Shown here: positions 1-32,073 of the stretch, in pieces
Layout: every line of letters begins with the position of its first letter
Position numbering within the stretch: position 1 is the first letter of the stretch
NCBI RefSeq assembly: GCF_009831555.1
Contig: NZ_WUUU01000015.1
Location: 1 to 32,073 of the forward strand
Source of the DNA: Halobacterium bonnevillei
Lineage (GTDB): Archaea > Halobacteriota > Halobacteria > Halobacteriales > Halobacteriaceae
Length of the DNA stretch: 32,073 nt
Direction: 5' to 3'
Notes under the pieces: model-generated
The model's database searches: none
What the model was told of the DNA's origin: nothing
Seen by the model: only the letters and a program-made list of their open reading frames with translations
Made by a program: the position numbers and the translations under genes

Positions 1-123
1 GCCGTCGCGGCCGCGACCGGCGTCGCGGGCGCGTACTACGGCGCCGCGCTCGTGGCGTTCACGGTCTGGATGGCGTGGTTCGTCCTCACGACCATCGACT
101 TCCTGCGGCGCGCGAACTTCTGA
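1..123 (+). CDS. C-terminal fragment of a membrane protein
   Basis: The reading frame is open from the first base to a TGA at 121-123 and gives 40 residues. It holds one hydrophobic stretch (residues about 5-33, rich in Ala, Val, Trp and Tyr) and ends in a short basic tail (LRRANF). It is the end of a membrane protein whose start lies outside the window. The family cannot be named from so little sequence. The gene converges on gcvH. Confidence 0.6.
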   Translation, partial: AVAAATGVAGAYYGAALVAFTVWMAWFVLTTIDFLRRANF

Positions 124-357
124 CGCCGGCGCTCGAGGAAAATCCCGAGCAGCGGTACAGTCGACGTCCGCCGATTGGATGAGCGACCGGCCTGAAAAGC
201 CTGAGCCAGGCGATCCACCGAGCGCGAGCGGGGTGAGGGCCCGGGCCGACGACTGAGGGGAGTGAGCGGAGCGAACGAACCGACGGAGGAGTGCGTTTTC
301 CAAGTTGTTGCCGAGCGAGGGCGGCGGAGTCGCCCGAGCGCAGGACAAAAAGTGGGA
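124..357. other. Intergenic stretch, no gene seen
   Basis: Convergent gap between the membrane-protein fragment and gcvH. It contains purine-rich low-complexity sequence of the gagtgagcggagcgaac type, common in haloarchaeal spacers. I see no credible coding frame, tRNA or clear terminator here. The products of the overlapping open frames are Arg-rich and have no recognisable character. Confidence 0.5.
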
Positions 358-732
358 TTAGGCGACCTGGTCCTGGTAGTCGTCCGCGGTGAGGAGGTCC
401 TCGAGGTCGGCGTCGTCGAAGTCCAGTTCGACGAGCCAGCCGTCCCCGAACGGGTCCTCGTTGACGAGTTCCGGCTGGTCGGCGAGGTCCTCGTTGACGT
501 CGGTGACCGTCCCGGAAACCGGCGCGTAGATGTCCGAGACGGCCTTGATTGACTCGACGACGCCGAAGGACTCGTCCTGGTCGAAGTCGTCGCCCTCGCC
601 GGGCAGTTCCACGAAGACGACGTCGCCGAGTTCGTCCTGGGCGAAGTCCGAGATGCCGACGCGGCCGGTGTCGGGGTCTATCCATTCGTGCGATTCGAGG
701 TAGTACAGGTCGTCTGGTACGTCGAAGCTCAT
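358..732 (-). CDS. gcvH: Glycine cleavage system H protein
   Basis: A 124-residue protein of the normal length for GcvH, the lipoyl carrier that moves the aminomethyl group between the P, T and L proteins of the glycine cleavage complex in the cytoplasm. The N-terminus ([13 protein letters not shown]) and the lipoylation motif [12 protein letters not shown], with Lys63 as the predicted lipoyl-lysine, are diagnostic. The ATG at 732 overlaps the gcvT stop by four bases (ATGA), so the two are almost certainly co-transcribed and translationally coupled. No gcvP follows: the next gene to the left is convergent, so the P-protein genes must lie elsewhere. Confidence 0.97.
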
Positions 733-1826
733 TGGTCGATGAAGGGGGGTGCGGTGATGGTTGCTTGCTTGCCGGTGCCACGGACGACGACCTCGACGGC
801 GGTGCCGTCGTCGGCGTAGTCAGTGTCGACGTACCCGAGTCCGATCGGTTCGCCGAGCGTCGGACTCATGGTACCGCTGGTGACTTCGCCGATGGTGTCG
901 CCGTCCTCGCTGGTGATCTCGTAGCCGTGCCGGGGAACGCCGCGCTCGTCGAGCACCAGGCCGACGAACTCCTCGTCGAGGCCGGCCTCCTGCTGGGCCT
1001 GCAGCGCGGCGTGCCCGACGAACTCCGTGTCGAGTGCCACGGTGAACCCGATGCCCGCCTCGTAGGGCGTCCGGGGGTTGTCCGCCGGGTGGAAGTCCTG
1101 GCCGGACAGCAGGAAGCCGTACTCCATCCGGAGCGTGTCGCGGGCGCCGAGACCGCAGGGCTGGCAGTCGTTCGCGAACGCGTCCCAGACCGCGCCGGCG
1201 CCGTCCGCGGGGAACACGATTTCGAAGCCGTCCTCGCCCGTGTAGCCGGTGTTGGCGACCCAGCACTCCACGCCTGCGACCTCGGCGTACGTCGCCTCGA
1301 AGCGCCCGAGGTCGAGGACGGGGCCGTCGGTGCGCGCCGCGACGAGGTCCGGGGCGTCCGGGCCCTGCACCGCGACCATGCCGTACTCGCCGGTGACGTT
1401 GTCCACCGTCGCGGAGAGGTCGTGGGCGTCCCGGTAGTCCGTCCACCGGTCGTACATCTGGTCGTCGTGGCCGGCGTTCGGGACGAACAGGTACGTCGCG
1501 TCGTCTTCCTCGGGGAGGCGGTAGACGACCGTGTCGTCGAGCATGACGCCGTCTTCGTCCGTGATGGCGGCGTACTGAGCGTCCCCGGGGTCGAGTCGCG
1601 AGACGTCGTTGGTCGTGAGCCGCTGCAGCAGCAGTTCGGCGTCCGGCCCGCCGACCTCGATCTCTCCCATGTGGGAGACGTCGAAGACGCCGGCGGACTC
1701 GCGGACGGCGGCGTGCTCCGTCTGGATGGAGTCGAACTCGACGGGCATCTCCCAGCCACCGAACTCGGTGAACTGCGCGCCGCGGTCCTCGTGGCGACCG
1801 TACAGCGGCGGCGTCCGTTGGGCCAT
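729..1826 (-). CDS. gcvT: Glycine cleavage system T protein (aminomethyltransferase)
   Basis: A 365-residue aminomethyltransferase that transfers the methylene unit from aminomethyl-lipoyl GcvH to tetrahydrofolate and releases ammonia. Family landmarks are the N-terminal [21 protein letters not shown], the [12 protein letters not shown] segment, the [12 protein letters not shown] loop that helps form the folate site, and [12 protein letters not shown] chose the ATG at 1826 ([10 protein letters not shown]) over the in-frame ATG at 1850, because the latter falls inside an AT-rich TATA-like element at 1851-1860 that sits 25-34 bases before 1826. That spacing suggests a leaderless or near-leaderless transcript. 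First gene of the gcvT-gcvH operon. Confidence 0.96.
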
Positions 1827-1850
1827 ACTCGTGGCGTCGTCGGCCGGCAA

Positions 1851-1860
1851 GTAATGTTTT
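1851..1860 (-). promoter_or_regulatory. Probable TATA element of gcvT-gcvH
   Basis: The minus strand reads AAAACATTAC, an AT-rich island in GC-rich sequence, centred about 28 bases before the chosen gcvT start. This is the spacing of haloarchaeal TATA boxes on leaderless genes. It also argues against the longer gcvT start at 1850. Confidence 0.45.
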
Positions 1861-1921
1861 CGTATCCCGGTCGAACGTGGCCGGTTCTCCGTCCAGCGTC
1901 GCGCGTCGTGCTGTCCGCTGC

Positions 1922-2089
1922 TCAGGCGGGTTCGACCACGATGTCCCCGTCGCGTTTCTTGAACACGACGAGGTCGCCCTCGTCGACGTCCTCGCCCTGT
2001 TCGGCGAACTCCTCGCGGACCGCCTTGATGAGGCTGATTCGCCAGCGGTCGGTGACTTTGGTGGTGCCGAGGATGCGCTCGTCGCTCAT
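1922..2089 (-). CDS. Small AbrB/SpoVT-type DNA-binding protein
   Basis: A 55-residue protein starting MSDERILGTTKVTDRWRISL and ending in VVFKKRDGDIVVEPA. The pattern (short strand, T-x-V-T-x-x-x-R-I-S-L-x-K-x-V-R, then GDLVVF and a terminal strand) matches the swapped-hairpin AbrB domain used by small archaeal regulators and antitoxins. The whole protein is one domain. The next gene on the same strand is gcvT, about 95 bases downstream and with its own TATA-like element, so it is probably a separate unit. No toxin gene is adjacent, so a general DNA-binding role is more likely than an antitoxin. Its targets cannot be read from the sequence. Confidence 0.8.
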   Translation of the reverse strand: MSDERILGTTKVTDRWRISLIKAVREEFAEQGEDVDEGDLVVFKKRDGDIVVEPA

Positions 2090-2151
2090 AGTGGAGTCGT
2101 CGGAGTCGGCAATGTTATGTCCTCGTAGCTATTCCGACGATATAGTCACAA

Positions 2152-2466
2152 ATGACGGCGTCGTTCCCGGTGGTTCTCGCAGAGCCGCCCGTCGAGCGAC
2201 CACACCCGAGGGTGACGGTGACGCGGTTGCGCGGGAGCGTGAACTACGGCGACGGGCGCCAGCGGCGCTTCGCACTCGGGTACGTCGTGGACGGCCGGAC
2301 GCGGATACTACTTGACGCACGCACACCGGCCACGGCTGCGCGACGTGCGAGCGCGCTCGTCGCACTCGCGAGCCGCGCGCAGTCTGGGTGTTCGATGCGG
2401 GGCGGACGGCAGCGGAGTGCTGGCTACACGGCCCACGTGGCGCCCCCTAGCGCGTGCGGCAGGTGA
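2152..2466 (+). CDS. Small hypothetical protein, possibly frameshifted
   Basis: Open frame of 104 residues beginning MTASFPVVLAEPPVERPHPR, family not recognised. The first 70 residues look coding (mixed hydrophobic and acidic residues, a strand-like RRFALGYVVDGRTRILLDA, then an Ala-rich helix). The last 30 are Arg/Ser-rich and look like out-of-frame translation. Shifting one frame near 2374-2381 gives AVWVFDAGRTAAECWLHG and a stop at 2449-2451, a more protein-like ending. The gene may therefore end at 2451 with an indel in the window. It is divergent from the AbrB gene. Confidence 0.4.
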   Translation: MTASFPVVLAEPPVERPHPRVTVTRLRGSVNYGDGRQRRFALGYVVDGRTRILLDARTPATAARRASALVALASRAQSGCSMRGGRQRSAGYTAHVAPPSACGR

Positions 2467-2569
2467 TGTCCAGGCGGCGTTCGTAGCGTGGCAACGCCCA
2501 GACGACCGGGAGAGCGGGAGCGGTGACTCGGCCGGCGTGCCGTGAACACCCCCACCGGCTCGGACGCAG

Positions 2570-2716
2570 CTACGTGACGTGAGTGCTCTGGCAGGCGGCG
2601 CAGGCGAGCGCCGTCGACCACGTCGGCGGGCGCGCAGCGCCGGCGTCCAGGACGACAGTACATTCGACAGTCAACACGAATCGGTCGGCGTTACCGCAGT
2701 TCTGGCAGGCGGGCAC
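2570..2716 (-). CDS. Tiny zinc-ribbon protein (CxxC...CxxC)
   Basis: A 48-residue frame from GTG 2716 reading VPACQNCGNADRFVLTVE and ending LACAACQSTHVT. Two CxxC knuckles (CQNC and CAAC) are separated by a beta-hairpin-like stretch, the arrangement of the very small haloarchaeal CPxCG-type zinc-finger proteins, which usually begin MPxCQNCG. The start follows that family pattern. In-frame GTGs at 2752 and 2755, about 22 bases after an AT-rich stretch at 2774-2781, are alternatives that add 12-13 residues. Such proteins are often regulators or adaptors; the role here is unknown. Confidence is limited by the short length. Confidence 0.6.
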   Translation of the reverse strand: MPACQNCGNADRFVLTVECTVVLDAGAARPPTWSTALACAACQSTHVT

Positions 2717-2868
2717 AGTATCAGCCGGCTGGTGCGTTCTCGGCGCCGGCACCACGGGGTGGTCCCGCGTCCGTACTTGAACATTCGGAACGGGACTCAG
2801 GGACAGGGCCGCCGGGCGAGTCGCGGTGGTTTCGGCACGCTCTTGTCTCGGCGCACCCGTGTCCGGGT

Positions 2869-3336
2869 ATGGAACGACTCCGCCGCCTGCTCGGGAGCGA
2901 CGACGAGCGCGGTGACGCGCAGGAGGGAGGCGTCGCACTGTTCGTGGACGGGCCGAACGTGCTCCGGTCGGAGTTCGACGTGGACCTGGACGAGGTCCGG
3001 GACCGCGCGGAGGCCGCAGGCCGCGTCGGCGTCCAGCGCCTGTACGTCGACGAGCACGCGACACCCGAGTTGATGCAGGCGGCCGAGGCCCGCGGCTACG
3101 AGGTGCGGGTCACCAGCGGCGACGTGGACGTGAAACTCGCCGTGGACGCGACCGAACTCGTCGCGGAGGACACCATCGACGTGCTCGCGATCGCGTCACG
3201 GGACACGGACTTCAAGCCGGTCCTGGAGAAGGCCGGCCGGCGGGGCGTCCGAACGCTGGCCATCGCGCCCGGCGAGTACGGGCGGTCGGACGCGCTCCAG
3301 AACGCCGCCGACGACGCCGTCGTCCTCGAGGACTGA
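2869..3336 (+). CDS. NYN-domain protein (PIN-like putative ribonuclease)
   Basis: A 155-residue protein made of one NYN domain, a PIN-like fold often found in RNA-processing nucleases. The acidic metal-site motifs are FVDGPNV (Asp27, Asn30), SGDVDVKLAVDA (Asp85, Asp87, Asp93) and SRDTDFKPVL (Asp112, Asp114). The motif order matches the archaeal LabA/NYN family of this length. About 20 residues of charged linker precede the domain. The ATG at 2869 directly precedes MERLRRLLG. The gene converges on the AIM24 gene with only 8 bases between the stops. The RNA target is unknown. Confidence 0.9.
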   Translation: MERLRRLLGSDDERGDAQEGGVALFVDGPNVLRSEFDVDLDEVRDRAEAAGRVGVQRLYVDEHATPELMQAAEARGYEVRVTSGDVDVKLAVDATELVAEDTIDVLAIASRDTDFKPVLEKAGRRGVRTLAIAPGEYGRSDALQNAADDAVVLED

Positions 3337-3344
3337 AACCGGGG

Positions 3345-4052
3345 TCAGATGTCGACGTTGATGCCGTTGTCGTCGTCGCCGTTGCCAACCGGGAGGGCTT
3401 CGGCAATCGCGCTCGTGAACGTGTCCAGCCCGCGGGTCTGGTACCAGACCGACCCCGGACCGTCGAACTCCATGACGATGCCCTCGCCGCTGAGCAGGGT
3501 GGACTTCAGGCCGCCGACGCGGCGCGCGCCGAACTCGACGGACTCCTCCCAGGCGACCACGTGTTCGTTGTCTACGACGTAGGCGTCGCCGCGGTCGAGG
3601 TCGACGCGCTCGATACCGCCGAACGCCTCGAGGAACACGATCCCGGTGCCCGACAGCGCCAGCGGCGTGATGCTGGCGCCGGCGAGCATCGACTTCAGGC
3701 CGCCGAACTCCGAGTCGATGTCGAGGCCGGGTTCGGCTGCGAGGAACGCGCCGTCCACGGCGTACAGCGTCTCGCCCCGGAGGTCGTGCTGGCGGACGTC
3801 GCCCGGGGTCGGCGGCGCGAAGGTCACCGTTCCGGGGCCGTCTTCGGCGACGAATTCGTTGGCGAACAGTGATTCGCCACCCAGGAGGGACTTCGCTGAA
3901 CTCAACAGGCCGTCGCGGGTGGTCGAGGTCTCGATGCTGACTTCGGGGTCGTGGCTGACCATCGCGCCGGGCTCTGCGAGAATCGACTCGCCGACGTCGA
4001 GGTCGACGACGAGGTGGGCGTACGACGGTCGGTGGGTGATTGCTACCTGCAT
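3345..4052 (-). CDS. AIM24 family protein
   Basis: A 235-residue protein with the beta-prism-like repeats of the AIM24 (TIGR00266) family: ILAEPGAMVSHDPEV near the N-terminus, GGESLFANEF, then FLAAEPGLDIDSEFGGLKS and the late VGGLKSTLLSGEGIVMEFDGPGSVW segment. The N-terminal GAM and the paired GGLKS motifs are typical. Family members occur widely in bacteria and archaea and mostly lack a defined biochemical role. The ATG at 4052 is preceded by an AT-rich element (AATTTCTC on the minus strand, around 4078-4085) at TATA spacing. It is divergent from the TatD-like gene. Confidence 0.92.
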   Translation of the reverse strand: MQVAITHRPSYAHLVVDLDVGESILAEPGAMVSHDPEVSIETSTTRDGLLSSAKSLLGGESLFANEFVAEDGPGTVTFAPPTPGDVRQHDLRGETLYAVDGAFLAAEPGLDIDSEFGGLKSMLAGASITPLALSGTGIVFLEAFGGIERVDLDRGDAYVVDNEHVVAWEESVEFGARRVGGLKSTLLSGEGIVMEFDGPGSVWYQTRGLDTFTSAIAEALPVGNGDDDNGINVDI

Positions 4053-4170
4053 ACGTACTCAATTCGAGGGCGCCGCTGAGAAATTGCTCGGCCAGCCCGG
4101 ATAACGGTTCGGCTCGTTCGCGTCGCGTGAGACGAACAGGTTTTCGAGCGGGCGGCGCGAACGCCGAGCC

Positions 4171-5016
4171 ATGACCGACCTCGGGACGCCGGTGCTGGAC
4201 AACCACCTGCACCTCGACGCCGAGAACCGCGGCATCGAAGCCGTCGAGGAGTTCGCGCGCAGCGGCGGCACGCACCTCCTCGTTGTGAACAAGCCGTCGT
4301 GGCACCTCGGCGCCGAACCCGACGACGGCGAGGACTTCCGACCCGTGTTCGAGGAGACGCTGGGGCTGGTCTCGCAGGCGTCGGACGTCCTGGAAGGGTG
4401 TGCGTGGCCGGTGCTGGGCGTGCATCCCGCGTTGATTTCACAGCTGGTGGACGACCGGGGGCTCTCTGTCGAGGACGCGCGAGACCTCATGTGCGCGGGC
4501 ATCGACGTCGCCGCCGAGTACGCCGAAGACGGCCGCGCCGTCGCGCTGAAGTCGGGGCGCCCGCACTACGACGTCAGCGACGCGGTCTGGGACGCCTCCA
4601 ACGACGTCATCCGACACGCTTGCGAGCGCGCGGGCGACGCTGGCGTGGCGCTCCAGTTGCACACCGAGGCGACCGAGGACCTGACCGACGTCGCGACGTG
4701 GGCCGAGGAGGCCGGCCTGCCACCCGAGCGCGTCGTGAAGCACTACGCCAGCGGGGAACTCGCGGGCGTCACGAAGAGCGTGATGTGCCGCAAAGAGTAC
4801 CTCGAGACCGCCGTCGAGGTGGGGGAGCCGTTCCTGATGGAGACGGACTTCGTCGACGACGCAGACCGCCCGGGCGCGGTGATGGGGCCGAAGACGGTGC
4901 CGCGGCGCGTCCGCTGGCTCCGGGAGGAGGGCCACGACGACGCGGTCCGACTTGCCCACGTCGAGACTCCGGAGTCCGTGTACGGCATCGACACGGAAGC
5001 GACCCTCGCGGAGTGA
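4171..5016 (+). CDS. TatD-family metal-dependent hydrolase
   Basis: A 281-residue TIM-barrel hydrolase of the TatD/amidohydrolase group. Visible metal-site motifs are VLDNHLHLD (His12, His14) at the N-terminus, the KSGRPHYDV strand, LQLHTEATED and a late ETDFVDD carrying the catalytic Asp. TatD-type enzymes are metal-dependent nucleases or hydrolases in the cytoplasm; this archaeal subgroup has no assigned substrate. The ATG at 4171 begins MTDLGTPVLDNHLHLD, placing the first motif at the usual distance from the N-terminus. An AGGTTTTCG stretch about 30 bases upstream may be its TATA element. Confidence 0.9.
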   Translation: MTDLGTPVLDNHLHLDAENRGIEAVEEFARSGGTHLLVVNKPSWHLGAEPDDGEDFRPVFEETLGLVSQASDVLEGCAWPVLGVHPALISQLVDDRGLSVEDARDLMCAGIDVAAEYAEDGRAVALKSGRPHYDVSDAVWDASNDVIRHACERAGDAGVALQLHTEATEDLTDVATWAEEAGLPPERVVKHYASGELAGVTKSVMCRKEYLETAVEVGEPFLMETDFVDDADRPGAVMGPKTVPRRVRWLREEGHDDAVRLAHVETPESVYGIDTEATLAE

Positions 5017-5132
5017 GGGATGCGCACAGCGGGCGTCGCTCCGTGGTCTGTGTCCGAACGCGGCGTGTGCCGGGATGACTCGGCCGTCCGTTGAAGGAAA
5101 GGCCTTTGTCTCGGGCGGCCGGCGTTCGGAGT

Positions 5133-5711
5133 ATGAGTGCCCCCGAAGAGGAGTTCTACTCCGAGGAACGCTGGCAGAACTGGCTCGACCGACTGCGCGA
5201 CGAGGAGATCGACCCCGAGGACGAGGACTCCGCGCGTCTCCTCCTGAACCTGCAGGACGACGTGGCCATCGCGGTCGCGAAGATCCTGAAGGCGTACGAC
5301 GACGACGCCATCGACGAGGAGGAAGCGCTCGACGAACTCGCCGACATCCGGGAGGTCGTGCTCTCGGAACCGGACTTCGCGGACGAGGACAAGCTGATGC
5401 TCGTCGACGGCGTGCAGACGAGTCTCGTCTGCGTGTTCTACAGCGCCGAGCAGTACATCGCCGACGGGGTCGCCGACGAGACGGACATCCGGGAGTACGT
5501 CCACGCCGCCGTCGAGGGCGAAACCGAAGACGACCTCGACCGCGCGCTGGGCCTGACCGCCTGCGCCGGCACGCGCGTCATCGACGGCGAGGAACTCGAC
5601 ATGAGCATCCTCGACGACGTCGAGTACGGGCTCGTCACGGAGTGGGTGAACGGCCTGGACAGTCTCCAGAGCGCGCTCTCGGACCCGGAAGTCATCGAAG
5701 ACGACGACTGA
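5133..5711 (+). CDS. DUF2150 family protein
   Basis: A 192-residue, strongly acidic, helical protein (MSAPEEEFYSEERWQNWL...) matching the haloarchaeal DUF2150 family in length and in its Trp-containing N-terminal helix and IAVAKILKAYDDDAIDEEEA segment. No catalytic motif, signal or membrane segment is visible, so it is cytoplasmic and of unknown function. I chose the ATG at 5133 over an in-frame start at 5091, because the extra 14 residues are Arg-rich and non-conserved in type. About 225 bases without a gene follow before the promoter of the next gene. Confidence 0.88.
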   Translation: MSAPEEEFYSEERWQNWLDRLRDEEIDPEDEDSARLLLNLQDDVAIAVAKILKAYDDDAIDEEEALDELADIREVVLSEPDFADEDKLMLVDGVQTSLVCVFYSAEQYIADGVADETDIREYVHAAVEGETEDDLDRALGLTACAGTRVIDGEELDMSILDDVEYGLVTEWVNGLDSLQSALSDPEVIEDDD

Positions 5712-5904
5712 CGGACGCCCCGGGGCGTGCACCCGCCGCCGACGCGACCGAGCCGCGCCGAAGGCGGGCAACTGCGACGCGGACGCGGACCCGAGAGGCC
5801 GGACGCGATTCCTGCGGCCGACCACTGGAACTGCGACCCGATTCTACTCACCGCGCCCGGAACCACACAGCCACCGCGCTCGGCGGTGACCAGATAGGCG
5901 TCGC

Positions 5905-5910
5905 GTTTAT
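5905..5910 (+). promoter_or_regulatory. TATA box of the large surface protein
   Basis: TTTATA within gcgtttataccg, a near-consensus haloarchaeal TATA box 29-34 bases before the GTG at 5939. The transcript is probably leaderless or has a leader of only a few bases. The rest of the 5712-5938 gap shows no gene. Confidence 0.65.
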
Positions 5911-5938
5911 ACCGTTCGCCTGCCCATTCCTACCAACC

Positions 5939-8392
5939 GTGCGCTTCAGGGACGACGAGAGAGCAGTCACGGTCCAGATCGGGGCCATCCTGCTCTTCGC
6001 TACGATCATCATCGCGCTCTCGCTGTACCAGGCGACAGTCGTCCCTGCACAGAACGCCGACGTCGAGTACAAGCACAGCCAGACCGTTCAGAATCAGCTC
6101 TCCGACGTCCGGAACGCGATTCTGCGGACCGCGGGGTCCGGGAACAGCCAGCCGGTGACCGTCTCGCTGGGAACGCAGTACCCCTCGCGGGTGTTCCTGA
6201 TGAATCCGCCCCCCGCCACAGGGACCCTCAGAACGGGCGCGTACGAGAACGGGACGGTCCAGCTCTCGAACGTGAACGCGACGAACGACGAGACGCGGGA
6301 CTTCCTCGCCGGGTCGTGGAACGCGTCCACGAAGTACCTCGCATTCGAGCCGGACTACAGCGAGTACGACAACCCGCCGGACCTGCTCTACGAGTCCTCG
6401 GTCCTCTCGAACTACTACCCGAACGCGGACAACGGGACGGCGATTCCGCTCACGGACCAGTTGCTCGTGGACAACGAGACGAAGACCATCACGCTGGTCA
6501 CGCTGAACGGGTCGGTGAGCACGACGCGGGCGAGCGCGGTGAGCGTGACTCCGGAGGCGTCGAGCGCGCCGTACCAGCGCGTCCAGGTGGAGAAAGCGGA
6601 AACCGCCGACCCCGCGGTGCTGTCGGTACCGACGAAGATTTCGGCGGCCCAACTGCGGAATCAGACGGACCTCGGTTCGCATCCGGGCTTCGTCGACGTC
6701 ACTGACCACCCGACGGAGTCGGACCGCGTGGTCATCGAGGTGGACTGGGACGGCGAGTTCACGCTCCAGACGTCGCGCATCGGACTCGGAAGCGGCTCCG
6801 AGAACCCCGGCGCCCACTACCTGACGCTGATCGAAAACCGCGGCGACAGGGTGACGGTGGAGGCGCGTGACCGCTTCAACAACGCCGAGAGTGGAGTGAC
6901 CGTCAGCGTGAGCGCGTCCGAACCGGACCCGTTCGGGGAGTCGAGTAAACAGACCGACGAGGACGGTCGGGCGACGTTCGAAGTCAGCGACAACGAGACG
7001 GCAACGACCACGCTCGAAATCGACGACGGGAGTACGGACTACGAGCGCGTCACGGTGACCGTCGACACGACGACAGGCGGTGGCGGCGGTGGCGGCGGTG
7101 GCGGCGGTGGCGGAGGCGGTGGTGGCGGCACTGCGGGCCGGCTCGTTCACGTCGGGGACGCGTATGCCTTCGACGGCGAGGACCCGGGTACCGAACCGGG
7201 TGGCCTGAATCTCACCGTCGAGAACACGTACGGGTCGGACGTCACCATCACTGACGTCACCGTCGAACCCGAGAACATCGATCTGAACGGGCTCTCGGAC
7301 AAGGCCAGCGGCGAGGGGTACGGACAGAGCGAACTGAACGTCGAGGCACTGGACACGGGCACCTCGGCAGCTGTGGACGTGCCATTGCCAGACGACGAAT
7401 ACACGTACGTCAGTGACCGCGGACTGACGCTATCGCTGGAAGAGAATCGCGAGGAACGCATCTACGACACGTCCGAGAGAAGCTTCACAACGACCGAAAC
7501 GAGCGTCGTCGGTAGCGCAGTGACCGTCAGCAGCGGGAACCGCGCCGAGATCGCGTTCGCGGAGTTCTACGCCAGCGTGACGAACGGCGTTAGTACCGTG
7601 AACGTCTCCAACGAGGACTTCCGGGTGTCAGTGACGTACACGCAGAACGGGACGAGCAAGACCGACGAGTTCGTCGTGTACGCAGAGCCGCCGAGCGCGG
7701 CAGGGGGTGGCGGCGGGGGTGGCGGCGGCGGCGGTGGGCCGACGCCACAGATATCGTTCCGGCTGGACGACTTGACACACCAGGACACTTCCGCCGTCGA
7801 GTACGTGGGCTCGTACAGCGTCTCGGATACGAACGCATCCTTCGAGCGCGTGGAAATCGAGTACGCGAACCAAAACGACGCATCCGCGTCTGACACGCGC
7901 CAGAAGACCGCGACGCGAGGCGGACTCCAGTACACGAGTTCGTACGGCGCGACGGACACCTACGACGTTACCGTCGACGTCATCTACAGCGACGGAGCCG
8001 GCGGGGAATACGTCGCTGCGTCGAAAACGGTGACCGACACGGCCGACGCGGTGAACCCAAGTACGAACGAGGACCTGTCGACAGGCAGCACCGCGACGCT
8101 CGATAGTTCGACCATCGAGGACCGCAGCAACAATGGACAGGGACCGAGGTATCGGTTCGATTACACCGTGTCGTCGAGCGGCGGGTTCTCGCAGACCCGG
8201 ATTGTCGTCGTTTCGACCGGGAATGGAGCGAAGGCCGGGACGAGCGGCGGGCGGACCGGCACCGACGTCGACGTGAATCCGTCGTACGGCCTCAATGAGC
8301 CGTTCAAACTATCGATACTCGTGTACGGCCCGGATGGTGCCGTGGTCGACGACCGCATCGTGTTGGACACGGCCAACGGGTCCGGCCCCTGA
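5939..8392 (+). CDS. Large N-terminally anchored surface protein with two poly-Gly linkers (DUF7289-like)
   Basis: An 817-residue protein from a GTG at 5939, chosen from the TATA box and because the frame upstream is Arg-rich noise. The N-terminus RFRDDERAVTVQIGAILLFA is a pilin-like or DUF7289-like anchor (one hydrophobic segment, about residues 11-33). The extracellular part is in three blocks: residues 34-379, rich in NxT/NxS sequons and ending in an Ig-like module (VTVEARDRFNNAESGVTVSV...ATFEV); 18 consecutive Gly (380-397); a beta-rich block 398-588; 12 consecutive Gly (589-600); and a C-terminal beta-rich block to 817. No C-terminal anchor is visible. Likely an S-layer-associated or pseudopilus-like surface protein; the role is unknown. 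Confidence 0.85.
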   Translation: MRFRDDERAVTVQIGAILLFATIIIALSLYQATVVPAQNADVEYKHSQTVQNQLSDVRNAILRTAGSGNSQPVTVSLGTQYPSRVFLMNPPPATGTLRTGAYENGTVQLSNVNATNDETRDFLAGSWNASTKYLAFEPDYSEYDNPPDLLYESSVLSNYYPNADNGTAIPLTDQLLVDNETKTITLVTLNGSVSTTRASAVSVTPEASSAPYQRVQVEKAETADPAVLSVPTKISAAQLRNQTDLGSHPGFVDVTDHPTESDRVVIEVDWDGEFTLQTSRIGLGSGSENPGAHYLTLIENRGDRVTVEARDRFNNAESGVTVSVSASEPDPFGESSKQTDEDGRATFEVSDNETATTTLEIDDGSTDYERVTVTVDTTTGGGGGGGGGGGGGGGGGGTAGRLVHVGDAYAFDGEDPGTEPGGLNLTVENTYGSDVTITDVTVEPENIDLNGLSDKASGEGYGQSELNVEALDTGTSAAVDVPLPDDEYTYVSDRGLTLSLEENREERIYDTSERSFTTTETSVVGSAVTVSSGNRAEIAFAEFYASVTNGVSTVNVSNEDFRVSVTYTQNGTSKTDEFVVYAEPPSAAGGGGGGGGGGGGPTPQISFRLDDLTHQDTSAVEYVGSYSVSDTNASFERVEIEYANQNDASASDTRQKTATRGGLQYTSSYGATDTYDVTVDVIYSDGAGGEYVAASKTVTDTADAVNPSTNEDLSTGSTATLDSSTIEDRSNNGQGPRYRFDYTVSSSGGFSQTRIVVVSTGNGAKAGTSGGRTGTDVDVNPSYGLNEPFKLSILVYGPDGAVVDDRIVLDTANGSGP

Positions 8393-8485
8393 GGTCGGCG
8401 CGGGCGGGGTACCGACATCGAAGTTCGACTATCGTCGAAAACACCTATCGACAAAGCCATATGCGTGATGGGCGTATCCCGACTC

Positions 8486-9823
8486 ATGACAGCAGTCGGT
8501 ATCGACGCCATCGAAGTTCGAACTGGCAGGCTGAAACTCGACCTCGCCGAGACGTTCGCGCCCGAGATGGGCGACGACCCCGAGAAGTACACGAAGGGGC
8601 TGGGGCTGTTCGCGTCCTCGTTCCCTGACGCCTACGAGGACATCGTCACGATGGGCGCGAACGCGGCGCACCGACTGATGGAGCGGAAAGGGCTGGAACC
8701 GCAGGACATCGGGCGCATCGACGTCGCCACGGAGTCCGCGTTCGACAACTCCAAGCCCGTCTCGACGTACATCGCGGGCTGCCTCGAGCAGGTCTACGAC
8801 GGCGACTTCCACCACGCGAACAAGGGCGAGCGGAAGTTCGCGTGCATCTCGGGCACCCAATCCCTCGACGATGCCGTGAACTGGATTCTCGCGGGCCGGA
8901 ACCGCGGCCGCGGCGCGCTCGTCATCGCGACGGACACCGCGCTGTACGCCCGGGACTCCTCGGGTGAAGCGACGCAGGGCGCGGGCGCCGTCGCGATGTA
9001 CATCACCGAGGACCCGAGCATGGTCGAACTCTCCACCGAGCAGGGCTACGGCTCCGCCGACGAGACGGACTTCCTGAAGCCGAACCAGCAGTTCCCGAGC
9101 GTGGACGGCAAGCGCTCGATGCAGGTGTATCTCGCGCGGATGCGCGAAGCGCTGACGGACTTCGAGCGCGCGGCCGGGGACACCCACCCGGACGACTACG
9201 CGTTCATCCCGTTCCACACGCCGTTCCCGGGGATGGTTCGGAAGGCCGCGCTGCTCGGCTACCGGCACATGATCCGCGGCACCGAAGTCGAGGACGAACT
9301 CGCCGAGGACATCGGCCGGCAGCCCCGCCGCGAGAACTTCGACTCCCGCGAGGAGTTCGAGGAAGCGATCAAGGGCTACGTCGACGACCTCAAGGACACC
9401 GACGCGTACCGCGAGTGGTACGGCGAGGCCATCGACCCCACGCTGGACATCTCCAGCCAGGTCGGGAACTGGTACACGGGCTCCGTGCACATCGCTCGCG
9501 TGAGCGCGCTGCTGCACGCCGCCGAGACCGACATGGACCTCGCTGGCCAGAAACTGCTCGTCGCCTCCTACGGCTCCGGCGCCCAGGCGGAGATCCACGA
9601 GGAGACTGTCAAGCCAGGCTTCGCCGACGAGGTCGAAGCGCTGAACATCGACGACCAGATCGAGACCCGGCAGGACATCAGTTTCGAGGAGTACGAACAG
9701 ATCCACGACCGCCACAACCACGAGAAGAGCGTGGAACTGGAGCCGTTCACGCAGCCCGACGAGGAGTTCGTCTTCGACGGCTGGGGCCCGATGAACGAGC
9801 GCAAGTACACGTACATCCAGTAG
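8486..9823 (+). CDS. hmgB: Hydroxymethylglutaryl-CoA synthase
   Basis: A 445-residue HMG-CoA synthase that condenses acetyl-CoA with acetoacetyl-CoA in the mevalonate pathway, which supplies the isoprenoid chains of archaeal membrane lipids. The catalytic triad is visible: Glu83 (ATESAFDNSK), nucleophile Cys120 (KFACISGTQS) and His244 (PFHTPFPGM). The C-terminal NWYTGSVHIA and LVASYGSGAQAEIH motifs are also present. The ATG at 8486 starts MTAVGIDAIE, the usual haloarchaeal N-terminus; an in-frame ATG at 8468 would add six residues. Length and sequence are close to other haloarchaeal HMGS proteins and nothing is missing. Confidence 0.97.
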   Translation: MTAVGIDAIEVRTGRLKLDLAETFAPEMGDDPEKYTKGLGLFASSFPDAYEDIVTMGANAAHRLMERKGLEPQDIGRIDVATESAFDNSKPVSTYIAGCLEQVYDGDFHHANKGERKFACISGTQSLDDAVNWILAGRNRGRGALVIATDTALYARDSSGEATQGAGAVAMYITEDPSMVELSTEQGYGSADETDFLKPNQQFPSVDGKRSMQVYLARMREALTDFERAAGDTHPDDYAFIPFHTPFPGMVRKAALLGYRHMIRGTEVEDELAEDIGRQPRRENFDSREEFEEAIKGYVDDLKDTDAYREWYGEAIDPTLDISSQVGNWYTGSVHIARVSALLHAAETDMDLAGQKLLVASYGSGAQAEIHEETVKPGFADEVEALNIDDQIETRQDISFEEYEQIHDRHNHEKSVELEPFTQPDEEFVFDGWGPMNERKYTYIQ

Positions 9824-9910
9824 CGCAGGAGAGCAAGGGAACCTCCGAGAGCGCGGCGCAGAATCGTACGCAACCGGAACGCTGCGTTTGCTGTTCGTTT
9901 TCCCGGGGGG

Positions 9911-10518
9911 TCAGTCCTGCGCGCAGCCCGCGAGCTGTTCGGCTCGACCGGCGTCCGCAGCGGCGAGGTCGGGGTACACATCGACGCCCGCGTAGTCGAC
10001 GACCTCCTCGCCGAGGCGGCGCACGCGGGCGGCGAGGTGCTCGTCAGCGAGGCCGCCGTCCGCGAAGCTGTCGCCGGAGTTCGGGACGGCGACCTGGAGT
10101 GGAAGCGCCCACGCGTCGAGGGCGCGACAGACTGTGCGGAGGTGGCCAAGCGCCTGGCGCGGGAAGCTCCGCCGGCGACCGAGAGCAGGCCGACGGCCTT
10201 TCCGCCGAACTCGTCGCGGCCGCAGTAGTCCAATGCGTTCTTCAGGGGCGCCGAGTAGCTGCCGTGGTACATCGGCGTGCCGAGGATGACGGCGTCCGCT
10301 TCCGCGACGTGTGCCCGCAGTTCGGGAGCGTCGCCGGCGTCCCGGTCGTCGCCGTCCCGTGGCGGCAGGTCGTACTCGCGGAGGTCCACGAGGCGAGTCG
10401 TCGCGCCGGCGTCGCTGGCTGCGTCGAGGGCTGTTTCGAGCGCGATTCGCGTGCCGCTGTCGTCGCTGAGGCTCCCGCAGAGCGCGACGACGTGCGGGCT
10501 TCGTTTCATTTCGGTCAT
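9911..10518 (-). pseudogene. NADPH-dependent FMN reductase, broken by a one-base frameshift
   Basis: A flavodoxin-fold reductase in two frames. The N-terminal part starts at ATG 10518 (or 10509) and reads VVALCGSLSDDSGTRIAL and later GTPMYHGSYSAPLKNALDYC, the FMN-binding motifs of the NADPH-dependent FMN reductase family. After GLLSVAGG the frame degrades. The family-like continuation SFPRQALGHLRTVCRALDAW and the rest, to a stop at 9911, lies in another frame. Adding one base near 10166-10172 (GGCGGAGC to GGCGGGAGC on the coding strand) restores about 200 residues, the usual length. No other damage is seen, so this may be a sequencing error in a G-run. Confidence 0.85.
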
Positions 10519-10539
10519 GCCACAGACGAGGGAGTAGAC

Positions 10540-10552
10540 CCACTAAAACGCT
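10540..10552 (-). promoter_or_regulatory. TATA-like element of the FMN reductase
   Basis: The minus strand reads GCGTTTTAGTGGG, with its AT-rich core about 27 bases before the ATG at 10518. This is the spacing expected for a leaderless haloarchaeal gene. An intact promoter is mild support for the reductase being a live gene. Confidence 0.4.
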
Positions 10553-10687
10553 CGCTAAAGCGATTTATTGTAAAGATGGTTACGTAAATCTCGTTGTGTC
10601 TTCCGAACGAGGCGTCGGCGGTCTCGCCGCTCGTGGAGTGCCGCCAGTGGAAAACGACTACTGGCTGGCTGCGAAAGCCGTCACCGG

Positions 10688-11656
10688 ATGCGCCGCGACA
10701 ACAGCGAAGAAGCGACGACGTACGGGTCGCTGGCTCCGGAGGAAGCCCTCCAGTTGGTCGGGAGTGACGTCCGCGCGGAGATCCTGTGGGCGCTCAGCGA
10801 GGCGCGCGCCGAGGACGGGCCGCCCGCGCTGTCGTTCTCCGAGCTCCGCGACCGCGTCGAGGCGGACGTCGACAGCAGCCAGTTCAACTACCACCTCCAG
10901 GAGCTCGTCGGCCACTTCGTCGAGCGCCGCGGCGAATCTGGAACGGCGGACGCCCAGCTCGTCGCGGAGATGGCAGGCGACCACGGCGAGGGGTACGCGC
11001 TCCGGCCGGAGGGCACGACGTTGACGCGGACGATCCGCGCGATGACGTTCACCGGCGACGCCGCCCTCGACCCGTTCCCGGTCGGCCTCGACTGTTACTA
11101 CTGCGGCGCGGCCGTGGAAGCCGCGTACGGCAACGGCGTGTTCAAGATCCAGTGCCCGGACTGCGAGTACCTCTACGACTACAACCTGACGCCACCGGGC
11201 GTCGTCGACGACGACGAAGCCGTCGTGTTGTCGCGGGTCGCGCGGTACAACCGTCACGTTCGACTCGCGTTCGCGGACGGCGTCTGTCCGTACTGCGCCA
11301 GCGACGTCGAGACGACGGTCCAGGACCCGGCGGACACGGGGTATCCCGGCCGTGACAAACGGGAGGTCCTCGTCCACCGCTCCTGCGCGCACTGCGGGAA
11401 CATGGACAATCTCACAGCGGGTGAAGCAGTCCTCGACGACCCCGCGGTGGTGTCGTTCTGTGCAGAGCGCGGCGTGAACGTCCTGGAGACGCCAATCTGG
11501 GAGTTGGAGTTCGCAGCGACGGACCGCACGGTCACGGTGGAGTCGCGGGACCCCTGGCGGGTCAGCGTGGCCGTCACCCTCGACGGCGACACACTCGCGG
11601 TTCTCGTCGACGAGGACGTCGACGTCGTCGAGCGGACGCGTCCGTCCCGAAAATAG
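10688..11656 (+). CDS. Winged-helix regulator with zinc-ribbon domain (DUF7351-like)
   Basis: A 322-residue protein with an ArsR-like winged helix-turn-helix (about residues 15-118: GSDVRAEILWALSEA, FSELRDRVE, SSQFNYHLQELVGHFV) followed by a zinc-binding region. Four CxxC knuckles (Cys136/139, Cys156/159, Cys200/203 and a CAHC near residue 230) suggest two zinc ribbons. The C-terminal 60 residues are a beta-rich tail. This arrangement fits haloarchaeal ArsR/DUF7351-type transcription factors. Ligand and targets are unknown. The only good start is ATG 10688; GAAAACGAC about 33 bases before it is a weak TATA candidate. The gene converges on the DUF7344 gene with a 13-base gap. Confidence 0.88.
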   Translation: MRRDNSEEATTYGSLAPEEALQLVGSDVRAEILWALSEARAEDGPPALSFSELRDRVEADVDSSQFNYHLQELVGHFVERRGESGTADAQLVAEMAGDHGEGYALRPEGTTLTRTIRAMTFTGDAALDPFPVGLDCYYCGAAVEAAYGNGVFKIQCPDCEYLYDYNLTPPGVVDDDEAVVLSRVARYNRHVRLAFADGVCPYCASDVETTVQDPADTGYPGRDKREVLVHRSCAHCGNMDNLTAGEAVLDDPAVVSFCAERGVNVLETPIWELEFAATDRTVTVESRDPWRVSVAVTLDGDTLAVLVDEDVDVVERTRPSRK

Positions 11657-11669
11657 ACCTCTGGCGCGG

Positions 11670-12206
11670 TTACTGCCCGGTGAACATGTCGAGCCACTGG
11701 CTACCCTGTTCGCGAATCTGGTAGGCCAGCGACGCGAACAGCAACAGGAGCGCGCCGGCCGCGTACGCGACTGGGTTCAGTCCTGCCAGCAGCGGCGCCC
11801 CCGCCGCGCTCGCGAACGTCGCGACGAGGCCGAGGACGACGACACCGAGATAGAACTCGCTCCAGGAGAGGCGTCCGTCCTCGACGACTTCGAGGTAGAC
11901 GTCGATGTCCTGTGCGTGCTCGCCGAGTTCGACCTTCTTCGACGTGTCGTCGTACTGGACGATGCCGAGAGCGTCGAGTTTCGGGAGGTGGTTCTGGTGG
12001 AGCGTGACGTACACGCTCTGGCGCACCTCCCTCGGTGCCGGCGACTCCCCGGATTCGGCCGCTGCGATGTCGTCGGCCAGCGAGCGCAAGTCCCGCGGGT
12101 TCTCCTCGGTGAGGAGTTCGAGCACTCGCCACCGCCGGTCGTTACTCAGTACGTCGTGAATCTCTGCGCGTTCTAGTGGTTGGTCTGCTTCTCGTTGTTT
12201 GAGCAT
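11670..12206 (-). CDS. DUF7344 winged-helix protein with two TM segments (left flank regulator)
   Basis: A 178-residue protein from ATG 12206 (MLKQREADQPLERAEIHDVL). The N-terminal winged helix (DRRWRVLELLTEENPRDLRSLADDI; SVYVTLHQNHLPKLDALGIVQYD) is the DUF7344 DNA-binding domain. Two C-terminal membrane segments follow (FYLGVVVLGLVATFASA and LNPVAYAAGALLLLFASLAYQ). It is a paralogue of the gene at 28402-28932, on the other side of the fibre locus. The start follows the paralogue's length. An in-frame ATG at 12278 lies 20-25 bases after a TATA-like ACTATACC (12295-12304) and would be leaderless, adding 24 residues. Probably a membrane-tethered regulator of the locus, by position only. Confidence 0.88.
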   Translation of the reverse strand: MLKQREADQPLERAEIHDVLSNDRRWRVLELLTEENPRDLRSLADDIAAAESGESPAPREVRQSVYVTLHQNHLPKLDALGIVQYDDTSKKVELGEHAQDIDVYLEVVEDGRLSWSEFYLGVVVLGLVATFASAAGAPLLAGLNPVAYAAGALLLLFASLAYQIREQGSQWLDMFTGQ

Positions 12207-12278
12207 CCGTTGGTCCCCCCGTTCGTGGCGCACCGAATTCCCCCCATTCCCCGGGAATCGGCCCCACAGTACATGCAT

Positions 12279-12399
12279 GACGTGTACAGAGAAAGGTATA
12301 GTTAACTGACGGGAAGGATTTCACGTCGTGAATATTTCCCCGAAGATGAGACGTAAATGACGCGAGGAATTATTATCCTACTAACTATAACCTCGCCCA
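12279..12399. promoter_or_regulatory. Divergent promoter region between DUF7344 and FilR1-type regulators
   Basis: A notably AT-rich 120 bases. Minus strand: ACTATACC at 12295-12304 can serve the DUF7344 gene. Plus strand: AATTATTATCC at 12368-12378, about 27 bases before ATG 12400, is a good TATA for the FilR1-type gene and implies a leaderless start. Between them lies GTGAATATTTC at 12328-12338, whose GAATATTTC core recurs after the FilR1-type gene near 13230. Confidence 0.5.
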
Positions 12400-13200
12400 A
12401 TGGGTGGGAGCAGTGATGCGGGCGACATTCTCAGAGCGGCCATCGAACGAAGGCCGCTGTTCCGGGAGCTCGAAGACGGGGGGCTCACGAGGGCTGAAGT
12501 CCAGACGGCGCTGAACGTCTCGCGTTCGACAGCCCACCGGATCCTCAATCGGTTCGAGTCGATGGACGTCATCGAACACGCAAACGGCCGATACAGACTG
12601 ACGCCCCTGGGGAAGGTCGTCGCCGCCGAGACGGACCGAGCGACCAGTACGGTAGCAGTCGCCAGGCAACTGACGCCGCTGCTGGAAACGTTCGAGGCCG
12701 CCGACGAGCGCGTCGAACTCGAGGTCTTCGAGGACGCGTCGGTGACAGCGCCGGAACCCGCCGACCCCTACCGTCCGCTGCGGCGACTGCTCTCGGTGGT
12801 CGAGAAAACGTCCCGAATCCGGGAGTTGTCGCCGACGGCTCCCGAGCCGGCCTACCAGTCGGTCCTCCTCGAGCGCGTTCGCAACGGCTTGCAGGCCGCT
12901 GTCGTCTATCCCGGCAGCGTCGTCGACCACCTCAGTCGACAGGCCGATACCGACCTCCGAACCGTCGTGGACAACCACGGACTCGACCTCAGAGTCGACA
13001 GCCTCCCGGGGTTCCGCCTGATTCTCGCCGACGAATGCGTCTACCTCGGCGGGTACAACGACGCCGCGACGCAGCTCAAGGTCGTCGCGGACACCGACAG
13101 CCCCGCCGCCGTCGAGTGGGCGATGGGGGTGTTCCAGGCCCGATGGGAGAACGCCACCCCGTACGCCGAGTACGAGACGCAAAGCGACGGGGAGCGCTGA
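12400..13200 (+). CDS. FilR1-type winged-helix transcriptional regulator
   Basis: A 266-residue regulator. An N-terminal helix-turn-helix (LTRAEVQTALNVSRSTAHRI, then LNRFESMDVIEHANGRYRLT) is followed by a roughly 170-residue C-terminal domain (PYRPLRRLLSVVEKTSRIRELSPTAPEP, then VYPGSVVDHLSR and FRLILADECVYLGGYND) of the FilR1/methanogenesis-regulator type found in many haloarchaeal transcription factors. Its ligand is unknown. It is transcribed toward, and converges on, the fibre locus, with 157 bases between its stop and the last gene of that locus. Control of the locus is possible from position, but nothing in the sequence proves it. Confidence 0.9.
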   Translation: MGGSSDAGDILRAAIERRPLFRELEDGGLTRAEVQTALNVSRSTAHRILNRFESMDVIEHANGRYRLTPLGKVVAAETDRATSTVAVARQLTPLLETFEAADERVELEVFEDASVTAPEPADPYRPLRRLLSVVEKTSRIRELSPTAPEPAYQSVLLERVRNGLQAAVVYPGSVVDHLSRQADTDLRTVVDNHGLDLRVDSLPGFRLILADECVYLGGYNDAATQLKVVADTDSPAAVEWAMGVFQARWENATPYAEYETQSDGER

Positions 13201-13272
13201 GTGGACCGGCTCGGTCACCTGGCGTCTGCGAATATTTCGGCACTCGAATGACTGCGGCACCCGGCTGCGACA

Positions 13273-13280
13273 TTTTCTTT
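13273..13280 (+). terminator. Possible T-rich terminator
   Basis: TTTTCTTT about 75 bases after the FilR1-type stop is the only T-rich tract in the convergent gap 13201-13357. Archaeal terminators are often simple T-tracts, so it may end that transcript. The evidence is weak. Confidence 0.3.
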
Positions 13281-13357
13281 CGCTCGCACTCGCGGACTAG
13301 GCACCGCGTACTGAGCGGGCCTGACTGATCGTCTCGGGAGTCGAGGCGAAAGAGCAC

Positions 13358-13792
13358 TCAGGACGTTGTGTTGTCCTGCGTCGTCGTCGCGGTAGCCGTC
13401 GCAGTCGTCGTCGCGGTAGCCGTCGCAGTCGTCGTCGCAGTCGTCGTCGCAGTCGTCGTCGCAGTCGGAGTCGCGGTCGGAGTCGCGGTCGGAGTCGCAG
13501 TCGGAGTCGACGTCGCCGTCGCGGTCGTGGTTGCGGTGGACGTCGACGTGGTCGTATTTGTCGTCTCAGTCGTCGTATCCGACGGCGTCGACGTCGGTTC
13601 CGTGGTCGGCGTCGCAGTCGTCGTCGCACTGCCGTCGTCACCCTGGACCGACGCGTTCCCGTCGTCGTCGCCGACGCTGAACGACACGGTGACTGTCTCC
13701 GAATCCGAGAGTGTGGCGACGGTGAACCCGCTGGTGAACCCAGCCAGCAGGACGACGGCGACGACGGCGAGCACGCGCGCGTCAGTCGTCAT
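13358..13792 (-). CDS. Small surface protein: SipW-like N-terminus with a Thr-rich tail
   Basis: A 144-residue protein starting at ATG 13792, overlapping the signal-peptidase stop by 11 bases, so it is translationally linked to it. The N-terminal hydrophobic segment (residues about 6-27, VLAVVAVVLLAGFTSGFTVA) leads into TLSDSETVTVSFSVGDDDG, which resembles the A-x-(F/L)-S-D-x-E junction of SipW substrates. From about residue 57 the protein is almost only Thr, Ala, Pro and Ser (TATPTATPTATTTATTT...), a stalk likely to carry many O-linked sugars. No folded domain follows. It could be a minimal substrate of the adjacent peptidase, a wall-spanning stalk, or an anchor for the fibres. Confidence 0.75.
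   Translation of the reverse strand: MTTDARVLAVVAVVLLAGFTSGFTVATLSDSETVTVSFSVGDDDGNASVQGDDGSATTTATPTTEPTSTPSDTTTETTNTTTSTSTATTTATATSTPTATPTATPTATPTATTTATTTATTTATATATTTATATATTTQDNTTS
13380..13560. repeat. Degenerate triplet/hexamer repeat coding the Thr-rich tail
   Basis: Plus strand shows tandem gtcgtcgcagtcgtcgtcgc-type units mixed with ggagtcgcggtc units (about 13482-13506). They encode alternating Thr/Ala and Thr/Pro dipeptides on the minus strand. Near-identical neighbouring units point to slippage, so repeat number probably varies between strains. Confidence 0.7.
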
Positions 13793-14780
13793 CGTCGTCA
13801 CCTCCGGACGCCGAATCCGCACGGTGGCCGCCGTCGGTCGCCGCGCCCTCGGAGCGGCCGGTAGCGGCGTCCGCGACTGGCTGGTCCGCGCTCTCGCCGT
13901 CCGCACCCCCGAACAGCAACACCGCCGCGATGAACACGACGACCAGCGCCGCGCCGGTGAAGATCGCCACTCGCAGTGGCGTCAGCTGGACGTAGGCCAT
14001 GTACCCGCTGTAGGCAGCGAGCGCGAGGAATCCGACGGAACTGAGCTTCACGTCCATCGGCGTGATCGCCACCGCGTCGTCGGTGGGTTCGTCGGTCGTC
14101 GCAGACTCCGTCGCCACCGCTCCGGGTGCAGGTGCGTCCGCTGATTCGTGAGCGTCCGCTGATTCGTGAGCGTCCGCTGATTCGTGTTCGCCAGCCGGTT
14201 CGAACTCGTCCGCCCACGCAGCGTCGGCTTCGGCACCGGCTTCGTCCGCTGCACCTGTCTCGTCAGCGCCCCTGTCGCGGACGAACGTGTACAGTTCACT
14301 GAGCACGAACAGGGCGATGGGCAACCCGACGAGCGTCGAGAGCCCGGTCGGCGTGTTCGCGAACAACACGACGTGACCCACGAGCGGTATCGCGAACCAG
14401 ACCTCGCCGGTGACGTTGTCCGCGGGCACCGGCGACGCGTCCACCGCGTCGTTGGCGTCGCCCTTCGTGCGGAACGCCAAGCCGTCTTCGCGCTCGACCA
14501 CCTCGACGACGCGATGCGTGACCGGCGTCGACTCGCCGCCGCGGGTGTACGTGATGACGTCGCCCCGTTCGATGCTCGCGGGGTCGACGCTGTTCACGAC
14601 GACGGCGTCGCCCGCGGAAATCGTCGGCTCCATGCTGCCCGAGAGGACGACGTAGCTCGCGTCCGCGCCGACGACCGCCGGCACTGCCTGGACGACGAAC
14701 GCCGCCAAGACGACTACCGCCACTACCGTCACGAAGCCGCCCGTAATACGGCGGAGACTGAATCTGGTCACGCCCACCAC
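13782..14780 (-). CDS. Signal peptidase I (SipW-like), dedicated to the fibre locus
   Basis: A 332-residue membrane protease. TM1 is at about residues 15-37. The catalytic serine is Ser49 in VLSGSMEPTI. His89 (PVTHRVVEVV) replaces the bacterial lysine, and Asp108 and Asp111 lie in TKGDANDAVD; this Ser-His arrangement is that of archaeal, ER and SipW signal peptidases. A second TM (about 140-165, STLVGLPIALFVLSELYTFV) is followed by an acidic region with three HESADA repeats, then two more TM segments (about 246-292) and an acidic tail, an unusually long C-terminal extension. SipW-type peptidases process TasA/CalY-like exported proteins. Its place in the same gene row makes those proteins its likely substrates. 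Confidence 0.93.
   Translation of the reverse strand: MVGVTRFSLRRITGGFVTVVAVVVLAAFVVQAVPAVVGADASYVVLSGSMEPTISAGDAVVVNSVDPASIERGDVITYTRGGESTPVTHRVVEVVEREDGLAFRTKGDANDAVDASPVPADNVTGEVWFAIPLVGHVVLFANTPTGLSTLVGLPIALFVLSELYTFVRDRGADETGAADEAGAEADAAWADEFEPAGEHESADAHESADAHESADAPAPGAVATESATTDEPTDDAVAITPMDVKLSSVGFLALAAYSGYMAYVQLTPLRVAIFTGAALVVVFIAAVLLFGGADGESADQPVADAATGRSEGAATDGGHRADSASGGDDDDD
14134..14187. repeat. Three tandem 18-base repeats inside the signal peptidase gene
   Basis: gcgtccgctgattcgtga occurs at 14134-14151 and 14152-14169, and once more at 14170-14187 with the last base changed. On the minus strand it encodes the HESADA repeat between the second and third TM segments. In-frame and near-perfect, so recently expanded. 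Confidence 0.9.
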
Positions 14781-14823
14781 CTCGCCGGGTCGCGGGCCGC
14801 GAGCGGTCCTGTCGAGAGTGCGG

Positions 14824-15849
14824 TCATTGCCATGGATTCGACGCCTCCGTGTGTCGGCACTGGTTGGCGTGCAGTTCGAGGTCGACGGACAGCGACTCGC
14901 CGGCGTGTTTCTTGGGTTGCTTGAGCTCCCAGTCGAGGACGAGACACGCGGGGTCGCAGCCGACGCAGCCGCCGTCCGCGCACGCGTACAGCACGAAGTG
15001 GCTCAGGCCGCTCGGCTGTCCGCCGGGGTTGGTTCCCGCGAGCAGTCCCGTGGCGGGTGACGTGCAGTCGACGCGGTACGTCTCGACGCCCTCGTCGGGC
15101 GACCCGCCGCCTTTCACGTCCACGCGACTGAACACGACGTCGTCGGACGCGAGGTCGACGCCACGGACCTCTTCGCCGCCGTCCTTCCAGTGAACGGCAG
15201 CGATCTCGAACGTGACCGTCTCGCCGTCGACGTCCACGGTGAGGGTGCCCGGAGCGTCGTCCACGGCGAGCGTGTCCCCGGGGCCGTTCTCGGTTTCCAC
15301 GACGAACTCGTCGCCGTCGAGTTCGACTTTCGCGAGTTTCGGCGTCGCCCGCAGGCGCCGGCCCGCGCCGAACGCATCGAGGAAGCCAGCCATGGGCCCC
15401 TCGTACAGCGCCTCCGCCTCCCCGCCGCATTCCGGTTCGTAGGCGGCCCGAACGTGGATTGCGTCAGCGAGGTCGTTCGGCTCCCCGTCCGCGCGCATCC
15501 AGACCCGTCCCGGGTTGTCGCACGCGCGGAACGCCACCGTCACCGTACCCGACGCGGACTTCCCCGACGGATCGATACCCGGGAACCCGACGGTGATCGT
15601 CGACTCTTCGACGAATTCCGTCGGGAACGTCTCCTGATCCGGCATCGTGGACGGTTCGCCGCCCTTCGTCGCCCAGCGGGTCGCGACCTGGAGGTCGAGA
15701 GACCCGGAGGTGAGGCTGTTTGACGCGAATACACCGCTATCAGTGAGGACGGCGTGCGTACCGACGCCAGCAGCAGCACCGGCCCCAGCCGCGCCGACGA
15801 GCGAGACGCCGCGGAGTACGTCGCGCCTGGAGACGTCAGGCACGGTCAC
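14824..15849 (-). CDS. SipW-tag exported protein, 341 aa
   Basis: The N-terminus VPDVSRRDVLRGVSLVGAAG carries a twin-arginine-like motif and hydrophobic core, then HAVLTDSGVFASNSLTSGSL, the SipW-type junction (A-x-L-T-D...N-S-x-x-x-G-x-L). Core features shared with its neighbours are VAFRACDNPGRVWMRADGEP and the late DWELKQPKKHAGESLSVDLELHANQC (split here). Cysteines cluster near the C-terminus (CADGGCVGCDPACLVLDWEL), suggesting disulphides. The start is GTG 15849, with GTG 15843 as alternative. It sits directly upstream of the signal peptidase (43-base gap), so it may be the best-matched substrate. It has its own TATA-like AAGTATAC (15898-15905). Confidence 0.82.
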   Translation of the reverse strand: MTVPDVSRRDVLRGVSLVGAAGAGAAAGVGTHAVLTDSGVFASNSLTSGSLDLQVATRWATKGGEPSTMPDQETFPTEFVEESTITVGFPGIDPSGKSASGTVTVAFRACDNPGRVWMRADGEPNDLADAIHVRAAYEPECGGEAEALYEGPMAGFLDAFGAGRRLRATPKLAKVELDGDEFVVETENGPGDTLAVDDAPGTLTVDVDGETVTFEIAAVHWKDGGEEVRGVDLASDDVVFSRVDVKGGGSPDEGVETYRVDCTSPATGLLAGTNPGGQPSGLSHFVLYACADGGCVGCDPACLVLDWELKQPKKHAGESLSVDLELHANQCRHTEASNPWQ

Positions 15850-15880
15850 CCACCCCCCTGGCCTGTTGGAGCACGGCCAT
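15836..15880 (-). CDS. Possible 14-residue leader ORF
   Basis: ATG 15880 opens a 14-codon frame (MAVLQQARGVGDRA) whose TGA lies just past the GTG start of the 341-residue SipW-tag gene, so the two overlap in different frames. The ATG is 18-25 bases after a TATA-like AAGTATAC at 15898-15905, where a leaderless message would begin. It could couple translation to the weak GTG start. It could equally be chance. Confidence 0.25.
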   Translation of the reverse strand: MAVLQQARGVGDRA

Positions 15881-15954
15881 TGGTACGCCGAAGGCTAGTA
15901 TACTTATTGACGTGTTTAGCGATTCAGCGGTCAGTTTAACCGGAGCGCTTGCAG

Positions 15955-16632
15955 TCACGGCGAATCACACGGCTCGACCGTGAACGACAGGTCCGTCTCG
16001 ACGCTGTCCCCCTGTATCGCATTGCCTGAAGACGCCGGCAGCGACCACTCGAGACCGAGGCAGACCCCCTCGTCCCCCGAGAGGCAGTCACCACCGAGTC
16101 GAACCCCGTTGGCGAGCGCATCGTCCGCGTCGAGCAACGATCCGTCGACGAGCGTCGTCTCCGCGGTGCTCTGGTCGCCGTCACAGCCCCCCAACTCGGA
16201 GACGCCGAACGCGCCGGTGTCGTACCAGACCGAGACGTCGACGGCGTCCCCGAGTTCACCGCGGGACGGCGTGTCGTCGTCTGCTTTGCGCTCGGGTTCG
16301 TTCCGCCCGTTCTCGGCGTTCTCAGTGACCGACAGCGAGAACGTCACGCGTGCGCCGCCCGCTGTCTCGGGCGCGACGCGGAACGCCAGCGACCCCGAAT
16401 CCCCTGGCTGGGCGTTCCCGACGTGCAACACGGGGCCCTCAGCGGACTCGTCGCCGGATTCGACAACCGACCCGTTGTACGTCTCCCGCCACTCCACACG
16501 TACCTCGACGTCGTCTCCCACCGTCGTCGACGACTGGTACGCCACAGTGTCCCCGGAGAACGCGGTGAGCGCCGTCCCGAACGCGACACCGACGCCCGCG
16601 GCGCTCAGCAGGCGTCGCCGCGTGTACTTCAC
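15955..16632 (-). CDS. Short SipW-tag-like exported protein, 225 aa
   Basis: The start is GTG 16632, preceded by GGAGGT with an 8-base spacer (16641-16646), which decides it over the GTG at 16638. The N-terminus VKYTRRRLLSAAGVGVAFGT is a twin-arginine-like signal. The junction is degenerate compared with its neighbours (FSGDTVAYQSSTTVGDDVEV). The body keeps the core signatures: NAQPGDSGSLAFRV, VSVWYDTGAFG, an LLDADDALANGVRLGGDCL segment and the end EWSLPASSGNAIQGDSVETD. It ends FTVEPCDSP rather than the usual AEQxRNN. Probably a diverged or accessory subunit. Next on the strand is the 341-residue SipW-tag gene, whose TATA-like element and start lie in the 105-base gap. Confidence 0.8.
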   Translation of the reverse strand: MKYTRRRLLSAAGVGVAFGTALTAFSGDTVAYQSSTTVGDDVEVRVEWRETYNGSVVESGDESAEGPVLHVGNAQPGDSGSLAFRVAPETAGGARVTFSLSVTENAENGRNEPERKADDDTPSRGELGDAVDVSVWYDTGAFGVSELGGCDGDQSTAETTLVDGSLLDADDALANGVRLGGDCLSGDEGVCLGLEWSLPASSGNAIQGDSVETDLSFTVEPCDSP

Positions 16633-16703
16633 GGCCACGCACCTCCGTGGACGTCGATGCGGTTCCCGGAGTACTCCGCGTGGAATCGTGTGTAGTTGTG
16701 CAT
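16629..16703 (-). CDS. 24-residue small ORF coupled to the next gene
   Basis: ATG 16703 opens MHNYTRFHAEYSGNRIDVHG and ends at TGA 16629-16631, overlapping the GTG of the 225-residue gene by the classic GTGA arrangement. It stands where a full SipW-tag gene would begin, 15 bases after a tRNA-like element. The FHAEYSGN stretch loosely resembles the FYAEQCRNN ending of SipW-tag proteins. It may be what is left of a paralogue after internal deletion, or a real coupling peptide. Too short for certainty. Confidence 0.35.
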   Translation of the reverse strand: MHNYTRFHAEYSGNRIDVHGGAWP

Positions 16704-16718
16704 GGTTCGGTCCGAGAT

Positions 16719-16763
16719 ACCCACCGGCGGAATCGAACCGCCGTTCGTGCCACCAGCGTGGGA
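16719..16763 (-). other. tRNA-like minihelix (element 5)
   Basis: On the minus strand, CCCAC (16758-16762) pairs with GTGGG (16720-16724). Between them lies a T-arm GGCGG-TTCGATT-CCGCC (16726-16742), with a 15-base linker replacing the D and anticodon arms. It begins 15 bases after the 538-residue gene ends and precedes ATG 16703. The acceptor helix has 5 pairs here, the weakest of the five together with element 4. Confidence 0.7.
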
Positions 16764-16778
16764 AGCAGCCGCCGACCG

Positions 16779-18395
16779 CTACGTTCCGCCGGAATCGGAC
16801 CCGGAGCCGTCGTTGTTCCGGCACTGTTCGGCGTAGAACCCGAGGTCGAATCGCACCTCGTCGCCCTGGATCACGTTGCCGACGGACGTGGGAACCCACC
16901 ACTCGAAGCCGACACACACGCCAGTCTCGCCGGGGAGGCAGTCCCGGTCCTCGCTGGTCGAACCAGCGTTCCAACCCATGTCACCGTCGCCGTCGAGGGG
17001 AATCATGCCCCCCTCGGGACCGGAGGCGCCGATGAGGTCCATCGCCGCCGCGAGCGTCGCGGGGTTGGCGCCATCGAGACCGGTGTAGCCGCCGATGCCG
17101 GGCCCGAAGACGAGTTGCTCGCCGTCGTCGTGCTGGTTGTCACAGTCCTCGTCGTACCAGATGCGAACCATCGTGTTCTCGGCGAGCTCACCCTCGTCCG
17201 GCGTTGGTTCGGGGTCCGGCGTCTCGCCAGGGAGGTCCGTAAAGTTCGAGGCCGTGAGCCAGAGGTAGCCAGGGTTGTCGCAGAGGTGCAGCGAGAACGT
17301 GATTTCGCCGCTGTCCCCGGGCTTCACGTCGTCGAGTTGGACGAGGCTGTCCTGGTCGCCGAAGACCCCCTCGGAGAGGTCGTCGCCGCTCTCGATACCG
17401 CACGCACTGTGGATGACGATGTCGCCGACACCGCTCCCGGAGGCGTCGATGCCGCTCTCCAGGGAGATCGGGGTGTTGGCGTCGCCGTCCAGGACCACGA
17501 GGTCCTCCAGGGGCTCGACGTCGCTCTCCGAAATCCAGGTGAGGTCACCCAGCTCGTCGTACTTGCTCGCGCTCTCGTTGAGCTTCGGAGTGAGCCTGAG
17601 CGCGAAGTCACCTTGCGAGCCGTTGTCGTTTACCGGGCCGAGCACCCCGCCGTCGGTGTTCGCGCCGTTCCAGACCCAGTCCCCGACTGCGACGCCATCC
17701 GAGGAGTCAGGGTCCTCGTACGAATCGTCGCTCCCGTTTCGGTCATCGTCCTCGACGACCCAGTCCCCGGTTTCCCACCGAGCGTTCGGCGACCCTTCGA
17801 TCTCGTAGGTCGCGGTACCACCGAACTCCGTCTGCCGGCGGTCGTTGACGACGAACAGGTAGACGTCGTCAGTGTCGGTGTTGCGCCACAGGAACACCGT
17901 GCTACGCTTGTCCGACTGGATGTCGTCGTTCTGCGACTGGTTCCCCGCTTTGTCGTAGGCCGTCTGGGGGTCCGTTCCTTCCAGCGCCTCGATGCAGTAC
18001 GACTCGCCCTCGTAGACGAGGTAGAACTCGCTGTCGGCACAGTCACAGCACGCCGGGACCTCCGCAGCGTCGAAGACGGGGTCCACGTCCCCGGCGCCCG
18101 AGTAGCGGATGCCCTCGAGGTCCTGGACGCCGTCACCGTCTGAGTCCGGATAGGCGTTCACCGGGTGTTCGCCGACCTCCCCGCCACTCCCGGGAATCGG
18201 TCCGTCGTACGTCTGCTGCCAGTCGACCTTCAGGTCGAGCTCGCCGGCCGTGATCGTGTTCCCGTCGAACGACTCGGTGTCGTTGAAGTACGCGCTCGTG
18301 CCGAGGCCGGCTCCCGCCGAAGCGAGCCCGATGCCGCCCAGGCCCGCGAGGATCTGGCGCCGCGACAGTTCTAGTCTGGTTCCGTTCTTGCTCAT
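16779..18395 (-). CDS. SipW-tag fibre-like protein with a large insert in the N-terminal half, 538 aa
   Basis: The N-terminus has SRRQILAGLGG (twin-arginine-like), then TSAYFNDTESFDGNTITAGE, the SipW junction. The conserved core resumes only at LVQLDDVKPGDSGEITFSLH (residue 351 on) and continues with LCDNPGYLW, VRIWYDEDCDN, CVGFEWWVPTSVGNVIQGDE and FYAEQCRNN. Residues about 85-345 are therefore an insertion before the DVKPGD strand. It is beta-rich and has an early Cys cluster (ACCDCADSEFYLVYEGESYC) and aspartate-rich DSDGDGVQD and EDDDRNGSDDSYEDPDSSDG segments that may bind calcium. I do not recognise the insert's family. ATG 18395 has GGAGG with an 8-base spacer. Confidence 0.88.
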   Translation of the reverse strand: MSKNGTRLELSRRQILAGLGGIGLASAGAGLGTSAYFNDTESFDGNTITAGELDLKVDWQQTYDGPIPGSGGEVGEHPVNAYPDSDGDGVQDLEGIRYSGAGDVDPVFDAAEVPACCDCADSEFYLVYEGESYCIEALEGTDPQTAYDKAGNQSQNDDIQSDKRSTVFLWRNTDTDDVYLFVVNDRRQTEFGGTATYEIEGSPNARWETGDWVVEDDDRNGSDDSYEDPDSSDGVAVGDWVWNGANTDGGVLGPVNDNGSQGDFALRLTPKLNESASKYDELGDLTWISESDVEPLEDLVVLDGDANTPISLESGIDASGSGVGDIVIHSACGIESGDDLSEGVFGDQDSLVQLDDVKPGDSGEITFSLHLCDNPGYLWLTASNFTDLPGETPDPEPTPDEGELAENTMVRIWYDEDCDNQHDDGEQLVFGPGIGGYTGLDGANPATLAAAMDLIGASGPEGGMIPLDGDGDMGWNAGSTSEDRDCLPGETGVCVGFEWWVPTSVGNVIQGDEVRFDLGFYAEQCRNNDGSGSDSGGT

Positions 18396-18413
18396 TGGTA
18401 CCCCCTCCTGGGG
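18396..18413 (-). promoter_or_regulatory. Shine-Dalgarno hairpin before the 538-aa gene
   Basis: Minus-strand CCCC (18410-18413) can pair with GGGG (18401-18404) around an AGGAG loop; GGAGG is at 18404-18408, 8 bases before ATG 18395. A TTCCCC run links it to element 4. It could hide or present the ribosome site depending on upstream processing. Confidence 0.55.
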
Positions 18414-18415
18414 AA

Positions 18416-18461
18416 CCCCACCGGCGGGATCGAACCGCCGAACCGGACGACCAGTGTGGGT
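18416..18461 (-). other. tRNA-like minihelix (element 4)
   Basis: Minus strand: CCCAC (18456-18460) pairs with GTGGG (18417-18421). The T-arm GGCGG-TTCGATC-CCGCC spans 18423-18439, with a linker of about 15 bases. It lies 43 bases after the von Willebrand-domain gene ends. Only 5 acceptor pairs form, with mismatches at both ends of the helix. Confidence 0.7.
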
Positions 18462-18504
18462 CCCGGCCGCCCGCGAGCGGGGGCCGGACGATTGACTGCT
18501 GTCC

Positions 18505-20166
18505 CTACGAACCGGGGTTGTCGTTGTTGCGGCACTGCTCCGTGTAGAACCCGAGATCGAAGGCCACGGAGTCGCTCTGGATCTCGTTGCCGACGTCCGT
18601 CGGCACCCACCACGCGAAGCCGACGCAACTCGTCTGTGACGCGGTGAAACACGCACGCTCCTCGGTGCTGGTGTCACCGTCGAGCGCGATACCGTCCCCA
18701 GCGGTGAGTTCCACGAGCGATTCGCGCAGGGTGCCGCGGAAGATCGGTTCCTCGCCGCCGGAGCCGACCGTGCCACCGATCCCCTGGAAGACGGACTCGA
18801 CGTCGGAGGTGTCCGCGTCGAACGCGTACTGGTCCTCTGGGTTGGAAGCTGGGTCGCTCGCCATGTCGCCGAGGGTCCCCGTCGGCGCGCCGCTGCCGTA
18901 CGCGATGGTGAAGACCTCCGCGTTGTCGCTTTTGAGGTTGCCCGCCTCGTTGACGGGGTCCTCGCTCGGCGAGTCAGTGACGCCGGAGTCCTCGTTTGCG
19001 TTCCCGTCACTCAGGAAGACGACGATTTTGCGTGCGCCCGAACGGGCGTTCCCGCTCTCGCCGTACGCGCTGCCGAACTCGTCAGCGGCGAACAGTTCCT
19101 CGTGGGCCTGTTCGACGCCGGCCTCCATGTTCGTGCCACCGCCAGTGGAGATTGCGTTGACCGCGTTCTGCACGGCGTTGTGGTCAGTGGTCAGCCCCTC
19201 GTCGAGAGACACGTCGTCCGCGAAGGAAACCAGCGAAACCTGGTCGTTCGGACCGAGGGCGTCGATGAGCGAGTTCGCGCCGTTCTGGGCCTGAGTGATG
19301 GCCGATCCACTCATGGAACCGGACCGGTCAAGCACGATCACGACGTCGGCCTCCTCGCCGTCGGTGCTGCCACCTCCGCCGGCCGAGAAGACGTTGTTAC
19401 AGTCACCGTCGTACCAGAGCGCAGTTTGGACCTCGTCGAGCAGTTCGACGTCACCGCCCTGGAGGTCGGTGACCGTCTCGTCGCTCGGACCCGCGTCACT
19501 GGAGTTGCCTTCGGGTTCCGTGATGCCGTTCTCGTTGGCTTCGACGAGGTCACCCTGCATCCAGACGTACCCGTCGTTGTCACAGAGGTGGAAACTCAGC
19601 GTGAGTTCGCCGAAGTCCCCCGGCTTCACGTCGTTCAGGTTGACGAGCGGGTTCGGCTCGGACGCACCCATCGTGTCTTCGTTCTGGGTTCGGAAGCCCT
19701 CAGTCGGGTCAAGGTCGGATGGGGTGTCCGCACCGTCCGCACAGAAGCTTCCGACATCGCCCATGTTGAACGACTCCTGGATGCCATCGTCGTCCTGGTC
19801 CGGGTACGCCTCGATGGCAGTGTTGTCCATGTACGCATCGAGGTCGTCGTCGTGCACCCAGACCATGGGGGTGTTCGGATCCGGAAGTGCCGTGTAGGAC
19901 GACGTATCGGCCGGCTCGGACCGCGTCACGTCGAGTCCGGCAGTCGGATCTTCGAACCCGTAGATCTGGGGGTAGGAGTAGTGCTCCTCCCAGTCGACTT
20001 TCAGGTCGAGCGTCCCCGCCGTGATGGTGTTGTCTTCGAACGATTCGGTGTCCGTGAGGTATGCGGACGTTCCGAGGCCGGCGGCCGCGGACGCGAGGCC
20101 GACGCCTCCCAGTCCCGCGAGCACTCGCCGCCTCGAAAGCCGGTACCGTTTGCCGTCATCGGTCAT
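18505..20166 (-). CDS. SipW-tag fibre-like protein with inserted von Willebrand A domain, 553 aa
   Basis: Signal with RLSRRRVLAGLGG and the junction TSAYLTDTESFEDNTITAGT (residues 33-52). Core part one runs to about residue 260 (LNDVKPGDFGELTLSFHLCD, GYVWM, WYDGDCNN). A vWA domain occupies about 273-465 with a complete metal-ion site: DRSGSMS (Asp280, Ser282, Ser284), Thr345 in GGGTNMEAG and Asp387 in FLSDGNAN. The core then resumes at EPIFRGTLRESL and ends WWVPTDVGNEIQSDSVAFDL and FYTEQCRNND. The vWA domain is thus nested in a loop of the fibre fold. vWA domains usually bind proteins or surfaces, so an adhesive subunit is likely. The N-terminal 130 residues closely match the beta-propeller protein at 25568-27307. 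Confidence 0.93.
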   Translation of the reverse strand: MTDDGKRYRLSRRRVLAGLGGVGLASAAAGLGTSAYLTDTESFEDNTITAGTLDLKVDWEEHYSYPQIYGFEDPTAGLDVTRSEPADTSSYTALPDPNTPMVWVHDDDLDAYMDNTAIEAYPDQDDDGIQESFNMGDVGSFCADGADTPSDLDPTEGFRTQNEDTMGASEPNPLVNLNDVKPGDFGELTLSFHLCDNDGYVWMQGDLVEANENGITEPEGNSSDAGPSDETVTDLQGGDVELLDEVQTALWYDGDCNNVFSAGGGGSTDGEEADVVIVLDRSGSMSGSAITQAQNGANSLIDALGPNDQVSLVSFADDVSLDEGLTTDHNAVQNAVNAISTGGGTNMEAGVEQAHEELFAADEFGSAYGESGNARSGARKIVVFLSDGNANEDSGVTDSPSEDPVNEAGNLKSDNAEVFTIAYGSGAPTGTLGDMASDPASNPEDQYAFDADTSDVESVFQGIGGTVGSGGEEPIFRGTLRESLVELTAGDGIALDGDTSTEERACFTASQTSCVGFAWWVPTDVGNEIQSDSVAFDLGFYTEQCRNNDNPGS

Positions 20167-20187
20167 AGTTGCTCCCCCCGTGAGGGG
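20167..20187 (-). promoter_or_regulatory. Leader hairpin with partial ribosome site before the vWA gene
   Basis: Minus strand: CCCC (20184-20187), loop TCAC, GGGG (20176-20179), continuing into GGAG (20172-20175), 5 bases before ATG 20166. It follows element 3 directly, in the same layout as the hairpins before the 538- and 274-residue genes. Confidence 0.5.
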
Positions 20188-20189
20188 AA

Positions 20190-20276
20190 ACCCACTGGCG
20201 GAATCGAACCGCCGCATCGCGGCGAGTCCGCGCGAGCGAGTCGGCGCGAACTCGAGTCGCGATTCCCAGCGTGGGT
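20190..20276 (-). other. tRNA-like minihelix with long linker (element 3)
   Basis: Minus strand: ACCCAC (20271-20276) pairs with GTGGGT (20190-20195), 6 bp. T-arm GGCGG-TTCGATT-CCGCC is at 20197-20213. The linker is 56 bases and contains its own closing helix, ATCGCG (20258-20263) with CGCGAT (20215-20220), like an extra arm. It starts 14 bases after the 274-residue gene ends. Confidence 0.75.
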
Positions 20277-20290
20277 GAGTGGCCGCATCG

Positions 20291-21115
20291 CTACGAACTG
20301 TTGAACGGTGCGCCGTTGTTCCGGACCTGCTCGGCGTCGAACCTGAGCGTGAACGTCACCTCGTCGCCCTGGATGTCGTTGCCGACGCCCGCCGGGAGTT
20401 CGAGTAGCTGGTAGAACCACGCGGCGTCGCTGTTCGTACCGACCTCCAGGGGGTCTCCGGTCGACGGGTCCCGGAGCAAAACGCCGGTCTTGTAGACGTC
20501 GTGGGCCTCGTTCATCGTCGTGTAGTGGGCGCCACTCGGGGTTTCGCCATCCACGTTCGTCGGCGCCTCGTAGCTGCTCAGACCACTATCGTTGAGGTCG
20601 GTCGTCTCGTCCAGCGGCTGGAGGGCCGCGGGAGAGGTCCCGCCCGACGTATCCGGGTAATCTGCCCAAATCGTCGAGAGGAGCGCATCTCCCAGGTCCC
20701 CCGGCGAATTCGTGTCCGTCTCCGGTTCCGGATTCGCGCCCTCGTCGTTGTCGTAGTCCTCGTCGACGGACGTGACCTGGACGTATCCCGGATTGGCCAT
20801 GACCTCGGGATTCCACTCGAGGATGAGCCAGTCGCCGGGCTTCATGTCGGCGACCGTGATCGTCACCTCGTTCCCGTCTGCGGTGTCCTTCGGAGTGATC
20901 GTCGTGTTATCCCGGACGATTGCGGTGCTGTGCGCGATGTTGTCGACGGTGACCCGCAGGTTCAGTTCGCCCGCGGTGATGCTGTTCCCGTCGAACGACT
21001 CGCTGTCGGTGAAGTACGCGGAGGTGCCGAGCCCGGCACCAGCGGCGGCCGCACCGACGCCGCCGACGCCTGCGAGCACCTTCCGCCGCGTCAGTTCGAA
21101 GTTCTTGTCTGTCAT
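20291..21115 (-). CDS. Plain SipW-tag fibre subunit, 274 aa (operon A)
   Basis: Start ATG 21115 (MTDKNFELTRRKVLAGVGGV). The junction is TSAYFTDSESFDGNSITAGE. The core is uninterrupted: TVADMKPGDWLILEWNPEV, NPGYVQVTSV, then GAHYTTMNEAHDVYKTGV and the end LPAGVGNDIQGDEVTFTLRF with AEQVRNNGAPFNSS. At this length it is a bare fibre-type domain with no cargo. It is the closest relative, in this window, of the 285-residue first gene of operon B, sharing the HYTTxxEAxDxYxTGV segment. Plain subunits are the natural candidates for the main polymer, with the decorated paralogues as minor subunits. TasA-like polymerisation is inferred from family resemblance. Confidence 0.9.
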   Translation of the reverse strand: MTDKNFELTRRKVLAGVGGVGAAAAGAGLGTSAYFTDSESFDGNSITAGELNLRVTVDNIAHSTAIVRDNTTITPKDTADGNEVTITVADMKPGDWLILEWNPEVMANPGYVQVTSVDEDYDNDEGANPEPETDTNSPGDLGDALLSTIWADYPDTSGGTSPAALQPLDETTDLNDSGLSSYEAPTNVDGETPSGAHYTTMNEAHDVYKTGVLLRDPSTGDPLEVGTNSDAAWFYQLLELPAGVGNDIQGDEVTFTLRFDAEQVRNNGAPFNSS

Positions 21116-21139
21116 TCGTATCGCTCCCCACTCCTGGGG
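21116..21139 (-). promoter_or_regulatory. Leader hairpin and ribosome site before the 274-aa gene
   Basis: Minus strand: CCCCA (21135-21139), loop GGAG (21131-21134), TGGGG (21126-21130), a 5-bp hairpin. GGGGAG (21124-21129) stands 8 bases before ATG 21115. It follows element 2 after a few bases including TTCCCC. Confidence 0.55.
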
Positions 21140-21142
21140 AAG

Positions 21143-21183
21143 GCCCACCGGCGGAATCGAACCGCCGAGGTGCCAGCGTGGGC
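21143..21183 (-). other. tRNA-like minihelix (element 2)
   Basis: Minus strand: GCCCAC (21178-21183) pairs with GTGGGC (21043-type strand at 21143-21148), 6 bp. T-arm GGCGG-TTCGATT-CCGCC is at 21150-21166, with a linker of about 11 bases. This is the most compact copy and leaves only the acceptor and T halves of a tRNA. It lies 31 bases after the 555-residue gene ends. Confidence 0.8.
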
Positions 21184-21214
21184 GGGGCGGGCTCAGTCGC
21201 CCGGAACCGCGTCG

Positions 21215-22882
21215 CTACGGGTCGACGTCGTTGTCGTTTCCGTCCTGGATTCCGTTCGGGAACGTGGAGTTCTCGGTCCGAACCTGCGCCGGCTCGACGT
21301 CCACCAGTCGGAGGCCGAGCGGCGCGCTGCTGCCGCTCGTGTCCACCTTCCGGAGCAACGCACTGTCGTCGGCGACGGAGTCGTCGCCGTCGTCGTCGTG
21401 GAGTTCGATGTCCTCGCCCTCGCCGGCCGGGAGACTGCCGCTCTGGCCGTTGTTCCGCGCGACGACGTTGTCGAGCGTGACGCGCTGTTCGGTGCGGCTG
21501 CGGTCGCCCTTCCAGCTGACGTCGACGCCCTCCTCCTGGTTTTCCTCGACCGTCGAGTCGAGGATGACGTTGTTGTCGCCGTTGAAGTAGAGGCCGTTGT
21601 CGCCGTTCCTCGCGGCGTGCACCGTCTCGACGTGGCAGTCGTTGGCGTACCAGCCCGTGAGACCGTCGTTGCCGTTGTCTTCGATGGCCGTGTCCCGGAC
21701 AATCGCGCCGTCGATGTAGTTGAGGACGAGCGCGCGGCCGCGGCCGTCGTTCCCGTTGTCGACGATGGCGGTGTTGCTCACCAGGCCGCCGGCGAGCCGA
21801 CCACTCGAACCGCTGTTGTCGTTGTACTGGATGACCTGGTCAGCGCCCGTCGCCGTGAGGTCGCCGACGCGGACGTTGTCGGCCCGGATCTTCATCCCGA
21901 GGTCGCGGCCGCCGGTCAGACTGCCGCTCCCGCCGACGTCGAACGCGTCGTACGTGGTATTCGACGGCCCCTCGCCGCGAATGTCGAGAGTCTTGTCGAC
22001 GGTGACCTCGCCGGTGTGCGTGCCTGCTTCGAGCAGGAGCGTGTCGCCGCTAGACGCGTCGTCGACGGCCGTCTGGAGGTCGTCGCCGGTGCTGACGAGC
22101 GTCCAGTCGCCGACGCCAGTGTTGTTCCTGGCCTGCTCGGCGTAGAACTGCAGGTCAAAGCCCACGGAGTCGGCCTGGATCTCGTTGCCGACCCACGTCG
22201 GCACCCACCAGTCGAGACGCACGCACGTGTCGTCAGTCGGTTCGTCGGTGCTATCGCCGCCGTCGAACGTCGGTCGGTCGACGACCCCTGCGGTCGGGTC
22301 GCCGTCGCCGTGCAGCGGGACACCGGCGTGCAGGTCGGACAGCACTCCGAGCAGCGTCCCCTCGGTGAGCAGGACGTCGTCGTCGTTGCTGTCGCTCGTC
22401 TCGCCCGTGTAGTAGAGCGCCGCACGCGTGTACGTGGCGAGCTCCCCGCCGTCGCCCGTCTCCCAGGGCGTGTCGCCTTCCGGTTCTGTGACGGCGTTCT
22501 CGCTGTCGTCGGTCAGCTCGCCGCTCATCCACAGATAGGCGGGATTGTCCACCAGCGAGAAGCAGAACTCCAGGGAGCCCTCGTCGCCCGGTTTGACGTC
22601 CGAGAGGCTGTAGCTGACGCCGACACCCTCGCTCACGTCTTCGTCGCCCTGTACAGTCCCGGACAGTGGACCGTCGAAATTCCCGCTGGCCGACCCCTGA
22701 TCGACCATGAAGTCGTAGTGGACGTAGAGGTCGAGTTCGCCAGCTTCGAGCGTGTTTCCGACAAACGATTCCGTATCGTTCAGGTACGCGGACGTGCCGA
22801 GTCCGGCGGCCGCACCTGCGGCACCAATCGTGCCGAGGCCGGCGAGGACGCGACGACGCGTGAGTTCGAGTTGCTTCGACAT
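21215..22882 (-). CDS. SipW-tag fibre-like protein with C-terminal beta-helix, 555 aa (first gene of operon A)
   Basis: Start ATG 22882 (MSKQLELTRRRVLAGLGTIG), junction TSAYLNDTESFVGNTLEAGE. The complete core ends at WWVPTWVGNEIQADSVGFDL and FYAEQARNN (about residue 254). Residues 258-545 form a right-handed parallel beta-helix of the NosD/pectate-lyase type, opening with DLQTAVDDASSGDTLLLEAG. Rungs with Asn/Asp-Gly turns follow (VDNGNDGRGRALVLNYIDGA, IEDNGNDGLTGWYANDCHVE). Beta-helices of this kind often bind or cleave polysaccharides; no catalytic set is evident. A related protein ends operon B (23673-25457). First gene of operon A, preceded by the duplicated promoter region and lacking a Shine-Dalgarno sequence. 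Confidence 0.92.
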   Translation of the reverse strand: MSKQLELTRRRVLAGLGTIGAAGAAAGLGTSAYLNDTESFVGNTLEAGELDLYVHYDFMVDQGSASGNFDGPLSGTVQGDEDVSEGVGVSYSLSDVKPGDEGSLEFCFSLVDNPAYLWMSGELTDDSENAVTEPEGDTPWETGDGGELATYTRAALYYTGETSDSNDDDVLLTEGTLLGVLSDLHAGVPLHGDGDPTAGVVDRPTFDGGDSTDEPTDDTCVRLDWWVPTWVGNEIQADSVGFDLQFYAEQARNNTGVGDWTLVSTGDDLQTAVDDASSGDTLLLEAGTHTGEVTVDKTLDIRGEGPSNTTYDAFDVGGSGSLTGGRDLGMKIRADNVRVGDLTATGADQVIQYNDNSGSSGRLAGGLVSNTAIVDNGNDGRGRALVLNYIDGAIVRDTAIEDNGNDGLTGWYANDCHVETVHAARNGDNGLYFNGDNNVILDSTVEENQEEGVDVSWKGDRSRTEQRVTLDNVVARNNGQSGSLPAGEGEDIELHDDDGDDSVADDSALLRKVDTSGSSAPLGLRLVDVEPAQVRTENSTFPNGIQDGNDNDVDP

Positions 22883-22992
22883 GGTTTCTGTCGGCCCAAC
22901 GGCAGGTCGGGCACTGTCAACCCCTGCGTCTCATACCCCCATAGCTAATCGCGGAATTCCCAGGAAAACGGCCAATTGAGCGGGTTTAAGCC
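22883..22992 (-). promoter_or_regulatory. Promoter and leader of operon A, related to that of operon B
   Basis: Read toward ATG 22882, the minus strand shows GCTTA followed by C-rich sequence (22985-22989 on), a CCGTTTTCC stretch, then CGCGATTAGCTATG (22940-22953) and a leader hairpin GCCCGAC...GTTGGGC (22894-22912). The 14-base block is identical in operon B, at the same distance from the start to within one base (58 versus 57). It may contain the TATA element, giving a leader of roughly 35 bases. The upstream blocks may bind a common regulator. Confidence 0.7.
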
Positions 22993-23325
22993 CGTTCCTT
23001 AGGATTTAGCAGCGTCCTTCCCCCGCGAGTCCTCGGCTGTGTTGGAGAGAACGGAACGGAAACGGAAACGCGCTCGCTGTAGTGAGATTGGAGACTACAG
23101 TATCTCATCGAGACGATGAAAGATGATAGAATATTGCAGGAGATGATAGAATGGGATCGCACACTGTGAGGCTCGGACAGTGAGCGGAGAGAATACGGTA
23201 GCGTCGATGTGAGGGGGTCGGCGCTGTGGAGATGCGACCTTCGACGCTTCCGCCGCCCCCATCGCCGTCTGGCAGAGAGTGTCGCGTTGGCTCCGACTGG
23301 TCGGGCGGTGGTCGCAACCGAATCG
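22993..23325. other. Gene-free stretch with AT-rich 12-base direct repeats
   Basis: No convincing coding frame. The stretch from about 23090 to 23165 is markedly AT-richer than its surroundings. It holds two copies of agatgatagaat at 23121-23132 and 23141-23152, a 20-base period, i.e. two helical turns. They could be operator sites or the promoter of an unannotated RNA. The rest has the composition of spacer or decayed sequence. Confidence 0.4.
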
Positions 23326-23580
23326 CTACACCCAGTGAAGGAGATAGAGGAGATAGAGGCCCGCGCCGGTAACCCCCCCACCAGCGAGAACGAATCCAAC
23401 CCCGAAGAGGATGGACGGCGCGTACAGCGCAAGCTGGACCAATTGCAGACCGACCAGGATGGCGAACAGCGAGAGAATCGTCCAGAGAGCGGTTTCGAGT
23501 ACCGTTCGACTCGTGCCGATGAGTTCGTCGCGGACGATGGCCCGAACCTCTCGTTCGCTGAGTCCATCGTCGGGCGCCAT
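23326..23580 (-). CDS. Small two-TM membrane protein, 84 aa
   Basis: ATG 23580 (MAPDDGLSEREVRAIVRDEL) follows a TATA-like ATCTTATTG about 27 bases upstream, which favours it over ATG 23607. A short soluble helical head is followed by two hydrophobic segments (about residues 28-52 ETALWTILSLFAILVGLQLV, and 55-80 LFGVGFVLAGGGVTGAGLYL). Family not recognised. It lies between operon B and operon A on the same strand, 92 bases after the operon B beta-helix gene and behind a TGGCTCGAGCCA palindrome (23624-23635) that may end operon B. It could be an assembly or anchoring factor, but that is position only. Confidence 0.7.
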   Translation of the reverse strand: MAPDDGLSEREVRAIVRDELIGTSRTVLETALWTILSLFAILVGLQLVQLALYAPSILFGVGFVLAGGGVTGAGLYLLYLLHWV

Positions 23581-23672
23581 ACCGGTGTCTCGGAGAGTCA
23601 GCAACAATAAGATGTCGACTGACTGGCTCGAGCCACCAGCGGTTCCGGACTCTCGAAGAATCGACCGACGGT

Positions 23673-25457
23673 CTACGAGCGTTCGATCCGAGTCCCCGAG
23701 ATGGTGCCGGCTGGCGTGAAGCTATTCGTCGCAAGGACAGCGCTCAGGTCCAGCGACCCCGTACCGTCGCCGACGTACACCTCGTCGTCCTGACTATCTC
23801 CGGAGAATTCGTTCGATTCGATTGTCACCGTCGAGCCGTCCGTCGAACTGCCGACAACCACGTGGAATGGCGGCGCGAAATTGTCAGAGGTCGTGGTCTC
23901 GACGTCCGAGATCGTGTTCTCGCGGATGGTCACATTCGACGGACCCGTTGCGCTACCGCCGCCCTGAGCGAGGGAGATCACCTGCGTGAACCCGCCCGGA
24001 GCGCCGCCCGAACCGGGAATCGTCCCTTCGGTGTTCAGGTCGCTGATTTCGTTCCCGTCGATGACGCCGGAAACGTCGCCGTTGAATCTGACAGCGACCG
24101 TCGAGCGCGTGTCCAGCAGCCCAGTGATCGTGTTCCCCCGGACTGTCGCGTCGGTTATCTGGGTGCCCGACTCGTTGACCAGAATCGCCTGGACGGCGCC
24201 CTCGTCCTCGTCGGTTCCCTCCAGGTTCCGGAGTTCGTTGCCGTAGATCGTGATGCCGCTGGTGCCGTCACTCGCCAGAATCCCGATCGGGTTCGCGTCG
24301 TCGTCACCCGTTCCGATGTCCGCGAGGACGTTGTGCTGCAGGCAAACGTTCTCGCTGCCCGAGGAGACGTCTATCCCAACGGTTCCGGCGTAGTCGGTCG
24401 GATCCCCAGAACCCTGGGTTCCGGGGTTCCGGATTTCGAATCCGTCGACAGTGACGTCGTCTGCCTGAACGTCGACGGTGGACCCATTCGAGTGCTCGAC
24501 GACGGGTCGTTCTGCGCTCGCCCGCGCGAGGGTGAGTGGCGTATCGACGTCGATCGCCTCGGTGTAGTCGCTTCCGTCCCCGAAGGTGCCGCCGAAGACG
24601 CTGACGACGTCGCCCGCGCTGGCGTCGTCGACGGCACTCTGGATTGCGTCACCCGGCAGCACGGTTGCGTCCGCGAACGGGTTCTGGGGCGCGGGGTTGT
24701 TGCGCGTCTGGTAGGCCGCGAACGTGAGGCCGAACGCCACACCGTCCGACTGGATCTCGTTACCGACGTCGGTGGGAACCTCCCACTCGATGCAGAGACA
24801 CGGTCCGTTCTGTGTGCTGCTATCTGGCGACGAGGGATACGCGTCCGTTCCGGTGGTCGTGGCGTCGCCGTCGAGCAGGAATCCGCTCTCGAGTTCCTTG
24901 AACAGGTCTGCGAGCGTGTAATCGGCCGGGTTCTGGAACTCGTGGATCACCCCGCCACTCTCGGTACAGTACGACACGTCGACCTGGAGTACCGCCGAGA
25001 GTTCGCCCGCCCCCGCTCCGCTCGGAACGTTTCCGAGACTTCCGGCGTCGGAGCCGTCCACGTCCCCCTCGGGTTCGGTCTGCCCGTTCTCGTAGTCGGT
25101 GACGCCGACGGTACTACCGATCCAGAGCCACCCCGGGTTGTCGACGATCTTCGGGCTGAACTGCAGCGAGCCGCTATCGCCGGGTGTCAGGTCGTTGATC
25201 ACGTACTCCCCCGTAGCGGTTCCATCGCCGTCGATCGTCCCGTCGTTCGTCGTGCTTCCGGTGGTGACCCCGTCCTGGCTGACAGCCGTTTCGTAGTCGA
25301 CGTACAGGTCCACTTCTCCGGCCCGAATCTCGTTGCTCTCGACGGTTTCCGTGTCGCTGAAGTACGCGGACGTCCCCAGCCCGGCCGTCGCAGAGGCCAA
25401 GCCGATACCGCCCACGCCCGCGAGTATTCGACGTCGTGTGAGTTCGAATTCTCTCAT
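23673..25457 (-). CDS. SipW-tag fibre-like protein with C-terminal beta-helix, 594 aa (operon B)
   Basis: Start ATG 25457 (MREFELTRRRILAGVGGIGL), with GGAGG 8 bases upstream. Junction TSAYFSDTETVESNEIRAGE. The core contains NDLTPGDSGSLQFSPKIVDN, PGWLWIG and CIEWEVPTDVGNEIQSDGVA, ending in AYQTRNN (about residue 254). From about 264 a parallel beta-helix begins (AIQSAVDDASAGDVVSVFGG) with rungs such as NVCLQHNVLADIG, GITIYGNELRNLEG and NVTIRENTISDVE, the NosD-like pattern, to the end. It is a paralogue of the 555-residue protein of operon A, with the same fusion point just after RNN. Probably the last gene of operon B. Confidence 0.92.
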   Translation of the reverse strand: MREFELTRRRILAGVGGIGLASATAGLGTSAYFSDTETVESNEIRAGEVDLYVDYETAVSQDGVTTGSTTNDGTIDGDGTATGEYVINDLTPGDSGSLQFSPKIVDNPGWLWIGSTVGVTDYENGQTEPEGDVDGSDAGSLGNVPSGAGAGELSAVLQVDVSYCTESGGVIHEFQNPADYTLADLFKELESGFLLDGDATTTGTDAYPSSPDSSTQNGPCLCIEWEVPTDVGNEIQSDGVAFGLTFAAYQTRNNPAPQNPFADATVLPGDAIQSAVDDASAGDVVSVFGGTFGDGSDYTEAIDVDTPLTLARASAERPVVEHSNGSTVDVQADDVTVDGFEIRNPGTQGSGDPTDYAGTVGIDVSSGSENVCLQHNVLADIGTGDDDANPIGILASDGTSGITIYGNELRNLEGTDEDEGAVQAILVNESGTQITDATVRGNTITGLLDTRSTVAVRFNGDVSGVIDGNEISDLNTEGTIPGSGGAPGGFTQVISLAQGGGSATGPSNVTIRENTISDVETTTSDNFAPPFHVVVGSSTDGSTVTIESNEFSGDSQDDEVYVGDGTGSLDLSAVLATNSFTPAGTISGTRIERS

Positions 25458-25476
25458 CGTACACCCCTCCCGGGAA

Positions 25477-25527
25477 ACTCACGAGCGGAGTCGAACCGCT
25501 CGACGGTCGCGTCGCACCTGCGTGAGT
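25477..25527 (-). other. tRNA-like minihelix (element 1)
   Basis: Minus strand: ACTCACG (25521-25527) pairs perfectly with CGTGAGT (25477-25483), a full 7-bp acceptor stem. T-arm AGCGG-TTCGACT-CCGCT (25484-25500) has exactly tRNA geometry: 5-bp stem, 7-base loop, no gap before the acceptor strand. A 20-base linker replaces the other arms. Stem bases differ from elements 2-5 on both strands together (T-A for C-G in the acceptor, A-T for G-C in the T-stem), so pairing is conserved rather than sequence. Confidence 0.85.
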
Positions 25528-25567
25528 CGGACGTCTCGATTCGCGAACGACGAGTGTCGGAGGCGAC

Positions 25568-27307
25568 TCAGGGCCCGGTCGGGTTGTCGTTGTTCCGACA
25601 CTGCTCGGTGTAGAAGCCGAGGTCGAAACTGACCGTGTCCCCCTGGATCTCGTTGCCGACGTCCGTCGGCACCCACCAGGCGAACCCGACGTACCGGGTA
25701 AGTCCTGGCTGGTAGCAGTCGCCACCGTTCAGCACGTAGCCGTTCTGGGCGGCACCGAACTCGTCGAAGGCGTCGGCGAGCGTCCCGGCGAAGATCGTCT
25801 CCTCGCAGAGTTCGCCGGTCGTGAGGTCGCCGTAGGTGTGGTCAGTGAGGTCCCCGGAGAAGGACCGACGCTCGACCACGGTTCCGTCGCTGTCGAAGAA
25901 CACGAGTTCAGTCCCCTGACTGATCGACCCGACGAAGTCGCCAGTCCCGGAGTCCGACACCGCCAGGCCCGTCAGGTCCTCGCCAGTCTCGAGTTCCGCG
26001 ACCTGCGAGACGCTGCCTGACAAGAGGTCGACGGTGTGGAGGGCGTTCGTGGCGTTGGTGTACAGGTAGAATTGGCCGGTCGACGTAAACGCGTTGTCGG
26101 CACCGTTGATGTCGACGTCGAGGTCAATTCTGTCCGTGATTTCTGGCGCAGTCTCCGGGTTGGACACGACGAACAGTGCGTCCTCGGCCATATCGCCGAC
26201 GTAGAGCGTCCCGTCCGTGTCCACGGTGACCTGAACGACGTCGTTGAACGGTCCGTGTCCGTCGGGGTCGTCAATCGGGTCGATCGACAGTTGCGCGTTC
26301 GGAACGTCGTACGTCGCGAGTTCCATCTGGTTCCACGGAACAGCATACACCGTCTCCCCATCGGGAGACGCACCGGTGTGGGCACGGTCCAGCACAGTGC
26401 CGCCTTCCTCGAGGTCAGTCAGGTGGGTCGTAGCTGCACCTGAACTGATGTCGACTTCGTAGAGGCTCGCAGGATCGTCGTTGTGCTCGTAGTCCGTCAT
26501 GTAGAGCGTGTCTCCACACTCGCCCCTGTCGAGAACGTTGTCGCCGTCGTCGTACCACCAGACGGTCTGGATGTTCTCTGCGAGCTCGCCCCCGTCCGAC
26601 TCGCCGTCCCCGAGCGCGGCCTCCTCCGGTTCCGTCAGTTCGCCGCCACTCTGCGAGACGTTCCCCGTCTGCAGCCACACGTAGCCGGGGTTGCCGCAGA
26701 GGTGGAAACTCAGCGTGAACTCCCCGAAGTCGCCGGGTTTGACGTCTTGCAGATTGATCAACGGCTGCGGCTCGTCGTCGACGTACGTATCGGCGTTGTT
26801 CGTTCGGGTCGCGTTGCCGCCGCCCGGGGTGAGGTCGTCGTCTACGTCCGCCCCGTGCGCGCAGGCATCGTAAACGAACTGGTCGTCGACCGCGTCGTCG
26901 TTCTCCCCGATTGTCTCCTGTTCGCCGTCGTTGTCGGGGTCCGGGAACGCCTCTATCGCCGTGTTCGACATGTAGGCACCGAGGTCGTCCTCGTGCACCC
27001 ACACCATCGGGTTCTCCGGATGCGGAAGACCGACGTAGTCCCCCGATTCAGCTGGTTCGGCACGCTGGACGGCGAGACCCGCTGCTGGATCGTCGAAGCC
27101 GTAGAGCTGCGGATACGAGTAGTGTTCCTCCCAGTCGACTTTCAGGTCCAGCGTCCCCGCCGTGATCGTGTTGTTCTCGAACGACTCCGAATCGGAGAGG
27201 TACGCTGACGTCCCGAAGCCGGCCGCGGCAGAGGCGAGCCCGATACCGGCCGCTCCAGCGAGCACGCGACGCCGCGTCAGGTCCAGGCCAGCGGGTTTGT
27301 CACTCAT
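25568..27307 (-). CDS. SipW-tag fibre-like protein with inserted beta-propeller, 579 aa (operon B)
   Basis: Start ATG 27307 (MSDKPAGLDLTRRRVLAGAA), 15 bases after the previous stop. Junction TSAYLSDSESFENNTITAGT. The first 130 residues closely match the vWA protein of operon A, including VDWEEHYSYPQLYGFDDPAA and MVWVHEDDLGAYMSNTAIEA. The core continues with LQDVKPGDFGEFTLSFHLCG and WWYDDGDNVLDRGE. Residues about 266-495 are a propeller-like repeat domain (GDTLYMTDY, DGETVYAVPW, DGTLYVGDMAEDALFVV, GQFYLYTN, TGLAVSDSGTGDFVGSI). The core resumes at EETIFAGTLADAF and ends WWVPTDVGNEIQGDTVSFDL, FYTEQCRNND. The insertion site is the same loop that carries the vWA domain in the operon A paralogue. 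Confidence 0.92.
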   Translation of the reverse strand: MSDKPAGLDLTRRRVLAGAAGIGLASAAAGFGTSAYLSDSESFENNTITAGTLDLKVDWEEHYSYPQLYGFDDPAAGLAVQRAEPAESGDYVGLPHPENPMVWVHEDDLGAYMSNTAIEAFPDPDNDGEQETIGENDDAVDDQFVYDACAHGADVDDDLTPGGGNATRTNNADTYVDDEPQPLINLQDVKPGDFGEFTLSFHLCGNPGYVWLQTGNVSQSGGELTEPEEAALGDGESDGGELAENIQTVWWYDDGDNVLDRGECGDTLYMTDYEHNDDPASLYEVDISSGAATTHLTDLEEGGTVLDRAHTGASPDGETVYAVPWNQMELATYDVPNAQLSIDPIDDPDGHGPFNDVVQVTVDTDGTLYVGDMAEDALFVVSNPETAPEITDRIDLDVDINGADNAFTSTGQFYLYTNATNALHTVDLLSGSVSQVAELETGEDLTGLAVSDSGTGDFVGSISQGTELVFFDSDGTVVERRSFSGDLTDHTYGDLTTGELCEETIFAGTLADAFDEFGAAQNGYVLNGGDCYQPGLTRYVGFAWWVPTDVGNEIQGDTVSFDLGFYTEQCRNNDNPTGP

Positions 27308-27322
27308 CGGTAGCCCCCTGAG

Positions 27323-28180
27323 TTAGGTACTGAACGGGGAGTCGTTGTTCCGGGTCTGTTCGGCTTCGAAGACGAGGTCGAAGCTCAGCGAGTCCCCCTG
27401 GATCTCGTTGCCGACCTCCGCGGGAATCTCGAGCAACAGGCAGAACTCCGGATCGAAGTTCTCACCGTCGTCCTCGATAGCCAGCGGGTCCCCCGCGCCG
27501 TCACGGATCGTGACGCCCGTGCTGTACGTGTCGTACGCCTCCTGGAGCGTGGTGTAGTGGGTGTCGCTATCGACGACGCCGCCCTCGTCGCGGGACGGGT
27601 CCCAGGCTTCTGCTTGGCTGCCGCCGTCGACGTTCGTGGTACCGTCGAGGCCAGACAACGCGGTCCGGTCGCCACCCCCGAAGTCGTTCCAGACCGTTGC
27701 GAGAATCTTGTCCTGCAGTTCCCCGGCTCCGTCACTGACGCCCGGGTCGTTGAAGTCGCCGGTCATGTTGGTCTCGTTCCCACTGGTCGGCTCGGGTTCG
27801 GTGTACCCGTTCTCGCTGGATTCGAGGTTCTCGGTGCGGACCTGGACGTATCCGGGGTTGTCTCCGATGTCGATGTCGAAGCAGATGATCCCCCAGTCGC
27901 CCGGCTTGACGTCGTCGACCTGCAGGCCAGTCACCGCCTCGCCGTCCGCAGTTGCTTCGAGCTCCCCGAGGTTTGTTTGTTGGGCCCAGTAGTCGTTGGC
28001 GGCTTCCACGCTCGCAGTGACCTGCATGTCGAGCGTGCCCGCAGTGATCGTGTTGTCTTCGAACGATTCCTCGTCGCTGAGATACGCGGACGTCCCGAGC
28101 CCCGCGACGGCACTCGCGACACCGATTGTGCCGAGGCCGCCGAGGACGCGACGCCGCGTCAGTTCGAGTTTCTTTGACAT
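27323..28180 (-). CDS. Plain SipW-tag fibre subunit, 285 aa (first gene of operon B)
   Basis: Start ATG 28180 (MSKKLELTRRRVLGGLGTIG), junction TSAYLSDEESFEDNTITAGT. Undecorated core: LQVDDVKPGDWGIICFDIDI, NPGYVQVRTE, THYTTLQEAYDTYSTGVTIR and the end LEIPAEVGNEIQGDSLSFDL with AEQTRNNDSPFST. Related to the 274-residue subunit of operon A. Its first 40 residues and promoter are instead closest to the 555-residue first gene of operon A, so the duplicated 5' region and the body of the gene have different partners, a sign of recombination. It is probably the major subunit of its operon, because it is promoter-proximal and carries no cargo. Confidence 0.92.
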   Translation of the reverse strand: MSKKLELTRRRVLGGLGTIGVASAVAGLGTSAYLSDEESFEDNTITAGTLDMQVTASVEAANDYWAQQTNLGELEATADGEAVTGLQVDDVKPGDWGIICFDIDIGDNPGYVQVRTENLESSENGYTEPEPTSGNETNMTGDFNDPGVSDGAGELQDKILATVWNDFGGGDRTALSGLDGTTNVDGGSQAEAWDPSRDEGGVVDSDTHYTTLQEAYDTYSTGVTIRDGAGDPLAIEDDGENFDPEFCLLLEIPAEVGNEIQGDSLSFDLVFEAEQTRNNDSPFST

Positions 28181-28290
28181 GGTTCGATTGGTCGGCCAAC
28201 GGTGTTGGCCTTGCCACATCCACGATGGAGTATCCACATAGCTAATCGCGCAATCAGCACAGAAACGACCGATTTGACGGGGCTAAGCGA
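28181..28290 (-). promoter_or_regulatory. Promoter and leader of operon B
   Basis: The same layout as operon A. A GCTTA block followed by C-rich sequence lies near 28283, then CGTTTCTGTG, the identical CGCGATTAGCTATG (28237-28250) and a perfect 7-bp leader hairpin GGCCAAC-ACC-GTTGGCC (28194-28210), 13 bases before ATG 28180. There is no Shine-Dalgarno sequence. The hairpin differs from that of operon A at several positions but still pairs. Confidence 0.7.
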
Positions 28291-28366
28291 CGCATTGAAA
28301 ATTTTAGCGGGCCATAGCTCCGCTTCAGGGCCGCCGATACGCGACCCGGGAAGCGGTAAGTTCACC

Positions 28367-28376
28367 GATAAATATG
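28367..28376 (+). promoter_or_regulatory. TATA element of the right DUF7344 gene
   Basis: GATAAATATG, centred about 30 bases before ATG 28402, is a good haloarchaeal TATA box. It is back-to-back with the operon B promoter, so one regulator could act on both. Confidence 0.6.
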
Positions 28377-28401
28377 CGGGTACGCGACAGGCTCTGTGTG
28401 T

Positions 28402-28932
28402 ATGAGTCTCACCCGGTCGTCCGCGCTGGCGGAGGCGGACATCCACGACATCCTCAGGAACGACCGGCGGCGTCGCGTGCTCGAACACCTCCAGGAGTCG
28501 ATGGGCAGCGTCACGCTCAGGGAACTGGCTGAGACCATCGCCGCCCACGAGGCCGGGGAGTCGCCGCCGCCGCGGCCGCTCCGCGAGAGCGTCTACAACT
28601 CCCTGCACCAGACGCACCTCCCGAAGCTCGACGCCGAGGGCGTCGTCGACTACGACAAGAACCGCAAGACCGTGGAACTCCAGCCCGGCGCGCGCGACGT
28701 GAACGTCTACATGGAGGTCGTCACGAAGTACGGCATCACGTGGGCGGACTACTATCGGTCGCTCGCGACGCTCTCGCTCGTGGTCGTCGTCGCCGCCGAG
28801 ATCGACGTGCCGCTACTCGAGGCGCTCCCGGTGTTGCTCGTTGCGAGCGCGTTCCTCGCCGTCATCGCGGCGTCCACTGCCTACCAGCTGTGGACGCGGC
28901 GCTGGACGTACCTCCGCAGCCTGCTGCGCTAA
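28402..28932 (+). CDS. DUF7344 winged-helix protein with two TM segments (right flank regulator)
   Basis: A 176-residue paralogue of the 11670-12206 protein: MSLTRSSALAEADIHDILRN, a winged helix (DRRRRVLEHLQE; SVYNSLHQTHLPKLDAEGVV), then a beta segment (VELQPGARDVNVYMEVV) and two membrane segments (YRSLATLSLVVVVAAEIDVP and LPVLLVASAFLAVIAASTAY). Start ATG 28402 follows a TATA box. It is divergent from operon B with 221 bases shared. The pair of paralogues bracketing the locus, one near each end, suggests membrane-associated DNA-binding proteins that regulate it; this is inference from position. Confidence 0.9.
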   Translation: MSLTRSSALAEADIHDILRNDRRRRVLEHLQESMGSVTLRELAETIAAHEAGESPPPRPLRESVYNSLHQTHLPKLDAEGVVDYDKNRKTVELQPGARDVNVYMEVVTKYGITWADYYRSLATLSLVVVVAAEIDVPLLEALPVLLVASAFLAVIAASTAYQLWTRRWTYLRSLLR

Positions 28933-29025
28933 TTCTGGTCGCCGAGTTGGCATCTCGAGAGGTGGCCGAGCACGATGCGCGCCCTCACTGCAGAGGCCTC
29001 GTACAGCCACTAGGTGCTCCGCCAC

Positions 29026-29841
29026 TCACTCCTCGGGGATCGGCGCTTCGAAGATGCGCGCGCCGCAGGCCGTGCAGGACGCCGCGACGACTTCGACGGA
29101 GCGACAGCAGGATTCGACCGTCTCCTCACCGAGCTGGACGTGGCCGTCGCAGACCGAACACCGGTCCAGCCACAGCCGCAGCCCGGCGAGCAGGCGAGTG
29201 CGTTCGGCGAACCCGCGGTCTCCCCACCCGGCGTCCGCGTCCGCGAGCACCCACCGCGCCCGCGGTGTCGGCGACGAACGCGCCCGGGACGGCCACTCGG
29301 CGACCGTCGCGTCGTCGACCCTCGCGAGGACTGCTTCGCCGCGGTACTCGACTGACGCGGACTCGTCGAACGACGGCGGGAGCAAGTGCTGGACGGCGGC
29401 GTCGACGTCGTCGGCGGCGGCCGCCATCTCCGAGCGCCACTCGGTCCGGAACAGGGAGTCCAGACAGAGGTCGTCGCGGTCCGGACACGGCGTGAGCGCG
29501 CCGGCGTCGAGGAGCACGGCCTCGGGGTCGAACGTTCCGTGCTCGTCGACCGGGTCGGCGTCCCCGGTCGTGGGTTCACCGTGTTCGAAGTACGCCAGCA
29601 CGTCGTCCGGGAGGAGTCGTTGGGTCAGCGCGGGTGTCCCGGGAATCAGGTAGCCCCTGACGTACACCATCGCTCCGCCGAGGATGCCGGCGACGACGCC
29701 GACGGGGAACGTCAGCCAGGCGCCGAGGCCGACGCTCCCCGCGGCGACGAGCGCGAGGTTGAGCACCGTACACGGGAAACAACGGTTCTCGCCCGTGTAC
29801 TCCGGGCGCCGGAGCGCTGCGACCGCACGACGTACCTGCAT
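29026..29841 (-). CDS. Membrane protein with C-terminal zinc cluster, 271 aa
   Basis: Start ATG 29841 (MQVRRAVAALRRPEYTGENR), about 27 bases after a TATA-like ATACCTAAC, so probably leaderless. ENRCFPCTVLN is followed by two hydrophobic segments (LALVAAGSVGLGAWLTFPVG and VVAGILGGAMVYVRGYLIPG). The remainder is soluble: LLPDDVLAYFEH, a middle Cys pair (CPDRDDLC) and a C-terminal zinc ribbon (CSVCDG...ESCCRS...CTACGARIFE). It matches the general plan of a haloarchaeal conserved membrane protein family of unknown function. I cannot assign a role; the Cys pairs suggest zinc or redox chemistry. Confidence 0.82.
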   Translation of the reverse strand: MQVRRAVAALRRPEYTGENRCFPCTVLNLALVAAGSVGLGAWLTFPVGVVAGILGGAMVYVRGYLIPGTPALTQRLLPDDVLAYFEHGEPTTGDADPVDEHGTFDPEAVLLDAGALTPCPDRDDLCLDSLFRTEWRSEMAAAADDVDAAVQHLLPPSFDESASVEYRGEAVLARVDDATVAEWPSRARSSPTPRARWVLADADAGWGDRGFAERTRLLAGLRLWLDRCSVCDGHVQLGEETVESCCRSVEVVAASCTACGARIFEAPIPEE

Positions 29842-29945
29842 ACACCCGTATCGGGAACCGAGTGGGTTAGGTATCCCCCTGCTAAGGCCGCTGAACGCGC
29901 TGTTAAAGGGTTTCAGGGTCTGACTGGCCGCCAGACGGCTCGGCC

Positions 29946-30653
29946 TCAGGCGTGGTCGCGCAGCACCGCCAGCAGTTCGTCGATTGGCGTCTCGGTGACG
30001 GCCAGCGAGTAGCCGTCCTGCTGGGCGAGGCCGGGCGCGTGCTCCCAGAGGTCGTCCTCCGAGAGGCCGTGGAGGAGGACGGCGTTCGGCGTCGGGTTGA
30101 CGACCCGGAGCGCGATGCCGGGGCCTTCGCCGCGCGAGACGTTCGTGAACACGAGCACGCGGCTCGTGGACTGTCCGTAGAGCCGGTAGAACTCGTCGGC
30201 GCGCAGGCGGCGGATGGCTTCGATGGAGTCGATGACGGTGTGGCCGGTGACGCTGTCCCGCTCGCCGGCGACGACTTCGGTGCCGCCGACGGCGTCGTAG
30301 AGGTCGCCGAGGTCGACTGCGGCCGGGTACTCCTGGAGGTCGAGGACGACGTCGCTGTCGAAGCCCGCCGAGAGGACCCGCGTGTACTGCCGGATGTGCT
30401 CGCCGCCGCGGCGCTCGTCGATGTCGAGCAGGGCGTCGACGAGCCGGCGGACGAGCGCGATGCCGGGGCTCTCGCGGCGGCCGCTCTCGTAGTCGGAGAC
30501 GACAGACGACGAAACGTCGAGCCAGTCTGCCAGCTGCGTCTGTGTGACTTCGAAGTCCGTCCGCCACTTCCGGAGGGTCGCGCCCGGGTCGTCGCTGAGC
30601 GTGATTTCGCCGGCGATGCGCTCGGCGAGGTCGTTTCGCGGGTCGTCGGCCAT
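29946..30653 (-). CDS. XRE-type helix-turn-helix regulator, 235 aa
   Basis: Start ATG 30653 (MADDPRNDLAERIAGEITLS); the longer frame upstream is repeat-derived and was rejected. A Cro/C1-type helix-turn-helix lies at about residues 24-75 (LRKWRTDFEVTQTQLADWLD, VSSSVVSDYESGRRESPGIA). The C-terminal domain of about 140 residues (VVLDLQEYPAAVDLGDLYDA, RVLVFTNVSRGEGPGIALRV, then NPTPNAVLLHGLSEDDLWEH) is shared with conserved archaeal regulators of this length; I cannot name a ligand. GGCTTTTCC about 27 bases upstream is a likely TATA. It is divergent from the YdjM-like gene, with tandem repeats in between. Confidence 0.9.
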   Translation of the reverse strand: MADDPRNDLAERIAGEITLSDDPGATLRKWRTDFEVTQTQLADWLDVSSSVVSDYESGRRESPGIALVRRLVDALLDIDERRGGEHIRQYTRVLSAGFDSDVVLDLQEYPAAVDLGDLYDAVGGTEVVAGERDSVTGHTVIDSIEAIRRLRADEFYRLYGQSTSRVLVFTNVSRGEGPGIALRVVNPTPNAVLLHGLSEDDLWEHAPGLAQQDGYSLAVTETPIDELLAVLRDHA

Positions 30654-30738
30654 GGCGGTGAGTCCGGAACCGCCGTGGAAAAGCCTACCGGAGCGGATTC
30701 GACACGTGCCGAACTTTCCCGGGCGTCCGCCGACAGCC

Positions 30739-30819
30739 TCGCGATGCAGAAGTAGAACGCCACTCTCGAGGCACAGAACCAGGACGCTACTATCGAGGCA
30801 CAGAACCAGGACACGCCCC
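30739..30819. repeat. Three tandem 27-base repeats in a divergent promoter region
   Basis: tcgaggcacagaaccaggac occurs exactly at 30766-30785 and 30793-30812. A degraded copy starts at 30739, all at a 27-base period. The array lies between the starts of the XRE regulator (30653) and the YdjM-like gene (30865). I see no coding reason for it. Repeated operator sites are possible. Confidence 0.8.
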
Positions 30820-30864
30820 ATGACAGGCGCAAAACACATCCTGGTGTGGGACAGACTCACGTGC

Positions 30865-31497
30865 ATGCCCTCGACGGTAGTTCACGTCGCGTTCGGCGCG
30901 CTCGTGGCGACGGCCTTCCTCCACGAGTTCGACGCGAAGGCCCTGGCAGTCGTGTGCGCGTTCGCAGCATTCCCGGACGTGGACACGTTCCTCGGCATCT
31001 GGATTGCGGGCGGGCACCGCGCACTCCTCCACACGCTGTTGTTGCCAGTCCTGCTGGGCGTCGTCGTCTACTGGGACGCCCACCGCGGGGAGTCGTGGCT
31101 GCGAGCCAGGTTCGGCCGGAGCGGCCCGCACGTCGCCGCAGTCGGCGTCGTCGCGCTGACGCTCGGCGGCATCCTCCCGGACCTGATGACCAACGGCGTG
31201 AACCTCCTCTACCCGGTCCACGACCGCTTCTACACGTTCGCGGGGAAACTCGAGCTGTCCAGCACGGACGGCGTCGTCCAGACGTTCGTCGACCTGAGCG
31301 AGGACGCGTCGAGTGGCGGCTCCGTCGGCGGGACGACGGAGAACACCCACTACTACACCGGCGTCGACCTCGAGCGCGGCCAGGACCCGGAGAATGCCGA
31401 GCGCGTGTTCCCCGTCGTCGCGTCGGGGATGCAACTGGTGGTCGTGGTGACGGCGATCGCCGGCGTCATCGGGCGGTTCCGGGAAGCCAAACGCTAA
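30865..31497 (+). CDS. Membrane-bound metal-dependent hydrolase, YdjM family
   Basis: A 210-residue integral membrane protein starting MPSTVVHVAFGALVATAFLH at ATG 30865. The family motifs are HVAFGAL, AAFPDVDTFLG with two acidic metal ligands, GGHRALLHTLLLPVLLG with paired histidines, and GGILPDLMTNGVNLLYP, with four or so hydrophobic segments (the last near VVASGMQLVVVVTAIAGVIG). The YdjM/LexA-binding-related family (PF04307) is predicted to be metal-dependent hydrolases with unknown substrates. An NTHYYTGVDLERG loop faces one side. The next gene follows after 24 bases on the same strand. Confidence 0.92.
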   Translation: MPSTVVHVAFGALVATAFLHEFDAKALAVVCAFAAFPDVDTFLGIWIAGGHRALLHTLLLPVLLGVVVYWDAHRGESWLRARFGRSGPHVAAVGVVALTLGGILPDLMTNGVNLLYPVHDRFYTFAGKLELSSTDGVVQTFVDLSEDASSGGSVGGTTENTHYYTGVDLERGQDPENAERVFPVVASGMQLVVVVTAIAGVIGRFREAKR

Positions 31498-31521
31498 CGA
31501 CGCGGACGCACAACCGCCGGC

Positions 31522-32030
31522 ATGGTCAGGCCGTACACGGACGCGGACCGCGAGGCGCTGTGGACGCTCAAGCGCGGCTTCGAAACGGGGCTCGGCGAGG
31601 GCACCGGGAGCGAGGACAAACAGGCGGCCTACGAGGCGAAACTGGACGCCGACTACCGGCGCCGGTGGCTCGACTGGGTGGACCGCTGCGTCGCCGAGAA
31701 TCCCGACTGCGTGCAGGTCGCCGACGCCCGCGGAACGGGCAGCGACGACGTCGACGGCGCGCTCGCCGGGTACGTGTTCGTGCTCCCGGAGTCACTGGCG
31801 TTCGTCTGGGACGCGGCCGTCCTGAACGAAGTGTACGTCCACCCGGCCGCCCGCGGTGCCGGCGTCGCAGACGACCTGCTGGACGCCGCGCTCGCCGTGG
31901 CCCGCCAGCAGGACCTGCCACTGGACAGGATGGTGCTGGACGTCGACCGGGAGAACGAGCGCGCGCAAACGTTCTACGAGCGGCACGGGTTCGAGCACGT
32001 GGGGCGAGGATGCTCGGCCAGGGACTCTGA
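31522..32030 (+). pseudogene. GNAT N-acetyltransferase, frameshifted near its end
   Basis: ATG 31522 begins MVRPYTDADREALWTLKRGF. The GNAT fold is clear: GALAGYVFVLPESLAFVWDA, the acetyl-CoA loop VHPAARGAGVADDLLDAAL (R/Q-x-x-G-x-G/A type), then LDVDRENERAQTFYERHGFEHVG. After that the frame runs on as Arg-rich sequence to the end of the window. Adding one G to the run at 32001-32004 gives the natural ending ARMLGQGL and TGA at 32028-32030, a protein of about 170 residues. Only one base is wrong, so a sequencing error or recent mutation is likely. The acceptor substrate is unknown. Confidence 0.85.
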
Positions 32031-32073
32031 GCGCGCCTCAGGTCGCCGTCGTCGCGCCGATTGCACCGCCGAT

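Follow-up and report, generated by a model that had tools for sequence, protein, structure and literature searches.

The window analysed here, the whole stretch of 32,073 nt, carries on its minus strand a cluster of genes coding for proteins P0-P7 and a signal peptidase, together with five tRNA-like elements, E1-E5 (Table 1). No Pfam or NCBIfam match at E 0.01 was obtained for P7, and the P0-P1 junction measures 15 nt. The sequence-only reading had taken the cluster for one polycistronic operon, which is probably not the case, since P2 and P3 are separated by 790 nt holding one 85-codon gene call, and a motif common to other fibre loci sits 66 nt before P3. P3 is probably the start of the second of two transcription units. 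Of 119 junctions preceding SipW-like genes in the studied loci, 40 lack an element; these genes were labelled by regular expression, with some labels false.

Table 1. Genes, elements and post-element leaders of the fibre-gene cluster, in order along the minus strand.
Feature	Positions	Strand	Description	Predicted tRNase Z cut
P0	27323..28237	-	camelysin/SipW-type protein (PF12389); P0-P1 junction without element	
P1	25568..27307	-	SipW-tag protein (TIGR04088)	
E1	25476..25527	-	acceptor ACTCACG/CGTGAGT (7 bp), T-stem AGCGG/CCGCT, loop TTCGACT	25476/25475
P2 leader after E1	25458..25475	-	TCCCGGGAGGGGTGTACG; hairpin with SD-like GGAGG	
P2	23673..25457	-	SipW-tag protein with NosD-like match; after E1	
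P3	21215..22882	-	SipW-tag protein with right-handed beta-helix; not preceded by an element	
E2	21142..21184	-	acceptor GCCCAC/GTGGGC, T-stem GGCGG/CCGCC, loop TTCGATT	21142/21141
P4 leader after E2	21116..21141	-	TTCCCCAGGAGTGGGGAGCGATACGA; hairpin with SD-like GGAG	
P4	20291..21115	-	SipW-tag protein; after E2	
E3	20189..20277	-	acceptor ACCCAC/GTGGGT, long linker, T-stem GGCGG/CCGCC	20189/20188
P5 leader after E3	20167..20188	-	TCCCCTCACGGGGGGAGCAACT; hairpin	
P5	18505..20166	-	SipW-tag protein with VWA domain; after E3	
E4	18415..18462	-	acceptor CCCAC/GTGGG, without outermost pair, T-stem GGCGG/CCGCC	18415/18414
P6 leader after E4	18396..18414	-	TCCCCAGGAGGGGGTACCA; hairpin with SD-like GGAGG	
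P6	16779..18395	-	SipW-tag protein; after E4	
E5	16718..16764	-	acceptor CCCAC/GTGGG, without outermost pair, T-stem GGCGG/CCGCC	16718/16717
P7	15955..16638	-	signal-like N-terminus; after E5 and 24-codon ORF	
Signal peptidase S26-type protein	13782..14780	-	PF10502; further downstream in cluster	

The five elements were recovered where the sequence-only reading had placed them, and each is built of a 6-bp acceptor-like helix, a GG motif, a variable linker, a 5-bp T-stem and a TTCGAYY loop. The acceptor of 5-7 bp described there is present, with the qualification that it comprises six pairs, of which the outermost is gone in E4 and E5, and that a seventh is found in E1 only. The distance from the preceding stop codon, formerly given as 14-43 bases, is 39, 30, 13, 42 and 14 nt for E1 to E5, and the statement that each element precedes a SipW-tag gene holds for E1-E4 but not for E5, which is followed 14 nt on by a 24-codon ORF and then by P7. 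A scan of both window strands for T-arms, requiring a TTCRANN loop and no fewer than 4 of 5 stem pairs, returned 21 places, and all five stem pairs were present in E1-E5 and at a single plus-strand place (23489), whose best acceptor pairs at only 5 of 7 positions. No full tRNA gene was found in the window by ARAGORN, and full-cloverleaf tRNA genes with an anticodon arm were accordingly rejected as an explanation; likewise, no Rfam family matched in the window at its gathering score, nor in 16400-25800 at E up to 1. As had been claimed, pairs covary between the copies, three of them changing on both sides in one copy each. Shuffles of the five-copy alignment reached three such double-sided changes in 5 of 500 cases, the covariation score in 33 and the percentage paired in 56, and since these last two are so often matched, the five copies alone constitute weak evidence.

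Relatives in other genomes provide a far larger sample. A covariance model of the five copies (R1), applied as the sequence-only reading had advised, found relatives in haloarchaea, and of 293 genomes from the order at least 82 contain such relatives of the window elements; in the neighbourhoods inspected, those of genomes other than G044, G144, G251 and G290 (each with a match), most of them precede genes for SipW-tag or related secreted proteins. Two matches, one beside a helix-turn-helix/TnsD-like gene (L164) and one beside a replication factor A gene (L194), are probably due to chance. On two annotated plasmids an element stands after a gene labelled SipW-dependent. The first set of relatives comprises 108 R1 elements in 482 kb (the window and 40 fibre loci), all 108 of which point with the next called gene; the second comprises 72 rows including ten 5S t-elements. 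In 59 further stretches, other than L218, R1 gave 75 matches. The 104 distinct rows of the first set hold 43 double-change cells and the second set holds 65, numbers that none of 500 shuffles reached in either case. Unpaired stems at homologous loci had been named as evidence against the elements; the stems do pair, with 96.6% and 96.2% standard cells in the two sets, although both alignments were made to fit the structure and contain related rows, which favours the pair counts. In the 108 rows the closing G, G, C, C and loop positions T2, G4 and A5 are present throughout, T1 in 106 and C3 in 107. Among the ten inner pairs G.U occurs 38 times and A.C once, which indicates that selection acts on the element strand as RNA. 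A third model (R3), built from 99 relatives in other genomes without any window sequence, recovers all five copies from the 3.5-Mb genome at E 3e-9, 4e-8, 1e-7, 1e-7 and 2e-5, with the next match at E 0.18, its independence being partial because its members were collected with the window-derived model. E1-E5 are the only mRNA copies that the whole-genome searches with R1 and R3 found.

The sequence-only reading had also linked the elements to the t-elements of Haloferax, and this link is borne out by the anatomy of the genome's own 5S element, by two-way model recognition and by the covariation in relatives. In H. volcanii, tRNase Z makes the 5' end of 5S rRNA at a t-element, and t-elements placed around a crRNA yield that crRNA in vivo (PMC4326828). 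The 5S rRNA of the present genome, located on another contig, follows an element built like E1-E5, consisting of a GCCGAT/ATCGGT helix, an A.G mismatch, CTGG, a T-stem AACGG/CCGTT and a TTCGATT loop, with one base separating the acceptor helix from 5S. Of 30 5S loci that were fetched, 27 have a TTCRANN T-arm immediately upstream of the 5S start. A model built only from 17 t-elements upstream of 5S (R2) finds four of the five window copies (E2 at E 9e-8, E3 at 8e-4, E4 at 2e-3 and E5 at 1.5e-5), and in E1 it matches the T-arm only, without significance (E 0.28); in the 482 kb its 68 matches at E <1e-3 are all among the 108 R1 elements. Conversely, of the 75 R1 matches in the further stretches, nine are separated by a single base from a following Rfam 5S match, and one more precedes a 5S-like sequence. 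With E values up to 0.01 accepted, R3 recognises the t-element of 9 of the 30 5S loci, and in the whole-genome searches the genome's own 5S t-element was listed by neither R1 nor R3; this and the 21 loci missed by R3 indicate that the mRNA elements are a distinct subgroup. Both kinds share the acceptor-like helix with a mostly unpaired seventh position, the GG after its 5' strand, the variable linker, the 5-bp T-stem, the TTCRANN loop and the single base before the following RNA. Unlike the 5S t-element, the window kind belongs to mRNAs and precedes protein genes, with several copies in a cluster, has its own helix sequences (mostly CCCAC/GTGGG and GGCGG/CCGCC) and in many cases leads into a CCC-loop-GGG hairpin. 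Speaking against cleavage here, Hoelzle et al. in 2012 reportedly saw no cutting in vitro of the other predicted tRNA-like elements of H. volcanii that they tested.

This post-element hairpin was absent from the earlier description. A start was found for 166 of 172 elements, at a median distance of 23 nt, and among the 111 of these 166 leaders that are 15-40 nt long, 82 contain a CCC-N3-9-GGG hairpin starting within 4 nt of the element, compared with a mean of 2 and a maximum of 8 in shuffled leaders; the strict form TCCCC-N3-8-GGGG is found in 58, against a shuffled maximum of 1. For five relatives the upstream gene is divergent, and in a sixth case 448 nt lie between the element and the gene upstream of it, so that five or six relatives occupy first-gene leaders. 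Consequently, the separation of two genes cannot be the whole function, and the provision of a defined 5' end fits better. A share of RNase P in the cutting and the setting of different subunit doses, both put forward in the sequence-only reading, are conjectures.

We consider it likely that the elements are of the haloarchaeal t-element kind, placed in mRNA, and that a cut by tRNase Z gives the messages hairpin-capped 5' ends. By analogy with 5S, tRNase Z would bind the acceptor/T-arm and cut one base past the acceptor helix, with the GG possibly docking on the T-loop like G18G19 of a tRNA. The upstream message would then end in the element and the downstream one would open with the hairpin, its start codon some 20 nt from the cut, and the hairpin would probably shield the new 5' end and present the ribosome site. 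The genome encodes an RNase Z-type protein, matched at E 5e-29 but below the curated cut-off. Haloarchaea appear to reuse a tRNA-shaped processing tag of the 5S type as punctuation before surface-fibre genes. We also lean, with less assurance, towards a natural mRNA punctuation in which stripped-down tRNAs mark individual fibre messages, tRNA-maturation enzymes rather than promoters define the 5' ends, and fibre output is tied to the tRNA-processing load. As a test for hidden promoters at the junctions, AT content was profiled before 169 elements and stays flat at 0.35-0.40, but the test is weak, given that controls at 87 divergent starts reach only 0.46-0.47.

According to a different explanation, which we regard as unlikely, the element stays uncut and serves as a leader module for translation or stability, the tRNA mimic and the SD hairpin gating the ribosome or binding a tRNA-handling protein. 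The short distance to the start codon, the SD-like bases inside or beside the hairpin and the five or six leaders with no gene to separate would all suit such a module, but it leaves unexplained the kinship with the 5S t-element, which is a cutting signal. Less probable still is that RNase P and tRNase Z both cut, freeing the element as a small RNA with a role of its own; in its favour, cleavage by both enzymes is described for crRNA-flanking t-elements in H. volcanii (PMC4326828). Against this, the outermost acceptor pair, beside the RNase P site, shows the weakest conservation, being non-standard in 31 of the 104 rows of the first set and 27 of the 72 of the second, with A.C (26) as frequent as G.U (27), and it is A.C in 15 of 17 5S t-elements. 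That the elements are recombination or integration sites acting on DNA (attC-like or tRNA att remnants) and shuffling fibre genes is highly improbable: they are indeed repeats at gene boundaries with variable linkers, but the inner pairs, the single orientation relative to the next gene and the kinship with the 5S t-element argue otherwise, and an integron attC-like site, for which no preference of G.T over A.C is expected, is ruled against by the ratio of 38 to 1. Chance matching within GC-rich spacers, or an origin as ordinary terminators, to which the high GC and the folding of longer stretches of E1, E4 and E5 no better than shuffles could point, can be dismissed almost outright; chance is refuted by the R3 E values and the covariation in both sets, and T-loop positions are invariant or nearly so across 108 rows.

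In mitochondrial polycistronic transcripts, tRNA punctuation allows the tRNA enzymes to cut out the mRNAs between tRNA-shaped structures. The window elements likewise place tRNA-shaped structures between genes, but have no canonical anticodon or D arm and yield no tRNA product. The tRNA machinery is also described as maturing long RNAs at the tRNA-like 3' ends of MALAT1 and NEAT1, which are, in contrast, mammalian, non-coding and unrelated in sequence. Closer are the t-element-flanked crRNA constructs of H. volcanii, in which the RNA enclosed by t-elements is set free in vivo (PMC4326828, PMC4946936); those constructs are man-made, and the window elements would be their natural mRNA counterpart. 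A processing-site study of H. salinarum and H. volcanii found no motif unifying internal sites, tRNA and rRNA sites being outside its focus (PMC8303175). In the open-licence literature searched we recognised no description of t-elements in natural mRNAs and found no paper on SipW or Taf fibres of haloarchaea; as a 5S processing signal the t-element is already known. If the proposed cutting is correct, this would be a natural archaeal case, spread over one order, of mRNA processing at tRNA-like signals, mRNA would be a third kind of substrate for haloarchaeal tRNase Z besides tRNA and 5S rRNA, and separately controlled messages from long fibre clusters would be explained. Under this mechanism the position of each RNA 5' end can be predicted exactly, one base past each acceptor helix, and the elements could become parts for multi-gene expression in halophiles.

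Energy folding of longer window stretches returned nearly the whole minihelix for E4 alone, the T-arm being kept in E2, the acceptor in E1 and E3 and neither in E5, and 132, 28, 1, 115 and 68 of 200 shuffles folded as well or better for E1 to E5, respectively. When the element is folded alone, the t-element fold lies above the minimum by 4.1 kcal/mol in E5 and 2.4 in E3; of the 108 mRNA copies, 94 have it no more than 2 kcal/mol above the minimum, as have 15 of the 17 5S t-elements. The element measures from about 41 to 134 nt, and ARAGORN reports seven relatives, which have long linkers, as tRNA genes.

The five tRNA-like minihelices that the sequence-only reading placed between SipW-tag genes, and took for processing sites dividing an operon transcript into individual messages, match their description, small corrections apart. 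In these minus-strand elements (E1 to E5) the 5' acceptor strand is CCCAC, or CTCAC in E1, and is followed by a purine and CTGG (CAGG in E1); between this GG and the T-stem, whose two strands flank a TTCGAYY T-loop, lie 6 to 52 linker bases. On the 3' side of the T-stem a single base, paired in E1 only, precedes GTGGG or GTGAG and then one or two bases. The proteins encoded in the cluster combine SipW-tag signal peptides with various domains, beta-helix and VWA among them; further along the same cluster lies a gene for an S26 signal peptidase. A covariance model of 99 relatives that excludes window sequence (R3) recovered E1-E5 in a genome-wide search (E 3e-9 to 2e-5; next match 0.18), with only partial independence because its members were themselves collected by a window-derived model. 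A model built only from t-elements, the tRNA-like tRNase Z signals preceding haloarchaeal 5S rRNA, found four of the five in the same genome (E 9e-8 to 2e-3), ranked next below the 5S t-element of the genome itself, a member of the training set; E1 was matched in its T-arm alone, not significantly (E 0.28; following match 1.05).

Covariation of the stems, also proposed earlier, holds in aligned relatives. Across the ten inner pairs G.U was counted 38 times versus a single A.C, and all 108 elements of a first set (the window plus 40 fetched stretches) are codirectional with the next called gene; together with the covariation this shows the element to be active as RNA of its own strand. The outermost acceptor pair, the least conserved, does not discriminate (27 G.U versus 26 A.C). 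Folding energies are neutral overall: for 94/108 mRNA copies and 15/17 5S t-elements, but not for E5 or E3, the t-element fold comes to 2 kcal/mol or less from the minimum. Longer stretches frequently adopt other folds.

The same plan precedes the 5S rRNA of this genome and is found in 27 of 30 fetched 5S loci. In the first-set fibre loci a model of 17 5S t-elements (R2) gave 68 matches at E below 1e-3, every one also matched by the model of the five window copies (R1), and 40 of the 108 elements fall short of that line. Nine R1 elements are separated from an Rfam 5S match by exactly one base. The genome's own 5S t-element is, however, absent from the R1 and R3 match lists in whole-genome searches, so the mRNA elements form a subgroup with helix sequences of their own. 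The elements are real, conserved, RNA-level and of the t-element kind, found here in a new setting, mRNA. Tandem 5S rRNA genes occur in five stretches, with an R1 t-element ahead of both genes in L165 and L196, and of one of two in L171, L182 and L185.

The 5S alignment places the predicted cut one base past the acceptor helix, and the elements are probably tRNase Z signals setting mRNA 5' ends. The main caution for this reading is Hoelzle 2012, in which further predicted tRNA-like elements of H. volcanii reportedly resisted cleavage in vitro. 5S rRNA is matured by tRNase Z (PMC7714728; PMC3296008) and t-element constructs release a crRNA in H. volcanii (PMC4326828). Among 111 leaders of 15-40 nt, 82 carry CCC and GGG around a loop of 3-9 bases, starting at most 4 nt from the element (shuffled maximum 8), and 58 the strict form TCCCC-N3-8-GGGG (shuffled maximum 1). 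Cleavage would place this hairpin at the extreme 5' end of the downstream mRNA, where it might shield the message from 5'-3' decay.

Of the 293 genomes in the order, 82 have R1 matches (E up to 0.001), this one counted, spread over 39/87 genera; 70 of the 82 were kept for comparison, the others having 5S t-elements only (6), chance-like matches (2) or not being inspected (4). TIGR04088 is matched in 55 of the 70 versus 55 of the 223 outside this group (Fisher p 1.4e-15, kinship ignored), and in 8 of the 15 kept genomes without it the downstream protein has a GxGAFTS-type N-terminus, judged by eye. In a phylum sample, whose share outside the order is not given, 11/246 genomes match (E up to 1e-4), all in this order. 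An exact pattern matched 48 stretches in 84,980 species (one genome each), 46 haloarchaeal by title. Four of 72,556 plasmid records match E4, all haloarchaeal; in the two examined, the element follows a gene labelled SipW-dependent-type signal peptide-containing protein.

Of 100 stretches fetched, 99 were searched, giving 108 R1 matches in the window and 40 stretches (E up to 0.1) and 75 in the other 59 (E up to 0.01); once ten 5S t-elements and a duplicate fetch had been set aside, 172 elements were left, 166 with an identified downstream reading frame. Matched over their first 120 residues (E up to 0.01, curated cut-offs not applied, several matches per protein possible, and counts lowered by some late-called starts), 105 of these proteins gave 62 TIGR04088, 23 TafA, 17 TafE and 16 TafC, and the other 61 gave 25, 14, 11 and 10, respectively, and one signal peptidase. 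A loose pattern places a SipW-like/GAFTS-like N-terminus in 133/166. At codirectional junctions of the window and 40 loci, an element stands before 79/119 SipW-like genes versus 21/148 others.

A short ORF, MHNYTRFHAEYSGNRIDVHGGAWP, follows E5, and in L176 and L188 mutually similar ORFs of 36 and 37 codons lie 20 nt 3' of the element. The motif ATTAGCTATGGGG, possibly a promoter or regulator site, recurs exactly or nearly in L046, L053, L059, L068, L114, L133, L158 and L191; among the copies placed, those of L046 and L068 stand upstream of the first fibre gene called, and that of L191 upstream of the first-gene element. ARAGORN calls seven long-linker elements tRNA genes, and public genome annotations may therefore list some of them as tRNAs. 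Single elements of near-identical plan occur in Lapidilactobacillus dextrinicus, in L. concavus and in a further member of their family (exact pattern in 3/151 genomes; R3 E 9e-6 to 3e-5), and can be read either as a bacterial counterpart or as convergence; those in L132 and L155, with no tRNA call or Rfam match at their positions, lie a short distance 3' of a stop codon.

Positions of individual features in the window and in fetched stretches (L)
Feature	Stretch	Position	Strand	Remark
24-codon ORF	window	16703-16629	minus	starts 14 nt 3' of E5; stop overlaps GTG at 16632, in frame of P7 (gene after E5, no family match)
Motif ATTAGCTATGGGG	window	22948	minus	66 nt upstream of P3 (SipW-tag gene without element before it)
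tRNA-called element	L046	3475		ARAGORN
tRNA-called element	L053	5418		ARAGORN
tRNA-called element	L053	7464		ARAGORN
tRNA-called element	L061	8820		ARAGORN
tRNA-called element	L061	9632		ARAGORN
tRNA-called element	L167	2469		ARAGORN
tRNA-called element	L179	2579		ARAGORN
Bacterial element	L132	3610-3654		
Bacterial element	L155	1439-1484		
Bacterial element	L225	1491-1535
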